Source of the DNA: an uncultured Gelidibacter sp.
GTDB lineage: Bacteria; Bacteroidota; Bacteroidia; Flavobacteriales; Flavobacteriaceae
Reading direction: 5' to 3'
Assembly: GCF_947500795.1 (NCBI RefSeq)
Contig: NZ_CANMTE010000001.1
Location: forward strand, 558,001 to 622,000
DNA: 64,000 bases
Position 1 is the first letter of the stretch. Each line of letters starts with the position of its first letter. Below the pieces are notes generated by a model. The model was not told where the DNA came from. It saw nothing but the letters and a program-made list of their open reading frames with translations, and made no database searches. A program made the position numbers and the translations under genes. Positions 1-64,000 of this stretch are shown piece by piece.

Positions 1-461
1 ATAATACTTCATTGATGTTCCTAGAATATTTGGATCATAATGAATTCAATGAATATACATGCGATTTATATTATAGTAGAGATCATAAATTAAAATGTGT
101 TGTTCCAAGGAAGAGAATTGAAGTTAGGGATGGTGAAGTTTATAAAGCTTTGACTGATAGATGTTATTTGAATTCCTTTATAAAGGAAAATTTCAGTTAC
201 ATTGAAGGGGCTGTTGGTTGTCTTACTTCTCAGTTCTTCGTTCATAAAAGAAATGATAAAAAAATTTACGGAATTGAAATTAATCCACGATTTGGCGGTG
301 GGTATCCCTTAACATATTTGTCTGGTGCTAATTTCTCACAGTGGATCATTGAAGAGTATTTATTAGGAAATACAATTGACGACAAATTTGATGTCTGGGA
401 GAGTGACTTATTAATGATTCGATATGATGATGAAGTTTTAGTTCATGGATATAAAGGTTAA
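1..461 (+). CDS. ATP-grasp protein, C-terminal part (5' end outside window)
   Basis: The reading frame is open back to the window edge, so this is the C-terminal part (about 150 residues) of a longer protein. The motif GIEINPRFGGG fits the metal-binding strand of an ATP-grasp carboxylate-amine ligase fold, as in carbamoyl-phosphate-synthase-like proteins of polysaccharide loci. The substrate cannot be told from this fragment. It overlaps the next gene, a HAD phosphatase, by 17 bp, which suggests coupled translation and a shared pathway. The pair converges on the polysaccharide genes that follow. The family call is fairly secure; a role in sugar or amino-acid decoration of a surface glycan is inference from context. 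Confidence 0.7.
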   Translation, partial: NTSLMFLEYLDHNEFNEYTCDLYYSRDHKLKCVVPRKRIEVRDGEVYKALTDRCYLNSFIKENFSYIEGAVGCLTSQFFVHKRNDKKIYGIEINPRFGGGYPLTYLSGANFSQWIIEEYLLGNTIDDKFDVWESDLLMIRYDDEVLVHGYKG

Positions 462-1101
462 CGAAAATACAGTAATTGTCTTCGATTTGGACGATACTTT
501 ATATAATGAGTTGGATTTTTTAAAATCAGCATATAGGTCTATTGCCTTATTCTTGGAACCTAAAGATTGGAAACAATTATATTCAAGAATGTTTTCTCTT
601 TACCGATCTAAAATCAATGTTTTTGAGTTTCTCATTAGTCGATATGAAGTTAGTAAGGAGAGTTTGATTTCAATGTATCAGAACCATTATCCAGATATTC
701 AATTGTTTAATGGTGTGATTGAAGTTTTAGAGGCAATAAAATCAAATAAGGGTAGGATAGGAGTTGTAACTGATGGGAGAGTTATAACCCAAAGTTCTAA
801 ACTAAAAAGTTTAGATATATTGAAATATATTGATAAAATAATTATCTCTGAAGAATTTGGTTCTGAAAAACCAAATGTGGAGAACTTTAAAGCTATTGAA
901 GCTTGTTTATCTGGATTGGAGTATTATTATATCGCAGACAATTTAAAGAAAGATTTTATTGGACCTCACTTTTTAGGTTGGACATGTATTGCTGTAGTTG
1001 ATAATGGGAAAAATATTCATCATGACTCTTATAAATACATGGATTTATTAGAATTGCCTATAAATTTTATAGTTGATTTTAGTGATTTAAAAATCATTTA
1101 A
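445..1101 (+). CDS. HAD-superfamily hydrolase
   Basis: The 218-residue protein has the HAD motif I FDLDDTLYN near residues 13-21 (Asp nucleophile plus the +2 Asp), a motif II region at GVVTDG, a motif III lysine in SEKPN, and an acidic motif IV in YYIADNLKKD. The helical segment after motif I looks like a C1-type cap, as in phosphoglycolate phosphatase-like enzymes. It probably hydrolyses a small phosphorylated metabolite in the cytoplasm. It starts inside the end of the ATP-grasp gene and ends 12 bp before the convergent sugar transferase. The substrate is unknown. Confidence 0.8.
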   Translation: MDIKVNENTVIVFDLDDTLYNELDFLKSAYRSIALFLEPKDWKQLYSRMFSLYRSKINVFEFLISRYEVSKESLISMYQNHYPDIQLFNGVIEVLEAIKSNKGRIGVVTDGRVITQSSKLKSLDILKYIDKIIISEEFGSEKPNVENFKAIEACLSGLEYYYIADNLKKDFIGPHFLGWTCIAVVDNGKNIHHDSYKYMDLLELPINFIVDFSDLKII

Positions 1102-1113
1102 TAATTAAGGAAC

Positions 1114-1722
1114 CTATTGATTGGAACCTGTGAACTCTGGCATATTTATATTTTCAGAATTATTAATATCATTTCTTCCCAACACCTTTTGGATCGTTTT
1201 AAGCATTATTTTTAAATCAAGAAGAAATGATTGGTGCTCCACATAATAGACATCATACTCAAATTTTTTATCCCATCCTATGGCGTTTCTTCCATTAACT
1301 TGTGCCCAACCAGTAATTCCCGGCATCACTTCATGTCTCCTAATTTGCTCTTTATTATAATATGGTAAATATTTTGGCAAGAGTGGACGTGGACCAATTA
1401 AACTCATGTCCCCTTTAAGGATGTTAATTAATTGAGGTAATTCATCTAACGAAAATTTTCTACAAAGATTTCCAATTTTTGTTACACGTTGTAGCGCAGG
1501 CAACAGCTCTCCATTAGAATTGGTTTTATCATTCATGGTTTTGAATTTAATAATTGTAAAAGGTCTACAGTTTTTGCCAGTTCGGGTTTGGTAGAAAAAT
1601 GGTTTCCCATGATTAGAGATGCTTAATATAATAATTAATAAAATCAATAATGGGGAAATCAAGATTAAACCTATTAAGGTTGCTGTGACATCTATAAATG
1701 GTTTGATAAATTTGGAATACAT
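1114..1722 (-). CDS. Initiating sugar transferase (polyprenyl-phosphate phosphoglycosyl transferase, PglC/WcaJ C-terminal type)
   Basis: The family transfers a phospho-sugar from a UDP-sugar to undecaprenyl phosphate at the inner membrane, starting a repeat unit of O-antigen or capsule. Visible are one N-terminal re-entrant hydrophobic segment (about residues 12-35), KFKTM, the catalytic Asp-Glu dyad in SLDELPQL, and SLIGPRPLL. The length of about 200 residues matches the small monotopic form. I start it at the ATG at 1722, two bases after the upstream glycosyltransferase stop and just before the family-typical YSKFIKPFID. An ORF start at 1767 would overlap the neighbour. It is the last gene of the minus-strand polysaccharide run. 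Confidence 0.9.
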   Translation of the reverse strand: MYSKFIKPFIDVTATLIGLILISPLLILLIIILSISNHGKPFFYQTRTGKNCRPFTIIKFKTMNDKTNSNGELLPALQRVTKIGNLCRKFSLDELPQLINILKGDMSLIGPRPLLPKYLPYYNKEQIRRHEVMPGITGWAQVNGRNAIGWDKKFEYDVYYVEHQSFLLDLKIMLKTIQKVLGRNDINNSENINMPEFTGSNQ

Positions 1723-1724
1723 AA

Positions 1725-2873
1725 TTATGTTTCTAATGATCGATATAAATCTAATAATTCTTTCCAAACGATCTCATTTTTATAATTTTTTAAAATTACT
1801 GTCCTGGAAGAATTCGCAAAAACTTTAGTTTTGTCAGGGTTGTTTATGAGATATTGCATTGCTTGAAGTAGGGATTCTTCGTCTTTAGGTCTAATTAAAA
1901 GACCATTTTTATTATGAGTTATTATTTCGTTGCAACCATTGATGTCTGTTGCTATACAAGCTAACTCCATAGCGCACGCTTGTAAGACCGCATTAGGAAA
2001 ACCCTCTCTGTAACTTGGAAAAACTAATGCGTTTGAAATTGCAAAATAGGGCCTTACGTCTTCTTGCCACCCTAATGCAATAATGTTTTTATTTAATTTA
2101 ATTTCTTTTATTGTTCTAGAGCTCAAAGGGTCTAACTCTGACTCTGTTGAACCTACTAATAATAGTTTTATTTTTTTGTAATTTATAAAAATTCTTTTGA
2201 AGGCGCTAATTAACTCGTTGATGCCTTTATCTGCAACAAGTCTTCCAACGAAGATAAACACGAAATCATCATCAGAAATATTTAAAGTTTGTTTTAATTC
2301 ATTTTGCAGGCTAGCACTTATATTGATTTTGTTGAAATAATTTGTGTTAATTCCATTTGAACTTCCTTTTCCAATTATTTTTAATTTTTTATCAGAAGTG
2401 AATTTATGCTCCTTAATAATAAATTGTAAACCATATGAATTTGGTAAGATAAGGGTTGCGTTTGCGTATGTGATTTTTTCAACTAGGTTTAATAATTGAC
2501 GCTTTAGACCGGTTGCTTCAAGTAGGGGCAGACCGGCAACAGTATGGAGCCGATTTGGAACTCCTGCCAAACGGGCAGCTAACATGCCTAAGGTGCCGGC
2601 CTTTGGAGTATGAGTATGAATAATAAATGGTTTTTCTTTTTTAAAAATTAGATAAAGTTGATAAAGGTTTTTAAGGTCCCTGAAAGGGGTGATGGTTCTA
2701 GACATGTCTACAGCAATTGTTCTGATCCCTTCATCTTTGCCAACAATATCTAGCATATCGGCTTTATTAGCAATTCCAATTATTTCATAATGGTTGTTCA
2801 TGAAGCGTAACTGTCCTTTCAATAGTGTGCCTAAAGATTGTGCTACTGTTGATATGCGTATGATTTTTTTCAT
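1725..2873 (-). CDS. GT4-family glycosyltransferase
   Basis: This 382-residue GT-B enzyme has an N-terminal acceptor domain (HTHTPKAGTLGMLAARLAG near residue 90) and a C-terminal donor domain with VGRLVADKG and YREGFPNAVLQA. The usual E-x7-E donor motif reads E-x7-Q here. It most likely adds a sugar to the lipid-linked repeat unit on the cytoplasmic face. The start is at 2873, where the ATG overlaps the stop of the asparagine synthetase gene (TAATG), so the two should be translationally coupled. A longer ORF to 2933 would run into that gene. Donor and acceptor sugars are unknown. Confidence 0.88.
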   Translation of the reverse strand: MKKIIRISTVAQSLGTLLKGQLRFMNNHYEIIGIANKADMLDIVGKDEGIRTIAVDMSRTITPFRDLKNLYQLYLIFKKEKPFIIHTHTPKAGTLGMLAARLAGVPNRLHTVAGLPLLEATGLKRQLLNLVEKITYANATLILPNSYGLQFIIKEHKFTSDKKLKIIGKGSSNGINTNYFNKINISASLQNELKQTLNISDDDFVFIFVGRLVADKGINELISAFKRIFINYKKIKLLLVGSTESELDPLSSRTIKEIKLNKNIIALGWQEDVRPYFAISNALVFPSYREGFPNAVLQACAMELACIATDINGCNEIITHNKNGLLIRPKDEESLLQAMQYLINNPDKTKVFANSSRTVILKNYKNEIVWKELLDLYRSLET

Positions 2874-4780
2874 TATTGATAAATCATAACGTAGGTGTTT
2901 AAATACCATTTTTGGAATGCATAGAAAGCCCATAATTGCATACTTCTGTCTTCCTTTCTGGAAATATGATTATTTACCAAATTAGAAATGTAATTATAAT
3001 TAAATAAACCTTGAGTTTCTATAAATTTAGGTTCTATATACGACTCCAATTCAGGTCTTAAGCTTCCTCTAAGCCAATCACCAACAGGAATTCCGAACCC
3101 CTGCTTTGTTTTATCCAAAAAACCAGGCGGGAACTTATTCGAAAAAGCTTCCTTAAGAATATGTTTTTTATTCCAGCCTTTTAATAAGAAGTTTTCAGGT
3201 AACGAATTAGTAAAATGCCATAAGTTCTTGTTGAGAAAAGGGGCTCTACATTCGAGAGAATTAAGCATACTGGTTCGATCTACTTTTACTAGCATATCTC
3301 CTTCTAAGCTAATTTCCTTATCCACCATTCTGAAGTCGGTTAAGCTTTTCGGATGGAACTGATTCAGCAGTTCTTTATATTCCGCAAATACATCGTTTAT
3401 TATTTTATTGGATTTTAATAATTGATTTTTTTCTAAATCGCTAAATGCTAATGAGATAATGTTCCAATATTGATTTCCATTGTAATTAAATGCTTTTAAT
3501 AGTCTATTTATTTTAAATCTGTTCCCTCGGTTGTCATCCTTAGTATTGAGCACAGTAGATGATAATTTAAGGATCTGATTATGTGCAAATTCAGGCACAA
3601 TAGAGGTGTAGTTATTATTTAACTTACCCATATAATACTTGTTGTATCCACCAAATACTTCGTCGCCACCATCTCCGGTTAGTGCCACTTTTACATGATT
3701 TCGAGCATGTTTGGAGACCAAATATGTAGGAAGGGCAGAAGAGTCTGCAAAAGGTTCATCGAAGTTTAATAAAATCTCATCGATACTATTTTTAAAGTCC
3801 GCTTCTCCTACTATAAATTCGCGATGATCACTGTTGACAAGTTTGGCTACTATTTTAGATTTATCAGTCTCATCAAATGCCTTTTTTTCAAAACCAATTG
3901 AGAATGTTTTTATCTTCTTATCTGAAAGTTCTGCCAAACAATGTGTGACTACTGAAGAATCTACACCCCCAGATAAAAATGTACCAATGGATACATCAGC
4001 AACAGATCTACTGTCAACACTTTCCATTACTTTGTTGTACACTTCTTTTTTCGCAGATTCAAAAGAGATGTCTAACTTTTTAACAGCTTTTATTTTTTCA
4101 ATTTCAAGGATAGAAAATGTACCTGTAATTAAATCATAATCAATATAGTGATTGCTTGGTAATTTAAAAATGTTCTTATATATAGAATGGGGTGCAGGAA
4201 TATAAGTTAATCGAAAGTAAAGGTTTAGGCCCTCTGTTGAAATTTCAGGTTTATTAGGAAGGATATTTATTATAGATTTTAACTCAGAACCGAAAATAAA
4301 ATCAGATTTATTCTTTGTGTAGTATAATGGTTTTTCACCAAAAAAATCCCTAGCAATAAGAATTTTATCTTTTGTCTTATCATAGATACACATAGCGAAC
4401 ATTCCGTCTAATTCTTTAAATGCTAAAACGCCTTTTTGCTCATAAAGTTTAAGGACAACCTCTGTGTCACTAGTTGTTTTAAAAGTTACACCACCATTTT
4501 CTAATTCTTTTTTTAAAGCTTTATAATTGTATATCTCTCCGTTGAAAACGATTATAATTTTATTGTCTTCAGAATACATGGGTTGTTTTCCTGTACTTAA
4601 ATCAATAATTGATAGACGACGCATGGCCAATGCAACGGTGCCGGAATCACAAGAATCGACGTGAAATCCGTCATCATCTGGTCCACGGTGAAGTATAAGC
4701 TGATTCATTTTGGTTAATTTACTCATTAGTAAATCAACATCATTACTGTTCTTGCTTACTATTCCGTTTATTCCACACAT
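2873..4780 (-). CDS. asnB: Asparagine synthase (glutamine-hydrolysing) family protein of the polysaccharide locus
   Basis: The 635-residue protein begins MCGINGIV, leaving Cys2 as the class II glutaminase nucleophile after Met removal. It carries the glutaminase motifs HRGPDD and FNGEIYN, then the synthetase domain with the PP-loop FLSGGVDSS near residue 270 and TGDGGDEVFGGYNKY. All key residues for both half reactions appear intact. Homologues of this length are common in O-antigen and capsule clusters, where they may amidate uronic acids or other acids instead of making free asparagine. Its position between wzy-like and GT4 genes supports that reading. Function in the glycan is inference. 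Confidence 0.88.
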   Translation of the reverse strand: MCGINGIVSKNSNDVDLLMSKLTKMNQLILHRGPDDDGFHVDSCDSGTVALAMRRLSIIDLSTGKQPMYSEDNKIIIVFNGEIYNYKALKKELENGGVTFKTTSDTEVVLKLYEQKGVLAFKELDGMFAMCIYDKTKDKILIARDFFGEKPLYYTKNKSDFIFGSELKSIINILPNKPEISTEGLNLYFRLTYIPAPHSIYKNIFKLPSNHYIDYDLITGTFSILEIEKIKAVKKLDISFESAKKEVYNKVMESVDSRSVADVSIGTFLSGGVDSSVVTHCLAELSDKKIKTFSIGFEKKAFDETDKSKIVAKLVNSDHREFIVGEADFKNSIDEILLNFDEPFADSSALPTYLVSKHARNHVKVALTGDGGDEVFGGYNKYYMGKLNNNYTSIVPEFAHNQILKLSSTVLNTKDDNRGNRFKINRLLKAFNYNGNQYWNIISLAFSDLEKNQLLKSNKIINDVFAEYKELLNQFHPKSLTDFRMVDKEISLEGDMLVKVDRTSMLNSLECRAPFLNKNLWHFTNSLPENFLLKGWNKKHILKEAFSNKFPPGFLDKTKQGFGIPVGDWLRGSLRPELESYIEPKFIETQGLFNYNYISNLVNNHISRKEDRSMQLWAFYAFQKWYLNTYVMIYQ

Positions 4781-4942
4781 TGATGAGCTGACTTTTTAAG
4801 TTATGTTTTTGTTTTAGTTCGTGTTACCTATAAATGTATGAATCTATTTTATATATTTAAATGTTTTTCAATGTATTATGCAGTTTGAGTTAAATATTAG
4901 TAATTACTTTAAAATTTCAAGGAAAAATAATGAAGATTTAAG

Positions 4943-5007
4943 CTAAAACTCAGTTAGAATGTGCATGAAGTTACACCTGTAAAGTCTTATAAAGACTTGA
5001 GTTTTAG
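4943..5007. repeat. Nested inverted repeat between wzy-like and asnB genes
   Basis: An outer pair of perfect 10-bp arms (CTAAAACTCA at 4943-4952 and TGAGTTTTAG at 4998-5007) encloses an inner perfect 7-bp hairpin (AAGTCTT at 4982-4988 and AAGACTT at 4992-4998). The structure lies directly downstream of the polymerase-like gene stop and about 160 bp upstream of the asnB start. It could attenuate or process the transcript inside the operon. There is no long T-tract on the minus strand, so a simple intrinsic terminator is less likely. The remaining 4781-4942 holds no recognisable gene. Confidence 0.5.
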
Positions 5008-5015
5008 ATGAAATA

Positions 5016-6125
5016 TTACTCAATCTTTTCAATTGTAATTTCAGGTTCTATAGGGTTGTTTTTAATCCTTTTTGCATAAAATAACACCCCTAATGAAATC
5101 CAGAATAATGGAATTCTTAAGGTCATATGTACATTAGCAAATATGCTAAGTATCAAAAATAGGATAATGATATCCCGATAGGAATTAAACAATAACGTTG
5201 CAATTGACCTCATATAAAAATAAAACCCAATAATACCATAACTAAAAATCAAATTAAGAAAAGTGGAATGTAGTTCCAAATTGGCATTAAATCGAGAGTC
5301 AAAACCTTCTCCAGCACCAAAAACAAGATATTGAGGGAATCTAATGATCCGATCAAACCCTCGTTCACCTAACCCACCATCACTATCTCCTCCACTTGAA
5401 ATTCTTTCATAAATATAATTAATTTGGGTTAAATTATCTAAACTGAAACTTCCGGTTGATATCACCAATAATAACATAATCGTAACCACAGAAGAAATGA
5501 GAATAAAGTTCTTTTTAGATTGGAATAGGAAAAATAGCCAAAATATTAAACTACATACAGTTGCAGATCTTGATGCCGATAAGAAAATAAATAAAGTAGC
5601 CAAAAAAGAAATCGCCAAGGTTAAATTATATTTTTCTTTTGTTATACTATAAATGCCATTAATAATAATTAAAATGCAAAGTCCCCATAAGGCTAATTGA
5701 TTCGGATTATTAAAAAGGAGTTGAAGCCGTACGCCTTGATCAGGGATAGTTTGCCATACAATTAATTGGGTTAGCATGCTTATGAAAATTGCTATTCTTG
5801 TGAACTTAATAAAACCTTTTTGTTGAATTTTTTGGAGAACAGCCATCATAAATAAAAAACTGTATAGATAAAAAATACTGCTTTTAAAAATATAAAAGTT
5901 TCCCAGGATCAACATGAAGGTTGTATTCACTAAAAAACTGTAAATGACAAAATATAACAAATATTTGGTAAAAATGTTGGACGTTAGATTTTCTAAAATT
6001 GACTTGCCATTGAGTATGATGAATAAAGAACCTAGAATATCAGCAATTTGAGGATTTCCTTCTGAAAAAAAATAGAAAGGAAATAAGATTAAATAAAGAG
6101 ACCAAATATAAAAGCTAAATTTCAT
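5016..6125 (-). CDS. O-antigen polymerase/ligase-like membrane protein (Wzy-like)
   Basis: The 369-residue protein is almost entirely hydrophobic, with roughly nine to eleven transmembrane segments and one larger periplasmic loop near residues 235-280 (GGDSDGGLGERGFDR, then AGEGFDSRFNANLELHSTF). That loop pattern, with conserved charged residues and a histidine, is typical of the O-antigen polymerase/ligase superfamily. It should join repeat units on the periplasmic side. It overlaps the flippase gene by 11 bp, which supports a wzx-wzy pair. Sequence alone does not separate a polymerase from a ligase, but the neighbours favour a polymerase. Confidence 0.78.
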   Translation of the reverse strand: MKFSFYIWSLYLILFPFYFFSEGNPQIADILGSLFIILNGKSILENLTSNIFTKYLLYFVIYSFLVNTTFMLILGNFYIFKSSIFYLYSFLFMMAVLQKIQQKGFIKFTRIAIFISMLTQLIVWQTIPDQGVRLQLLFNNPNQLALWGLCILIIINGIYSITKEKYNLTLAISFLATLFIFLSASRSATVCSLIFWLFFLFQSKKNFILISSVVTIMLLLVISTGSFSLDNLTQINYIYERISSGGDSDGGLGERGFDRIIRFPQYLVFGAGEGFDSRFNANLELHSTFLNLIFSYGIIGFYFYMRSIATLLFNSYRDIIILFLILSIFANVHMTLRIPLFWISLGVLFYAKRIKNNPIEPEITIEKIE

Positions 6126-7398
6126 TAGGTTCGATTAATTCTTTTACTACCCGATTATTGTATATAAAGGATAAGACAGCCTTGATACTTAGTGCTGTGA
6201 CAATGGATATAGCGCCGCCTATATAAAAATATTTAGGAATTAAGATTAAAGCTGACAAAAGGCCCGAAATTGAACCTATTGCAACAATAATCATATATAA
6301 TCTATCTTTCTTATGTATTAACAGACCGTTTACACCAAATATAGAAATAATTGAAGATAAAAGAGGTGTGGGACTCAACAATTTAACAACCAAAACTATC
6401 TCAGAATAATCCTCTTGAATCCACAGGCTAATTAAATATTCAGAGCAGAAAAACATAATCAAGGATAATAGAAAACCCATAGAGAGGAAAATGTACTTTA
6501 CCTTGTTAAATATGCCTTTATTTCTATTTAAAATTGGAAAGAAAATATTGGTCAATATCGTATTAAGTACACTAAACGCTCCAGATACTTTAGAGCCAAT
6601 TTGCATATAACTTACATATTGTGGGACTCCAAAAAAACCAATTAAAAAGATTGAAGTGTTAGTATAGATTGTTGGAGTTATTAGTGTTAAAAATGCGCTT
6701 ATGCCATCCTTAAGCATATATTTTACATCTGTGATTTTTGCTATATAAAAACTTAATTTAAAACTTTTAAAAATAATGATTTGGGCAGCAATACCTGAAA
6801 TGATATACCCAATAGATTGGAATAATGAAATAAAAATGTAATCTGATTCCTTTTGAATAAAAATAAATGTCAATACAGCAAAAGTTGATTTAGATAAAAG
6901 ATTAATCATCGTAATATACCTCATTTTTTCAACTCCTAAAAAGAACCATATCGGGGTCATAAGTTCTCCAATAATTAAAATTACAAAGAATAAGTAGATA
7001 ATATAATCTCGGTTGAATATATCAATAAAAACTACTAACCCTGCTAAAAGTAACAATACCGCTATAGTAAGGTAAATCTGGGTTGTAAACACCTTGTTGT
7101 AAATCTGGTTTAATTCATTTTTGTCATCTCTATTAGTTGCAATCAGTCTGACAGCAGATAGTGTGAATCCATATTGAATAATATTCATTAAATAGAAAAC
7201 TAATGCAAAAGCAAATGCATAAATGCCATAATTTTTTGTGCCAACAACTGAAATTAAGTATGGGATAATTATTAATGGAATAACAGCGTCAATAGCTTTA
7301 ATAAGAGAAAATGAAATAAAATTCTCAATAAATCTAAAATATTTTTTTAAGCTAAAATTCACGGGTATAGTTCGGCTGATTGGGATTTGTTCTATCAA
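6115..7398 (-). CDS. Polysaccharide flippase, Wzx-like (MOP superfamily)
   Basis: This 427-residue integral membrane protein has about twelve predicted transmembrane helices and the N-terminal pattern IIPYLISVVGTKNYGIYAFAFAL, characteristic of Wzx/RfbX-type exporters. It should move lipid-linked repeat units across the inner membrane. It is the first gene of the minus-strand run; the promoter must lie in 7399-7624, shared with the divergent T9SS cargo gene. Its end overlaps the polymerase-like gene. The family call is confident; the substrate glycan is unknown. Confidence 0.85.
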   Translation of the reverse strand: MIEQIPISRTIPVNFSLKKYFRFIENFISFSLIKAIDAVIPLIIIPYLISVVGTKNYGIYAFAFALVFYLMNIIQYGFTLSAVRLIATNRDDKNELNQIYNKVFTTQIYLTIAVLLLLAGLVVFIDIFNRDYIIYLFFVILIIGELMTPIWFFLGVEKMRYITMINLLSKSTFAVLTFIFIQKESDYIFISLFQSIGYIISGIAAQIIIFKSFKLSFYIAKITDVKYMLKDGISAFLTLITPTIYTNTSIFLIGFFGVPQYVSYMQIGSKVSGAFSVLNTILTNIFFPILNRNKGIFNKVKYIFLSMGFLLSLIMFFCSEYLISLWIQEDYSEIVLVVKLLSPTPLLSSIISIFGVNGLLIHKKDRLYMIIVAIGSISGLLSALILIPKYFYIGGAISIVTALSIKAVLSFIYNNRVVKELIEPNEI

Positions 7399-7624
7399 AT
7401 ATATAAGGATATAAAATACTATTTATTTTGAGATGATCTAAATCGATGAAATGCACGTATATACGATGAAAGTAAATTTTAAGTGGTCTTTTCAATGTGA
7501 ATCCAATCGATTTTGTAAGAATTATTTTTCATATCATAACATGTTATCGAAAAATAATGGCTTTTAACGTCGTTTTAAGGTGTTTACATTAATTTCGCCA
7601 CATAATGCCTCAAATTAATAGCAA

Positions 7625-10600
7625 ATGATTACAATCCTACGAACCAAACTTGCTTTGGTAATTATGCTTGTGTGCCTTTTGAATACGTTAAATTCTCAGT
7701 CACAAGATTATCAGTTAGATACCTCTAGTGAATTACACTGGCCTATTCCCAGTATGCCAAAACCAGAATATTTAAAAACTGTTGTTGACCCCGTCTTTGA
7801 TACTAAAATAACAAGAATTAGTGGAGATGTTGGAACAAGCATCCCTAACACTAATGAAGTCTGGCGGAATATAGCGCGACATGGATATTCTGTTAGACAG
7901 CCTTGGAATGCCGATGAAAGTCTTATTTATTTAGAACAAAATAAAACTTCCGGAGGTGGTTGGGGCTCAAGTTTGTTTTTAGATGGGCAAACATACCAGG
8001 TTATTGGAAAAGCAAATGTGCCAAGTTCAAATGAAAAGAGATGGCATCCAACAAATCCTAACCTGATGTACCTTCTTACGAATAGTTCGATTAAAACATG
8101 GAATCATGTGAATGGTCAGCAAAATACATTAATATCTTTTTCTGGATATTCAAACACAACTTTTGGATCCTATACAGGGAACTTTTCTAAGGACGGATCG
8201 AAAGTGGGTGTACTAGGAACAAGAAACTCAGATGGGAAAACAGTTGCTTTTGCCGTCGATGTTAGCAACGGTAAAAAATATAATGATTTGGATTTGAGTG
8301 GAGTAAAAGTTGATTTTATAACAATGTCTCCATTAGGTAATTATATTGTCGTAAATGCTGATTTTGGAACCGGGTCTGATCGAACAAAAATTTATGATTT
8401 AAATGGTAATCAAGTAGGACCATTTTGGAGTGAGTATGGAAGGCCAAGTCATTTTGACGTTGCTGTTGATCAGAATGGAGAGGAGTTTGTTGTTGGGACA
8501 TCGAAGTCCAAACCTGATGACGGTCGTATTATAAAAAGAAGGATGCGAGATGGTCAGGTAACTGTGTTAACTTCTGGTGGATATGGAAGTCACGCTTCTG
8601 CTAGAAGTATAAATAGGCCTGGTTGGATTATAACGAACACCTCAAAATCTACAAGTTGGTTACCTTACTTAGATGAAATCATTGCAGTTAAAATGGATGG
8701 TTCTAGGGTTGAACGAATTACTCATACAAGGGGAGTGTGGTCCGTTTATGATAATCAAGCACAAGCTTGTCCATCACCTAGTGGAAGTCGTATTATGTAT
8801 GCGTCAGATTGGGGTAGTGGTGGAGTACCTATCCAAACCTATGTTGTTGATTTTCGACATAAAACTAATGGAGCAGCAAAAGTGGAGGCTAATGCAGGAC
8901 AAGATTTAGATCTTTGTAAAGGAGCAAGCGTCACACTCACCGCTACTGGAGGTTCAACCTACCTTTGGAGTACCGGGGCTAAAACGGCAAGTATCAAGGT
9001 GTCGCCAAGCGAGACCACTACCTACACTGTTACAGCATATGATGCTTCAGGAAACAATTCTGATACCGATGATGTAATTGTAACTGTAAATCCATTGCCC
9101 ACAGTTAATGCGGGACAGGATGTAACTATAAATACGGGAGAAACGATTACTTTAACCGCATCAGGCGCAGATTCTTATGTATGGAGTACGGGCGAAACTA
9201 CGCCAACCATAAAAGTGAGCCCGCAAACCACCACCGAATACACAGTTGTAGGAACGAAAAATAATTGCGAAGCCTCCGATACCGTCACCGTTTTTTCGGT
9301 AGACGCCAGCGTTAAGGCCAACGCTGGCCAAGACACTGAGATTTGCCAAGGTACAACCACTACCTTAACCGCCACAGGAGGTTCGACCTACCTTTGGAGT
9401 ACAGGTGCGACTACGGCAAGTATCAAAGTGTCCCCAAGCGAAACCACTACCTACACTGTTACAGCATATGATGCTTCAGGAAACAACTCTGATACAGACG
9501 ATGTTATCGTAACAATAAACCCACTACCTACAGTCGATGCAGGACAGGATGTGTCTGTAAATTCAGGCGAGAGTGTCACATTGACCGCTACCGGAGCAGA
9601 AACTTATAAATGGAGTAACGGAGCTACAGGTGCGAGTATTACCGTGAATCCTACAGCAACACAGACTTATACTGTCATTGGTACATCAAACGGTTGTGAG
9701 GCGACGGACACTGTAACCGTTACGGTTCAAAATTCAACAGAAGTTGTTGCTAATGCCGGAACCGATCAAACTATATGTGAAGGTACTAGTGCGACCTTAA
9801 CCGCCACAGGAGGTTCAACCTATCTTTGGAGTACAGGTGCGACTACGGCAAGTATCAAGGTGTCGCCAAGCGAGACCACTACCTACACAGTTACAGCATA
9901 TGATGCTTCAGGAAACAACTCTGATACAGATGATGTAATTATTACGGTAAGCCCACTACCAACAGTTGATGCAGGAAAGGATGTGTCTATCAATTCAGGC
10001 GAGAGTGTCACATTGACCGCTACCGGAGCAGAAACTTATAGATGGAGTAACGGAGCAACCGGCGCAAGTATAACAGTAAATCCAACTGCCGCGCAGACCT
10101 ATACTGTCACCGGAACATCAAATGGATGTGAGGCAACGGATACCGTTACTGTTACGATTCTAAATTCTACTGAAGTTGTTGCCAATGCCGGAACCGATCA
10201 AACTATATGTGAAGGCACTAGTGCGACCTTAACCGCCACAGGAGGTTCCACCTACCTTTGGAATACAGGTGCAACTACGGCAAGCATCGAAGTATCACCA
10301 AGCGAAACCGCGACCTTCACTGTTACAGCGTATGATGCTACAGGAAACAAATTTGATACTGATGATGTAATGGTTACGGTAAACCCATTACCAACGGTTC
10401 ATGCAGGAAAAGATGTGTCTGTCAATTCAGGCGAGAGCGTCACATTGACCGCTACCGGAGCAGAAACTTATACATGGAGTAACGGCGCAACCGGCGCAAG
10501 TATTACCGTGAATCCTACGGCAACACAGACTTATACCGTAATTGGAACATCAAATGGTTGTGAAGCGACGGATACTGTAACCGTTACGGTTCAAAATTCA

Positions 10601-12424
10601 ACAGAAGTTGTTGCTAATGCCGGAACCGATCAAACTATATGTGAAGGTACTAGTGCGACCTTAACCGCCACAGGAGGTTCCACCTACCTTTGGAATACAG
10701 GTGCAACCACAGCAAGCATTGAAGTATCACCAAGCGACACCGCGACCTTCACTGTTACAGCGTATGATGCTACAGGAAACAAATCTGATACTGATGATGT
10801 AATTGTTACGGTAAACCCATTACCAACGGTTGATGCAGGAAAAGATGTGTCTGTCAATTCAGGCGAGAGCGTCACTTTGACGGCTACTGGGGCAGACACT
10901 TATACATGGAGTAACGGCGCAACCGGCGCAAGTATTACCGTGAATCCAACGGCAACGCAGACTTATACTGTCACCGGAACATCAAATGGATGTGAGGCAA
11001 CGGATACAGTTACTGTTACGATTCTAAATTCTACTGAAGTTGTTGCTAATGCCGGAACCGATCAAACTATATGTGTCGGTAGTAGTGCGACCTTAACCGC
11101 CACAGGGGGTTCAACCTATCTTTGGAGTACAGGTGCAACTACGGCAAGCATCGAAGTATCACCAACTGAAACCACTACCTACACTGTTACAGCGTATAAT
11201 GCATCAGGGAAGAATTCTGATACTGACGATGTAATTGTAACAGTAAACACACTTCCAACGGTTGATGCAGGAAATGATGTATCTATCAATTCAGGCGAGA
11301 GTGTCACCTTGACCGCTACTGGAGCAGAAAGTTATAAATGGAGTAACGGCGCTACCGGCGCGAGTATTACAGTAAATCCTACTGTAACGCAGACTTATAC
11401 TGTCACTGGAACATCAAATGGTTGTGAAGCGACGGATACCGTCACTGTAAATGTAGGAAGTACTGATAAAGTAGCAGTAAGGGCTAATGCTGGTCCAGAT
11501 CAGAATATCTGTAATGGTTCAAGTACAATCTTGACAGCCACAGGCGGAGATACTTATCTATGGAATACTGGAGACACCACGCCAAGTATAAGTGTGAATC
11601 CTACGGTAACTACCAAGTATACGGTTACCGCCTATAAAGGAGAGGCAGCTGATACTGATGAGGTAATTGTTTATGTAGATGCTAAACCTATTGTGACCAT
11701 AACCAATGGATCAGAGGCTAGCATACTAAAAGGAGAATTTATCACTTTATCTGCTACTGGAGCTAAGACTTATAAATGGAGTAATGGTGCAACAGAACCA
11801 AATATCGCTGTTAGTCCTAAATCGACAACATCTTTCGAGGTTACTGGATTTGTAAACAATTGCGTTGCTCAAAAATCGATTACGGTTAATGTATTTGAAA
11901 CGATTGTTGCTAATGCGGGTACAGACGTTACAATTTGTAAAGGAGAAAGCACAACGTTAACTGCTGAAGGTCCTCAAAACAGTAAATTCTTGTGGAGTAC
12001 AGGTGAGACTACTAAGAGTATTACGGTAGATCCGAAAAAGGACACAGAATATTCTGTGAAGGTGTATCATGACTTAGATTCAGATACTGATAATGTCCTA
12101 GTTAAGGTTGTCAACTGTAAAAATCCTAATATAGCTATTCAGCCTACTTCTGATGAGATAAAAGAGCCGAAAGAACTGGATTTCACAATTTATCCAAATC
12201 CTACGCATGGAGATGTTAATATTAAGATTTCAGGGCTTACCAATCTGTCAAGTATTCACTTGTACGATTTGTCAGGAAAATTATTATATACAGAAACAAT
12301 TAATGAAGGTAACGACCAGAATTACGCAAAAACATTAAACCTTTCCGATTATCCATCTGGAGTTTATTTGTTGCAATTGGTTGATGATTACCGCGTGCTT
12401 ACCAAAAAGATTATATTGAGGTAA
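7625..12424 (+). CDS. Giant secreted T9SS cargo with propeller-like N-terminus and 15 Ig/PKD-like repeats
   Basis: The 1599-residue protein starts with a signal peptide (hydrophobic LALVIMLVCLLN, residues about 9-20). Residues about 40-415 contain repeated blade-like strands with SPLGNYIVV and ACPSPSGSRIMYAS, as in WD40/PD40 propellers. Residues about 422-1502 are 15 repeats of about 72 residues in strict A/B alternation (eight A, seven B), each with an LTATG and a Y-x-W-[SN]-[TN]G core. The last 80 residues begin FTIYPNPTHGDVNI and end VLTKKIILR, a type A T9SS sorting domain. The protein should cross the outer membrane and be anchored or released. An adhesin or surface fibre is likely but unproven. 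Low-complexity repeats give spurious open frames on the other strand. Confidence 0.9.
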   Translation: MITILRTKLALVIMLVCLLNTLNSQSQDYQLDTSSELHWPIPSMPKPEYLKTVVDPVFDTKITRISGDVGTSIPNTNEVWRNIARHGYSVRQPWNADESLIYLEQNKTSGGGWGSSLFLDGQTYQVIGKANVPSSNEKRWHPTNPNLMYLLTNSSIKTWNHVNGQQNTLISFSGYSNTTFGSYTGNFSKDGSKVGVLGTRNSDGKTVAFAVDVSNGKKYNDLDLSGVKVDFITMSPLGNYIVVNADFGTGSDRTKIYDLNGNQVGPFWSEYGRPSHFDVAVDQNGEEFVVGTSKSKPDDGRIIKRRMRDGQVTVLTSGGYGSHASARSINRPGWIITNTSKSTSWLPYLDEIIAVKMDGSRVERITHTRGVWSVYDNQAQACPSPSGSRIMYASDWGSGGVPIQTYVVDFRHKTNGAAKVEANAGQDLDLCKGASVTLTATGGSTYLWSTGAKTASIKVSPSETTTYTVTAYDASGNNSDTDDVIVTVNPLPTVNAGQDVTINTGETITLTASGADSYVWSTGETTPTIKVSPQTTTEYTVVGTKNNCEASDTVTVFSVDASVKANAGQDTEICQGTTTTLTATGGSTYLWSTGATTASIKVSPSETTTYTVTAYDASGNNSDTDDVIVTINPLPTVDAGQDVSVNSGESVTLTATGAETYKWSNGATGASITVNPTATQTYTVIGTSNGCEATDTVTVTVQNSTEVVANAGTDQTICEGTSATLTATGGSTYLWSTGATTASIKVSPSETTTYTVTAYDASGNNSDTDDVIITVSPLPTVDAGKDVSINSGESVTLTATGAETYRWSNGATGASITVNPTAAQTYTVTGTSNGCEATDTVTVTILNSTEVVANAGTDQTICEGTSATLTATGGSTYLWNTGATTASIEVSPSETATFTVTAYDATGNKFDTDDVMVTVNPLPTVHAGKDVSVNSGESVTLTATGAETYTWSNGATGASITVNPTATQTYTVIGTSNGCEATDTVTVTVQNSTEVVANAGTDQTICEGTSATLTATGGSTYLWNTGATTASIEVSPSDTATFTVTAYDATGNKSDTDDVIVTVNPLPTVDAGKDVSVNSGESVTLTATGADTYTWSNGATGASITVNPTATQTYTVTGTSNGCEATDTVTVTILNSTEVVANAGTDQTICVGSSATLTATGGSTYLWSTGATTASIEVSPTETTTYTVTAYNASGKNSDTDDVIVTVNTLPTVDAGNDVSINSGESVTLTATGAESYKWSNGATGASITVNPTVTQTYTVTGTSNGCEATDTVTVNVGSTDKVAVRANAGPDQNICNGSSTILTATGGDTYLWNTGDTTPSISVNPTVTTKYTVTAYKGEAADTDEVIVYVDAKPIVTITNGSEASILKGEFITLSATGAKTYKWSNGATEPNIAVSPKSTTSFEVTGFVNNCVAQKSITVNVFETIVANAGTDVTICKGESTTLTAEGPQNSKFLWSTGETTKSITVDPKKDTEYSVKVYHDLDSDTDNVLVKVVNCKNPNIAIQPTSDEIKEPKELDFTIYPNPTHGDVNIKISGLTNLSSIHLYDLSGKLLYTETINEGNDQNYAKTLNLSDYPSGVYLLQLVDDYRVLTKKIILR
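8888..12130 (+). repeat. Coding tandem repeats, A+B unit of 432 bp
   Basis: The ANAG codons that open each A-type repeat start at 8888, 9317, 9749, 10181, 10613, 11045, 11483 and 11909. Spacings are 429, 432, 432, 432, 432, 438 and 426 bp. The middle units are close to identical at DNA level over long stretches, while the first and the last two have diverged. This pattern indicates recent duplication or gene conversion in the centre of the array. Short-read assemblies may collapse it. Confidence 0.92.
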
Positions 12425-12451
12425 GTCCTTAATAGAATCTAATTAATCAAA

Positions 12452-12479
12452 TAAGCCACTGTTGAAAAACGGTGGCTTA
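12452..12479. terminator. Bidirectional hairpin terminator between convergent genes
   Basis: Arms TAAGCCACTGTT (12452-12463) and AACGGTGGCTTA (12468-12479) form a 12-bp stem with one G-T wobble and a GAAA loop, followed by a T-rich run on the + strand. It sits between the end of the T9SS cargo gene and the convergent DUF4258-like gene, whose stop codon overlaps the right arm. Confidence 0.75.
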
Positions 12480-12857
12480 ATTGTTTTTATAAGGAACGAT
12501 AGATTCAATTGTTGCCAGCGAGTCACAGTTTTTAATTTGCAGCCTAAAATCCTGCTTTTTAAAACTGTTTTCGATGACGTAAGTTTTGCAAGGTTCAGAT
12601 TTAGTATCACTTTCAGAAAAATTAACAGAACCATGTTTGATCATTTCAGAAACAATTGTGGTATCCATTTCAAAAGATTGCATGGCGTACATTGCTTCTT
12701 CTGAATAAGATTTCTTTTTTAGAGAGATCGTTTTGGTAGTTCTAGCATTTGGACCGTAAGCGCAAGAAGTTTTTTTTCCACTTAAAAAAAATGCTAGAAT
12801 AATTAAACCTATAGAAAAGCCACCTAAATAATAGCCCAAGCGATGAATGAATTTCAT
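12477..12857 (-). CDS. Small membrane-anchored protein, DUF4258-like
   Basis: The 126-residue protein has one N-terminal membrane segment (LGYYLGGFSIGLIILAFFLSG, about residues 7-27) followed by KKTSCAYGPNAR and a soluble region with three cysteines. The N-terminal pattern is conserved in flavobacterial proteins that I recall as DUF4258, but I could not search. The start codon lies one base after the alanine dehydrogenase stop, so the two genes form an operon. Function is unknown. Confidence 0.75.
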   Translation of the reverse strand: MKFIHRLGYYLGGFSIGLIILAFFLSGKKTSCAYGPNARTTKTISLKKKSYSEEAMYAMQSFEMDTTIVSEMIKHGSVNFSESDTKSEPCKTYVIENSFKKQDFRLQIKNCDSLATIESIVPYKNN

Positions 12858-12858
12858 T

Positions 12859-14058
12859 TTAAAAAATTAAGAGATTGACGTCACTGTATTTTAAATCGAA
12901 CCAATCGGCAACCGATTTATTAGTTAAAATACCGTGGTAAAAGTACAATCCATTTTTTAAACCTCTATCAAAACGCAGCGCATTTTCGATTCCGCCGTCT
13001 TCAGCAATTTTTAAAAGATAAGGCGTAAACATGTTACTGATTGTTACTGAGGCTGATCGGGAATAGCGCGCAGGAATATTAGGCACGCAATAATGAACAA
13101 CGCCATTATGCTCAAATGTAGGTTTGTCATGTGTGGTAACCTCACTCGTCTCAAAACAACCGCCCATATCAATGCTCACATCGATAATTACAGCGCCTGC
13201 TTTCATATAGTCTACCATCGCTTCAGTAACCACAACAGGAGCTCTATTCGACCCTCTTACGGCGCCAATGGCAACATCACATCGTTTTAAAGCCTTTACT
13301 AAATTTTTTGGTTGTAATGTTGAGGTGTAAAGTGTTCGTCCTAGATTGGCTTGAACTCTTCTTAACTTGGTGATGGAATTATCAAAAATTTTCACGTTTG
13401 CACCTAGACCAATGGCGGAGCGTGCAGCAAATTCACCTACGGTACCAGCACCAATAATAACAACTTCCGTTGGTGGAACGCCGCTAATGTTGCCGAACAT
13501 TAATCCGTTGCCACCATTCATGTTCGACAATAATTCCGACGCAATAAGAATGGATGCTGTTCCTGCAATCTCGCTTAAAGCTCTGACAGCAGGGTAGGAG
13601 CCGTCCTCATCTTTTATAAACTCAAATGCCAAAGCGGTAATTCGCTTGGAAGCTAAAGTTTCAAAATATTTTTTGTTCTGTGTTTTTAATTGAAGCGCTG
13701 AAATTAATAATGTCTGCGGATTGATCATCTTAATTTCATCCAGAGATGGCGGCTCTACTTTTAAAATGATAGGGCAAGAGAACACTTTTGCGGTGTCTCT
13801 CGTAATTTCGGCACCGGCTTCACTATAACTTTTATCTTTGAAATTTGCACCATCACCAGCGCCAGCTTCAATCATAACCCGATGGCCATTAGAGACAATA
13901 GCGGATACCGCATCAGGCGTTAGACAGACCCGTTTTTCTTGAAAATAAGTTTCTTTGGGGATGCCAATAAAAAGATTTCCTTTTTTTTTATAGATTTCTA
14001 GAGTCTCTTCTTGAGGTAGCAATTGTGCTCTAGTAAAAGGGGAAATGGATTTGCTCAT
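12859..14058 (-). CDS. ald: Alanine dehydrogenase
   Basis: The 399-residue protein belongs to the alanine dehydrogenase/transhydrogenase alpha family, which interconverts L-alanine and pyruvate plus ammonia with NAD. Visible are the N-terminal GIPKETYFQEKRVCLTP, the substrate-binding lysine in ILKVEPP, and the Rossmann glycine motif VVIIGAGTVGEFAARSA near residue 195. VDVSIDMGGCFETSE (as IDVSIDMGG) and VPNIPARYSRSAS are also family marks. It is slightly longer than the usual 370 residues because of an N-terminal extension seen in Bacteroidota homologues. It is cotranscribed with the small membrane protein downstream. Confidence 0.9.
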   Translation of the reverse strand: MSKSISPFTRAQLLPQEETLEIYKKKGNLFIGIPKETYFQEKRVCLTPDAVSAIVSNGHRVMIEAGAGDGANFKDKSYSEAGAEITRDTAKVFSCPIILKVEPPSLDEIKMINPQTLLISALQLKTQNKKYFETLASKRITALAFEFIKDEDGSYPAVRALSEIAGTASILIASELLSNMNGGNGLMFGNISGVPPTEVVIIGAGTVGEFAARSAIGLGANVKIFDNSITKLRRVQANLGRTLYTSTLQPKNLVKALKRCDVAIGAVRGSNRAPVVVTEAMVDYMKAGAVIIDVSIDMGGCFETSEVTTHDKPTFEHNGVVHYCVPNIPARYSRSASVTISNMFTPYLLKIAEDGGIENALRFDRGLKNGLYFYHGILTNKSVADWFDLKYSDVNLLIF

Positions 14059-14119
14059 TTGTATTTGAAATAAGAACTCAAATTACAAATATTTTTTTTA
14101 ATAAATAGGTAATAAATTA

Positions 14120-14674
14120 TTAGAAATAATCACCAAGTTTTTCAAAAATACTTTTCGGTTTGATTTTAAATTCATCCTCTAATTCCTGCATTGTTTTCCC
14201 AACATCATTTATTTTGCTGAAAACCTTAGCTCTAACTAAATAAATTGATGGAATTATTAATGCCATTATAGGAAGCATATAAATAATATTAAACTTATCA
14301 AGAGGAGTGTTGTCTTGGAGAATAGCGTCAATTATTTGATATATATACATGACTATGGGGACTAACAGCGAATGATACCACCAATGTCTGCAAGTGAAGA
14401 ACCAGATAGTTAAAAAGAAAAGAGTTATAACTTTTCCCGTGAGAATCCACATTGCAGTTTGGGCATTCTCATAAATACCACTATGATAGGTAAATAATAA
14501 TGTATCCCATTCTGCAGTTGGAGGAACATATTCATATAGGTAAAACAAAAAGGGAGATCCTGCCAGTAATGTTGCAAGGATACTCCCAATAAGAAATTTT
14601 TTCTTTATTGTAATTTTATCCGCTTCTTGGGATTTTAATAGATGCTCTGTCGACATTGGTTGTTTGTTGTCCAT
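14120..14674 (-). CDS. Four-helix membrane protein of unknown function
   Basis: The protein has hydrophobic segments near residues 27-45, 75-95, 100-120 and 130-150 (counted from the 14674 start) and a soluble C-terminus ending EKLGDYF. I do not recognise a characterised family. Possible ATG starts are at 14716, 14674 and 14656; I chose 14674 (MDNKQPMSTEH). All of them lie inside, and in a different frame from, the small secreted ORF at 14616-14759, so overlap is unavoidable unless a rare start codon is used. The two are probably expressed together from the promoter upstream of the small ORF. Confidence 0.75.
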   Translation of the reverse strand: MDNKQPMSTEHLLKSQEADKITIKKKFLIGSILATLLAGSPFLFYLYEYVPPTAEWDTLLFTYHSGIYENAQTAMWILTGKVITLFFLTIWFFTCRHWWYHSLLVPIVMYIYQIIDAILQDNTPLDKFNIIYMLPIMALIIPSIYLVRAKVFSKINDVGKTMQELEDEFKIKPKSIFEKLGDYF

Positions 14675-14759
14675 GTAAATCAATAAGATTTGTTGCTTGT
14701 GCAGTGAACAATGCACCTCCGAAAATTGCTAGTGCAATTACGTACTTTTTTGTTTTCAT
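14616..14759 (-). CDS. Small secreted peptide ORF (47 residues)
   Basis: An ATG at 14759 opens a 47-residue frame with a classic signal peptide (MKTKKYVIALAIFGG, then ALFTAQA cleavage region) and a short mature part ending VDRASIKIPRSG. It is too short for routine ORF calling. Support comes from the signal peptide, from a perfect TAnnTTTG box 30 bp upstream, and from a palindrome further upstream. Its 3' end overlaps the membrane-protein gene in another frame by about 59 bp. I believe similar short secreted peptides with an IKIP ending occur in flavobacteria, but could not check. Function is unknown. Confidence 0.6.
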   Translation of the reverse strand: MKTKKYVIALAIFGGALFTAQATNLIDLHGQQTTNVDRASIKIPRSG

Positions 14760-14789
14760 AATTCAAGGGATTTAATTAATTAATTGATT

Positions 14790-14797
14790 CAAATTTA
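14790..14797 (-). promoter_or_regulatory. -7 promoter box for the small secreted peptide gene
   Basis: On the minus strand this reads TAAATTTG, a perfect match to the Bacteroidota -7 consensus TAnnTTTG, 30 bp before the ATG at 14759. No good TTG -33 element is present at 17-23 bp, which would suit an activator-dependent promoter. Confidence 0.5.
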
Positions 14798-14861
14798 ATA
14801 GAACACCTCTAATAAAATGTTAAATAAATGTTAAAATTAATTGCTTAACCCTTGTAAACAT

Positions 14862-14876
14862 TACGGTTTTCCCGTA
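14862..14876. promoter_or_regulatory. Palindromic candidate operator TACGG-N5-CCGTA
   Basis: The site TACGGTTTTCCCGTA has perfect 5-bp arms and lies about 65 bp upstream of the -7 box of the small secreted peptide gene. Position and symmetry suit an activator binding site. No regulator is assigned. The rest of 14798-14963 shows nothing else recognisable. Confidence 0.45.
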
Positions 14877-14963
14877 CTCTTCAAAAATGACGCGGGGTGT
14901 AGTTGGTAAATTTTTTACAAAATTTTCTGCTTTTTTGTTTGAAATATATTCGCTTTAGTTCCT

Positions 14964-15368
14964 TTAACCAAATTTTAAAGTTCTAGACCCATCATTATTC
15001 AATGTGATGTCAACTTTATTAGCATCCTCTGGAAGTAAATCTACTATCCTTTCTGGCCATTCAATAAAAATATAATGATTCGAAAATAGATAGTCTTCTA
15101 TTCCAAAATTCAGTGCTTCTTCTTCATTTTTTATTCTATACAAATCAAAATGATAGATGAGGTCGTTGTCGATTTCGTATTCGTTAACAATGGAGAATGT
15201 AGGACTATTCACAGTCGTGGAACTTCCTAATTGTTTTGACAACGCTTTAATTAAGGTTGTCTTGCCAACACCCATATCTCCGTAAAATAAAAAAGTTTTA
15301 GAAGTGGCATGTTTTAAAACAGCATCTGCAACCGATTCAATATTTTCTAGTGGATATGTGAGTTCCAT
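14964..15368 (-). CDS. tsaE: tRNA threonylcarbamoyladenosine biosynthesis ATPase TsaE
   Basis: TsaE is the ATPase that works with TsaB, TsaC and TsaD to make t6A37 on ANN-reading tRNAs. The 134-residue protein has the Walker A loop FYGDMGVGKTTLIKAL near residues 28-43, the SPTFSIVNEY motif, the HFDLYRI motif and FIEWPER, all in family order and at family length. I start at the ATG at 15368 (MELTYPLENI). A further ATG at 15395 would add nine residues and run through a small hairpin (ATTGCTT/AAGCAAT, 15379-15396), so it is less likely. The gene follows porX on the same strand with a gap of about 100 bp. Confidence 0.92.
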   Translation of the reverse strand: MELTYPLENIESVADAVLKHATSKTFLFYGDMGVGKTTLIKALSKQLGSSTTVNSPTFSIVNEYEIDNDLIYHFDLYRIKNEEEALNFGIEDYLFSNHYIFIEWPERIVDLLPEDANKVDITLNNDGSRTLKFG

Positions 15369-15465
15369 GTATATCTTAATTGCTTTATTAAGCAATATTA
15401 CAGATTTTTAATGAAATCTACTAATAAAAACGTATTTCATCGGGTTTTTTGTGTATTACATGGAT

Positions 15466-17019
15466 TTATTTCGGATTTAGTACCACAAATGGAATAATCA
15501 TTTCTTCCAATGAAACACCTCCGTGTTGATACGTGTTTCTGAAGTAACTCACATAATGATTGTAATTGTTTGGATATGCTAAAAACATATCATTTTTAGC
15601 AAAAATAAAGGAGCTACTCATTGTTATCGAAGGTAAATGGATATCTTTGGGATCTTTCACAACAAATACATCTTTAGCTTCATAAGTTAAGCTTCTCCCG
15701 GTTTTGTAACGTAAATTCAAACTCGTTTCTCTATCTCCAATTACTTTGGACGGGTTGTTAACGTTAATGGTGCCATGATCAGTGGTTAGAATTAATTTAA
15801 ACCCCATTTGCTGTGCTTTCTGAATCATTTCTAAGAGTGGCGAGTTCTTAAACCAGCTTAAGGTTAAAGAGCGATAAGCCTTGTCATTAGAAGCCAACTC
15901 TTTAACTACTTCCATTTCCGTTTTAGAGTGGGAGAGCATGTCCACAAAATTATAGACCACAACCGACAAATCGTTGTTTTTTAAGGATTTAAAATTGTCA
16001 ACTAATTTTTTTCCAGATTGAAGGTTAGTGATTTTATGATATTCGGTTTTGAGATTCTGAAGTCCCAATCGTTTCAATTGTGCTTCCATAAATTCGGCTT
16101 CAAACAGGTTTTTTCCGCCATCATCGACATCATTTTTCCAATATTCTGGATGACGTTTTTCCATTTCTATCGGCATTAAGCCTGAGAAAATTGCGTTACG
16201 TGCATACTGTGTGGCCGTAGGGAGGATGCTGTAGAAGGAACTTTCTGAAGTCTTTTTGTAATAATTGCTTACAATGGGTTCAAAAGCTTTCCATTGGTCA
16301 TAACGTAAATTGTCAATCACAATTAATAATGTAGGTTGATTATCCGTAAGCTCGGGTACAATCTTGTTTTTAAATAAATTATGCGACATTGTTGGCGCAT
16401 CGGCATTTTTATCAAACCAACTGGTATAGTTTTTCTCGATAAATTTCCCAAACTGTGCATTGGCTTCGGTTTTTTGGGATTCTAAAATTTCTGTCATCCC
16501 TGCATCCTCAATATCTTCCAATTGCAGTTCCCAATAAATTAATTTCTGATATAAATCTGCCCATTCCTCATAACTGTTCACCATAGACATGTCCATTGCT
16601 ATCTTTCTGAACTCTTGTTGATAATTGGACGTCGTTTTTTCTGAGATTAGTCGTGAATGATCCAAATTCTTTTTTAAACTCAGTAATATTTGATTCGGAT
16701 TAACCGGTTTTATGAGATAATCAGCTATTTTATTGCCAATAGCTTCTTCCATTATAAATTCCTCTTCACTTTTGGTGATCATCACCACGGGAAGATTGGC
16801 GCGACGTTCCTTAATTTCATTTAGTGTTTCCAAACCTGTTAAGCCTGGCATATTTTCATCTAAAAAAAGAATGTCAAAGTTGGTGTCATCAATTATTTCC
16901 AAAGCTTCAGTACCGCTTTTGCAAGTCGTCACATTGTAATTCTTTTTTTCTAAAAATAGAATGTGTGGTTTTAGTAAATCAATTTCGTCGTCAACCCAAA
17001 GAATATTTATACGGTTCAT
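15466..17019 (-). CDS. porX: T9SS regulator PorX (response regulator with PglZ domain)
   Basis: The 517-residue protein has an N-terminal receiver domain with acidic pocket WVDDE, phosphoacceptor Asp54 in FLDENMPG and Lys in YLIKPVNP. A helical linker leads to a PglZ domain of the alkaline phosphatase superfamily, with LLIVIDNLRYDQW and TTDHGTINV. This two-domain layout and length are those of PorX, which is paired with the sensor PorY and sigma factor SigP in Porphyromonas gingivalis; its PglZ domain is a reported zinc phosphodiesterase on oligonucleotides. No histidine kinase gene is adjacent, as is usual for this orphan-type pair. It is divergent from the HD hydrolase gene, with only 35 bp between starts. 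Confidence 0.93.
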   Translation of the reverse strand: MNRINILWVDDEIDLLKPHILFLEKKNYNVTTCKSGTEALEIIDDTNFDILFLDENMPGLTGLETLNEIKERRANLPVVMITKSEEEFIMEEAIGNKIADYLIKPVNPNQILLSLKKNLDHSRLISEKTTSNYQQEFRKIAMDMSMVNSYEEWADLYQKLIYWELQLEDIEDAGMTEILESQKTEANAQFGKFIEKNYTSWFDKNADAPTMSHNLFKNKIVPELTDNQPTLLIVIDNLRYDQWKAFEPIVSNYYKKTSESSFYSILPTATQYARNAIFSGLMPIEMEKRHPEYWKNDVDDGGKNLFEAEFMEAQLKRLGLQNLKTEYHKITNLQSGKKLVDNFKSLKNNDLSVVVYNFVDMLSHSKTEMEVVKELASNDKAYRSLTLSWFKNSPLLEMIQKAQQMGFKLILTTDHGTINVNNPSKVIGDRETSLNLRYKTGRSLTYEAKDVFVVKDPKDIHLPSITMSSSFIFAKNDMFLAYPNNYNHYVSYFRNTYQHGGVSLEEMIIPFVVLNPK

Positions 17020-17054
17020 GTATATTTGTTTATAATTAAATTAAAATCTCAAGT

Positions 17055-18290
17055 TTGAATAAAGTAAACAAACTCAAAATATTTAACGACCCAATTTACG
17101 GATTTATTACCATACCTAATTCGTTAATCTTCGATTTGATTGCCCACAAGTACTTCCAAAGACTCCGCCGCATTTCTCAAATGGGGATGTCGTATTTAGT
17201 ATATCCTGGCGCTCATCATACACGGTTTCATCATGCAATGGGAAGTATGCATTTAATGCAGAAAGCTGTGAATGTACTTCGTTTTAAGGGTGTTGATATT
17301 TCTGAAGAAGAAGAAAATGGATTGTTAATCGCTATTCTTCTACATGATATTGGCCACGGACCGTTTAGTCACGCCATGGAACATAGTATCGTAACAGGTA
17401 TCTCTCATGAAGCTATTTCGCTTCGTTTTATGGAACATTTAAATGCTGAATTTAACGGAAGTTTAACGCTGGCCATTCAAATTTTCAAAGGTGAATATGA
17501 GAGAAACTTTATGTGTCAGCTTATTTCTGGTCAGCTCGACATGGATAGAGCCGATTATTTAAAACGTGATAGCTTTTATACCGGAGTCGCCGAAGGCAAT
17601 ATCAATGCTGAACGCTTAATCACCATGCTTAATGTTGTGGATGATGAATTAGTAGTGGAAGAAAAGGGAATTTATAGTGTTGAGAAATTCCTTGTAGCCA
17701 GAAGGCTCATGTATTGGCAAGTTTATTTGCATAAAACCAGTGTTGTTGCTGAACAATTATTGATGCGTGTTTTAAAACGTGCCAAAGAACTTACAGATAA
17801 AGGTGTCCATTTAAAAGCGAGTAGGGCATTGACTTATTTCTTGATGAATGAAACCAACAGCACTAATTTTAATGATGAAACATTGGATGTTTTTGCTCAT
17901 TTAGACGACTATGATATTGTATCAGCAATGAAAGAATGGCAATATCATGATGATTTTGTTCTGAAGAATCTGTGCGATATGATTATCAATAGAGATCTTT
18001 TAAAAGTAAAGTTAAAAGACAAAAAACGAAAGATTGAGAAAGTAAGAGAACATAAAGATGTGCTGATGCAGCGCTATAATATTACGTCTCAAGAAGCCGA
18101 TTATTTCGTGTTTACGGGTCAAATCACAAATCAAGCTTATCAACTTAAAAGTCAGAATATAAATATTTTGCACAAGTCTGGGAAGATTCAGGATATTGTA
18201 AAAGCATCTGATCAATTAAATCTAAAAGCGCTCTCTAAACCAGTCACTAAATACTATATCTGCTATCCGAAGCCTGAGTCTATTTCGTAA
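17055..18290 (+). CDS. HD-domain phosphohydrolase (dNTPase/SAMHD1-like family)
   Basis: The 411-residue protein has KIFNDPIYGFITIP, QRLRRISQMG, HHTRFHHAMGSMHL and the HD motif LLHDIGHGPFSHAMEH near residues 95-110, as in dGTPase-like metal-dependent phosphohydrolases. Likely substrates are deoxynucleoside triphosphates, though flavobacterial members are not characterised to my knowledge. No ATG lies in frame before the conserved N-terminus; a stop is at 17037, so translation probably begins at the TTG at 17055. It is divergent from porX across 35 bp, so the two promoters must overlap the neighbouring coding regions or each other. Confidence 0.85.
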   Translation: MNKVNKLKIFNDPIYGFITIPNSLIFDLIAHKYFQRLRRISQMGMSYLVYPGAHHTRFHHAMGSMHLMQKAVNVLRFKGVDISEEEENGLLIAILLHDIGHGPFSHAMEHSIVTGISHEAISLRFMEHLNAEFNGSLTLAIQIFKGEYERNFMCQLISGQLDMDRADYLKRDSFYTGVAEGNINAERLITMLNVVDDELVVEEKGIYSVEKFLVARRLMYWQVYLHKTSVVAEQLLMRVLKRAKELTDKGVHLKASRALTYFLMNETNSTNFNDETLDVFAHLDDYDIVSAMKEWQYHDDFVLKNLCDMIINRDLLKVKLKDKKRKIEKVREHKDVLMQRYNITSQEADYFVFTGQITNQAYQLKSQNINILHKSGKIQDIVKASDQLNLKALSKPVTKYYICYPKPESIS

Positions 18291-18326
18291 AACGCTTAAT
18301 TTTAAAGGAACTTATTAGCGAAATGG

Positions 18327-18334
18327 TATCTTTG
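18327..18334 (+). promoter_or_regulatory. Candidate -7 box upstream of lpxD
   Basis: TATCTTTG matches TAnnTTTG and lies 77 bp before the lpxD start. A second match, TATTTTTG at 18398-18405, is only six bases from the ATG and is less likely to be used. No convincing -33 element was found for either. Confidence 0.35.
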
Positions 18335-18411
18335 GGCCGTTAATAACTCCGTTATAAACAACTCTACAACAAACGAGAATATATGGTACATTTTTTCTAT
18401 TTTTGCGACTG

Positions 18412-19440
18412 ATGAAATTTACAGCATTACAAATAGCAGAAATTTTAGATGGCGATATCGTGGGCAATCCTGATGTTGAGGTCTCTAAACTTTCCAAGAT
18501 AGAAGAGGGGACTGAAGGGTCGTTGACTTTTTTGGCTAACCCCAAGTATAAACCGTATATCTATTCTACAAAAGCATCTATTACTATCGTTAGTAAAACT
18601 TTTGAAGCGGAGAACGCCATAAGTACAACACTTATAAAAGTTGAAGATGCCTACAAATCCTTTTCAAAATTATTGGAGTATTACAATCAAGTAAAACTCA
18701 ATAAATTCGGAATTGAGCAACCGTCTTTTATTGCAGACAGCGCTACCTATGGAGAAGATGTATATATTGGAGCCTTTAGTTATATAGGTGAAAATGTAAA
18801 AATCGGTCAAAACGTAAAGATTTATCCTAATGTTTACATTGGAGAAAATGTTACCATTGGCGATAATACAGTAGTGTTTGCTGGTGCTAAGGTGTATTAT
18901 GACTGTGTTATTGGTAACAATTGTGTTATTAATTCGGGCGTTATCCTTGGTGCTGACGGATTTGGATTTGCGCCGAATGAAAATGGAGAATACTCTAAAG
19001 TTCCCCAAACAGGAAACGTTATTTTAGAAGACTTTGTAGATGTAGGAGCGGCAACTACAATAGATAGAGCTACATTGGGCTCAACTATTATTAGAAAAGG
19101 AGTAAAACTTGACAATCAAATCCAAATTGCACATAATGTGGAAATAGGTAAAAATACAGTTATTGCAGCGCAAACTGGCGTTGCTGGTTCTACCAAAATT
19201 GGAGAACATTGTATTATTGGAGGTCAAGTTGGCATTGCCGGACATATTGTAATTGGTAATAATGTAAAAATACAAGCACAGTCAGGAGTGGGAAGAAATA
19301 TTAAAGATGATGAAGCTATTCAAGGTTCACCAGCTTTTTCTTATTCTGATTTTAATAAATCTTACGTGTATTTTAAGAACCTACCAAAAATCATGAAAGA
19401 AATTAATGTTATTGATAAAAAAGTAAATGGGAATAGTTAA
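18412..19440 (+). CDS. lpxD: UDP-3-O-(3-hydroxyacyl)glucosamine N-acyltransferase LpxD
   Basis: LpxD adds the second hydroxyacyl chain to the lipid A precursor in the cytoplasm. The 342-residue protein has an N-terminal uridine-binding domain ([24 protein letters not shown]) and a left-handed beta helix of hexapeptide repeats, with [11 protein letters not shown] and the catalytic histidine region [13 protein letters not shown] near residue 240. I use the ATG at 18412; a TTG three codons upstream is not needed. It opens a lipid A operon and overlaps the next gene by 14 bp. Confidence 0.93.
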
Positions 19441-20833
19441 GACTAATATCAAGCAGAAAACCATTAAAGAGAGCGTATCTCTTACGGGTGTTGGGTTGCA
19501 TACAGGTAAAGATGTAACAATGACATTTTCACCTGCACCAGTTAATTCTGGATTTTCATTCAAACGTTTAGATCTCGAAGGCACGCCAATTATTGAAGCA
19601 GATGCTAGTTTTGTAACAAATACACAACGTGGTACTTGTTTAGAGAAAAATGGTGTTGTTATTCAAACCTCAGAGCATGTTTTGGCAGCGCTTGTAGGGA
19701 TGGATCTCGACAATGTTTTAATAGAAATGAATGCTTCTGAACCACCTATTATGGATGGTTCTTCTAAGTTTTTTGTTGAGGCTCTTGAAAAAGCTGGAGT
19801 TGCTGAACAAGATGAGTTTAGAGAGGAATACGTCATTACGGAAGTGGTTTCTTATATTGATGAAAACTCAGGAAGTGAGATCATCATTATGCCTGCTAAA
19901 GAATACCAAGTCACTACAATGGTCGATTTTGGTACTAAGGTCCTAGGCACTCAAAATGCAACTTTAAATACGATTTCAGATTTTAAAGAAGATATATCAG
20001 ATTCAAGAACGTTTAGTTTCCTTCACGAAATTGAAATGCTTCTTGAGCACGGATTAATAAAAGGAGGCGACTTAAACAACGCTATTGTTTATGTTGACAA
20101 GGAATTGTCTGCTGAAACAATGGAAAAGTTGAAGGTAGCTTTCAAAAAAGATAATATTGCAGTAAAACCAAATGGCATTTTAGATAATTTGACGCTGCAT
20201 CACCCAAATGAGGCGGCGCGTCATAAATTATTGGATGTTATTGGCGATTTGGCACTTGTCGGTGTGCGATTAAAAGGTAAGGTTATTGCAAATAAACCTG
20301 GACATTATATCAACACGCAGTTTGCGAAGAAAATGTCTAAAATGATTAAAATCGAAAGAAGGAGCAATGTTCCTGTAATCGATTTGAATCAGGAACCTTT
20401 AATGGACATCAACCAAATCATGGACATGTTGCCACACAGACAGCCGTTTTTGTTGATTGATAAGATTTTTGAATTGACAGATTCTGGCGTTATTGGTGTG
20501 AAGAATGTCACTATGAATGAACCGTTCTTCGCAGGACATTTTCCTGGTGCACCAGTTATGCCAGGCGTTCTACTTGTAGAAGCAATGGCGCAAACAGGAG
20601 GAATTTTGGTGTTAAGTACCGTTCCAGATCCTGAAAATTACTTGACGTTCTTCATGAAAATCGATAAAGTTAAGTTCAAGCAAAAAGTAGTTCCTGGAGA
20701 TACATTAATCTTCAAATGCGATTTAATTACCCCAATACGTAGAGGTATTTGTCATATGCAAGGTTATGCCTATGCAAATGGAAAACTTTGTGCGGAGGCC
20801 GAGTTGATGGCTCAAATTTCAAAAGTTAAATAA
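19427..20833 (+). CDS. lpxC-fabZ: Bifunctional LpxC deacetylase / FabZ 3-hydroxyacyl-ACP dehydratase
   Basis: This 468-residue fusion joins two steps that compete for the same hydroxyacyl-ACP pool. Residues 1-310 are LpxC, the zinc deacetylase committing to lipid [11 protein letters not shown], zinc ligand in TSEHVLAAL, and [21 protein letters not shown] with the other His and Asp ligands. Residues about 320-468 are FabZ, with [12 protein letters not shown] (catalytic His) and [20 protein letters not shown] (catalytic Glu). The fusion is typical of Bacteroidota. The start lies inside lpxD, which implies coupling. Confidence 0.95.
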
Positions 20834-20909
20834 TAATAAAGTAAGTTATCTGTTAATGACAATTATTTAAAGTCATGTAATGGAATCTGTAACAAATAAA
20901 CAAAAGTAA

Positions 20910-21695
20910 ATGAACCAGCCACTCGCATATGTACACCCTGGAGCTAAAATAGCAAAGAATGTTGTGATTGATCCTTTTACAACCATACACAATAATGTGG
21001 TGATTGGAGAAGGTACTTGGATAGGGAGTAACGTGACCATTATGGAAGGTGCTCGCATTGGGAAAAATTGTAATATTTTCCCTGGAGCTGTAATTTCAGC
21101 TGTCCCACAAGATTTAAAGTTTAAAGACGAAGATACGACCACCGAAATTGGTAATAACGTCACTATTAGAGAGTGTGTTACTATTAATAGAGGAACCACT
21201 GACAGAATGAAAACCGTTATTGGGGACAATTGTCTTATCATGGCCTACTGTCATATTGCACACGATTGTATTGTGGGTAACAATTGCATTTTCTCTAATA
21301 ACAGTACCCTTGCAGGTCATATTACTGTGGGAGACTATGTGGTTTTAGCAGGAATGACTGCAGTACACCAATTTTGTTCTATTGGTAACCATGCGTTTGT
21401 TACAGGAGGATCTTTGGTGCGTAAAGATGTACCACCTTTTGTGAAAGCAGCGAGAGAGCCGCTTTCTTACGTCGGAATTAATTCTGTTGGATTAAGAAGA
21501 CGTGGGTTTTCTACAGACAAAATCAGAGAGGTACAGGATATCTATCGTATTCTGTATCAGAAAAACTACAATAACACGCAAGCTTCAGAGATTATTGAAG
21601 CTGAAATGGAGGCTACGCCTGAACGTGATGAAATCTTACAATTCATAAAGAACTCTCATAGAGGAATTATGAAAGGCTACTTTAAGTCTAATTAA
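20910..21695 (+). CDS. lpxA: Acyl-ACP--UDP-N-acetylglucosamine O-acyltransferase LpxA
   Basis: LpxA catalyses the first acylation of UDP-GlcNAc in lipid A synthesis. The 261-residue protein has the family length, starting MNQPLAYVHPGAKI, with left-handed helix hexapeptides. It contains the catalytic histidine region MAYCHIAHDCIVGNNCIFSN near residue 120 and HQFCSIGNHAFVTGGS, then the C-terminal helical domain (GLRRRGFSTDKIREVQDIYRIL in outline). It follows lpxC-fabZ after 76 bp in the same operon. Confidence 0.95.
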   Translation: MNQPLAYVHPGAKIAKNVVIDPFTTIHNNVVIGEGTWIGSNVTIMEGARIGKNCNIFPGAVISAVPQDLKFKDEDTTTEIGNNVTIRECVTINRGTTDRMKTVIGDNCLIMAYCHIAHDCIVGNNCIFSNNSTLAGHITVGDYVVLAGMTAVHQFCSIGNHAFVTGGSLVRKDVPPFVKAAREPLSYVGINSVGLRRRGFSTDKIREVQDIYRILYQKNYNNTQASEIIEAEMEATPERDEILQFIKNSHRGIMKGYFKSN

Positions 21696-21739
21696 ATCAA
21701 CGACCAATATATTAAGCATAACAACAAACACAATTAAAA

Positions 21740-22306
21740 ATGGCAACTACATCAGATATAAGAAATGGATTGTGCATTAGGTACAATAATGATATTTATA
21801 AAATTATAGAGTTTTTACACGTAAAACCAGGAAAAGGACCAGCATTTGTAAGAACAAAGATGAAGAGTGTTTCTAACGGTAAAGTTTTGGAAAACACTTT
21901 TTCTGCCGGACATAAAATTGATGAAGTAAGAGTTGAAACTCATAAATTCCAATTTTTGTATAACGATGGTGAGTACTATCATTTCATGAACCAAGAAGAT
22001 TATACGCAAATCAGATTATTGGAAAGTGCTTTAGATAGACCAGACTTGATGAAAGAAGGTGAAGTAGTTACCATTCAAATCAATACAGAAGACAATATGC
22101 CGCTTTCAGTTGAGTTGCCTGCTACAGTAACTTTGGAAGTGACTGCGACTGAGCCTGGCGTTAAAGGAAATACAGCAACTAATGCAACAAAACCTGCAAC
22201 TGTTGAAACTGGAGCCGAAGTAAATGTGCCGTTGTTTATTAATGAAGGTGATAAAATTAAAATTGAAACAGAAAAAGGAACTTATAAAGAGCGTGTAAAA
22301 GAGTAG
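21740..22306 (+). CDS. efp: Translation elongation factor P
   Basis: EF-P relieves ribosome stalling at proline stretches. The 188-residue protein shows the three beta-barrel layout: KOW-like domain with HVKPGKGPAFVRTKMKS, whose loop lysine in PGKGPAF (about residue 34) is the usual modified position, the YND...YHFMNQEDYTQI region, and the C-terminal GDKIKIETEKGTYKERV. The lysine at the tip suits lysylation by an EpmA-type enzyme, not the arginine type rhamnosylated by EarP. It sits in the lipid A cluster, as in related genomes. Confidence 0.95.
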   Translation: MATTSDIRNGLCIRYNNDIYKIIEFLHVKPGKGPAFVRTKMKSVSNGKVLENTFSAGHKIDEVRVETHKFQFLYNDGEYYHFMNQEDYTQIRLLESALDRPDLMKEGEVVTIQINTEDNMPLSVELPATVTLEVTATEPGVKGNTATNATKPATVETGAEVNVPLFINEGDKIKIETEKGTYKERVKE

Positions 22307-22312
22307 GCTTTT

Positions 22313-22550
22313 AAGTTTATAAAAAAAGTTAAGGAGTTTATTAAGTTTAAAAAAGTTTAGAAATAGTTTAAAAGTTTAGGAGTTTATAAAGATTAATAGA
22401 GTTGATGGGAAAGAAGGGAAGATGTGCTTAGTGAAAACACTAGATAATTTGAATTCTAAACAAAACATAATATTTCATCTCTAAACCCCTAAACCCCTAA
22501 ACATTTAAACTCCTCAACTAATAAACCAATAAACTCCTCAACTCAAACCC
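22313..22550. repeat. Non-coding inverted, heptamer-rich repeat region
   Basis: The 266-bp gap after efp holds no gene. Its left half is rich in GTTTA/AGGAGTTTA words and its right half in the complementary TAAAC/TAAACTCCT words. GTTAAGGAGTTTATT at 22329-22343 matches, in inverse orientation and with one mismatch, AATAAACTCCTCAAC at 22528-22542. A second copy pair is TAGGAGTTTATA (22377-22388) and TTAAACTCCTCAAC (22505-22518). A large imperfect hairpin could form. Confidence 0.6.
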
Positions 22551-22572
22551 CAACACACACCAACTAACAAAA

Positions 22573-23508
22573 ATGAAATTTCCAAAACCACATACATTAA
22601 AGCAAATTGCAGAAATCATAAACACCACTTATGTTGGGAATGATGATTTTCCTGTTTTGGGTATGAACGAAATCCATGTTGTGGAACCTGGAGATATTGT
22701 GTTTGTAGACCATCCAAAATATTACGATAAAGCATTAAAATCGGCCGCTACCATTGTATTGATCAATAAGGAAGTGGAGTGTCCTGAGGGGAAAGCGCTT
22801 CTTATAAGCGATGATCCGTTTAGGGATTTTAATAAATTGACCCAACATTTTAAACCTTTTAAAAGCGCGAGTCAGAGTATTTCTGATTCTGCTAAAATTG
22901 GATATAATACCATTATCCAACCAAATTGTTTTATTGGTCATAATGTGGTTATTGGTGACAATTGCTTAATTCATCCAAATGTTATAATTTACGATGACAC
23001 TATTATAGGTAATAATGTTACAATTCATGCTGGTACAGTTTTAGGAGCAAGTGCTTTTTATTATAAAAAACGTCCTGAAGGCTATGATCAGCTGATTTCT
23101 GGAGGTCGTGTAGTGGTTAAAGATAATGTTCATATCGGTGCACTTTGTACTATTGATAGAGGTGTTACTGGAGATACGATTATTGGTGAAGGATCAAAAC
23201 TCGATAATCAAATTCAAATCGGACACGATACCGTAATTGGTAGAAAGTGTTTAATTGCTTCTCAAGCCGGAATTGCAGGTTGTGTTGTTATTGAAGATGA
23301 AGTGACAATTTGGGGTCAAGTAGGAAGTACGAGCGGAATCACAATAGGCAGTAAAGCTGTTGTTCATGCGCAAGCAGGAATTAGTAAGTCTTTAGAAGGA
23401 GGAAAAACGTATTGGGGTAGACCAGCTCAAGAAGCCAAAGCAGAATTGAAAGACAAGGTATATATTAAGAGAATACCTGAAATCATAGAACAATTAAAAA
23501 AGAAGTAA
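22573..23508 (+). CDS. LpxD-like N-acyltransferase paralogue
   Basis: The 311-residue protein has the LpxD layout: N-terminal domain ([31 protein letters not shown]) and hexapeptide helix with [13 protein letters not shown] and [14 protein letters not shown], which keeps the catalytic histidine context. It is about 30 residues shorter than the first LpxD and lacks its C-terminal extension. It may acylate a different UDP-sugar or be a second LpxD. It follows the repeat region and overlaps the NTF2-like gene by one base. Confidence 0.8.
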
Positions 23509-23915
23509 TGTCTCCAAAAGAAATTGTAAAGTCGTTTTATGAGTCCAATTTAGCTAATGGTATCGAGCTAGTTCCTGAATATTTCCATCCAGAATGCGAA
23601 TTACATTGGAATGGCTCCACAGGCTACAGTGTTATGGATTATGATGGTGTAGTAAAGTTTTTCGAAAACATCAAGGCATCTTATCAATGTATAAGAACCC
23701 AAATGAGTCATTTGTTGGAAGATGGCAACCATGTAACCATACGTTATACCTTGTTTGCCAGCACCATAGACGACCCTGATAATGAGTTGCCTTTGGCCAA
23801 TTTTATTAGTATTTGGGAAATAAAGGATGATAAACTTTATAAACGCTATGAAATAAGTCAAATAGCCGATGATAATATAGAAAGTTACAAATCATTTTCA
23901 GAAATAAAAGTTTAA
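23508..23915 (+). CDS. SnoaL/NTF2-like domain protein
   Basis: The 135-residue protein fits the cone-shaped NTF2-like fold: an N-terminal helix (PKEIVKSFYESNLANG), FHPECELHWNGSTG, a helix-forming FFENIKASY, and long strands GNHVTIRYTLFAS and FISIWEIKDDKLYKRYEIS. Such proteins may be small-molecule enzymes or binding proteins, so no reaction is assigned. The start overlaps the stop of the LpxD-like gene (TAATG), which indicates coupled translation. Confidence 0.8.
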   Translation: MSPKEIVKSFYESNLANGIELVPEYFHPECELHWNGSTGYSVMDYDGVVKFFENIKASYQCIRTQMSHLLEDGNHVTIRYTLFASTIDDPDNELPLANFISIWEIKDDKLYKRYEISQIADDNIESYKSFSEIKV

Positions 23916-23945
23916 CAAAGACTTCCTAAGTGCTGTTAAATAGAT

Positions 23946-23953
23946 TACTTTTG
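23946..23953 (+). promoter_or_regulatory. -7 promoter box for sucD
   Basis: TACTTTTG matches TAnnTTTG and lies 30 bp before the sucD ATG. The -33 element is not evident at the usual distance. Confidence 0.5.
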
Positions 23954-23983
23954 CGAAGTCTTAAAATTTAAAAAATAATATAA

Positions 23984-24856
23984 ATGAGCGTTTTAGTAAA
24001 TAAAGATTCAAAGATAATTGTTCAAGGTTTTACAGGCAGTGAAGGAACTTTTCACGCTGAACAAATGATAGAATACGGAACAAATGTGGTTGGTGGTGTT
24101 ACACCTGGCAAAGGTGGACAAACCCACTTGGACAGACCTGTTTTCAATACTGTAGAAGACGCAGTAAAAGAAGCAAATGCAGATACGTCTATTATTTTTG
24201 TACCACCAGCTTTTGCTGCTGATGCTATTATGGAAGCTGCTGATGCTGGTATTAAAGTGATTATTTGTATTACGGAAGGAATTCCTGTTGCAGATATGAT
24301 TACAGCTTCAAATTATATTAAAAATAAAGATTGCCGTTTAATCGGTCCTAACTGTCCAGGAGTTATTACTCCAGGTGAAGCTAAAGTTGGTATTATGCCA
24401 GGTTTCGTTTTCAAAAAAGGGACTGTAGGTATTGTTTCTAAATCAGGAACTTTAACTTATGAAGCGGCTGACCAAGTGGTAAAACAAGGTTTAGGTATTA
24501 CAACTGCTATTGGTATTGGTGGAGATCCAATTATTGGAACAACTACTAAAGAAGCTGTTGAATTATTGATCAACGATCCAGAAACAGAATGTGTAGTAAT
24601 GATTGGTGAGATTGGTGGACAATTGGAAGCTGATGCTGCAAACTGGTATAAAGAAAGTGGTAGTAAAAAACCAATTATTGGATTTATCGCTGGCGAAACT
24701 GCACCTGCAGGACGTACAATGGGTCACGCTGGAGCAATTGTTGGAGGAAGTGATGATACTGCTCAAGCTAAAAAAGCAATTATGAGAGCTTGCGGAATTC
24801 ACGTAGTAGATTCTCCTGCTGAAATTGGTAAAAAAGTAGCCGAAGTTATGGCTTAA
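23984..24856 (+). CDS. sucD: Succinyl-CoA ligase, alpha subunit
   Basis: SucD forms, with SucC, the TCA-cycle enzyme that converts succinyl-CoA to succinate with nucleotide phosphorylation. The 290-residue protein has the CoA-binding region [35 protein letters not shown], and the phosphohistidine loop [13 protein letters not shown] near residue 245. No sucC is adjacent, which is common in Flavobacteriaceae. It has its own -7 box upstream and a strong terminator downstream. Confidence 0.96.
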
Positions 24857-24878
24857 TTAGCACCTATAAATTATTAAG

Positions 24879-24907
24879 AACCTCACATTTTTGTGGGGTT
24901 TTTTTAT
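24879..24907 (+). terminator. Intrinsic terminator after sucD
   Basis: AACCTCACA (24879-24887) pairs with TGTGGGGTT (24892-24900) with one wobble pair and a TTTT loop, followed by a run of T. It ends the sucD transcript. Confidence 0.85.
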
Positions 24908-24935
24908 TTGGTACAGCATCTAATCCTTATATTTG
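24908..24935 (+). promoter_or_regulatory. Promoter for fabG
   Basis: TTG at 24908-24910, a 17-bp spacer and TATATTTG at 24928-24935 match the flavobacterial TTG-N17-23-TAnnTTTG promoter. It lies directly after the sucD terminator and 72 bp before the fabG ATG. Confidence 0.65.
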
Positions 24936-25007
24936 AAATGCGAATCAACAACCTAGTGAGAGTGCAGAAATTCATTAATGTCAGCATTCACTACTAAATT
25001 TATATTT

Positions 25008-25754
25008 ATGAAATTATTACAAGGAAAAACAGCCATCATAACTGGAGCCAGTAGAGGTATAGGAAAAGGTATAGCTCAGGCTTTTGCAGAACATGGCGCG
25101 AATGTAGCATTTACATACAGCTCTTCGGCTGAATCAGCTAAAGCTCTTGAAGACGAATTGAATCAATTGGGTATCAAAGCTAAAGGCTATCAAAGTAATG
25201 CGGCCGATTTTGATGCGGCACAAAAGTTGGCTGAAGAAGTTCTAGCCGAATTTGGAAGCATCGATATTTTGGTGAACAACGCAGGAATCACTAAAGATAA
25301 TCTCTTAATGAGAATGGGTGAGGAAGATTTTGATAAAGTGATTGAAGTCAACCTTAAATCTGTTTTCAACATGACCAAAGCTGTTCAGCGCACCATGCTT
25401 AAACAACGTAAAGGCTCTATCATTAATATGAGTTCTGTTGTTGGTGTTAAAGGAAATGCTGGTCAAGCAAACTACGCGGCTTCTAAGGCAGGAATTATTG
25501 GTTTCTCTAAATCTGTAGCATTAGAACTTGGATCCCGTAATATCAGAAGCAACGTCATCGCGCCAGGATTTATCGAAACTGAAATGACTGCTAAGTTAGA
25601 TGAAAATACGGTTAAATCTTGGAGAGATGCTATTCCTTTAAAACGTGGTGGAACGCCTGAAGATATCGCAAATGTATGCGTATTTTTAGGTAGTGACATG
25701 AGTGCATATGTTACCGGTCAGACCATAAATGTGGATGGCGGTATGCTTACCTAA
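25008..25754 (+). CDS. fabG: 3-oxoacyl-ACP reductase FabG
   Basis: FabG reduces 3-oxoacyl-ACP with NADPH in fatty-acid elongation. The 248-residue SDR protein has [13 protein letters not shown] for the cofactor, NNAG, catalytic Ser in [15 protein letters not shown] with Tyr and Lys, and the terminal [12 protein letters not shown]. Length and motifs match FabG. I use the ATG at 25008 ([10 protein letters not shown]); the ATG at 24978 would add ten residues not typical for the family. It is a single-gene unit with its own promoter. Confidence 0.92.
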
Positions 25755-25768
25755 TAGTTTCTCCTTTT

Positions 25769-25825
25769 GAATTGCGAATTACGATTTTACGAATCTTAAT
25801 TTTCGTAAATTGTAATTCGCAATTC
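25769..25825. repeat. Long inverted repeat downstream of fabG
   Basis: The arms at 25769-25793 and 25802-25825 both begin or end with GAATTGCGAATTAC or its complement and pair over about 24 bp with few mismatches, around an 8-bp AT-rich loop. It may be the fabG terminator or a copy of an interspersed palindrome. It ends 12 bp before the next start codon. Confidence 0.7.
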
Positions 25826-25836
25826 ATAATTCTATA

Positions 25837-27870
25837 ATGCAGACAGAAACGATTCTATACATTATATTGGCTGGAATTATAGCGCTTTCATTAGCGCTTT
25901 TTCAGTATATATATAAATCGAAAAAACGGACTAAGGTCACGTTATTGTTGACGTTCTTACGTTTCATTACCTTGTTTGCTGTATTTCTTTTACTGATCAA
26001 CCCAAAATTTGATAAAACCACCTACTACAACGAAAAGCCAAACCTGATTGTCGCTGTAGATAATTCAGAATCCATTGGTTTTTTAAATCAGAATCAAAAT
26101 ACCAACGATTTCTTAGCGCTGCTGAAAAATCATGAGGAACTGAACGATCGTTTTGATTTGGAGTTTTATAGTTTCGGAAAGGACGTTAATTCCTTAGAAA
26201 CATTAACGTTTGACGAAAAACAAACCAATCCTACGATAGTCTTTGACCAAGTTTCTCAAGTATATGGGAATGCTATTACGCCTTTAGTTTTGGTAACTGA
26301 CGGCAATCAAACCTACGGAAATGATTACGAGTTTGTAAGTCAGAAGTACAAACAACCTATTTTTCCTTTGATTTTAGGAGATACCACGCGTTATATCGAT
26401 TTAAAGATTGAACAGCTTAACGTCAACAAATACGCTTACTTCAAAAATAAATTTCCTGTAGAGATCATTGCCGTTTATAATGGTAAAGAAGACGTAGATA
26501 CACAATTAATCATTTCTTCCGGAAACACTCCTGTTTTTACTCAGAATCTAACTTTCAATCAAGAACAATCGAGTAGGGTTGTAGCGCTGACTTTACCAGC
26601 CAATACTTCTGGAGTTCACACTTACAAAGCGGAATTAAAACCATTGTCAAACGAAAAAAACACCGTCAATAATATTAAAAATTTCGCGGTTGAAGTCATT
26701 GACAGAAAGACTAATGTGGCCATTATTTCTGATATGCTGCATCCTGATTTAGGTGCTTTAAAAAAGGCAATTGAAAGTAATGAGCAGCGCCAAGCTTCTA
26801 TTATTAAGCCTTCAGAATTTATAAATTTAAGCGTTGATTTTCAACAAGTAATCCTCTATCAGCCAAACAATAGCTTTAAGTCTGTTTATGATGTTTTAGA
26901 CAATCTTAAGATCAATACGTTTACTGTTCTCGGAACGAAAACAAACTGGTCTGAGCTGAATAAACTTCAAGCTGATTTCAAGCAAACGGTCACAAAGCAG
27001 TATGAAGATTATCAGTCTGCATTGAATTTAAATTACAACGATTTTATTGTAGATGATTTAAATTTTGCTGAATTTCCACCTTTGCAGACCGAGTTTGGAC
27101 CTCTCGAATTTTCATCGCCAACAGAAACAATATTGTACAAAACTGTTAATGGCATTCAGTTGAAGGAACCTTTGCTCTTGACATATGAAGTTAATCAGAA
27201 GCGGGCGGCAGTTTTAAATGGCGAAGGAATTTGGAGGTGGCGAGCACAGAGTTATCTAAATGAAAAGTCATTCCTCAATTTTGACAGCTTCATCGGGAAA
27301 ATTATTCAGTATTTAGATTCTAATCAAAAGAGAAATAGGCTTAACGTGTCTTATGAATCATTTTATGACGGCAACGATAATGTGGTGATTTCAGCTCAAT
27401 TTTTCAATAAGAACTATGAATTTGACAATGCCGCAAATCTTGAAATTTTAATTACAAACAAGGAATCAAAACAGTCTCAAACGCTTCCATTCCTTTTAAA
27501 GCAAACCAATTATCAAGTTGATTTGAGTGGTTTGCCTGCTGGCGATTATCAGTTTACTGTGAATGCCAAAAGTGAAAACATTTTGAAATCTGGAGAGTTT
27601 AAAATTTTAGACTATAATGTTGAGCAGCAGTTTTTAAATGCGAATGTCTCAAAATTACAAAATTTGGCCTCTAGTAGTCAAGGTGCTGCTTATTTTATTG
27701 ATGATAGCAACCGCCTTGTTGATCAGCTTTTAAAGGACGAAAGGTTCGCTACCCTTCAGAAAAGCACTAAAAAAGTTGTACCTTTGATAGATTGGAAATT
27801 TCTACTCGCATTAATCGCGTTAAGCCTTTCTTCGGAATGGTTCATTAGAAAATACAACGGATTAATTTAA
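25837..27870 (+). CDS. Membrane-anchored von Willebrand factor A-type domain protein
   Basis: The 677-residue protein has two N-terminal transmembrane helices (residues about 6-25 and 37-57), then a VWA-like domain beginning LIVAVDNSESIGF with a modified MIDAS (DNSES) and VLVTDGNQTYG. A long beta-rich periplasmic part follows, and a final membrane helix near residue 655 (WKFLLALIALSLSSEWF). The overall topology resembles BatA/aerotolerance-type and CARDB-containing proteins. It is 20 bp from the SPFH gene, suggesting a membrane complex. Function is unknown. Confidence 0.78.
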   Translation: MQTETILYIILAGIIALSLALFQYIYKSKKRTKVTLLLTFLRFITLFAVFLLLINPKFDKTTYYNEKPNLIVAVDNSESIGFLNQNQNTNDFLALLKNHEELNDRFDLEFYSFGKDVNSLETLTFDEKQTNPTIVFDQVSQVYGNAITPLVLVTDGNQTYGNDYEFVSQKYKQPIFPLILGDTTRYIDLKIEQLNVNKYAYFKNKFPVEIIAVYNGKEDVDTQLIISSGNTPVFTQNLTFNQEQSSRVVALTLPANTSGVHTYKAELKPLSNEKNTVNNIKNFAVEVIDRKTNVAIISDMLHPDLGALKKAIESNEQRQASIIKPSEFINLSVDFQQVILYQPNNSFKSVYDVLDNLKINTFTVLGTKTNWSELNKLQADFKQTVTKQYEDYQSALNLNYNDFIVDDLNFAEFPPLQTEFGPLEFSSPTETILYKTVNGIQLKEPLLLTYEVNQKRAAVLNGEGIWRWRAQSYLNEKSFLNFDSFIGKIIQYLDSNQKRNRLNVSYESFYDGNDNVVISAQFFNKNYEFDNAANLEILITNKESKQSQTLPFLLKQTNYQVDLSGLPAGDYQFTVNAKSENILKSGEFKILDYNVEQQFLNANVSKLQNLASSSQGAAYFIDDSNRLVDQLLKDERFATLQKSTKKVVPLIDWKFLLALIALSLSSEWFIRKYNGLI

Positions 27871-27890
27871 AAACAAACTATTTATTATTT

Positions 27891-28706
27891 ATGGAAAAAT
27901 TACCTAAAGTCGCATTGCCTATTATTATTGGTGCAATCATCTTAATTATTATCATTGCTAAATCAGCAGTTACAGTCGATTCTGGAAAAGCAGGAGTGTT
28001 ATATAAAACCTTTGGAGGTGGTGTTGTTACAGATGAACCCGCTCTAGGAGAGGGCTTTCATATTGTTGCACCTTGGAATAAAGTGTTTATTTATGAAGTA
28101 AGACAGCAAGAGATCTTTGAAAAAATGAGTGCTTTATCTTCAAACGGATTGGACATTAAATTGGATGCGTCAATTTGGTTTCAACCAGAATATGAAAATC
28201 TCGGAAAATTGCATCAAGAAAAAAGTGAAATGTACAAAGAACGTATTTTATTGCCTGCAGTTAGATCGGCAGCGAGGAGCGTTGTAGGGCGTTATACACC
28301 TGAACAGTTGTATTCTAGTAAAAGAGATGCAATTCAGTCTGAAATTTTTGAAGAAACTAAGAATTATGTAGATGATCAATACATTCAACTTATTGATATT
28401 TTAGTACGTGACGTCACTTTACCACCAACTATTAAAGACGCTATTGAACGTAAATTAAAACAAGAGCAAGAATCTTTAGAATATGAGTTTAGACTGGTTA
28501 CAGCGGCAAAAGAAGCTGAAAAAGTAATTATTGAAGCTCAAGGTAAAGCAGACGCGAATAAAATTTTGAGCGCTTCTTTAACGGACAAAATTCTTCAAGA
28601 TAAAGGTATTGAAGCAACAGTTAAATTGTCTCAATCCACTAATAGTAAGGTTATTGTGATAGGTTCTGGAGATACTGGATTACCAATTATCTTAGGCAAC
28701 CAATAA
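27891..28706 (+). CDS. SPFH/Band 7 (prohibitin-like) membrane protein
   Basis: The 271-residue protein has one N-terminal transmembrane segment (VALPIIIGAIILIIIIAKS), the SPFH domain with SGKAGVLYKTFGG and LGEGFHIVAPWNKV, and a coiled C-terminal region (ERKLKQEQESLEYEFRLVTA, AKEAEKVIIEAQGKADA). It resembles prohibitins and HflC and is likely to form large rings at the membrane, sometimes with FtsH. The VWA protein upstream is a likely partner by position. Confidence 0.88.
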   Translation: MEKLPKVALPIIIGAIILIIIIAKSAVTVDSGKAGVLYKTFGGGVVTDEPALGEGFHIVAPWNKVFIYEVRQQEIFEKMSALSSNGLDIKLDASIWFQPEYENLGKLHQEKSEMYKERILLPAVRSAARSVVGRYTPEQLYSSKRDAIQSEIFEETKNYVDDQYIQLIDILVRDVTLPPTIKDAIERKLKQEQESLEYEFRLVTAAKEAEKVIIEAQGKADANKILSASLTDKILQDKGIEATVKLSQSTNSKVIVIGSGDTGLPIILGNQ

Positions 28707-28784
28707 GCTTAATAAAAAAAATAATCTGCTAAGATTAGGAATTGTAAAATATAATTCCCAATCTTTGTAACACAAAATAAGAAC

Positions 28785-28841
28785 ATGAAGTTTATTCAAT
28801 CACATCATCACCATCATCATATTTGCACTCAAGCGAACTGA
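28785..28841 (+). CDS. hisL: His operon leader peptide (six consecutive histidines)
   Basis: The 18-codon frame reads MKFIQSHHHHHHICTQAN and stops at 28839-28841. The six histidine codons (five CAT, one CAC) occupy 28803-28820. It precedes a terminator and hisG, so it is a translated sensor of charged tRNA-His. The run is longer than chance allows and is in frame with an ATG preceded by an A-rich stretch, as expected in this phylum. Confidence 0.88.
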   Translation: MKFIQSHHHHHHICTQAN

Positions 28842-28902
28842 AGATGTATTGAATAAAGTCAACATATTTTAAAACCGTTTGAGTAAATCAAGCGGTTTTT
28901 TT
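28791..28902 (+). promoter_or_regulatory. Histidine attenuator: competing leader RNA stems
   Basis: Three pairings can be drawn. TTTATTCAAT (28791-28800) is a perfect 10-bp complement of ATTGAATAAA (28848-28857). ACTCAAGCG (28827-28835), at the end of the leader ORF, pairs over 9 bp with CGTTTGAGT (28876-28884). That second partner overlaps the 5' arm of the terminator, so the two folds exclude each other. A ribosome stalled on the early His codons leaves 28827-28835 free to form the antiterminator. One that reaches the stop codon covers it, and the terminator forms. The mechanism is inferred from the established enteric his attenuator. Confidence 0.82.
28871..28902 (+). terminator. Attenuator terminator upstream of hisG
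   Basis: AAAACCGTTTGA (28871-28882) pairs with TCAAGCGGTTTT (28888-28899) as a 12-bp stem with one G-T pair and a GTAAA loop, followed by seven T residues overlapping the 3' arm. It lies about 90 bp before the hisG start. Confidence 0.9.
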
Positions 28903-28991
28903 GTTTCTATATATTTAGGAATTCCTCTCCAGAAGATTTACTCAGACAAAATTTAAGTTAAACTTAAAACTACCCATCATTGGGCACTAAG

Positions 28992-29849
28992 ATGAGTAAA
29001 TTAAAAATAGCAGTACAAAAATCGGGGCGTTTACACGACGACTCCATGAAACTCCTCAACGATGTAGGAATTTCAATAGACAATGGTAAGGATCAACTCA
29101 AGGCATCTGCCAAAAATTTTCCTTTAGAAGTATTTTATCTTCGAAATGGCGATATTCCACAATATCTCCGTGATGGTGTAGTAGATGCGGCAATTATAGG
29201 CGAAAACATTCTGATAGAAAAAGGTACGGATATTTCTGTGATTGAAAAACTGGGGTTTTCGTCATGTAAAGTGTCTATTGCGGTTCCAAAATCATTTAAA
29301 TACAAAGATGTCAGTGATTTGGAAGGGAAGCGTATAGCGACCTCATATCCAAATACGGTGAACCAATTCTTAGAGAAACACAAAATTTCAGCTCAATTAC
29401 ACATCATTAACGGTTCTGTAGAAATTGCGCCAAATATAGGTCTCGCAGATGCTATCGTGGATATAGTTTCGAGCGGAAGTACGTTATTCAAGAATAATTT
29501 GAAGGAAGTTGAAGTGTTGTTGAAGTCTGAAGCTGTTTTGGCTGCGTCACCTTTAATATCTGCTGAAAAAGAAGCTGTTCTTAAGCGTTTACAGTTTAGA
29601 TTTCAGTCGGTTTTAAAAGGGCGACAGTCGAAATATGTGCTTTTAAATGCTCCTAATGATAAACTCGATAAAATTATCAGTGTTCTTCCCGGAATGAGGA
29701 GTCCAACAGTTTTACCTTTAGCTCAAGAGGGCTGGAGCTCAATTCATTCCGTGATTAGTAAAAATGAATTTTGGGATGTGATTGATGAGTTGAAAGCAAA
29801 TGGAGCAGAAGGAATTTTAGTCTGTCCAATTGAAAATATGGTCGTTTAA
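28992..29849 (+). CDS. hisG: ATP phosphoribosyltransferase HisG (long form)
   Basis: HisG joins ATP and PRPP in the first, feedback-controlled step of histidine synthesis. The 285-residue protein has KIAVQKSGRLHDDS, DAAIIGENIL, the PRPP loop DIVSSGSTLFKNNL, and a C-terminal regulatory ACT-like domain (PTVLPLAQEGWSSIHSV), so it is the long, HisZ-independent form. I start at the ATG at 28992 (MSKLKIAV); a TTG at 28980 adds only four residues. It is the first structural gene after the attenuator. Confidence 0.95.
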   Translation: MSKLKIAVQKSGRLHDDSMKLLNDVGISIDNGKDQLKASAKNFPLEVFYLRNGDIPQYLRDGVVDAAIIGENILIEKGTDISVIEKLGFSSCKVSIAVPKSFKYKDVSDLEGKRIATSYPNTVNQFLEKHKISAQLHIINGSVEIAPNIGLADAIVDIVSSGSTLFKNNLKEVEVLLKSEAVLAASPLISAEKEAVLKRLQFRFQSVLKGRQSKYVLLNAPNDKLDKIISVLPGMRSPTVLPLAQEGWSSIHSVISKNEFWDVIDELKANGAEGILVCPIENMVV

Positions 29850-29880
29850 ATATAAAAATCTAAGTCACTTTTTGTTGTTC

Positions 29881-29906
29881 ATTATTAAAAGTATTGATTT
29901 AATAAT
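29881..29906 (+). repeat. AT-only hairpin between hisG and hisD
   Basis: ATTATTAAA (29881-29889) and TTTAATAAT (29898-29906) are perfect inverted arms around an 8-base loop, within the 86-bp hisG-hisD gap. It could stabilise or process the message. No T-tract follows, so termination is unlikely. Confidence 0.4.
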
Positions 29907-29935
29907 AGCATATAAAAGTTTTTAAAATCAGGAGT

Positions 29936-31222
29936 ATGCAAATCATAAAAAATCCAAATAAAAACGCTTGGTCCGAATTGATTAAAAGGCCAACGCAATC
30001 TGTGGAAAGCATTGAAGAAACTGTCGTTCAAATCTTTGATGATGTCAGTAGAAATGGCGACATAGCAGTTCAAAAGTACACTTCACTTTTCGACGGTATT
30101 GATGCGCAAGTATCTGTAGTTTCTGAAGAAGAAATTAAAGCGGCAGCTCAAAATGTGCCTCAAGAATTAAAAGCGGCCATTCAACAGGCGAAGCAGAACA
30201 TTGAAAGCTTTCATAAAGCTCAAAAAACTGAAAAAATTGAGGTCGAAACCATGCCGGGCGTTAATTGTTGGCAAGAAAAACGCCCGATAGAAAAAATTGG
30301 TTTGTATATTCCAGGCGGTACAGCCCCGTTATTTTCCACTGTACTCATGTTGGCAGCTCCTGCTAAAATTGCTGGATGTAAGGAAATTATTCTCTGTACA
30401 CCACCAAATAAAAATGGAGTTATTGCCAATGAAATATTATTTGCAGCGCAATTATGTGGAGTTACCAAAATTTATAAAGTTGGCGGGATACAAGCAATTG
30501 CGGCCATGACTTTCGGAACGGAAACGATTCCACAAGTTTATAAAATTTTCGGACCCGGGAATCAATTTGTCACGGTTGCAAAACAATTAGCCACTAAATA
30601 CGGCGTAGCAATCGACATGCCTGCGGGTCCTAGCGAATTATTGGTGGTTGCTGATGATAGCGCCAATGCAGCGTATGTAGCTTCTGATTTGTTAAGTCAA
30701 GCCGAACATGGCGCCGATAGCCAAGTGATTTTGGTTTCCAATTCAGAGTTGTTTTTAACTGCTGTTGAAACCGAGATCAGCAAACAGATTGCAGTATTGC
30801 CAAGAAAGTCAATGGCGCAAAAAGCCATAGATAATTCGAAATTAATATTGATTAGTGATGATCAGGAGGCTTTGGATTTTATCAACGCCTATGGGCCAGA
30901 GCATTTTATTATTTGTTCGAAAAATGAAGAATTATTTTTAAACGGGATTAGTAATGCCGGGTCTGTTTTTGTTGGTGATTATACCCCTGAAAGCGCTGGC
31001 GATTACGCATCGGGCACTAATCACACCCTTCCGACTAACGGCTATAGCAAAGCGTATTCTGGAGTTAATTTGGATAGTTTTTCAAAAAGCATGACGTTTC
31101 AGAGAATCACTAAAGAAGGTTTGCAAAATATTGGGAAATCCATTGAGCTGATGGCGGAAGCTGAAGGGTTGCAAGCTCATAAAAATGCAGTGTCCATTCG
31201 ATTAAATGATTTAGCAAAATGA
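29936..31222 (+). CDS. hisD: Histidinol dehydrogenase HisD
   Basis: HisD performs the last two oxidations from histidinol to histidine. The 428-residue protein shows PGGTAPLFSTVLMLAAPAKI, GGIQAIAAMTFGTETIP, GPGNQFVTVAK, DMPAGPSELLV, SQAEHGADSQ (zinc ligand), GPEHF and SAGDYASGTNHTLPT (catalytic His). The end overlaps hisC by four bases (ATGA). Confidence 0.96.
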   Translation: MQIIKNPNKNAWSELIKRPTQSVESIEETVVQIFDDVSRNGDIAVQKYTSLFDGIDAQVSVVSEEEIKAAAQNVPQELKAAIQQAKQNIESFHKAQKTEKIEVETMPGVNCWQEKRPIEKIGLYIPGGTAPLFSTVLMLAAPAKIAGCKEIILCTPPNKNGVIANEILFAAQLCGVTKIYKVGGIQAIAAMTFGTETIPQVYKIFGPGNQFVTVAKQLATKYGVAIDMPAGPSELLVVADDSANAAYVASDLLSQAEHGADSQVILVSNSELFLTAVETEISKQIAVLPRKSMAQKAIDNSKLILISDDQEALDFINAYGPEHFIICSKNEELFLNGISNAGSVFVGDYTPESAGDYASGTNHTLPTNGYSKAYSGVNLDSFSKSMTFQRITKEGLQNIGKSIELMAEAEGLQAHKNAVSIRLNDLAK

Positions 31223-32256
31223 GTATACAGCACTTAATACGGCCCACAATAAAGGCCTTAAAACCATATTCGTCCGCACGAGACGAATTTAAAGGAGCCA
31301 AAGACGATCTGATTTTCCTTGATGCTAATGAGAATCCGTTTGAGAATGGTATTAATCGGTACCCAGATCCTCAGCAGCGCGAATTAAAGTCTATAATTTC
31401 TGATTTAAAACATGTTCCTATAGAAAATATACTCTTAGGAAACGGAAGTGATGAAGTGTTGGATTTGTTGATTAGAATGTTCTGTGAGCCAAATAAAGAT
31501 AATGTAATCATATTGCCTCCAACCTATGGGATGTATGAGGTTTTAGCAGATATCAATGCGGTGGAAACGCTAAAAGTGAATTTATCTGCTGAACAATTTC
31601 AACCAAAGACAACGACAATTTTGGAAGCAGCAAATGAGCATAGTAAAATTCTGTTTTTATGCTCACCAAATAATCCAACAGGCAATAGTTTTGAAGCGTC
31701 AACTATAGAAAAGTTATTAAAAAACTTTAAAGGTATTGTTCTAATTGATGAAGCTTACATCGACTTTTCTAGTGTCGAAAGTTGGTTGGCGCGACTTGAG
31801 GAATTTCCTAATCTGGTGGTGACACAAACCTTATCAAAAGCCTACGGAATGGCGGGAATTCGTTTGGGAATGTGTTTCGCTTCAACAGAAATAATTGCTA
31901 CGTTAAACAAAATTAAGGCACCTTATAATATCAATGAGCTTACTCAGAAGAAAGCTATTGAAGGGTTAATGAATAATTCTAAAATTAATTGTCAAATTGA
32001 CTCTCTGTTAAAGGAAAAAGAGGTTTTAGTTAAAGCTTTGGATGAAGTGAAATTTGTTCAAAATATTTATCCGTCTGATGCGAATTTCGTCATGATTAAA
32101 GTAGATGACGCTAACAAGCGCTATCAACAGTTGATTGAAAAGGGTGTTGTTATCCGCAACAGAACTTCGCAGCCACTTTGTGAAAATTGCTTGCGACTGA
32201 CTATAGGGACAAAGGAAGAAAATTTGCGCTTGATTGAAATATTGAAAACTTTATAA
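31219..32256 (+). CDS. hisC: Histidinol-phosphate aminotransferase HisC
   Basis: HisC is the PLP enzyme that makes histidinol phosphate. The 345-residue protein has FLDANENPFENG, LGNGSDEVLDLLIR, the SPNNPTGN motif, LIDEAYIDFS and the PLP lysine in TLSKAYGMAGIRLG. C-terminal arginines occur in VIRNRTSQPLCENCLRLTIG. It starts within the hisD stop codon region, so translation is coupled. Confidence 0.95.
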   Translation: MSIQHLIRPTIKALKPYSSARDEFKGAKDDLIFLDANENPFENGINRYPDPQQRELKSIISDLKHVPIENILLGNGSDEVLDLLIRMFCEPNKDNVIILPPTYGMYEVLADINAVETLKVNLSAEQFQPKTTTILEAANEHSKILFLCSPNNPTGNSFEASTIEKLLKNFKGIVLIDEAYIDFSSVESWLARLEEFPNLVVTQTLSKAYGMAGIRLGMCFASTEIIATLNKIKAPYNINELTQKKAIEGLMNNSKINCQIDSLLKEKEVLVKALDEVKFVQNIYPSDANFVMIKVDDANKRYQQLIEKGVVIRNRTSQPLCENCLRLTIGTKEENLRLIEILKTL

Positions 32257-32267
32257 AGAATTAGAAC

Positions 32268-33389
32268 ATGAAGAAAAAAGTATTATTTATAGATCGTGAT
32301 GGTACTATTATTATTGAGCCTGAAGATTATCAAATTGATAGTTTTGGTAAGCTGCAGTTTTATCCAAAAGTGTTTCAGTATTTAGGTAAAATAGCGCGCG
32401 AATTGGATTATGAACTTGTGATGGTCACCAACCAAGATGGTTTAGGAACCGAATCTTTTCCTGAAGATACGTTTTGGCCAGTTCATAATTTTATGGTGAA
32501 TACCTTTCAATCAGAAGGGATTGAATTCAAAGAGCAGTTTATTGATCGTTCATTTGAAGAAGATAACGCACCAACACGAAAACCTCGAACTGGTCTCTTG
32601 AATCAATATTTCTCTGAGGACTATGATTTGGAAAACTCCTTCGTTATTGGAGATCGGTTGACAGATGTGGAATTGGCCAAAAACCTAGGGGCAAAAGGGA
32701 TTTTTATGAATGCGTTTCCTGAAAACAAACCCTCTACGGAAGAATTACGTAACTATATCGCACTTACATCCACAGATTGGGAAACGATATATAATTTCCT
32801 TAAAACTGAAGATCGAACTGCTACTTTGGAACGAAACACCAATGAAACCAAAATCGCTATCCAATTGAATCTCGATGGTACCGGAAAAAGTAATATTGAT
32901 ACTGGCATTGCCTTTTTTGACCATATGTTAGATCAAATTTCGCGTCATGGGCAGTTGGATTTGGATATTAAAGTAAAAGGTGACCTAGAAGTGGATGAAC
33001 ACCATACCATTGAGGACACTGGGATTGCCTTGGGTGAAGTTTTTGCGAAGGCTTTGGGGGATAAATTAGGTGTTGAGCGTTACGGATTTTGTTTGCCAAT
33101 GGACGACTGTTTAGCACAAGCGGCAATTGATTTTGGAGGACGAAATTGGTTGGTTTGGGATGCTGAATTTAAGCGTGAAATGATAGGGAAGATGCCGACC
33201 GAAATGTTTTTCCATTTTTTTAAATCGTTTACTGATGGTGCAAAATGTAATTTGAACATTAAGGCGGAAGGCAGCAATGAGCACCATAAAATAGAGGCTA
33301 TTTTTAAAGCCTTTGCTAAATCGATTAAAATGGCAATCAAACGTGATATGGATAAAATGATTCTGCCGTCAACAAAAGGAGTGCTATAA
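32268..33389 (+). CDS. hisB: Bifunctional histidinol-phosphatase / imidazoleglycerol-phosphate dehydratase HisB
   Basis: The 373-residue protein is a fusion. Residues about 1-170 are the HAD-type phosphatase ([13 protein letters not shown] with the Asp nucleophile, [26 protein letters not shown]). The rest is the dehydratase with two manganese-binding His clusters, [13 protein letters not shown] with [14 protein letters not shown], and [19 protein letters not shown]. This N-phosphatase/C-dehydratase order matches the enteric fused HisB. No other histidinol phosphatase is in the operon. Confidence 0.95.
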
Positions 33390-33411
33390 CATTTAAAAAT
33401 TGAATTCAAAC

Positions 33412-33993
33412 ATGAATATCGTTGTAATAGATTATGGTGCCGGAAACACCAAAAGCGTACAATTTGCTTGTAATCGATTGGGTTTTGACCCTGTATTGAG
33501 TAAGGATTCGCAGGTTATACAAGATGCTGATAAAGTGATATTTCCTGGTGTGGGTCAAGCAAGCAATGCTATGGACATGTTGATAGAATCCGGGTTAGAT
33601 GCTGTGATTCCCTCGCTAAAACAACCTGTTTTGGGTATTTGTTTGGGAATGCAATTATTATGTAATAGCACGGAAGAAGGTAATGCAAAAGGTTTGGGAG
33701 TGTTTGATGTGTCCGTAAAACGATTTTCAAATAATGTAAAAGTGCCGCAGATGGGCTGGAATTCGATTTTTAATCTTGAATCAGATCTTTTTGAAGGCAT
33801 AAAAAACGAAGCTTATATGTACCTTGTGCATAGTTATTATGCAGAAGTGTGTGAACATACCATTGCACAGACAAATTACGATTTAAATTACAGTTCTGCG
33901 CTTAAGAAAGACAACTTTTATGGGGTGCAATTCCATCCGGAAAAAAGTAGCACTGAAGGCGCTCAGATATTAAGAAATTTTTTAAAATTATAA
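33412..33993 (+). CDS. hisH: Imidazole glycerol phosphate synthase, glutaminase subunit HisH
   Basis: HisH releases ammonia from glutamine for HisF. The 193-residue class I amidotransferase has [21 protein letters not shown], the nucleophile elbow [10 protein letters not shown] and the His-Glu pair in [14 protein letters not shown] start at the ATG at 33412 (MNIVVIDYG); the TTG at 33400 is less likely. It is one base upstream of hisA. Confidence 0.95.
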
Positions 33994-33994
33994 G

Positions 33995-34729
33995 ATGAGG
34001 ATAATACCAGCAATAGATGTTATAGACGGCAAATGTGTGCGTTTGACAAAGGGAGATTATAATACAAAGAAAATTTACAATGAAAATCCGTTAGAAGTGG
34101 CCAAACAGTTTGAGGCTTCAGGAATTGAATATTTACACTTGGTGGATTTGGATGGTGCTAAGGCACAACATATTGTGAACTATAAGGTTTTGGAGCAGAT
34201 AGCTTCAAAAACCAGTTTGAAAATCGATTTTGGTGGCGGACTTAAATCTAATGAGGATCTTCACATCGCTTTTAATTCGGGTGCCAAACAAATCACAGGA
34301 GGAAGTATTGCGGTTAACGACCATAGAACTTTTGAGTCTTGGTTGGATAAATATGGATCCGCTAAAATTATTTTAGGAGCAGATTGCAACAATGGCAAAA
34401 TAGCCATTAGTGGTTGGCAGGAAGAAAGCAGCTTAGAAGTGATTCCGTTTATTAAAAACTACCAACGCCGAAATGTGCAATACGTTATTTGTACTGACAT
34501 TGCGAAAGACGGCATGTTGGAGGGACCTTCATTCGACTTATACAACGAAATTATTCAAGAATGTACTAATAACAGTTCAGACCAATCCATAAAATTGATT
34601 GCTTCTGGTGGAATTTCACATATCGATGAATTGCCTAAACTAAAAGAGCTTGGCTGTGAAGCTGTGATAATTGGAAAGGCCATTTATGAAAACAAAATCA
34701 GCCTTCAAGATTTAGAAAAGTACTACTAG
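33995..34729 (+). CDS. hisA: Phosphoribosylformimino-5-aminoimidazole carboxamide ribotide isomerase HisA
   Basis: HisA performs the Amadori rearrangement that yields PRFAR. The 244-residue beta/alpha barrel begins [20 protein letters not shown] with the first catalytic Asp, has [16 protein letters not shown] and the second Asp region [27 protein letters not shown] and [13 protein letters not shown] close the phosphate site. It follows hisH after one base and precedes hisF by 52 bp. Confidence 0.95.
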
Positions 34730-34781
34730 AAAGCAGAATTATAGGGGGCAACTAAAATCTAATGAAGTAACAAACTATACA

Positions 34782-35537
34782 ATGCTTACAAAACGAATAA
34801 TTCCGTGTTTGGATATAAAAAATGGCAGAACCGTAAAAGGTGTGAATTTCGTTAATCTTATAGATGCGGGAGATCCTGTGGTTTTGGCAAAACAATATGC
34901 TGAAAAAGGCGCTGACGAATTGGTGTTTCTGGATATTTCAGCAACCTTGGAAGGTAGGAAAACTACCTTGGAAATGGTTTTGAAAGTCGCTGAACAAGTT
35001 AATATTCCGTTTACAGTTGGTGGTGGCATATCTTCAGTTGAAGATGTTGATTTACTTTTAAAATCGGGCGCTGATAAAGTCTCTATAAATTCTTCCGCCA
35101 TAAATCGTCCTGAGCTTATTGATGAATTGTCAAATAAATTTGGAAGCCAATGTGTGGTCGTTGCAATTGATGCAAAACAAATTAACGGACAGTGGATTGT
35201 GCACTTGGCAGGTGGAAGTATTCCTACAGAATTAGATCTTTTTGATTGGGCTAAAGAAGTGGAAATGCGTGGTGCTGGAGAAATATTGTTCACCTCCATG
35301 GATCATGATGGCACTAAAGACGGATTTGCAAATGAAGCTTTGGCAAGATTGTCAACAGCGTTGAATATTCCCATAATCGCCTCTGGTGGCGCAGGAACTA
35401 TTCAGCATTTTGTGGACACGTTCCAAAAAGGAAAATCTGATGCAGCGCTTGCGGCAAGTGTTTTTCATTTTGGCGAAATTGAAATCAAAGAATTAAAAGA
35501 AAATTTGAAGAAAAATAATATTAAAGTTAGACTTTAA
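34782..35537 (+). CDS. hisF: Imidazole glycerol phosphate synthase, cyclase subunit HisF
   Basis: HisF uses ammonia from HisH to make imidazole glycerol phosphate and AICAR. The 251-residue barrel begins [20 protein letters not shown] with the catalytic Asp, has [34 protein letters not shown], the second Asp in [12 protein letters not shown] and IIASGGAGT. It is paralogous to hisA by fold and complete. Confidence 0.96.
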
Positions 35538-35578
35538 AATTGAGCTCTCAATGTTCATATAACTAACGATGTAAAATG

Positions 35579-35611
35579 TAAGCGATAATTTAGATTATAA
35601 ATCTTCGCTTA
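35579..35611 (+). repeat. Hairpin between hisF and hisIE
   Basis: Outer arms TAAGCGA (35579-35585) and TCGCTTA (35605-35611) and inner arms AGATT (35592-35596) and AATCT (35600-35604) fold together with a 6-base bulge. It fills most of the 89-bp gap before hisIE and is followed by an A-rich stretch, not a T-tract. A role in mRNA processing or stability is possible. Confidence 0.45.
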
Positions 35612-35626
35612 TCAAAAAAAGAAATA

Positions 35627-36223
35627 ATGGATTTAAAATATAATTCAGATGGATTGATTCCCGCAATAATTCAAGACGCTACAACTAAAAACGTACTGAT
35701 GCTCGGCTATATGAATAAAGAAGCGTTTAAGCAGACCAAAGAGCTTAAAAAAGTCACGTTCTTCAGTAGGAGCAAGCAGCGGTTATGGACTAAAGGGGAA
35801 GAAAGTGGAAATGTTCTAAATTTGGTAGATATTAAGGTTGATTGTGACAATGATACCTTATTGATTCAGGTCAACCCAGAAGGTCCAACCTGTCATAAAG
35901 GTTCTGACACCTGTTGGAATGAGCAAAATACATCCAATTTTGGTTTTATTTCTCAATTGGAGCACACTATTGAAGAGCGCCGTAGTAATTCCAATCCGGA
36001 AGAATCGTACGTAGCATCGCTTTTTGCGAAAGGGGTTAATAAATTAGCACAAAAAGTAGGTGAGGAGGCTGTTGAAGTGGTTATTGAGGCGAAAGACAAT
36101 AACGATGAGCTATTTTTAAATGAAAGCGCAGATTTGTTATTTCATTACTTAATGTTACTTCAGGCCAAAGGTTTTAAATTGGAAGACATTGAGCGCGTCC
36201 TTAAAAACCGTGAGAAAAAGTAA
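35627..36223 (+). CDS. hisI: Bifunctional phosphoribosyl-AMP cyclohydrolase / phosphoribosyl-ATP pyrophosphatase HisIE
   Basis: The 198-residue fusion carries HisI first (MLGYMNKEAFKQT, VTFFSRSKQRLWTKGEESG, zinc-binding DCDNDTLL and GPTCHKGSDTCW) and HisE last (RRSNSNPEESYVASLF, KLAQKVGEEAVEVVIEA, NESADLLFHYLMLL). It performs steps two and three of histidine synthesis. It is the last his structural gene, with the TruA-like gene starting after two bases. Confidence 0.96.
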   Translation: MDLKYNSDGLIPAIIQDATTKNVLMLGYMNKEAFKQTKELKKVTFFSRSKQRLWTKGEESGNVLNLVDIKVDCDNDTLLIQVNPEGPTCHKGSDTCWNEQNTSNFGFISQLEHTIEERRSNSNPEESYVASLFAKGVNKLAQKVGEEAVEVVIEAKDNNDELFLNESADLLFHYLMLLQAKGFKLEDIERVLKNREKK

Positions 36224-36225
36224 TT

Positions 36226-37002
36226 ATGAACTATTTTTATCTTATCCATATTCAATATTTGGGTTTTCGTTACCATGGTTGGCAGAAGCAACCGAAGCTT
36301 AAAACGGTCCATTTAATGATTGATAAAACATTGAATTACGTTTTTGGAGGTGTCCTTAAGTTCAAAACCTTGGCAGTTGGTAGAACTGATGCTATGGTGT
36401 CAGCGAATGAAACTGCATTTGAGCTATTTGTCGAAACCCCAATTTTAAATGCTGACATATTTCTAGAGCATTTTAATTATTATTTGCCTCAAGATATTAA
36501 AGCCTTATCCATGAAAGAAGTTGATAAGGAATTTAACGTCATCCAAAACGCAAAACTCAAAGAATACAACTATTTGTTTGCTCATGGGCAGAAGGCACAT
36601 CCGTTTTGCGCGTCACTTATGACCACTTTTAGGGACGAGCTTGACATTGATTTAATGACCCGAGGCGCTAAGCTTTTTGAAGGCACCCATAATTTCAAAG
36701 GCTATTGTTCTAAGGTTACAGATATTGGATTGTATACACGAGAAATTGTGTCCTGTGATTTGGTTGAAAACACGACGATTAGCGCCAGTTTCTTTCCTGA
36801 GAAATCTTATATACTAAAGGTGAAAGGTGAAGGATTTGGCTATAATCAAATTAGAACAATGATGGGCGCTTTAGTGCAACTTGGCAAACATGAAATCACC
36901 TTAACAGATATTTCTGAGAGTTTAAAGCCAGAAAGCACCACTACAATGGATTATATAGCACCAGCTTCGGGTTTGATTTTAAATTTGGTGGAGTTTCAAT
37001 AG
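36226..37002 (+). CDS. TruA (HisT)-family tRNA pseudouridine synthase paralogue
   Basis: The 258-residue protein has the TruA pattern: IQYLGFRYHGWQKQP, catalytic Asp in VGRTDAMVSANE near residue 55, LKEYNYLF, GTHNFKGYCSKV and YNQIRTMMGALVQLG. The catalytic loop reads RTDAMVSA where canonical TruA has RTDAGVHA, so this looks like a divergent paralogue. TruA pseudouridylates tRNA positions 38-40. Its Salmonella version was named HisT because mutants derepress the his operon through tRNA-His. Here it sits two bases after hisIE in an operon with a His attenuator. Target specificity is not proven. Confidence 0.82.
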   Translation: MNYFYLIHIQYLGFRYHGWQKQPKLKTVHLMIDKTLNYVFGGVLKFKTLAVGRTDAMVSANETAFELFVETPILNADIFLEHFNYYLPQDIKALSMKEVDKEFNVIQNAKLKEYNYLFAHGQKAHPFCASLMTTFRDELDIDLMTRGAKLFEGTHNFKGYCSKVTDIGLYTREIVSCDLVENTTISASFFPEKSYILKVKGEGFGYNQIRTMMGALVQLGKHEITLTDISESLKPESTTTMDYIAPASGLILNLVEFQ

Positions 37003-37007
37003 ACAAC

Positions 37008-37427
37008 TCATTTAAGCCATTGTCGCGCCAATGCACGTCTTGAAAACCAAACTAGAAATGTAGAGACTACAATAATGGTGAGACTTAAAAAGATATCACG
37101 CGGATAGATTTCCGTTACAATATATAATTGTTGCAGACCTACGGCTAAAAGGGAGACAACAAAAAAGGAATACGCCCATCGTTTGCGTAATACTAATGAA
37201 ATAGCGCCCAATAATCCTGCAAATACAGCAATGGCGAACGCTCCAATATACCATGAAGGGAGGTTAGCGTATAAATTTTGATCTGTTTTTGAGAGTTGAT
37301 CAAGATCTTCCTGGGTCATATAGGCTTGCATAAGGTAATTAAAAACACCAAAAGCGTTCCATAACACAGCAATAATGCTGATGACCCAAAAATAGACTGG
37401 AGGTTTGTTTGAAGCAGAAAAATTCAT
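37008..37427 (-). CDS. Four-helix membrane protein of unknown function
   Basis: The 139-residue protein has about four transmembrane helices (near residues 11-31, 60-80, 85-103, 109-127). The first loop contains polar MTQEDLDQLSKTDQNLYANLP and the C-terminus is basic (SRRALARQW). I do not recognise a characterised family. It converges on the end of the his operon, with five bases between the two stops, and seems to be transcribed alone. Confidence 0.7.
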   Translation of the reverse strand: MNFSASNKPPVYFWVISIIAVLWNAFGVFNYLMQAYMTQEDLDQLSKTDQNLYANLPSWYIGAFAIAVFAGLLGAISLVLRKRWAYSFFVVSLLAVGLQQLYIVTEIYPRDIFLSLTIIVVSTFLVWFSRRALARQWLK

Positions 37428-37523
37428 AAACGGAAGGTTTTTAGAGATCTAAAACACAACAATTTATGAATTTTTTAATTAGTAACAGTGATTTAATCTT
37501 AAATGACTGCTTTGTGGAATGAA

Positions 37524-37751
37524 TTATTTCTCATCTACAACATGAAGTACTGGGGTTTTGTTGACCCATTTTCCGTTTTTAGATTCACCTAAAATGTAAA
37601 CTTCTTTTGTCTGTTCATACTCTTTAATCGTACGAAGCATGTGTTCTTTAGTGTCTCTATGAATTTTAATACCTGTTGTTTTACCTTTATTTCTTATTTC
37701 TATATAAAAACCGTCTCTAAATTTGATCGGTCTTGTAGGTGGTCTTCCCAT
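37524..37751 (-). CDS. Small conserved-looking basic protein
   Basis: The 75-residue soluble protein begins MGRPPTRPIKFRDGFYIEIR and is rich in Lys and Arg, with alternating strand-like segments and one helix (TKEHMLRTIKEYEQ). The absence of hydrophobic segments and the charge suggest a cytoplasmic, perhaps nucleic-acid-binding protein, but no motif proves this. A TAnnTTTG match on the minus strand (complement of 37790-37797) supports expression of this short frame. Confidence 0.65.
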   Translation of the reverse strand: MGRPPTRPIKFRDGFYIEIRNKGKTTGIKIHRDTKEHMLRTIKEYEQTKEVYILGESKNGKWVNKTPVLHVVDEK

Positions 37752-37957
37752 GAATTTAATTGTTTGATGTATATAACTCGCATATTAAACAAAATTATGT
37801 CAAAAAGCAAACGTTAATTGAACTTTTCAAATATAGGCCGCTTTCCTTTCAAATCCTTTTTAATCTGATAGTAATTATATATTCATTAATTGAGCCATAC
37901 TATACGGAAAAAATATTTACTTTTAAAGCATAGATGACTACGAGAATTCCATAAAAA

Positions 37958-39028
37958 ATGAGATCTAAAAAGAAGAAAAAATCCTATAAAACTGTCAATC
38001 GTTCGCCGGGTTCGATCCTTTATCGAGGTAAGAAACAGTCTACTGTTACCGCTATAGATATCATTAATTATAGTAAGGAATCCTATTCAAAAATTGAAAC
38101 TCAAAATGTAGCGGATGCCTTTCATTTTAAGGGGAAAGATACGGTGACTTGGATTAATGTTAACGGCCTTAATAACACGTCTGAAATTGAAAAATTAGGC
38201 AGTCATTACGGATTGCATCCACTTACTTTAGAGGATATTTTAAACACCAACCATCGACCTAAATTGGACGAGTTTGATAATTATTTGTTTCTTGTTTTAA
38301 AGATGCTCTATTTCAAAAACGATGAGGAACTTGTCTATGAACAGATGAGTATTATTGTGGGTGAAGGGTATGTCTTGACGTTTCAGGAAGCTGATGGCGA
38401 TGTCTTTGACGATTTGAGAGAGCGCATTGAAGCCGGTAAAGGTCGCGGTCGCAATATGGGTGCTGATTATTTGATGTACACCATTATTGATGCCGTAGTG
38501 GATAATTATTTGACCGTTATTGAAGCTTTTGGAGATAAAATTGAGGACATTGAAGATCACATTTTTGATGCAACCACTGAAGATAGTCAAACGGCGAGCA
38601 CCATTCAGGGGTTAAAACGAGAGGTTCTTAAAATTAGACGCTCAGTGTTTCCTTTGCGTGAAGCCATTAATCGACTGGAAAAAATGGAGCATCCAATTAT
38701 TGATGATAAAACCCGAAATTTCTTGAGGGATTTATACGATCATATCGTTCAAGTTAATGAAAGTATTGAGGTTTATAGAGAGATGGTGTGGAGTTTGTTG
38801 GAAATGCATATGTCGCTCATCAGCAATAAGATGAACGAAGTCATGAAAGTGCTGACTATCATCGCCACTATTTTTATTCCGTTGACTTTTATAGCTGGGA
38901 TTTATGGGATGAATTTTGATAACATTCCAGAATTACATTATAAAAATGCTTATTATATCTTGTGGGGCGTCATGATTTTTATTTTCTTGATGATGTTAAT
39001 CTATTTCAGAAGAAAGAAATGGCTTTAA
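37958..39028 (+). CDS. corA: Magnesium/cobalt transporter CorA
   Basis: CorA is a pentameric Mg2+ channel of the inner membrane. The 356-residue protein has a large cytoplasmic funnel domain (TWINVNGLNNTSEIEKLG, HPLTLEDILNTNHRPKLDEF) and two C-terminal transmembrane helices, with the selectivity signature YGMNF between them. The C-terminal basic tail RRKKWL matches the family. Transcription is probably from the 206-bp gap upstream, where no clear -33/-7 pair was seen. Confidence 0.94.
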   Translation: MRSKKKKKSYKTVNRSPGSILYRGKKQSTVTAIDIINYSKESYSKIETQNVADAFHFKGKDTVTWINVNGLNNTSEIEKLGSHYGLHPLTLEDILNTNHRPKLDEFDNYLFLVLKMLYFKNDEELVYEQMSIIVGEGYVLTFQEADGDVFDDLRERIEAGKGRGRNMGADYLMYTIIDAVVDNYLTVIEAFGDKIEDIEDHIFDATTEDSQTASTIQGLKREVLKIRRSVFPLREAINRLEKMEHPIIDDKTRNFLRDLYDHIVQVNESIEVYREMVWSLLEMHMSLISNKMNEVMKVLTIIATIFIPLTFIAGIYGMNFDNIPELHYKNAYYILWGVMIFIFLMMLIYFRRKKWL

Positions 39029-39205
39029 GAGGTTTAAGCCATTAATTTTAACCATTTGCAATTATCTCTTGTGATAATTCCCTAGCGTAATTTTCTACAG
39101 AACTATTTTTAGTGGAATTTCTATTCCAATAAAATAGTGATCAGACCATTATCGAGCGCTGCAATTACCTAATTAATAATAGAATAGCCATTCTAAAATT
39201 TATAT

Positions 39206-40099
39206 ATGAAAGACGAATTAAACAGATCATTTGAACGCTTAGTTGAGAAATTATTGGGTTGGATGAATTCCATTATTGAAAATCTTCCAAACCTTGCCTT
39301 GGCCTGTATGGTCATGGTTATTGCCTACATATTAGCAAAATATGTGAGTAGATTAATGCTCCGCCTCGTTGGAAGTCGCGTTAAGCAAAAATCTGTAGGC
39401 AATGTTATTTCGAGACTAACCGCCATATTTGTGGTGTTCTTAGGTTTGTTTTTAGCCCTCGGAATTTTAAATCTTTCGCAAACATTAACCTCGCTTATTA
39501 CAGGTGCGGGTGTGTTAGGGTTGGTCATTGGTCTGGCTTTACAGGGCACGCTGTCCAACACTATTTCGGGGATTGTAATCTCGTTTAGAGATAAAATACA
39601 GATTGGCCACTGGGTTGAAACCAATGATTTTGCTGGAGAAATTGTCGATATCAATCTTAAGAATTTTACTTTAAAGGAATCGGACAATAATTTGGTGTTT
39701 ATTCCCAATAAGACCATTTTGGAAACTCCAATGAAAAACTATTCGCTGACACCCTATATTAGAGTGGATTTATCCTGTGGCGTGGGGTATGAGTCAGATT
39801 TAGAATTTGTAGAAGCCTTAACTAAAAAGACGTTGGAACAAACCTTTGAAAAAATTGACAACCTGAAACCTGTGGAGTTTTTCTTTACAGAATTTGGAGA
39901 CAGTTCCATTAATTTTAAATGCCGTTTCTGGATTGAAGGCACCAAAAACGTCCATAAATTAACTGCTACCAATAAGGCGATTATCGCTATTAAGAAAGCA
40001 TTTGATGCAGAAGGAATCAACATCCCATTCCCAATCAGAACGGTGCAATTTAAAAATAAATTGACTTTGGATAACCCTACGGTTGAAAACGAGGATTAA
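39206..40099 (+). CDS. Small-conductance mechanosensitive channel, MscS type
   Basis: The 297-residue protein has three N-terminal transmembrane segments, the glycine/alanine-rich pore helix GAGVLGLVIGLALQGTLSNTISGI near residues 98-121, and the cytoplasmic beta domain with GHWVETNDFAGEIVDI and VFIPNKTI. This is the size and layout of E. coli MscS. It should open on membrane tension during osmotic downshift. It follows corA after 177 bp, in which no gene was seen. Confidence 0.93.
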   Translation: MKDELNRSFERLVEKLLGWMNSIIENLPNLALACMVMVIAYILAKYVSRLMLRLVGSRVKQKSVGNVISRLTAIFVVFLGLFLALGILNLSQTLTSLITGAGVLGLVIGLALQGTLSNTISGIVISFRDKIQIGHWVETNDFAGEIVDINLKNFTLKESDNNLVFIPNKTILETPMKNYSLTPYIRVDLSCGVGYESDLEFVEALTKKTLEQTFEKIDNLKPVEFFFTEFGDSSINFKCRFWIEGTKNVHKLTATNKAIIAIKKAFDAEGINIPFPIRTVQFKNKLTLDNPTVENED

Positions 40100-40148
40100 C
40101 ATTACGATAGCTTTTAAAGAACTTCATTTCAACAGCATATTTTAAAAA

Positions 40149-40832
40149 ATGACAACATCATCTACATTTTCGAAGGACTTATTGGAATTTCTTAAACTAT
40201 TAGAAGACAATAACGATAGAGATTGGTTTAATGAACATAAGGCAGAATTCACAAAACTCCAATCTGCTGCAAAACGAAACTTCAATTCACTATTCGAAGC
40301 GCTCAAAATGCATGATGATGTTGATCGAGTGAAGATTTTTCGAATTTATCGCGATGTCCGATTTTCAAAAAACAAGGCACCTTATAAAACACATTTTAGC
40401 GGGTCATTCCATAGAAGGAAACCAGAACTCAGAGGCGGTTATTATCTGCATATCCAACCAAATAATGAATCTTTTATTGCAGTGGGTTTTTGGGATCCAT
40501 CAAAAGAAGATTTGTTAAGAATCCGAAAGGAATTTGAAATGGATGATGAAGATATACGTGCTATAATTAGCGATAAAAAGCTTCGTGATGTTTGGGGCGA
40601 TTTAATTGGAGATGAACTTAAAACAGCTCCGAAAGGATTCGACAAAGAGCATAAGGCAATTGATATGATTCGTAAAAAGCAATTCATTTTTACCAAGAAA
40701 TATACAGATGCAGAAGTTGTGTCCACTAATTTTTTAGAGGATGTAAATACATCATTTAAAGTCATCAGGCCTTATTTTGATTATATGTCTGATGTTTTAA
40801 ATACCAATATCAATGGAGAGTTACTTATATAA
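40149..40832 (+). CDS. DUF2461-family protein
   Basis: The 227-residue protein shows the family marks LLEDNNDRDWFNEHKAEF, IFRIYRDVRFSKNKAPYKTHF and GGYYLHIQPNNESFIAVGFWDP. It is predicted soluble and of unknown biochemical role. Its last eight bases overlap the convergent GreA-like gene. The spacing to the MscS gene (49 bp) allows cotranscription. Confidence 0.88.
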   Translation: MTTSSTFSKDLLEFLKLLEDNNDRDWFNEHKAEFTKLQSAAKRNFNSLFEALKMHDDVDRVKIFRIYRDVRFSKNKAPYKTHFSGSFHRRKPELRGGYYLHIQPNNESFIAVGFWDPSKEDLLRIRKEFEMDDEDIRAIISDKKLRDVWGDLIGDELKTAPKGFDKEHKAIDMIRKKQFIFTKKYTDAEVVSTNFLEDVNTSFKVIRPYFDYMSDVLNTNINGELLI

Positions 40833-41271
40833 CTTCCGTAATGGTGAAAGTGTTGCCATTAAATTCAATACGATCTCCCACGGTTTTGTTGTTAAGCAGC
40901 ATCCCAATTGGCGAACCAGATGAAATTGCATACACCGTTAAGTCGTCAATATCAATTTTGCCCGCACTGATGGAAATAAAAAAGGTATTGGTAGTTGTTT
41001 TAACCAAACTCCCTAGCGTCACAGTACTATTCGCCATTTTCGGATTGATGGCTTTTAAACTGTCCAACATTTTTTGGGCATCAATTAAATGCAGCGAATT
41101 TTTTTCCAGATCGTTAAAGAGCTTTCCATTTCCTGAATCGTCATCATCTCCGTTGCCCTTATCATTGCTTTCAAGAGAATCCTTGATGGTTTCGATTTCA
41201 TTTTTGTAATTGGCAATCCGCTTGTTAGCATAGTCATAACAAGCTTGCAGAACATCACTTTTTATTTTCAT
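40825..41271 (-). CDS. GreA/GreB-like protein (N-terminal coiled coil plus FKBP-like C-terminal domain)
   Basis: The 148-residue protein has a helical N-terminus (VLQACYDYANKRIANYKNEI), an acidic linker (KGNGDDDDSGNGK), and a beta-rich C-terminus (GSLVKTTTNTFFIS, SSGSPIGMLLNNKTVGDRI) like the RNA-polymerase-binding domain of Gre factors. Acidic residues at the coiled-coil tip, needed for transcript cleavage, are not obvious. It may be an anti-Gre or polymerase regulator. It overlaps the upstream gene by four bases (ATGA). Confidence 0.6.
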   Translation of the reverse strand: MKIKSDVLQACYDYANKRIANYKNEIETIKDSLESNDKGNGDDDDSGNGKLFNDLEKNSLHLIDAQKMLDSLKAINPKMANSTVTLGSLVKTTTNTFFISISAGKIDIDDLTVYAISSGSPIGMLLNNKTVGDRIEFNGNTFTITEVI

Positions 41272-41681
41272 ATAACAGTTGCCATCTCTGGCCTAAATAG
41301 TTGGATGTGGCTAACCAAACGCTCTTTTACAAGATTCATCATGCGTTTGTTTAAGGCTGATGAATTTTCCATATAAATCTCATACTCTTCAATGGTAAAA
41401 TGACCAATGATCATTCCTTTAATTGAATTTCTGAACTTTATATCCTTGTTAATAGCACTTTCAATATAGTCCAATTGTTTCGGCAAAGATAGGTTATAAA
41501 ACATATTTTTATGTTTGGTAATATAATTTTTAAATACTACAATTATAAGGTCATTTTGAAGCTTGAGTATGGGTCTCAAAGTGCCGTTTTGAAAACGTTC
41601 ATCGCTACTCATAGTATCATACATTAAAGCACTGGAAATGATTGGTCTTATTTGGTTAAGAGCTTCTGTTCTGTTTATCAT
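41268..41681 (-). CDS. Uncharacterised protein paired with the GreA-like gene
   Basis: From the ATG at 41681 the protein is 137 residues, mostly helical, starting MINRTEALNQIRPIISSALM and ending FRPEMATVI. A longer ORF to 41768 lacks support. It has no membrane segment or known motif that I recognise. The stop overlaps the start of the GreA-like gene, so translation is coupled and the products may interact. Confidence 0.65.
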   Translation of the reverse strand: MINRTEALNQIRPIISSALMYDTMSSDERFQNGTLRPILKLQNDLIIVVFKNYITKHKNMFYNLSLPKQLDYIESAINKDIKFRNSIKGMIIGHFTIEEYEIYMENSSALNKRMMNLVKERLVSHIQLFRPEMATVI

Positions 41682-41984
41682 GGCTTTAGGTTTTATTAAA
41701 TGTAGGGATAATGGATTTCTTAGAAGGAAAAGCCGTAAGATGTTGTTAACCGCTTTATTAACAACCATGCATTTTGAACACTTGTTTTTAGGTCAGGTAA
41801 AATTGAAATGTGCTCTACAATGGTATAATCGCATTGAAGTCAGTAAAAATATCAATATCATTAATGATGCCAGTGCAAGTGAGCTACCTTTGTAGCTAAT
41901 CAGTAAATTTTTAAAAGAGTATCGTCCAATATTTGAATAATTAAGGAGGCGATATTCCTAAAACACAAAAACCTAAATCATTAA

Positions 41985-42371
41985 ATGAGATTTCACACAC
42001 GTAAATGGGTTAAACCTGAAGATTTAAATCCTAACGGCACCTTATTTGGAGGTCAATTGCTGGCTTGGATTGATGAAGAGGCGGCACTCTATACCGTCAT
42101 CCAACTCGAAAATTCCAAAATTGTCACCAAATATATTTCTGAAATCAATTTTATGAGTTCAGCTAAGCAAGGCGATATTATTGAAATTGGAATGGACGTA
42201 GTGAAGTTTGGAGCCACATCTATTACTCTAAAGTGTGAGGCTCGTAATAAAATGACACGGGAGACCATTCTTACCGTAGACAACATTATTATGGTGAATT
42301 TGGACAAAGATGGAAAGCCAGTGCCTCATGGCAAAACCGAGATAGAATTCGTAAAGAATCGGTTAAAGTAA
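41985..42371 (+). CDS. Acyl-CoA thioesterase, hotdog fold (YciA-like)
   Basis: The 128-residue protein has the hotdog-fold features of the YciA/BACH group: PEDLNPNGTLFGGQLLAWIDEEAAL with the catalytic Asp region, SEINFMSSAKQGDIIEIGMDVV and a strand-rich C-terminus. It should cleave acyl-CoA to free acid and CoA in the cytoplasm. The chain length preference is unknown. It stands alone between divergent and downstream genes. Confidence 0.88.
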   Translation: MRFHTRKWVKPEDLNPNGTLFGGQLLAWIDEEAALYTVIQLENSKIVTKYISEINFMSSAKQGDIIEIGMDVVKFGATSITLKCEARNKMTRETILTVDNIIMVNLDKDGKPVPHGKTEIEFVKNRLK

Positions 42372-42471
42372 TTGGTTATTTTTATTTCATTAACAAATAA
42401 TGGGAATTCCTTAACAACCAATATGTAGTAGAATTCGTATATTTAATACAAACCAATTTATACTTATCAAA

Positions 42472-42954
42472 ATGAAAAAATTAGGAATATTACTACTTAT
42501 CTCGACACTTTTTGTGTCGTGCTCTTTATCAAAAGTAGAAAAATCGGCGCGGAAAACCGTTGATGGCAACTGGGTTCTGAATTCAGTTACTTATGACACA
42601 CCGGGCGTTTTTAACACCGTTTTATTCAACGATGCTACTGCATCCTGCTTTAAGGACAGTCAGTGGTTTTTTAGATCCAATAACAGTACGGGTACTTTTA
42701 ATATTATAAATACCGACTGTTCAACTGGCGTAAGAAACTTTAGATGGGCCGCGAATGAAATAGGTAAAGACACTGGGAACTTCGATTTTACAATGAAGTT
42801 TACTGATGGAAAAAACAAGGACTTGCAAGAAGATGCCGGTTATAGAATGAATTTGAAATACTTAGATGAAAACAGTATGCAAATCACTCAAACCATTCAG
42901 TTTGAAGGCAAACCTTTTAATATCAATTTAAATTTTACAAGAACAACTTTATAA
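42472..42954 (+). CDS. Lipocalin-like lipoprotein
   Basis: The 160-residue protein has a lipoprotein signal peptide (MKKLGILLLISTLFVSC, lipobox FVSC with Cys17). A beta-rich part follows with GNWVLNSVTYD and a GxW start like lipocalin-like domains, then DNSMQITQTIQFEGKP-type strands. It is likely anchored in the outer or inner membrane facing the periplasm. It is 10 bp upstream of the OmpA lipoprotein gene, so the two form an operon. Confidence 0.8.
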   Translation: MKKLGILLLISTLFVSCSLSKVEKSARKTVDGNWVLNSVTYDTPGVFNTVLFNDATASCFKDSQWFFRSNNSTGTFNIINTDCSTGVRNFRWAANEIGKDTGNFDFTMKFTDGKNKDLQEDAGYRMNLKYLDENSMQITQTIQFEGKPFNINLNFTRTTL

Positions 42955-42964
42955 ACATAAACAC

Positions 42965-43657
42965 ATGAAAAATACAATAAAAACATTCGCATTACTATTT
43001 ATGGTAGTCGCATTAGTAAGTTGTGAGGCAACTAGAAATGCTAATAACAAACAAAAAGGAACGGTCATTGGAGCTTCTAGTGGTGCTGTAATTGGCGGCG
43101 TTATAGGCAATAATGTAGGTAACAAGAACAACACGGCTTTAGGCGCTATTATTGGTGCTGTAGTTGGTGGTGTTGCCGGTAATTATATTGGAGACCGTAT
43201 GGACAGACAGGCCGAACGTATTGAGCAGGAGATTCCTGGAGCTCAAGTGGAACGTGTAGGTGAAGGTATTAATGTCGTTTTTGATGAAAGTAGTGGTGTT
43301 TATTTTGATACCAACAAATACAATATCAACAGCGCATCTTCAGCAACGTTAAATAAATTGGCGGCTATTTTTAAGGAATATCCTGATACTAATATTTTAG
43401 TTGAAGGTCATACAGATAGTACTGGTCCGATGGATTTTAACATGACGCTTTCTAAGCAACGTGCTAATGCAGTAACGTCTTTCTTGTCAAGTCAAGGTCT
43501 TTCTTCTGGTCGTTTTACTACCAATTGGTATGGTCCTAATCAGCCTAAATACGACAACTCTACTGTAGAAGGAAGAGCGAAAAACAGACGTGTTGAGTTA
43601 GCGATTATTGCTAATGACAAAATGAAAAAAGAAGCGATGGAAAAAGCTGGAAATTAA
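42965..43657 (+). CDS. OmpA-family lipoprotein with glycine zipper
   Basis: The 230-residue protein has a lipoprotein signal (lipobox LVSC, Cys20), a glycine-zipper segment (GTVIGASSGAVIGGVIGN and GAIIGAVVGGVAGNYIGD, about residues 36-80), and a C-terminal OmpA peptidoglycan-binding domain with VYFDTNKYNIN, LVEGHTDSTG and GRAKNRRVELAI. It should tether the envelope to peptidoglycan. It is cotranscribed with the lipocalin-like gene and followed by a strong terminator. Confidence 0.93.
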   Translation: MKNTIKTFALLFMVVALVSCEATRNANNKQKGTVIGASSGAVIGGVIGNNVGNKNNTALGAIIGAVVGGVAGNYIGDRMDRQAERIEQEIPGAQVERVGEGINVVFDESSGVYFDTNKYNINSASSATLNKLAAIFKEYPDTNILVEGHTDSTGPMDFNMTLSKQRANAVTSFLSSQGLSSGRFTTNWYGPNQPKYDNSTVEGRAKNRRVELAIIANDKMKKEAMEKAGN

Positions 43658-43680
43658 ACAGTAGTTTTTTTATAGCAATG

Positions 43681-43715
43681 CAGCCTTATTTCAGTTGAAA
43701 TAAGGCTGTTTTTTT
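43681..43715 (+). terminator. Intrinsic terminator after the OmpA lipoprotein gene
   Basis: Perfect 12-bp arms CAGCCTTATTTC (43681-43692) and GAAATAAGGCTG (43697-43708) around an AGTT loop are followed by seven T residues. Confidence 0.93.
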
Positions 43716-43720
43716 ATGCG

Positions 43721-44971
43721 CTATTTTTTGTCTGCAGGGAAAAGTGAAGGTGTCAATTCGAAAAGTTCCAAATCGAAATATGAAATGGCTGACAGAATAT
43801 GATCAAAGATATCAGACATAATGTATTCATAATTCACCCAGCGTTTATCGCTGCTAAATGCATAGATCTCTAAAGGAATCCCTTGAGATGTTGGTGCCAA
43901 TTGTCTGACCATAATGGTCATGTCCTTATTAATACCGGAATGACCTTCAATATACGTTTGGACATATTTTCTAAACACCCCTAAATTGGTAAGATTTCGC
44001 CCGTTGATTAACGTGGATTTATTCACGTTATTAGCCGTGTTGTACTCTAATAATTCAGTTTGTTTGGTTGTCAGATAAGCTGTAATCAACTCAATTTTCT
44101 TTAACTCTTCAATTTCAGCATCTGTAAGATAATGGATACTTTTAGATCTAATTAAAATAGATCTTTTAATTCGTCGTCCACCAGAAGACTGCATTCCGCG
44201 CCAATTTTTGAACGATTCAGAAATAATCGCATAGGTAGGAATATTTGTAATGGTCATGTCAAAGTTTTGCACTTGCACGGTAGAAAGGTTGATTTCTATC
44301 ACATCACCATCGGCACCATATTTTTCCATCGTTATCCAATCTCCAATTCTTAACGTATCGTTGATGGCTACTTGAATACTTGCTACAAATCCTAAGATAG
44401 TATCTTTAAAAATCAACAAAAGCACTGCTGATGCGGCACCAAGAGTTGTGAAAAACTTTAAAAAGGATAAATTGATAATTGCTGCAAGACATGAAGCAAT
44501 CCCAATAACCCAAACAAAAAGCATAACCACTTGAATGTAGCTGTCAATTGGTTTGTCTCTTAAACGAGGAAGGGTTTTAAAATAGGATTCTAGACTTCTG
44601 AGGACACTTCTTACAATCCAAATGGCGAGTAAAATACCATACACCTTGAGAGCCATAAGGATAAAAGACTCAAAATGAGGATAATCATAAAAGACAATCG
44701 GAAATAATTTGATGGTAATAAACAAAGGCACTACATGTGCAATATTTCGAGGGGCTTTATGACCGACTAAAAAATCATCAAATTGAGTTTTAGAACGCTT
44801 TGCAAACCTATTAAACGCCTCCACCAATATTTTTCGCGTCAAATAATCTGAAATAAATATGATCACACATAAAATTAAGAGAAGTGCGAGCATATTTAAA
44901 AACGTGGCCCATTTATCGGTGAAACCAAGATTTAAAAAATAATTGCAAAAAATATGACTGTATTCGGACAT
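43721..44971 (-). CDS. MscS-family mechanosensitive channel (YbdG-like)
   Basis: The 416-residue protein has about five transmembrane segments, a pore-helix region FTTLGAASAVLLLIFKDTILGFVASIQ near residues 170-196, and the beta domain IGDWITMEKYGADGDVIEINLSTVQVQN. Its size and the tryptophan-containing SFKNWRGMQSSGGRRIKRSI segment are like YbdG. It overlaps the DUF3817 gene start-to-stop (TAATG) and so is coupled to it. It is the second MscS-type channel in the window. Confidence 0.9.
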   Translation of the reverse strand: MSEYSHIFCNYFLNLGFTDKWATFLNMLALLLILCVIIFISDYLTRKILVEAFNRFAKRSKTQFDDFLVGHKAPRNIAHVVPLFITIKLFPIVFYDYPHFESFILMALKVYGILLAIWIVRSVLRSLESYFKTLPRLRDKPIDSYIQVVMLFVWVIGIASCLAAIINLSFLKFFTTLGAASAVLLLIFKDTILGFVASIQVAINDTLRIGDWITMEKYGADGDVIEINLSTVQVQNFDMTITNIPTYAIISESFKNWRGMQSSGGRRIKRSILIRSKSIHYLTDAEIEELKKIELITAYLTTKQTELLEYNTANNVNKSTLINGRNLTNLGVFRKYVQTYIEGHSGINKDMTIMVRQLAPTSQGIPLEIYAFSSDKRWVNYEYIMSDIFDHILSAISYFDLELFELTPSLFPADKK

Positions 44972-45267
44972 TATGCCGTGGTATTTAAATATTTCCGTTC
45001 AATGTAAAACGTAGCAAATGGAATTAAGGATGCCAAAAGAACAATTCCTAAAGTCTTAAACGACCATTTTAATTTAGAACCTACTAAAAGCGCCAAAAGC
45101 ACGTAGGCAATGAATAATAATCCGTGACTCATCCCAATTGGGTAGAGGAGGGTTTTGTAGATTTCTGGCTGGAATGGTTTAACAAGTAACATGTTACCAA
45201 ACAGCACTAAATAGGAAATGCCTTCTAAAACGGCAACAAGTTTGAAGCTCTTTAATAGTTTAAACAT
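44971..45267 (-). CDS. DUF3817-family membrane protein
   Basis: The 98-residue protein has three transmembrane helices and the family pattern FKLVAVLEGISYLVLFG, followed by PIGMSHGLLFIAYVLLAL. DUF3817 has no known activity. A TATTTTTG box on the minus strand (complement of 45286-45293) lies about 20 bp before the start. Its stop overlaps the channel gene start. Confidence 0.85.
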   Translation of the reverse strand: MFKLLKSFKLVAVLEGISYLVLFGNMLLVKPFQPEIYKTLLYPIGMSHGLLFIAYVLLALLVGSKLKWSFKTLGIVLLASLIPFATFYIERKYLNTTA

Positions 45268-45397
45268 GGGTCTTTAATTTTTATGCAAAAATACCTATGT
45301 TATACTGTATTAGCTAATTTTTTGAAGCGATTTTATGTAAAGAAAATGGCGGTTTTACTACTAATTTCTTTAAATGAAGCTAAAAATCAAAATCCCG

Positions 45398-45859
45398 TTA
45401 AGATTCATAATCTGATAAATACAACCATTCAAAGTGATCCTCATTTTTGAGCGATTTAATTCGCGTAAACCCATTTTTTACATAAAACTTATGCAATCTA
45501 TTTTCTTCAGTAAGTAGGAAGTACTTATCATGATTTTCGGCTTTCTTCAATTCTGTAAGCCAATAGGATCCTAGGTTATTACTGCGTTTGTGTTTTGCAA
45601 TCCAAATAAAACCAAGGTAGAGATAACCCTTACTAAACCAATAATTCGCTTCATCTTCAAAATAGGTGAAATTAGGAGGGCAAGCAGAAAACATGATGCC
45701 ACTACCAATAATGACGTTATCTTCTTCAATAACGTAAATTTTGGCAACAGATTCGTAATCTTTCCAAAAAGGTGCGATTTCTTTCTGCCATTCCGATGGG
45801 AGCATATCAAAAAACTGTTGTACTTCTGTAGTCAGCTGTCTGAAAGTTAGGGATTCCAT
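45398..45859 (-). CDS. GNAT-family N-acetyltransferase
   Basis: The 153-residue protein has the GNAT strand order, with IYVIEEDNVIIGSGIMFSA, YLYLGFIWIAKHKRSNNLGSYW (acetyl-CoA loop region, with RSNNLGS as a weak Q/RxxGxG/A) and FYVKNGFTRI near the C-terminus. The substrate is not predictable. It stands alone, with 130 bp upstream of it holding no gene. Confidence 0.82.
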   Translation of the reverse strand: MESLTFRQLTTEVQQFFDMLPSEWQKEIAPFWKDYESVAKIYVIEEDNVIIGSGIMFSACPPNFTYFEDEANYWFSKGYLYLGFIWIAKHKRSNNLGSYWLTELKKAENHDKYFLLTEENRLHKFYVKNGFTRIKSLKNEDHFEWLYLSDYES

Positions 45860-45919
45860 AATATGTATTTAAGGGAATTAATATTGGGTGTAAATTTAGA
45901 AATTTTGTGGACAAATCGG

Positions 45920-47242
45920 TTATAAAAGTCCCCAAGACCATAAACGGTCAGAATCTTCAAACCATCTATCGCCAATATCGGTTCTATAATAGCCGTTATT
46001 GAGAATCACATTGCTGATCCTGTTGTTCATCATTTTTTGGGCATCCTTCATTGTAATCCCAGTCCCGCTAACCATGAGAGCAATTCCCGTATTTCCAGTA
46101 ATTAGCCATTCTTCATTCACTTTTTTCAGGTGCATCGGGTGGATGCCTTCCTTTAAATCTTTCCTGAATACAACAACGGCATCTTTAGAAAATAATTCAA
46201 ATGTTTTTTTATCGTCATAAGGAAATGGAGGCACAACCATAAAGGCACCAACTTGAAAGCCTTTTTTAGTTGCAATCTTGAATTTTTGACCAGAAGCCAC
46301 TTTATAAAGCATTTCTCCAATTGGTTCGTTAATGCCCGCGCGTTGAATGAATATTTGTGGAAAACCGAAACGGGAGGTGAATTCTAACGGATAAATTCCG
46401 TTACCATTGACGATGCAATTAATGTCTATGTGACCAATAAATTTATGCTTGGCCAATGAAGGCTCAAACTTATGTAAAGTAGCATTAAAAATAGGAGATT
46501 GGTTGACCCAAAACATGCTAGAACCCATTTCTCCGGTAGAGACACCTAATTCCTTAGGGAATAGCTTTTTATGCTCAAAGGTGACGTTGATAGGTTTTAT
46601 AAACTCTTTTCCATTAAAAAAAGCAGAAACTGAAATTTCAACCCCTTTTACTTTTTTCTGTAATTGGAAATTTCCAAAATCGTCTCCCCAAGATTTGTCG
46701 TAGGCTTTCAAAACGCGAATAACATCCAAACCTTCATCATCACTACCAACAAACAATAGTTGTTTCAGTTCTTGAGTTTCGCCCGAAGGTTTAATAACGT
46801 AAGAATCTGGATTCTTTTCAACATATGTAATGGCCTCCTGAAAACTTACGAATTCTTTAAACGGTAAGGTTTTAATCTTATGTTTTTGAAGTTCCTTTTG
46901 CCCAAAATTCCGATCTAATTCTAGCAGATCTGTATATTCACTTCCACCAAAAACAATCTTTCCGGCAGCTCTTAAATCGGCACATTCCTTGCCAAAGCCT
47001 GTATAGTCAAAAATCAGGATATCAGCCCAATCTATATATTTCTTCCAATCTTTTACTTTCTTTACAAACCCGGTTCCGATCTCTCTGGAAGGCTTGTCTT
47101 CAATATATAATTTGACATCGTTACCTTCATTTTGCGTCGCGTAGGCAATGTCAAGAATTTCTCCCCAACGGGAAATGAATAAGAATTTTTTAGGTAAGTA
47201 ATTTTGCTTTTTCAAGGTGTGTACAAGATGAGTTATGTGCAA
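45920..47242 (-). CDS. PurD-like ATP-grasp ligase
   Basis: The 440-residue protein resembles phosphoribosylamine-glycine ligase: an N-terminal nucleotide-fold domain (FLFISRWGEILDIAYATQNEG), ATP-grasp segments with SYVIKPSGETQELKQLL and VEISVSAFFNGKEF, and GHIDINCIVNGNGIYPLEFTSRFGFP carrying the metal-binding Glu. Several PurD substrate motifs are not obvious, and the protein lies outside any purine cluster, so it may ligate another amine. The 47283-47316 terminator isolates it from the OmpA gene upstream. Confidence 0.72.
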   Translation of the reverse strand: MHITHLVHTLKKQNYLPKKFLFISRWGEILDIAYATQNEGNDVKLYIEDKPSREIGTGFVKKVKDWKKYIDWADILIFDYTGFGKECADLRAAGKIVFGGSEYTDLLELDRNFGQKELQKHKIKTLPFKEFVSFQEAITYVEKNPDSYVIKPSGETQELKQLLFVGSDDEGLDVIRVLKAYDKSWGDDFGNFQLQKKVKGVEISVSAFFNGKEFIKPINVTFEHKKLFPKELGVSTGEMGSSMFWVNQSPIFNATLHKFEPSLAKHKFIGHIDINCIVNGNGIYPLEFTSRFGFPQIFIQRAGINEPIGEMLYKVASGQKFKIATKKGFQVGAFMVVPPFPYDDKKTFELFSKDAVVVFRKDLKEGIHPMHLKKVNEEWLITGNTGIALMVSGTGITMKDAQKMMNNRISNVILNNGYYRTDIGDRWFEDSDRLWSWGLL

Positions 47243-47284
47243 CGAAATTAATTAAATTTTCGTCTTTAAAATCATTTTAAAAAT

Positions 47285-47316
47285 AAAAAAGACCGTTATT
47301 TCTAACGGTCTTTTTT
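47285..47316 (-). terminator. Intrinsic terminator after the coiled-coil OmpA gene
   Basis: AAAAAAGACCGTTA (47285-47298) and TAACGGTCTTTTTT (47303-47316) are perfect 14-bp inverted arms with a TTTC loop. It lies between the OmpA gene stop and the PurD-like start and could terminate in both directions. Confidence 0.9.
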
Positions 47317-47341
47317 GAAGTAATTAATTAAAAAGTGATGC

Positions 47342-48175
47342 TTATTCTTCAGTACCCATTAAGGCAAAGAATTTATCTAAGTTTGGAAGGATCACGATAC
47401 GTGTTCTTCTGTTTTTAGCTCTATTATCTTTAGTGTCATTATCAGCAAGTGGCTTATAAGAACTTCTACCTGAAGCAATCATTTTTTCAGGAGCAACACC
47501 ATACTCATCTTGTAATTTTCTTACTACAGAAGTGGCACGTAACACACTTAAATCCCAGTTGTCTGCGATTTTACTTGTACGGATGCTTCTTGCGTCAGTA
47601 TGACCTTCAACCATAACTTCAACGCTAGGCTCAGAATTGATCACATTAGCAATTTTCTGTAAGATATCGTTTGCTTTGTTACTTACTTTATAACTAGCTG
47701 TATTGAATAACATCTTGTCAGAAATTGAAATCATAACAACAGTTTCGTTGATGTCAATTGAAATATCTTCGTCTTCGTTAAGAGTACTATTATCCAAAGA
47801 TTTGTTCAAGTTGTATGACAATGCAAGATTCATTGAATCTTTTAATGTTTTAGCTTCTGCAAGTTTTGCTGCATCTACATTTTGCAATGTTTTGCGCATT
47901 GCTTTTTTAGTGTCGTTAGAAATCACTGCAATATTGTCTACATTGACAAGCATTGCGTTATTTTCTTCGGTAAGTGAATTGATTTTTTTATTGTAGCTGT
48001 CCACTCTTGCTTGAATAGCATCAAACTTAGCTTCAAGATCTTCTTTTTCAACTCTTGTCTTAGTTAGTTCACTCTTAATTTGACCATTTTCTTGCTCAAG
48101 AGCAACGTATTTCTTTTTAGAAACACAAGACGTAAACATTATAACGGTGAATAATGCAATTGAAATTTTTTTCAT
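47342..48175 (-). CDS. OmpA-family lipoprotein with coiled-coil region
   Basis: The 277-residue protein has a lipoprotein signal (lipobox FTSC, Cys17), a long coiled coil (about residues 22-75, EQENGQIKSELTKTRVEKED), and a C-terminal OmpA domain with MLFNTASYKVS, VEGHTDARSI, and DNRAKNRRTRIVI. It should bind peptidoglycan and act in envelope structure. The coiled coil suggests a partner or oligomer. No gene lies in the 388 bp upstream. Confidence 0.93.
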   Translation of the reverse strand: MKKISIALFTVIMFTSCVSKKKYVALEQENGQIKSELTKTRVEKEDLEAKFDAIQARVDSYNKKINSLTEENNAMLVNVDNIAVISNDTKKAMRKTLQNVDAAKLAEAKTLKDSMNLALSYNLNKSLDNSTLNEDEDISIDINETVVMISISDKMLFNTASYKVSNKANDILQKIANVINSEPSVEVMVEGHTDARSIRTSKIADNWDLSVLRATSVVRKLQDEYGVAPEKMIASGRSSYKPLADNDTKDNRAKNRRTRIVILPNLDKFFALMGTEE

Positions 48176-48563
48176 AATTATAAATTTATTGGTTTAGTAT
48201 ATGTACGATCATCTATGCCTTATAGACGTTATCGTTTCTCATATTTTTGATTATTTTAACATTTTGATCTGTTAATGCAACAGAATCTGATAGTTAAGTA
48301 TTTTCTGTCATTTAACATTTTTTGTTTTATGTTAAACTATTTAATACAAATTGCGCGAGATTTTCTTGAATGACCTTGCTGCATCCTTGTTTTAGGTGTT
48401 TTAAAAGTGTCCTTTTTTTAATCTCACAGGAATCCTATCTCGTCACCATACACCCCGATACCTGGAGTTGATCATAAAAATTATTGTAAAGGTTAATGAG
48501 CGATGTGTAACAGCCCATGTTTCGTATTACATAGGTTTGTTCAGTCGGCACTAACATGACAAC
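48176..48563. other. Gene-free gap upstream of the OmpA gene
   Basis: This 388-bp stretch holds no supported reading frame or RNA gene. It must carry the promoter of the minus-strand OmpA gene, but no perfect -33/-7 pair was seen. Confidence 0.6.
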
Positions 48564-48863
48564 TTAATCGATCTCTGTCGGATCCGTTTCCTCTAAATGT
48601 TCATTGCCGGGACCGCCTTGACTGTATAGCTGATTCTCTTCATCTTTCAATTTTCTTTTAGGGTTATCATCTGGTAGATTCCTACCGGGAATATCTAAGT
48701 CCTTACCTTCAAAATCTACAGGCGCAGTTCTATTTGCATCATCCAGTAGCGTGTCGTCACCGCCATCGGTCCTGAGATTTTTGCGCTTTTCACCAAGAAT
48801 CTCTTTGTCATGTTCAGTGATGTTTGGGTTGTATGTTTTCTTATCCTTATCCTTATGATCCAT
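48564..48863 (-). CDS. Hydrophilic, probably disordered small protein
   Basis: The 99-residue protein is dominated by Asp, Glu, Lys, Asn and Pro (MDHKDKDKKTYNPNITEHDK, GGPGNEHLEETDPTEID) and has no hydrophobic core or membrane segment. Such proteins may be stress-induced, but the function here is unknown. Codon use looks ordinary and the frame is isolated between two gene-free gaps. It is a plausible gene because it is long for its acidic composition and has a clean ATG. Confidence 0.65.
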   Translation of the reverse strand: MDHKDKDKKTYNPNITEHDKEILGEKRKNLRTDGGDDTLLDDANRTAPVDFEGKDLDIPGRNLPDDNPKRKLKDEENQLYSQGGPGNEHLEETDPTEID

Positions 48864-49350
48864 AGTTATTGTATTTATAATTTAATATTCCTAAGGTACA
48901 TCAGTTATATTTTAACATTTAACCGGTTCGATAGTAATCTTAATCCATTAAGAATCACTTATATATAGTAAGTTCGAAATGAGTCCAGTTTTAAATGGGT
49001 TGCATCAATTAATTAGGCAATGAGGTTATATTTTTGAGTTTAGTGTTGAAATCACACGCTAATGAAAATCAGTTATTAAAGATTGACTCAAACCTTTAAC
49101 GAATTCAATAGTTACCTCGAATGTATTATGGATTGCTAAGATGATATAGAATGGCTCATGCCGTTTTCATGGCAGAGGTGCTAAAGCGTGCAGTTCAATA
49201 TCTATAGGGTATAGTAAAAAGTAACAGTTTGGACCACCGGAATTCAAGACAAAAACCGTTGTAGCTGACCAGAAAAAATTTTCAATTTAAAATATTTTAA
49301 ATCAGTTTTTTGCAGCTCTGGTTTGAGCAATAATTTCAAATTTATAAATT
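48864..49350. other. Gene-free gap upstream of the aldehyde dehydrogenase
   Basis: The 487-bp gap contains no convincing coding frame, tRNA or hairpin terminator. It probably holds divergent promoters. An 18-codon frame at 49150-49206 has no support. Confidence 0.6.
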
Positions 49351-50745
49351 ATGAATACAGATAAAAAGACGTTTTCTACAGTTAATCCTGCTACAGAAGA
49401 GGAGATTGCATCATATACATATATGAGCAGCGAGAACGCATTCAAAGCGGTGACGGATTGCCATAACGCTTACTTGGAATGGCGTAAGACTCCAATTGAA
49501 GATCGCGCAAAAATTATTAGAGCTATTGGAAAGGAATTGGTCAACCAAAAGGATAAATTGGCGGGATTGATGACTGCAGAAATGGGGAAACTCTTAAGGC
49601 AGGGGCATCAAGAAATTGACCTTTGTGCAGGAATTTGCGAATTTACATGTACTGAAGGCATAAATTACCTTAAGGATGAAGAGAGAGAGCTTGCAGAAGG
49701 CGGAAAAGGAATAATTACCTATGCTCCAATAGGTGTCATTTATGGTATTCAGCCTTGGAATTTTCCAACCTATCAGGTCATCAGATATTCTATAGCCAAT
49801 TTAATGGCAGGTAATGGCATCTTACTTAAACATGCTAAAAATGTAACTGGCTCAGCCTTGTTGTTGCAAGAAATTTATGAAGCGGCAGGACTTCCAAAAG
49901 ACCTCTTTAAGGTTCTCATTATTGACCATGAATTGTCGGATAAAATTATTGAACATGAATTGGTGCGTGGAGTTACCTTAACCGGAAGCTCTGGTGCTGG
50001 CCGAATTATCGGAAAAAAGGCAGGTGCGGAGTTAAAGAAAACGGTTCTCGAATTAGGAAGTAATGATGCCTATCTTGTGTTAGATGATGCTGACGTGGTG
50101 CTTGCTGCAAAAACTTGTGTACAAGGCCGAGTTTATAACAACGGTGAAACGTGCGTTTCCGCAAAGCGTTTTATCGTAACAGAAAAAGTTTACGATCAAT
50201 TTAGAGCGGCATTTATTGAAGGCATGAAAACTATCGTCGCTGGAGATCCCACTGAAAAATCTTCTAAAATGGGACCTCTAGCACGTAAAGATTTACGCGA
50301 AACACTCCATGAGCAAGTTGAAGAAAGTGTGAAAAAAGGTGCCAAAATCAGCTTAGGTGGCGTAATGCCTGAAGGGAAAGGTTATTATTATCCGGCTACA
50401 GTCTTAGAAAACGTTACTCCAGGACAACCCGCATATGATGATGAGTTGTTTGGGCCGGTAGCCTCATTGATTAAAGCCAAAGATAATGAAGACGCTATAA
50501 GAATTGCCAATGATAGTGAGTTCGGACTTGGTGGTGGTATTTTTTCCAAAGATGAGGATAAGGCTATCGAATTGGCGAGACAACATTTTGATACCGGAAT
50601 GATTAACATCAATTCTTACGGACTGGCAAGACCAAATATGCCTTTTGGTGGAATTAAAAATTCAGGTTTTGGTAGAGAACACGGCGGATTCGGAATTCGT
50701 GAGTTTGTGAATGCTAAATCTATTTTTATTCCGAAGAAAAATTAG
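49351..50745 (+). CDS. NAD(P)-dependent succinate-semialdehyde dehydrogenase (Sad/YneI-like)
   Basis: The 464-residue protein is a complete aldehyde dehydrogenase: IQPWNFPTYQVIRYSI, LTGSSGAGRIIGKKA, catalytic Glu in VLELGSNDAYLVL and catalytic Cys in YNNGETCVSAKRF. The ELGSND motif instead of ELGGKSP is typical of the Sad-type subgroup that oxidises succinate semialdehyde. It heads a run with OsmC and alcohol dehydrogenase, so a role in aldehyde detoxification or GABA breakdown is likely. Confidence 0.9.
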   Translation: MNTDKKTFSTVNPATEEEIASYTYMSSENAFKAVTDCHNAYLEWRKTPIEDRAKIIRAIGKELVNQKDKLAGLMTAEMGKLLRQGHQEIDLCAGICEFTCTEGINYLKDEERELAEGGKGIITYAPIGVIYGIQPWNFPTYQVIRYSIANLMAGNGILLKHAKNVTGSALLLQEIYEAAGLPKDLFKVLIIDHELSDKIIEHELVRGVTLTGSSGAGRIIGKKAGAELKKTVLELGSNDAYLVLDDADVVLAAKTCVQGRVYNNGETCVSAKRFIVTEKVYDQFRAAFIEGMKTIVAGDPTEKSSKMGPLARKDLRETLHEQVEESVKKGAKISLGGVMPEGKGYYYPATVLENVTPGQPAYDDELFGPVASLIKAKDNEDAIRIANDSEFGLGGGIFSKDEDKAIELARQHFDTGMININSYGLARPNMPFGGIKNSGFGREHGGFGIREFVNAKSIFIPKKN

Positions 50746-50821
50746 ACTTTAATATGAACCATGTAGTAATTAAGAATAAGTAATTTAGTAGAACAAAGAG
50801 TTAACTATAAATATAAAAATT

Positions 50822-51241
50822 ATGAAATTTAATCGAACAGCAAAAGCCCACTGGGAAGGTGGCGGAAAAGACGGAAAAGGATCATTAACTACGGAAAGTG
50901 GCGTGTTGAAGGAATCTCCGTATGCCTTCAAAACACGATTTGAAGATGCGGTAGGAACCAATCCGGAAGAGTTAATTGGAGCAGCGCATGCAGGCTGTTT
51001 TACAATGCAATTGAGCTTCTATATAGTTGAGGAAGGCTTTACGGCAGAACGTTTAGATACGCAAGCGAGGGTTCATTTCGAAGATGGGAGCATTCCTAAA
51101 ATAGAGTTGGAATTAACAGGGAAAGTTCCAGGGATGGACGAAAGTAAATTTAAGGAGCTGGCTACAAAATCTAAAGAAAACTGTCCGGTATCAAAATTGT
51201 TGAATGCCGATATTACGCTAACAACCACTTTTGATAACTAA
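50822..51241 (+). CDS. OsmC/Ohr-family peroxidase
   Basis: The 139-residue protein has the two redox cysteines in AAHAGCFTMQLS (about residue 59) and KENCPVSKLLN (about residue 124), the arrangement of OsmC-type thiol peroxidases that reduce organic hydroperoxides. KAHWEGGGKDGKGSLTTESG marks the OsmC subgroup. It lies between the aldehyde and alcohol dehydrogenase genes in the same direction, pointing to a stress operon. Confidence 0.92.
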   Translation: MKFNRTAKAHWEGGGKDGKGSLTTESGVLKESPYAFKTRFEDAVGTNPEELIGAAHAGCFTMQLSFYIVEEGFTAERLDTQARVHFEDGSIPKIELELTGKVPGMDESKFKELATKSKENCPVSKLLNADITLTTTFDN

Positions 51242-51301
51242 AAATCACCCATCTCATCACTTTGCTTACCTCCGCCATTAATGAGTACAAAACATAAAAT
51301 T

Positions 51302-52354
51302 ATGAAAACAACTATCAAAGCTTACGGAGCAGAGGATGCTAAAGCCGATTTAAAACCAATGAATATCGATCGTAGGGCTTGCGGTGATGATGATGTGAAA
51401 ATTGATATTACCTATTGCGGGGTTTGCCATAGTGATATCCATACCGTTAGAAATGATTGGAAAAACTCTAAATATCCAGTTGTTCCTGGTCATGAGATTA
51501 TAGGTCGCGTGGTTGAAGTTGGGAAAAACGTGAGCAAGTTTAAGGAAGGCGATTTGGTAGGTGTTGGCTGTATGGTCGATTCTTGTCAGGAGTGCGCATC
51601 GTGCAAGGAAGATTTAGAACAATATTGTGAAGTTGAAATGGTCGCCACATATAACGGCAGGGATAAACATTTGGGTGGTCATACTTTTGGCGGATATGCT
51701 ACGTCAGTTGTTGTCGATAAAAAGTTTGTTTTAAGCATTCCTGAAAATATTGACGAAAAAGGAGCGGCACCTTTGTTGTGTGCTGGCATTACAACGTGGT
51801 CGCCACTACGCACATGGAACGTTAAAAAGGGTGATAAAGTAGGCGTAATAGGATTAGGCGGACTTGGACATATGGGTGTGAAATTTGCTAATGCACTAGG
51901 CGCACATGTGGTTATGATTACCACATCGCCAGACAAAGCTAATGATGCGAAAGCTCTTGGGGCACATGAAGTTCTCATTTCTAAAAATACGGACGACATG
52001 AAAAAGCATCGAAACAGTTTCGATTTTATTTTAAACACGATTCCTGTTGGTCACGAAATGGATCCGTATATTGGACTGTTAAAGCGTGATGCTACGATGG
52101 TTCTTGTCGGCGCAGTAGAACCGCTGAAACCATTTCATGGTGGTGGAATTATACTTGGTCGTAAGCGAATTGCGGGGTCTTTAATCGGTGGCATTAAAGA
52201 AACTCAAGAAATGTTAGATTTTTGTGGAAAGCATAATATAGTGTCAGACATTGAGCTGATTGATATGAAAGATATTAATACTGCCTATGAACGAATTATT
52301 GCTGCGGATGTCAAATACCGATTTGTAATCGATATGGCGTCGTTGAAAAACTAA
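51302..52354 (+). CDS. Zinc-dependent NAD(P) alcohol dehydrogenase (YahK/cinnamyl-alcohol type)
   Basis: The 350-residue medium-chain dehydrogenase has the catalytic zinc site (CGVCHSDIHTVRNDW with Cys, and GHEIIGRVVEVG), the structural zinc cysteines (CQECASCKEDLEQYC) and the Rossmann loop GVIGLGGLGHMGVK. It should reduce aldehydes with NADPH. I use the ATG at 51302 (MKTTIKAYG), which fits the family N-terminus better than the ATG at 51281. A strong terminator follows. Confidence 0.92.
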   Translation: MKTTIKAYGAEDAKADLKPMNIDRRACGDDDVKIDITYCGVCHSDIHTVRNDWKNSKYPVVPGHEIIGRVVEVGKNVSKFKEGDLVGVGCMVDSCQECASCKEDLEQYCEVEMVATYNGRDKHLGGHTFGGYATSVVVDKKFVLSIPENIDEKGAAPLLCAGITTWSPLRTWNVKKGDKVGVIGLGGLGHMGVKFANALGAHVVMITTSPDKANDAKALGAHEVLISKNTDDMKKHRNSFDFILNTIPVGHEMDPYIGLLKRDATMVLVGAVEPLKPFHGGGIILGRKRIAGSLIGGIKETQEMLDFCGKHNIVSDIELIDMKDINTAYERIIAADVKYRFVIDMASLKN

Positions 52355-52381
52355 TAGATTATTGAGAAATATAAAACTTTT

Positions 52382-52406
52382 AAAGAGGCGTTTCAGCGCC
52401 TCTTTT
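52382..52406 (+). terminator. Intrinsic terminator after the alcohol dehydrogenase gene
   Basis: AAAGAGGCG (52382-52390) pairs with CGCCTCTTT (52397-52405) around a TTTCAG loop, followed by T-rich sequence. Confidence 0.85.
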
Positions 52407-52408
52407 CT

Positions 52409-52416
52409 TATTTTTG
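52409..52416 (+). promoter_or_regulatory. -7 box for the EamA transporter gene
   Basis: TATTTTTG matches TAnnTTTG and lies directly after the upstream terminator, 37 bp before the ATG. No -33 TTG is seen, and that region is inside the terminator hairpin. Confidence 0.45.
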
Positions 52417-52453
52417 CCTATTACTTTTTATGACTCCCCGCTATAAATAAACC

Positions 52454-53377
52454 ATGAGCAGTTCAAAAAATACAATTCTTATTATCCTTGCTTTTTTCTC
52501 CATTTATGTTATTTGGGGTTCTACCTATTTATTGAATAAAATTGCCGTTACAGAACTGCCACCATTTATGTTGGCTTCGATGCGATTTATTACAGCAGGT
52601 GTTCTGATTTTTATAATTGCTAAACTCATGGGCAAGCCATTGGCAATTACTAAAAGACAGTTAATAAATACCGCAATTGCTGGGTTTTTATTTTTGACTT
52701 TTGGCAACGGCATCGTGGTTTGGGCACTTAAATATGTAGATAGTGGTTTTGCAGCGTTGGAAATCTCTGCGCAGCCATTGGTCGTTTTAATTTTGATGCG
52801 AGTTTTTCAAGGTAAAAAGATTAAAGCCATGTCTGTTTTAGGAGTGATTTTAGGGATTATTGGCATCTATTTGTTGGTGAGCCAAAACGAGGTGGTCAGC
52901 AAAGAAGGATCAGTTCTGGGAATGATTATGATTTTTGTGTGTATGGTAAGTTGGGCTACAGGCAGCTTATTTGTAGGGAAAGCAGATTTACCATCTAATT
53001 ATTTCGTGAATACTGGCTACCAAATGCTCATGGGAGGCGTAATGCTTCTTGTACTAAGTTTGCTATTTGGAGAATCCTGGAGTTCACCGCACGTATGGAG
53101 CGAAAAAGTACAATGGTCTATGCTGTTACTTGTGGTTTTCGGAAGTATCGTCGCATTCACCTCATTTAATTTCTTATTGAAAAGGGTGTCGCCAGAAAAA
53201 GTAGCAACCTCCACATATGTCAATCCAATTATCGCTTTATTGTTAGGGTGGTATTTCTTAAACGAAGTGATAACCACCCAATCCATAATTGCTGCTATAG
53301 TCTTATTAACAGGTGTTTATTTTATTAATACGAAGAAAAAACTGGTCCTCTTTGCAAGGTTTCGTAATAGAATTTAA
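52454..53377 (+). CDS. EamA-family (DMT) transporter
   Basis: The 307-residue protein has ten transmembrane helices in two EamA repeats, with the opening IYVIWGSTYLLNKIAV and FVCMVSWATGSLFVGK at the start of the second repeat. The family exports amino acids and metabolites or acts as a drug/metabolite transporter. It precedes the threonine dehydratase-like gene by 24 bp, which would suit an amino-acid exporter; the substrate is inferred only. Confidence 0.88.
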   Translation: MSSSKNTILIILAFFSIYVIWGSTYLLNKIAVTELPPFMLASMRFITAGVLIFIIAKLMGKPLAITKRQLINTAIAGFLFLTFGNGIVVWALKYVDSGFAALEISAQPLVVLILMRVFQGKKIKAMSVLGVILGIIGIYLLVSQNEVVSKEGSVLGMIMIFVCMVSWATGSLFVGKADLPSNYFVNTGYQMLMGGVMLLVLSLLFGESWSSPHVWSEKVQWSMLLLVVFGSIVAFTSFNFLLKRVSPEKVATSTYVNPIIALLLGWYFLNEVITTQSIIAAIVLLTGVYFINTKKKLVLFARFRNRI

Positions 53378-53400
53378 ATATCTTTAAGTTTTAATGTGCC

Positions 53401-54339
53401 ATGGACAAACAAACGCTACTCGATACTAGTCAACGGATTTCCCCATACATTCATAGTACACCAATTTTTACATCGCAATTACTGGATGAGATGGCTGATG
53501 CAAAACTATTCTTTAAGTGTGAAAACTTTCAGAAAATGGGTGCTTTCAAAATGCGAGGCGCCGTCAATGCCATTTTACAACTGACCGCAGCGCAACAGGA
53601 GCGAGGCGTGGTGACGCATTCTTCTGGGAATTTTGCCCAAGCATTAGCATTAGCAGCCAAAAACTTGAATGTTCCCGCGTACATTGTGATGCCTGATAAT
53701 GCGCCTAAAGTAAAAAAAGATGCGGTTTTGGGTTACGGCGGAATTATAACGGAATGTAAATCTACTATTGCCGCTAGAGAAGAGGCTGCAGCAAAGATTG
53801 TAGCTAAAAAGGGAGCTACGTTTATTCATCCTTCTAATGATTTGAATGTTATTTTAGGCAATGCAACTGTTGGAATGGAGCTTTTAAATGCACACCCTGA
53901 TCTTGATATGATTGTCACACCAGTAGGTGGTGGCGGATTGGTTGCAGGTACCGCCTTGGCGTCACATATTTTTGGAACGGATTGTAAGGTTATTGGTGGT
54001 GAACCTAAGGTTGCTGATGATGCATTTAGATCATTAATAAGTGGTCAAATCGAGACAAATATGGCGCCTAACACCATCGCTGACGGATTAAGAACGAATT
54101 TAGGCGATATCAATTTCCCAATCATTCAACAGTATGTAGATCATATAATTTGTGTTGAGGAAGCGGAGATTATTCAAGCTATGAGGTTACTTTGGGAACG
54201 TTTAAAAATTGTTGTTGAACCTTCAAGCGCAGTGGCTTTTGCAGCGGTCTTAAAAAACAAGGCTTATTTTAAGGATAAATTGGTGGGCATCATTTTGTCT
54301 GGTGGAAATGTGGATTTGGAAAACATTAAATTTTCATAG
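53401..54339 (+). CDS. Threonine/serine dehydratase or serine racemase-like PLP enzyme
   Basis: The 312-residue fold type II enzyme has the PLP lysine in NFQKMGAFKMRGAVNAI, the substrate loop THSSGNFAQALALAAK, the glycine-rich phosphate loop PVGGGGLVAGTAL and ILSGGNVD. The length without a C-terminal ACT domain matches catabolic threonine dehydratase or serine racemase, not biosynthetic IlvA. It follows the EamA exporter in the same transcript. Confidence 0.9.
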   Translation: MDKQTLLDTSQRISPYIHSTPIFTSQLLDEMADAKLFFKCENFQKMGAFKMRGAVNAILQLTAAQQERGVVTHSSGNFAQALALAAKNLNVPAYIVMPDNAPKVKKDAVLGYGGIITECKSTIAAREEAAAKIVAKKGATFIHPSNDLNVILGNATVGMELLNAHPDLDMIVTPVGGGGLVAGTALASHIFGTDCKVIGGEPKVADDAFRSLISGQIETNMAPNTIADGLRTNLGDINFPIIQQYVDHIICVEEAEIIQAMRLLWERLKIVVEPSSAVAFAAVLKNKAYFKDKLVGIILSGGNVDLENIKFS

Positions 54340-54404
54340 AAAATTTCAATATAATCCATAAAATAACCCACAGTTAGTGGGTTTCTTGTTTATTGATGCT
54401 TTCT

Positions 54405-54656
54405 TTAGCTTTTATTGGCTAACTCACTCGCCTCAGTCTTGATCTCTTGAGCACTATTTTTTAAACTGTCCAAGTTTGATTTTACAGAAGACTCAACTTC
54501 AGTGTATGTGTCTTTAACTTTTTGCCCAACTTCATTAACTTTTGAGTGAAGTTGTTCCTTCTTTTCAGGAGATAAGTTTTTGTATTTATACCAGGCAAAA
54601 ACACCTGCTCCAAGTCCTAATAAGGCTAAAAGACCTTTTCCTTGTTGTTTTTTCAT
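54405..54656 (-). CDS. YtxH-like small membrane-associated protein
   Basis: The 83-residue protein has one N-terminal hydrophobic stretch (GLLALLGLGAGVFAWYKYK) followed by a long helical, lysine- and glutamate-rich tail (SKVNEVGQKVKDTYTEVESS). This is the YtxH-like layout often linked to stress and envelope adaptation. It has no close partner gene. Function is unknown. Confidence 0.78.
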   Translation of the reverse strand: MKKQQGKGLLALLGLGAGVFAWYKYKNLSPEKKEQLHSKVNEVGQKVKDTYTEVESSVKSNLDSLKNSAQEIKTEASELANKS

Positions 54657-54794
54657 GTTCTAAGTTTTTTTAGTTTAAATTCTCTGATTTAAAGGTAAGA
54701 TAATTTTAAACCAAACGGAAGATTTTGTGATTGATTGTGAGAACTTTAAGATAATTTTATAAGATAATTTTGATTGTAAATTATTGTTCGAAAT

Positions 54795-55658
54795 TTAGTT
54801 GTTCAACTCAACCAAATGTATGTTTGCGGCGCCCCCAACAGATTCATTGGAAATATAGAGATCACCATTCTCGTTAAACGTCATTCCTTCGGGTTGTGGG
54901 AAATTGACTTCGTCTAATTTATAAACTGATTTTGCTGTTCCAGCTGAATCCATAATCAGTAATTTAGGATGCTTTCCTTCCAAAATATACATATCATGAG
55001 ATTTAGGATGAATTGCTATTTCGGATGGGAAAAAAGTTTTGCGGGCCTTCTTTTCTCTATAAGGTGCTAATACGTCGGAATTCATGTCGATTTTATACGC
55101 TGGTGAATCCGTGTCTAAATTTTTAATAGGCAAGGATATCTTGTAGACGCCTTTATAATCCTCTTGCGAGTCCTTGTCCTTTGGAACTGTTAGCAACGCA
55201 GCATCATTTGACGAATAGGTGAGCGATTCCATATTATTGGAAGATTTAAAACCAGTTTGATGAGAACTAACAACTCGATTAGCATCGTTCCAATTCTTGA
55301 TTTCATAAAGTAATCCATCACTTTGCATGACATATAAAGTATCACCATTAAGTGCAATTCCTTCATAATCGCCATTACCAGCAAACGGAATTTCTTCAAC
55401 TATTGATTTCTGGTCTAAATTATAGATGTACACTATACCATCCTCATCTTGTATGCAGGCTAAAGTGTTGTTGCCAAGCCAAGTTATACCACTAATTTCT
55501 TCAAGTTCTTTGGGAAGTTCCCATGTTTCAGTAATGCGATAATGTTTGCTAGCTTCAACCATTTGCTCATTTGCCTTGCTAACTTTTGAAAACCCAATTA
55601 TTGCAATTCCTACTAAAACAGCACTAAATACTGCTACATATATAGCTGATCTTTTCAT
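54795..55658 (-). CDS. SdiA-regulated-like beta-propeller protein
   Basis: The 287-residue protein has an N-terminal membrane anchor or uncleaved signal (residues about 5-25) and a propeller-like domain beginning LEEISGITWLGNNTLACIQDEDG. Repeats such as GDYEGIALNGDTLYVMQSDGLLYEI and PQPEGMTFNENGDLYISNE follow. The order matches the SdiA-regulated family of periplasmic six-blade-like proteins. The ligand is unknown. Confidence 0.82.
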   Translation of the reverse strand: MKRSAIYVAVFSAVLVGIAIIGFSKVSKANEQMVEASKHYRITETWELPKELEEISGITWLGNNTLACIQDEDGIVYIYNLDQKSIVEEIPFAGNGDYEGIALNGDTLYVMQSDGLLYEIKNWNDANRVVSSHQTGFKSSNNMESLTYSSNDAALLTVPKDKDSQEDYKGVYKISLPIKNLDTDSPAYKIDMNSDVLAPYREKKARKTFFPSEIAIHPKSHDMYILEGKHPKLLIMDSAGTAKSVYKLDEVNFPQPEGMTFNENGDLYISNESVGGAANIHLVELNN

Positions 55659-55886
55659 TATTTAAGATTTGTGGTACAAAGTTCCATGATAAAACTTAAA
55701 TTGCTAAAAATCTGGGTACAATTAGTATTTATTTAATACAATTTTAACGGCTTTTAAGAAAGGTAAATATAATGACTACCGATCAAGTTTAGAGCAACTT
55801 ATATAATATGATATTATATTTATAAATGAAAACCAATTATGATAAAATGCCTTTTCTAGTATTACTCAAATAACTTCAAAAGAATA
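55659..55886. other. Gap between the propeller gene and the small TM gene
   Basis: No supported gene was found in this 228-bp stretch. It should carry the promoter of the minus-strand propeller gene. Confidence 0.5.
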
Positions 55887-56036
55887 TTACTCATGATTAT
55901 CCGGTTTATTTTCCTTTTTGCTGTTCATCATAAAGTTTATAATAATGCTCACTAAAGTGATACAAACTATTGCGAAAATGCCGATCATGATGACGCCATT
56001 GTTCCAGTTGGAATTTAAAAAAAAGAGTTGAAACAT
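55887..56036 (-). CDS. 49-residue single-pass membrane protein
   Basis: An ATG at 56036 opens a frame of 49 residues with one transmembrane helix (NNGVIMIGIFAIVCITLVSI) and a charged, lysine-rich tail ending KENKPDNHE. The N-terminus is polar and the tail basic, a clean topology for a membrane micro-protein. It is below usual ORF cut-offs but the composition is not random. Function is unknown. Confidence 0.6.
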   Translation of the reverse strand: MFQLFFLNSNWNNGVIMIGIFAIVCITLVSIIINFMMNSKKENKPDNHE

Positions 56037-56204
56037 AATATTTGGTATTATTATTTCGATAAAAATATACTTTAGCCGCCTTTCAAAATATGATATTTGT
56101 CAGTGTTTCCTAGTAAAATCACGCTATTAGGTAATGGGTTAAAAAATGTTTCATTTCAGGCTCTAAATTTGTATTGAAATCTGCTTTTAGATATGGGAAT
56201 TGTA

Positions 56205-56212
56205 TAATTTTG
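56205..56212 (+). promoter_or_regulatory. -7 box upstream of the secreted coiled-coil protein
   Basis: TAATTTTG matches TAnnTTTG and lies 23 bp before the ATG at 56236. A TTG occurs at 56174-56176, a longer spacing than usual, so the -33 element is uncertain. Confidence 0.45.
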
Positions 56213-56235
56213 CAACGTCTTAAAACTCAGTTAAA

Positions 56236-56607
56236 ATGAAACCATATACAGTATTGATTCTTATGCTATTTTCAATAGGATCAGTCGCACAAGTTGATTA
56301 CAAAAGGCAGTTAGATAGCTTGACTACGGTACATAAAGTATGTACAATAGAAAACACGATTAGAAATCATCGGGTAAAACTCGATCAATTGAAAAAAGAA
56401 AAGAGACGGCTGAATACGCAGTTAACTGAAATTCAAAGCTTTAAATTAGGTCGTACCGATGCTGAAAAGGAAGAGCAATTATTGGAGATCAATAAATTGA
56501 TTGAGGCAAATGCCGTAGCACTTACCAATGCAACTGTTCATTTAACGTCACTTATTAATGATTTAGTGATAGCAAACGACGACGTCAAACAATTGCAAAG
56601 AAAATAG
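56236..56607 (+). CDS. Secreted coiled-coil protein of unknown function
   Basis: The 123-residue protein has a signal peptide (MKPYTVLILMLFSIGSVAQ) and then an almost entirely helical, heptad-like region with many Lys, Glu and Gln residues (RNHRVKLDQLKKEKRRLNTQ). No catalytic or binding motif is seen. It should be periplasmic. It is followed by an inverted repeat that may end its transcript. Confidence 0.72.
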   Translation: MKPYTVLILMLFSIGSVAQVDYKRQLDSLTTVHKVCTIENTIRNHRVKLDQLKKEKRRLNTQLTEIQSFKLGRTDAEKEEQLLEINKLIEANAVALTNATVHLTSLINDLVIANDDVKQLQRK

Positions 56608-56622
56608 GGATTTGTAATAAAA

Positions 56623-56689
56623 TGGAGCGTTTCTTAAAGGTCCCACTTGATAATAATTCATCAAATGATTCGTATTAAAAAACGCTCCA
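56623..56689. repeat. Long-loop inverted repeat between convergent genes
   Basis: TGGAGCGTTT (56623-56632) and AAACGCTCCA (56680-56689) are perfect 10-bp inverted arms around a 47-base loop that itself contains TTGAT/ATCAA. It lies between the coiled-coil gene and the convergent CDGSH gene and could act as a shared terminator. Confidence 0.5.
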
Positions 56690-56703
56690 ATAATCCTTAT
56701 GAA

Positions 56704-56928
56704 TTAAACATTCTTTGGAGGTAAAGCAAAGGCCACAGCATCATGTTCAAAATGATTACGGTGTGCGCCATCGCAAAAAGGTTTATTAGCTGACAATCCG
56801 CATCTGCAAAGAGAGATCACATCACGACCACCAAGATCGTAAGCATTTCCATTCTTATCAACTATTTCAAAATCACCTTCTATTCTTAAAGAACCGTTGT
56901 TGTTTACTTTTAGGGTTGTTTTACTCAT
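56704..56928 (-). CDS. CDGSH iron-sulfur domain protein
   Basis: The 74-residue protein contains the CDGSH signature SLCRCGLSANKPFCDGAH, with three Cys and one His binding a 2Fe-2S cluster. Small bacterial members may act in redox sensing or iron-sulfur handling. It is a single-gene unit converging on the coiled-coil gene. Confidence 0.92.
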   Translation of the reverse strand: MSKTTLKVNNNGSLRIEGDFEIVDKNGNAYDLGGRDVISLCRCGLSANKPFCDGAHRNHFEHDAVAFALPPKNV

Positions 56929-57136
56929 AGCACTACTTTTTTTATTATTAATTTCTGATATAGCGTGCTAATTTAAAGTAAGTTTTTCAATTACTGATGG
57001 AAACAATTTTTTATCATAATTATAGAATGGTTTAGGATTAACAAAATCATAACAAAGCGACTGAATATAATCTTGTATTTTAGTGGTTTTCGGTGAATTC
57101 TACGCCTTTTAAAAGATATACATATCAAAACATCCT

Positions 57137-58147
57137 ATGAAACCCATACATACAGCATATTCAATTTTAGATTTGGCCTTAGTTTCAGAAGGCCATAGTC
57201 TTAAGCAAACATTTAATAATTCACTTTTATTGGCACAACATGCGGAACGTTATGATTACACACGTTTTTGGCTGGCTGAACATCATAATGCCGTTAATAT
57301 TGGTAGTAGCGCCACCTCCGTGCTCATTGGATATATTGCGGAAGGAACAAACACGTTACGAATAGGTTCTGGAGGAATAATGCTACCTAACCATTCGCCA
57401 TTAATTGTGGCTGAACAATTTGGAACCTTAGGTTCATTATATCCCAACCGTATCGACTTAGGACTGGGGAGAGCACCAGGAACTGATAGAGAAACGGCGG
57501 AAGCAATAAGATCAGACTTTATGCAAGCTGCACATTCCTTCCCTGAGGATTTGGAAGCCATACAACAGTATTTTTCAATGGATAACGCAAAATCTAAAAT
57601 TAGGGCTACTGTCGCAGAAGGCGTAGAAGTACCTATTTATATTTTAGGTTCTAGCACCGACAGCGCGCACTTGGCAGCACGAAAAGGATTGCCTTATGCT
57701 TTTGCCAGTCATTTTGCGACTCGACATTTGGAAGAAGCCATAGCGATTTATAGAAAGGAATTTCAGCCATCAGAAGCCTTAGCTGCGCCGTATGTAATGG
57801 CGGGAGTAAATATTATTATTGGAGAAACCGATGCTGAAGCAGAAAGTTTTGCCACGTCTTTAATCCGAATGTTTTTAGGCATATTTACAGGGAAGCGCGA
57901 TTATATGCAGCCACCAACTGCCATGACTCAGGAGTATAGAGAAATCATGGCGCATCCGCAAGTGCATCAAATGTTGAAATATTCTTTTATAGGTAGCAAG
58001 GCAACCGTTAAAGCTCAAGTGAAGGATTTCTTAGAGACTCACAAAGTAGATGAGCTTATTGCGGTAACCAACATTTATGACATTCAAGATCGAATTCGTT
58101 CTTACGAATTGTTTGCGGAGATTATGGAGGAGTTGAATGATGAGTAA
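57137..58147 (+). CDS. LLM-class flavin-dependent oxidoreductase (luciferase-like monooxygenase)
   Basis: The 336-residue protein shows the bacterial luciferase-like barrel pattern: FWLAEHHNAVNIGSSATSVL, RIGSGGIMLPNHSPLIVAEQFGTL, RIDLGLGRAPGTDRETAEA and PIYILGSSTDSAHLAARKGL. It should use FMNH2 or F420-like cofactor to oxidise an unknown substrate. It stands alone upstream of the helicase pair. Confidence 0.92.
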   Translation: MKPIHTAYSILDLALVSEGHSLKQTFNNSLLLAQHAERYDYTRFWLAEHHNAVNIGSSATSVLIGYIAEGTNTLRIGSGGIMLPNHSPLIVAEQFGTLGSLYPNRIDLGLGRAPGTDRETAEAIRSDFMQAAHSFPEDLEAIQQYFSMDNAKSKIRATVAEGVEVPIYILGSSTDSAHLAARKGLPYAFASHFATRHLEEAIAIYRKEFQPSEALAAPYVMAGVNIIIGETDAEAESFATSLIRMFLGIFTGKRDYMQPPTAMTQEYREIMAHPQVHQMLKYSFIGSKATVKAQVKDFLETHKVDELIAVTNIYDIQDRIRSYELFAEIMEELNDE

Positions 58148-58239
58148 ATTGTGTCGCATTTAAGATTATTTCCGCTCTATTGTAAGACTTCCCACACCAT
58201 TAATACCCCAAAGGGGGTTATTCTCTGCAAAAGTGTGGT

Positions 58240-58247
58240 TATCTTTG
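58240..58247 (+). promoter_or_regulatory. -7 box upstream of the helicase pair
   Basis: TATCTTTG matches TAnnTTTG and lies 15 bp before the ATG at 58263. The -33 element is not clear. Confidence 0.45.
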
Positions 58248-58262
58248 CAAAAAATATAGTTT

Positions 58263-59609
58263 ATGTCACAACAGTTTTCAGATTTAGGAATTAATGATCA
58301 ATTGCAAAAAAGTTTAGAAACTTTAAACATTTCTGTACCTACAGAAATTCAAAAAAAGACCATTCCTGTTGTCCTAAATCAGAAAGAAGATGTTGTGGTA
58401 TTGGCAAAAACTGGGACAGGAAAAACCGCAGCTTTTGGTTTGCCTTTGTTACAATTAATTGATGCTGAAAACACGACTGTCCAAGCGTTAGTTTTAGCGC
58501 CGACGAGAGAGTTAGGACAACAAATTTTTAATAATATTACGTCATTTGCTGGAGAAAATCCACAGCTTTCAATTGCATCGGTGTGTGGCGGAATCCCTAT
58601 TAAACCTCAAATAGAACGTTTAAAATCGACCACTCATATTGTAATTGCAACTCCAGGAAGATTACTTGACTTGGTAAATCGTGGCGCCATTGATATCAAA
58701 CATGTTCAGTATTTAATATTGGATGAAGCAGATGAAATGGTCAGCGCCTTAAAAGAGGAGGTCGACACCATTATTAAAAGCATCCCAAAATCGAGACGGA
58801 CCTTATTGTTCACCGCTACCATGCCTGGAGCCATCAAACAATTGGTTCAAAATTACATGTCAAAACATGTGGTGCATATAGAGGCTGATATGGCATCTGT
58901 TGGACATCAGGGTATAGATCACCAATATGTGGTGGTGGAACCTATTGAGAAATTAGAAGTGTTACTTCATTTTTTAAATTCAAAAGAAGGTGAACGTGGT
59001 ATTATCTTTTGTAAAACGAAAGCAGCCGTTAATAAACTGGCTAAAAATTTAGCCATCAATAAATTTCCTTCCGGTGCGCTTCACGGGAGTCTGACTCAGG
59101 GGATTCGCGATCGAATTATGGGACAATTTAGAGAAGGTTATATAGATATTTTAGTAGCTACGGATCTGGCAGCTCGTGGTATAGACGTTAAAGAAGTGTC
59201 CTATGTTGTCAATTATCATTTGCCTGATACTTATGAAGCTTATGTGCATAGAAGTGGGCGTACGGCAAGGGCAGGTGCTAAAGGATTATCATTAACCATT
59301 TTGCAACAGGAAGAAGTTGAAGATATTGTCGATTTTGAAAATGAACTAGGCATCGTTTTTAGTAAATTCAAGAAAGCAGATGCCCAAAGTATTGAAGAGA
59401 ATAACACCCTATTATGGGCCAAAAAAATATTTAAGACCAAGCCTAATCGAGACGTTTCAGAAGATCTAAAATCGAAGATTAAAACCATTTTTCATCATTT
59501 AACCAAAGAGGAGTTGGTGGATAAAATTCTAGCGAATTACTTGGCGCAATCTCATATTGAAACGCCTAAACCGGCAGTTTCTAAGTCACCTAAAAAGAAC
59601 AAAAAATAA
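58263..59609 (+). CDS. DEAD-box RNA helicase
   Basis: The 448-residue protein has the Q motif region LNISVPTEIQ, Walker A AKTGTGKTAAFGLP, PTRELGQQI, motif II LDEADEM (DEAD), SAT in LLFTATMPG, and the C-terminal RGIDVKEV and HRSGRTARAG motifs. A basic C-terminal tail (AVSKSPKKNKK) suits RNA binding. It unwinds RNA, perhaps in ribosome assembly or cold adaptation. It overlaps the next helicase by one base. Confidence 0.93.
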   Translation: MSQQFSDLGINDQLQKSLETLNISVPTEIQKKTIPVVLNQKEDVVVLAKTGTGKTAAFGLPLLQLIDAENTTVQALVLAPTRELGQQIFNNITSFAGENPQLSIASVCGGIPIKPQIERLKSTTHIVIATPGRLLDLVNRGAIDIKHVQYLILDEADEMVSALKEEVDTIIKSIPKSRRTLLFTATMPGAIKQLVQNYMSKHVVHIEADMASVGHQGIDHQYVVVEPIEKLEVLLHFLNSKEGERGIIFCKTKAAVNKLAKNLAINKFPSGALHGSLTQGIRDRIMGQFREGYIDILVATDLAARGIDVKEVSYVVNYHLPDTYEAYVHRSGRTARAGAKGLSLTILQQEEVEDIVDFENELGIVFSKFKKADAQSIEENNTLLWAKKIFKTKPNRDVSEDLKSKIKTIFHHLTKEELVDKILANYLAQSHIETPKPAVSKSPKKNKK

Positions 59610-60922
59610 TGGCAAATACAATCAAAGACCAACAGGATATTTTAGACAAATTAAATATCCAAACCTTGCACCCAATGCAGGAGGAGGCCATTTCCGTAAT
59701 TTCAGAAAATGTCAACACCATTTTATTGTCCCCAACAGGTACAGGAAAAACATTGGCGTTTTTATTACCATTATTAGATACACTAGATCCAACAGAAAGT
59801 GATGTTCAGGCACTCATCATTGTGCCATCGCGAGAACTCGCCATTCAAATTGAGCAAGTTGCTCGAAATATGGGTTCCGGATTTAAAATCAATGCAGTTT
59901 ACGGTGGAAGGCCAATGGCTAAAGATAAAATTGAGTTGAAGCATACGCCAGCGGTTTTAATTGGTACACCTGGTCGGATTTTAGATCATTTTGATGCCGA
60001 CCGATTCTCGAAGAAAAGTATCAAAACCCTTATTTTGGATGAGTTCGACAAATCTCTTGAAGATGGATTTGAAGATGAAATGAAGCAAATTATTGGTCAG
60101 TTGCCAAGTATTAATAAGCGAATTCTAACGAGTGCCACTGAGCTCGAAAAGATTCCCGGATTTGTGCGTTTGGATAAACCCGTGACAGTTAATTATCTTA
60201 ATGTAAAACGCAAATCAACTTTGGCCATTAAAACGGTGGTGTCTCAAAAGCCAAATAAATTGCCAATTTTGCTAGAGTTATTACAACATATTGGTAATGA
60301 GCAAGGGATTATATTTTGTAATTTAAGAGAGAATATTGACCGATTGAGTCACTTTCTAAAACGCAACAAAATCAGTCACTCTGCTTTTTCTGGAGGAATG
60401 GAACAGCAGGACAGAGAACGATCTCTCATCACTTTCAGAAATGGAACCAGTCAAATATTGTTGGCAACGGATTTAGCCTCTAGAGGGATTGACATTCCTG
60501 AGCTCAACTTTATCATTCATTACGAATTACCGAAACATAAGGAAGAATTCATCCATAGAAACGGTAGAACTGCGAGAGTGAATAGTAAAGGCACCGCTTA
60601 CATTTTAAAAGGTAGCGATGAAACGCTGCCAGATTTTGTCAAAGATGCGCAAGGTGTCAATATTTCAAAAAAGGCTCCAGTTTCAGCACCAAAATGGGAA
60701 ACTCTGTTTATTTCTGGCGGCCGAAAAGACAAAATCTCAAAAGGTGATATTGTGGGGCTTTTTATGAAACAAGGAGGACTGACACAGGAACAATTGGGAA
60801 CTATCGAGCTTAAACAAGACTGTGCATTTATTGCAGTGCCAATCAACGAAGCGAAACGCATCGTTAATCTTTTGGATAATACACGATTGAAAAAGAAAAA
60901 AGTAAGAATAAGGGTTTTGTAA
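59609..60922 (+). CDS. DEAD/DEAH-like helicase with variant motif II (DEFD)
   Basis: The 437-residue protein keeps Walker A SPTGTGKTLAFLLP, VPSRELAIQI, GTPGRILDH, SATELEKIPG (motif III region), RGIDIPELN and HRNGRTARVN. Motif II reads LDEFDKSLED, so the second DEAD alanine is Phe and the sequence is DEFD. It lacks a clear Q motif. It ends in a C-terminal RNA-binding-like domain with GDIVGLFMKQGGLTQEQLG. Its start overlaps the upstream DEAD-box gene, so both are coupled. Confidence 0.88.
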   Translation: MANTIKDQQDILDKLNIQTLHPMQEEAISVISENVNTILLSPTGTGKTLAFLLPLLDTLDPTESDVQALIIVPSRELAIQIEQVARNMGSGFKINAVYGGRPMAKDKIELKHTPAVLIGTPGRILDHFDADRFSKKSIKTLILDEFDKSLEDGFEDEMKQIIGQLPSINKRILTSATELEKIPGFVRLDKPVTVNYLNVKRKSTLAIKTVVSQKPNKLPILLELLQHIGNEQGIIFCNLRENIDRLSHFLKRNKISHSAFSGGMEQQDRERSLITFRNGTSQILLATDLASRGIDIPELNFIIHYELPKHKEEFIHRNGRTARVNSKGTAYILKGSDETLPDFVKDAQGVNISKKAPVSAPKWETLFISGGRKDKISKGDIVGLFMKQGGLTQEQLGTIELKQDCAFIAVPINEAKRIVNLLDNTRLKKKKVRIRVL

Positions 60923-60938
60923 TTTGAAATATAAATCC

Positions 60939-61679
60939 TTATTCCTTTATCCTAATTGGTTTTAACTGAATTAGACCAACAGCATCAAGGACTTTAATGA
61001 CTAAATAAGTCATGTCAATTTCATACCATTTCACGCCAAAGTTCGCTCTACTGGCGTGTCGGTGGTGGTTATTGTGATAGCCTTCACCCATCATTAAAAA
61101 GTCAAAACGGAATAGATTCTTGCTGGTGTTTTTCATCTGATAATTGACATATCCATAAATATGACCAAACCAATTGATGATCACCCCGTGAATCGGTGCC
61201 ATTAAAAAAGTAATAGGCAATAAAAGCCATTGCCACCATGCCGTAGCAAAGTATACAAACACTAAAACATAAATAGCAATCCAAAGTAATCTTGACAAAC
61301 GAGAGCCTGCAAATTTATCAAAGGCAGCCCATTGTGGAACATTTTTGGTGAATTTCTGATCTACCTCTACACGCTGATCATTAATATCTTGGTAAATAGT
61401 TTTTGTTTTCCACATCATCGCAAATAAATTATCGTCGTAAGAAGGGGAGTGTGGGTCTTTTTCAGTGTCTGTATAAGCGTGGTGCATACGGTGCATAATA
61501 CCGTAACCATACGCACTTAGGTAACTGGAACCTTGAAAAATCCAAGTAAGGACAAACGTAATACGCTCCATAGTTTTAGACATCGTAAACACCTGATGTG
61601 CTGCATAGCGATGTAGAAAGAAAGACTGAAAGAAAAGGCCGCCGTACCAAAGTACTAAAACGAAAATAACAATAACCAT
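60939..61679 (-). CDS. Acyl-CoA / fatty-acid desaturase
   Basis: The 246-residue membrane protein has several transmembrane helices and the three desaturase histidine boxes: HRYAAH (about residue 25), HRMHHAYTDTEKDPHSP and HNNHHRH. This is the compact bacterial delta-9-like desaturase type that makes unsaturated fatty acids for membrane fluidity. I use the ATG at 61679 (MVIVIFVL). It has its own promoter overlapping a palindromic operator. Confidence 0.92.
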   Translation of the reverse strand: MVIVIFVLVLWYGGLFFQSFFLHRYAAHQVFTMSKTMERITFVLTWIFQGSSYLSAYGYGIMHRMHHAYTDTEKDPHSPSYDDNLFAMMWKTKTIYQDINDQRVEVDQKFTKNVPQWAAFDKFAGSRLSRLLWIAIYVLVFVYFATAWWQWLLLPITFLMAPIHGVIINWFGHIYGYVNYQMKNTSKNLFRFDFLMMGEGYHNNHHRHASRANFGVKWYEIDMTYLVIKVLDAVGLIQLKPIRIKE

Positions 61680-61692
61680 AATAATTTTTTTA

Positions 61693-61723
61693 CAAAGATA
61701 AACTGATACTAGGTTCAAAACAA
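61693..61723 (-). promoter_or_regulatory. Desaturase promoter
   Basis: On the minus strand a TTG at 61723-61721, a 20-bp spacer and TATCTTTG (complement of 61693-61700) match the flavobacterial promoter consensus, about 13 bp before the desaturase ATG at 61679. The -33 end overlaps the operator palindrome. Confidence 0.6.
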
Positions 61724-61732
61724 TGAACCTAG
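61709..61732. promoter_or_regulatory. Perfect operator palindrome upstream of the desaturase
   Basis: CTAGGTTCA (61709-61717) and TGAACCTAG (61724-61732) are perfect 9-bp arms with a 6-bp spacer. The site covers the -33 element and the spacer of the desaturase promoter, so a bound protein would block RNA polymerase. It resembles a dimeric HTH regulator site. It lies just after the stop of the Crp/Fnr gene, which is one candidate regulator. Confidence 0.7.
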
Positions 61733-61746
61733 GTCAAGTATTAGTG

Positions 61747-62316
61747 CTACAAGCGCCTTCTAATTCGGCTAAGTGCCTGAGCTGTAATGCCAATGTAAGA
61801 GCTGATGTATTTTAATGGAATCACTTTTAAGAGTTCTGGACGTTCTTTAAAAAGTTTCATATACCGTTCTTCAGCACTAAGATTCAATAGATTCTGTTCG
61901 CGTTTAGATTTGATTAAGAAAAGACGTTCTGCTGTTAATCGGCCGATAAGGTTACCAATTTGTGTGGTTTTATAAATTTCTTGCAAATCATTATAAGAAA
62001 TGCTTAAAAGTGTGGTCTCCGTCAGTGCTTGTACGTGATATGCAGATGGCGTTTGGGTTAGGAATGAATCGTAAGCACTTACAAACTGATCTTTAAAACT
62101 AAAGCCAAAAGTGATTTCTTTTTCTGGATTGTCTTTAGGAATAAACAAACGCACGACACCCGATTCTATAAACGAAATATGATTTTCAATCTCGTTGACT
62201 TTTAAAAAAATAGTCTTCTTAGGAATAACACGACGGTGCAATTTTGAAGTGAAAAAATCCCAATCTTCGTTAGATATGGTTGCAATTTGATCAAGATATG
62301 CTCTGATTTGATTCAC
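61747..62316 (-). CDS. Crp/Fnr-family transcriptional regulator
   Basis: The 189-residue protein has an N-terminal cyclic-nucleotide-binding-like domain (ISFIESGVVRLFIPKDNPEKEITFGFSF) and a C-terminal helix-turn-helix ending YIGITAQALSRIRRRL. It lacks the Fnr cysteines, so it is unlikely to hold an iron-sulfur cluster. The start is GTG at 62316. It lies between the NO reductase and desaturase genes on the same strand and may regulate either. A good promoter is visible upstream. Confidence 0.88.
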   Translation of the reverse strand: MNQIRAYLDQIATISNEDWDFFTSKLHRRVIPKKTIFLKVNEIENHISFIESGVVRLFIPKDNPEKEITFGFSFKDQFVSAYDSFLTQTPSAYHVQALTETTLLSISYNDLQEIYKTTQIGNLIGRLTAERLFLIKSKREQNLLNLSAEERYMKLFKERPELLKVIPLKYISSYIGITAQALSRIRRRL

Positions 62317-62346
62317 GGTGATGTTATGAGGGTTTTATGAAAAGTG

Positions 62347-62376
62347 CAAAGATAAGTATTTGGCTCGGTTTAGCAA
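62347..62376 (-). promoter_or_regulatory. Promoter of the Crp/Fnr gene
   Basis: On the minus strand, TTG (complement of 62374-62376), a 19-bp spacer and TATCTTTG (complement of 62347-62354) match the flavobacterial consensus, about 30 bp before the GTG start. Confidence 0.6.
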
Positions 62377-62496
62377 TTTCGATCGAATCAGTTTGACATA
62401 GAAGATGTAAGCAGAAGTATTGTGTCACAAGATTTATGGTGAATAAAAGAGCATTCAACACCTTGAAATTATAAGAGTAGTTAAGGTTAAATAAAA

Positions 62497-62525
62497 AAGA
62501 GGCCAGTATATACTACTGACCTCTT
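62497..62525 (-). terminator. Intrinsic terminator after the NO reductase gene
   Basis: AAGAGGCCAGTA (62497-62508) pairs with TACTGACCTCTT (62514-62525) with one mismatch; on the minus strand a T-tract follows (A run at 62493-62498 on the + strand). It separates the NO reductase gene from the Crp/Fnr gene. Confidence 0.8.
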
Positions 62526-62544
62526 ATATTCATATTAAAAGTAA

Positions 62545-64000
62545 TTAATGTCCAACTTTTTTTCTTTTGAAGTTATAAAGTGTTTCATCTATAGTAAACC
62601 AGCAGAAGTAAAAAATTCCCACTGAGAAAATAACATCTCCAATCATGCGTAACCATTTTAAGGTTTGGACAACAGGAGAGTATAGTAATTCCGAATCTCT
62701 CGCAAATGAATAGCCTTGGGTTATGGAAGTGTACGCTTGAATAATCCCAATTGGTAATAAACTAAATACAACCATGGCCACCAATCCGATGTTTAACAAC
62801 CAGAAAGCACGTTTCAATTTTGTGTTTTGCCATACACGATCAGAATAAAAGCGGAGGCAAATAATAATAAAGCCCATACCTAACATGCCATATACTCCGA
62901 ATAAAGCGGTATGTGCATGGACTGCCGTGGTATTTAAACCTTGAATATAATACAGTGCAATGGGCGGATTGATCAAGAATCCGAAGACACCGGCACCAAT
63001 AAAATTCCAGAAGGCAACGGCAATAAAGAAAAAGATCGGCCATTTGTATTTCTGAATCCAATCTTTACTTTTTAATAGGTTCCAGTTTTCTCTAATTTCA
63101 AAGCCCATTAAGGTTAAAGGCACAACTTCTAGCGCACTAAATGTGGCGCCTAGTGCGATGGCCTGAACTGGGGTCCCAGAATAGTACAAATGGTGTAAGG
63201 TCCCAATAATACCTCCTGCCAAAAATATGGCTGCCGAAGCTACAGAGACACGACCAGCAGTTTTTGTAGAAATCACTTTCATTCTCGAAAATATAAAGGC
63301 GATTACTACGGTGGCAAACACTTCAAAGAAGCCTTCAACCCACAGGTGAACTAACCACCATCTCCAATAATTTATAACCGGTAGACTACTATTTTCACCA
63401 TACATTAAACCAGAGAAAAAGAACAGACCTATGGCCACGACTGAAACGAGTAAGATAATTATAAGATCTCTAGATTCATCTTTCTTATTAATGGCGTACA
63501 TTAAATGTCTTCCCACCATTATCACCCATAATACAAGGCCAATGGCTAAGAAATATTGCCAAAAACGACCTAAATCCATATACTCATAGCCTTGGTGCCC
63601 AAAGAAGAAATTGGTGGTTAAATCTAGGAACTGATGTACTCCCAACCATTCTCCAAGCATAGAGCCTAACACAATAATTATTAAGGCGAAGAACAGGAAG
63701 TTGATGCCAAAAACCTGATATTTCATCTCTTTCCCTGAAATCATCGGGGCCAAGAAGAGTCCAGTAGCTAACCAAGTTGCGGCAATCCAAAAGATAGCCA
63801 GCTGCGTATGCCAGGTTCTGGTGATGGAATAGGGTAAAAATCGTGACAGATCATATCCAAAGAAGGCTTGCCCTTCTACAGTATAATGCACGGTGAGTGC
63901 CCCTAACACCACTTGTAAGGCAATTAGCAAGGAAATGACTATAAAATATTTTAACACCGCTTTTTGCGAGCCAACTAATTGCAAGTTTGACAATGGATCA
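62545..64000 (-). CDS. norB: Nitric oxide reductase large subunit, quinol type (5' end outside window)
   Basis: The visible 485 residues are the NorB-like catalytic core with about twelve transmembrane helices. Heme and iron ligands are visible in RTWHTQLAIFW, the Fe-B Glu region HLWVEGFFE, GTLHHLYYSG and AVHAHTALFGVYG. Reading back from the TTG at 63993, the frame stays open (…DPLSNLQL) to the window edge. That fits the quinol-type (qNOR) form with an N-terminal extension. It reduces NO to N2O in the inner membrane. The terminator downstream separates it from the Crp/Fnr gene. Confidence 0.9.
   Translation of the reverse strand, partial: DPLSNLQLVGSQKAVLKYFIVISLLIALQVVLGALTVHYTVEGQAFFGYDLSRFLPYSITRTWHTQLAIFWIAATWLATGLFLAPMISGKEMKYQVFGINFLFFALIIIVLGSMLGEWLGVHQFLDLTTNFFFGHQGYEYMDLGRFWQYFLAIGLVLWVIMVGRHLMYAINKKDESRDLIIILLVSVVAIGLFFFSGLMYGENSSLPVINYWRWWLVHLWVEGFFEVFATVVIAFIFSRMKVISTKTAGRVSVASAAIFLAGGIIGTLHHLYYSGTPVQAIALGATFSALEVVPLTLMGFEIRENWNLLKSKDWIQKYKWPIFFFIAVAFWNFIGAGVFGFLINPPIALYYIQGLNTTAVHAHTALFGVYGMLGMGFIIICLRFYSDRVWQNTKLKRAFWLLNIGLVAMVVFSLLPIGIIQAYTSITQGYSFARDSELLYSPVVQTLKWLRMIGDVIFSVGIFYFCWFTIDETLYNFKRKKVGH

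Follow-up and report, generated by a model that had tools for sequence, protein, structure and literature searches.

Ribosome-mediated attenuation requires a ribosome that loads early on the nascent RNA and keeps pace with RNA polymerase. In the enteric his leader, six segments provide the alternative pairings (A:B, C:D and E:F against B:C and D:E). The abstract of Vitreschak et al. 2004 is said to list the Bacteroidetes/Chlorobi among the groups with candidate attenuators. The passage on the enteric his leader in PMC1183508 describes an extra hairpin that blocks read-through after release of the ribosome. Closer to the organism considered here, the relevant passages of a 2021 study of F. psychrophilum report strong hints of attenuation by leader peptides upstream of amino-acid operons, together with a structured 5' element at hisG that is conserved in other genera of the Flavobacteriaceae and is without Rfam hits (PMC9723704). 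The attenuation passage of PMC8305728, which deals with the his genes of this group, concerns enterics. Few relevant papers on his attenuation in Bacteroidota were found in the literature searched, which takes in only a minority of subscription journals.

The locus described here lies in a 64,000-nt stretch of DNA from an uncultured Gelidibacter sp. of the Flavobacteriaceae (GCF_947500795.1, NZ_CANMTE010000001.1, positions 558,001-622,000, forward strand), hereafter termed the window; the parts of the leader and the his genes given below are on its plus strand. The gene hisG (28992-29849; TIGR00070 and TIGR03455, both above cut-off) would be the first of the regulated operon, and is followed by hisD, hisC, a bifunctional hisB, hisH, hisA, hisF and hisIE (29936-36223), each with an NCBIfam match above cut-off. 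The genes from hisG to hisIE are probably carried on a single transcript. The upstream neighbour (27891-28706) is without an NCBIfam match at 1e-10. Between this neighbour and hisG, the sequence harbours the parts of a probable attenuator. As judged from sequence, we put at roughly 0.92 the probability that this leader controls transcription of the his operon through ribosome-mediated attenuation.

The leader open reading frame, MKFIQSHHHHHHICTQAN with its stop included, occupies positions 28785-28841 and is recognised both by direct reading and by the conserved His-rich ORF of its relatives. It starts with ATG at 28785-28787, ends with TGA at 28839-28841, and contains six consecutive His codons at 28803-28820 (CAT CAT CAC CAT CAT CAT), which would be the regulatory codons; the original prediction of such an ORF ahead of hisG is exact in this respect. 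A gap of 29 nt separates the leader stop from an intrinsic terminator (28871-28902), located approximately 90 nt upstream of the his operon and apparent from direct reading, from the fold of the isolated hairpin and from the alignment. Its 12-bp stem (28871-28882 with 28888-28899), 5-nt loop and T run (28896-28902) can be read directly, in agreement with the strong terminator that had been proposed at 28871-28899, and the isolated hairpin has a folding energy of -14.1 kcal/mol.

Three further pairings involve the leader ORF. The first, P1, joins a 5' arm at 28791-28806 to a 3' arm at 28843-28857, directly after the stop codon, and is backed by direct reading, folding and covariation. The ten perfect base pairs between 28791-28800 and 28848-28857 had been noted before, and the stem proves to be longer than was claimed, as it continues past a bulged base (28801) with five more pairs (28802-28806 with 28843-28847). 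Nested within P1 is a second hairpin, P2 (28822-28837; 28822-28826 with 28833-28837), which emerged from the folding, was absent from the original prediction, and holds part of the antiterminator strand. The antiterminator itself, seen by direct reading and in the alignment, consists of nine base pairs, one of them G-U, between ACTCAAGCG at the end of the leader ORF (28827-28835) and CGTTTGAGT inside the 5' arm and loop of the terminator (28876-28884). Antiterminator and terminator both take bases within 28876-28884 and are mutually exclusive, as had been proposed. The minimum-energy fold of 28774-28908 (-33.4 kcal/mol; z = -5.8) contains P1, P2 and the terminator, and none of 200 dinucleotide shuffles was as stable.

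The effect of a ribosome on these pairings was modelled by constrained folding of an RNA that ended at 28887, i.e. before the 3' arm of the terminator, with a 26-nt footprint held unpaired; pseudoknots were excluded, and the size chosen for the footprint was assumed. With the ribosome at His codons 1-4 of the window, the antiterminator formed with a probability of 0.98-0.99 (0.98 at the first codon), decreasing to 0.76 for a ribosome at codon 5 and to 0.10 for one at codon 6, and reaching 0.00 once the stop is occupied; in this model, codons 5 and 6 are the poorer sensors. In the ribosome-free truncated RNA of the window, P1 (0.48) and the antiterminator (0.50) share the ensemble. Across the window and its 79 relatives (described below), a footprint at the first His codon left the antiterminator core above 0.5 in 80 of 80 sequences, while one at the stop brought it below 0.1 in 80 of 80; without a ribosome, the core exceeded 0.5 in 42 of the 80. 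The proposed geometry, in which a ribosome at the early His codons frees the antiterminator strand and one at the stop covers it, is thus reproduced by every sequence in the constrained fold. In the full-length RNA of the window at equilibrium, the terminator wins in every state (0.87-0.96); a ribosome placed on the first His codon still leaves it at 0.91, as against 0.00 for the antiterminator. The switch must therefore be kinetic, acting while the RNA is being synthesised.

In order to compare these features with those of other genomes, relatives were taken as the 80 best loci from a search with the HisG of the window, the nearest being Gelidibacter species; one locus, L067, is without upstream DNA, so that leader counts refer to 79 relatives. 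All 79 possess a His-rich leader ORF at the same place, starting with ATG, 15-18 codons in length and ending 98-185 nt upstream of the HisG match. At least three His codons in a row are present in 77 of the 79, mostly three or four, while the run of six is confined to L001, L002 and L007; it is a trait of a few near relatives and not of the whole family. Conservation of the His run, to which the original prediction had looked, hence holds for the cluster (79/79) but not for its length. The ORF nearly always ends by encoding QA and then one of S, N, K and R, and this near-constancy is explained by CAAGCG being the antiterminator strand.

An alignment of 80 rows (the window and its 79 relatives) was used to assess the stems. 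Standard pairs fill 93.4% of the cells of P1, P2 and the terminator. Double-sided changes occur in 66 of these cells, as compared with 17.9 ± 7.6 in shuffled alignments, none of 500 of which was as high, and with at most 21 when the partners were slid by one to three columns. For the slide of +3 columns, the figures are 19 cells against 66, and a covariation score of 0.035 against 0.134; the number of pairs with double changes, seven in the real stems and eight in the +3 version, is not above this control. Among the 80 sequences, P1 shows changes on both sides in four of the 11 pairs counted, its outer pair being U-A in 57, A-U in eight and unpaired in 14. The terminator stem is paired in 99.3% of cells, with one pair being C-G in 59 and A-U in 21. 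The weakest stem is P2, whose middle pair is non-standard in 32 of 80; its outer pair is C-G in 41, U-A in 27 and U-G in 12.

The antiterminator presents a different picture. Standard pairs fill 91.4% of its cells in the same alignment, and its inner seven pairs are each kept in 77-80 of the 80 sequences, one of them as G-U in all 80, while the outer two fail in 38 and 21. Within the family it hardly covaries, with two double-change pairs as against 1.6 in shuffles. Since its inner pairs are near invariant and P1 and the terminator covary, the antiterminator is backed by conservation, and P1 and the terminator by covariation. The expectation that the competing stems would be conserved with covariation is consequently borne out for P1, P2 and the terminator, whereas the antiterminator is conserved and hardly covaries.

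The same data bear on the idea that the leader encodes a functional His-rich peptide, for example a metal-binding one, and that the terminator merely ends its transcript. Indeed, the peptide is conserved over many genera, as would be expected of such a product; however, all 79 relatives have the ORF in front of hisG, the outer pair of P2 switches between C-G and U-A along with the encoded residues, and conservation of the ORF end tracks the RNA. Furthermore, peptides from outside the family share little but His, and the pairing of leader end with terminator is kept in most of the loci in which it could be tested. A peptide function is thus very unlikely. The earlier reading of the locus as a his attenuator that operates by ribosome stalling gains support from the conserved leader and stems and from the in silico geometry in 80 of 80 sequences. 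The label 'translation-coupled' that it was given fares less well: attenuation is supported, but ribosome-mediated transcription attenuation is the better name. These analyses demonstrate the parts of the attenuator, how far they are conserved and covary, and, in silico, the geometry of the footprint.

Rfam 15 returned no family at gathering score at the his leader, in the window or in 20 related loci. The His_leader family, RF00514, scored 25.5 bits against a gathering value of 49, the matches near the site were all sub-threshold, the leader is not a match to Bacteroid-trp (RF01692; gathering 49 bits), and no T-box was matched at gathering in the window. A structured 5' region with a terminator is also what would be seen if a riboswitch or T-box sensed histidine or tRNA-His directly, with the ORF being incidental. 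Such an arrangement is extremely improbable given these Rfam results and the conservation of the His cluster in phase within the ORF, and attenuation by a translating ribosome remains the preferred reading.

The sequence upstream of the leader suggests where its RNA would start. Promoters of Bacteroidota carry TTTG near -33 and TAnnTTTG near -7. In the window, motif counts point to TTAGG (28735-28739) and ATCTTTG (28761-28767) as putative upstream (-33 type) and downstream (-7 type) promoter boxes, respectively. The corresponding pair, TTxGG plus AxxTTTG, was found in 61 of 80 leaders; shuffled sequences have it at a rate of 0.15%, and of 1598 tiles cut from the window 10 contain it. The motif is post hoc in that it was fitted after the sequences had been viewed. 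The spacing between the two boxes is exactly 26 nt in 60 of the 61 matches, and the distance from the end of TTTG to the leader ATG is 17 nt in the window and 16-19 nt in 56 of the 61. The strict motif TAxxTTTG was discarded, as it occurs in just four of 80 leaders, approximately the shuffled rate. The TTxGG/AxxTTTG pair resembles the Bacteroidota promoter and would start the RNA approximately 10 nt before the leader AUG, the predicted start in the window falling at about 28772-28780. In the window, an imperfect inverted repeat (GATTaGGAATT / AATTCCcAATC; 28733-28763) spans the promoter-like motif; it is not evident in several relatives that were viewed.

Shine-Dalgarno sites are hardly used in Bacteroidota. 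A string of this type is absent upstream of the leader in 79 of 80 cases and present in one, and the 20-base stretch that precedes the leader AUG is 54% A across the 80 leaders.

A sequence of events can be proposed for this attenuator, for which we infer that the leader is translated, that termination occurs in vivo, that the operon responds to histidine and that P1 and P2 contribute. RNA polymerase would start shortly upstream of the leader, as the promoter-like motif suggests, and a ribosome would load at the start of the leader ORF unaided by a Shine-Dalgarno site. When His-tRNA is scarce, the ribosome would wait at His codons 1-4, its footprint opening P1; the strand at 28827-28835 could then pair with the nascent terminator at 28876-28884, and transcription would continue into hisG. 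When His-tRNA is plentiful, the ribosome would reach the stop and cover 28827-28835, allowing the terminator to form. If the ribosome is released, or has never loaded, P1 and P2 may refold and hold the antiterminator strand, such that read-through would stay low.

A covariance model built from the 80-row alignment, here termed R1, was employed to follow the leader through the family. At E <= 1e-3 it matches 259 of 299 family genomes, of which 299 hisG was found in 250: the matches comprise 246 of the 250 genomes with hisG versus 13 of the 49 without, and at 1e-6 they comprise 232 of the 250 versus three of the 49. The two lists were compared by hand, and these counts express co-occurrence in the same genome, adjacency having been checked in part of the genomes. 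Fourteen matches in hisG-bearing family genomes are weak, and the one inspected (L185, in genome G174) is a His leader, MKNYNLHHHLPSSLNAVGM. The four hisG-bearing family genomes that R1 fails to match each possess a divergent His-rich ORF before hisG, an example being the leader MKTTHTHHHVKSSFQTN, whose TTCAAACG faces CGTTTGAA in the terminator. Across the phylum, R1 matches 49 of 296 genomes, and strong matches reach three other families (f2, f34 and f38). Twenty matches from the family and phylum searches were fetched: a His leader is present in all six strong ones viewed and in three of the 14 weak ones (E above 1e-5; L177, L181 and L185). The other weak matches (L175, L176, L180, L182, L183, L184, L186, L187, L188, L189 and L190) have no His leader and resemble ordinary terminators.

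Two loci in this material are unusual. In L247 (contig C43 of genome G273), the leader is kept, but recognisable HisG sequence is limited to residues 1-32 and gives way to sequence that, by eye, resembles the end of hisA; G273 is absent from the genomes with a hisG match, and the locus looks like an internal operon deletion or an assembly fault. In genome G138 the leader is present twice, in nearly identical form and on separate contigs (L178 and L179); the second copy lies approximately 400 bases short of the contig end, and no gene was read downstream of it.

At the level of the phylum, hisG was found in 128 of 148 genomes, 113 of them outside Flavobacteriaceae, and 70 loci outside the family were sampled (the 30 best-scoring and 40 picked for spread). 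A His-rich short ORF, defined as 7-40 codons with at least four His in eight residues, precedes hisG in 26 of the 70, the next amino acid being Ser with nine. In the reverse-strand control, His was found in none of the 70 and the commonest residue was Met (12/70), since CAT reversed reads ATG. A stricter rule of five in eight left 20 loci for His and one each for Ile, Arg and Ser. The 26 phylum leaders differ between families, and three of them (L151, L200 and L222) look doubtful. A terminator above cut-off was recognised in 12 of the 26, and for 10 of these 12 the pairing between the leader end and the terminator (5' arm plus loop) is better than in shuffles at p <= 0.05, L201 and L226 falling short of this value. 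Own pairs of leader end and terminator average -15.1 kcal/mol versus -8.9 for swaps between families, the rows being not fully independent; the weak rows of this test are L199, which beat three of 10 swaps in one direction, and L162, which beat four of eight. A P1-like pairing is not universal outside the family, reaching p <= 0.05 against mononucleotide shuffles in 10 of 26 loci (13 of 37 with extra rows).

The terminator finder is crude and missed a terminator that is visible in the aligned family sequence L020; the figure of 14 of 26 loci without a recognised terminator is therefore an upper bound. The absence of a GC-rich terminator, in the scan, from some His leaders of two families outside Flavobacteriaceae, labelled f23 and f3, would agree with attenuation that acts mainly through translation initiation or Rho and not through an intrinsic terminator. 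For the locus described here this is very improbable, as the window and its 79 aligned relatives have the terminator stem, paired in 99.3% of cells, followed by Ts; an intrinsic terminator governed by the leader ribosome is the reading retained. Within f23, seven loci (L142, L144, L158, L191, L196, L206 and L218) have very His-rich leaders before hisG, several of which end like HHGHHHVH, and the scan found no GC-rich terminator in these seven. In four of them (L158, L196, L206 and L218), a GTG start region pairs with bases past the stop (p 0.05). Judging by these sequences, the f23 leaders possibly have a different, perhaps translational, output. Within f3, the loci L170, L192, L195 and L203 carry His leaders in which, by eye, a hairpin coincides with the stop codon or lies close to it; in L170, L192 and L195 only an A+U-rich hairpin lies ahead of a T run.

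A broader proposal may be considered, namely that Bacteroidota have their own phylum-wide design of peptide sensing, in which P1 encloses both the regulatory codons and the antiterminator strand, mutual exclusion arises from topology (with P2) and not from a shared strand, and ribosomes load without a Shine-Dalgarno site on a leader that starts approximately 10 nt before its AUG. We regard this as a tentative suggestion that is somewhat more likely to fail than to hold. If true, it would imply a dependable coupling between ribosome and RNA polymerase at 5' ends throughout the phylum.

The Gelidibacter genome was also searched for leaders of other operons. The trpE gene is preceded by a leader, MYTILNHTWWWNFSKQHS, and a terminator (L232; contig C4, about 1290-1412). 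This leader matches Rfam family RF01692, Bacteroid-trp (59.5 bits versus 49), and the genome therefore has, besides the his leader, at least one further peptide leader, which is a catalogued one; no strong antiterminator was found there in a duplex test, which gave -4.3 kcal/mol for the segments chosen. Approximately 180-80 bases upstream of thrA (L235; contig C1) lies an ORF rich in Thr and Ile, MYSIHYIKNLFSTFISTKGTTSIIGITPWG; a hairpin followed by a weak T run overlaps the end of this ORF. This ORF is possibly a thr-type leader with an odd layout, to judge from its composition and position. Ahead of pheA, ilvD, other aspartokinase genes and a gene resembling leuA, the candidate leaders were unconvincing.

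With its hallmarks found in 246 of 250 hisG-bearing family genomes by the model and in the other four by inspection, and with similar leaders in several other families, the leader suggests a mode of his operon regulation in a large group. It could also serve as a small natural reporter that makes transcription-translation coupling in Bacteroidota directly testable, and R1 supplies a covariance model for an element that drew no match at gathering from any Rfam 15 family.

Finally, the hisG leader may be set beside the systems already described. It shares with the enterobacterial his attenuator (RF00514) a leader ORF with tandem His codons, a terminator and a competing antiterminator, all before the his operon. 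In comparison with the enteric leader it has fewer elements, and its antiterminator strand is placed within the P1 loop instead of in the P1 3' arm; by analogy, P1 and P2 could do the job of the extra enteric hairpin. The his attenuators of the Bacillus cereus group, Peptostreptococcaceae and Erysipelotrichales, as outlined in the relevant part of PMC9413887, have three to five His in a row with a terminator and an antiterminator; these belong to another phylum (Firmicutes) and are likened here by description, not by sequence. The Bacteroid-trp leader (RF01692), as presented in the corresponding passages of PMC2864571, is likewise a peptide-leader RNA of Bacteroidota, for another amino acid and another operon. 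A further counterpart is the hisG 5' element of F. psychrophilum, which, from its account in PMC9723704, has the same position and occurs in the same family; going by that description rather than by sequence, it is probably the same element. The hisG leader is thus not a new kind of system, attenuation having already been indicated for Flavobacteriaceae. What is new here is the placement of the antiterminator strand in the P1 loop, the covariation and quantified conservation of the element, and its spread over the phylum.
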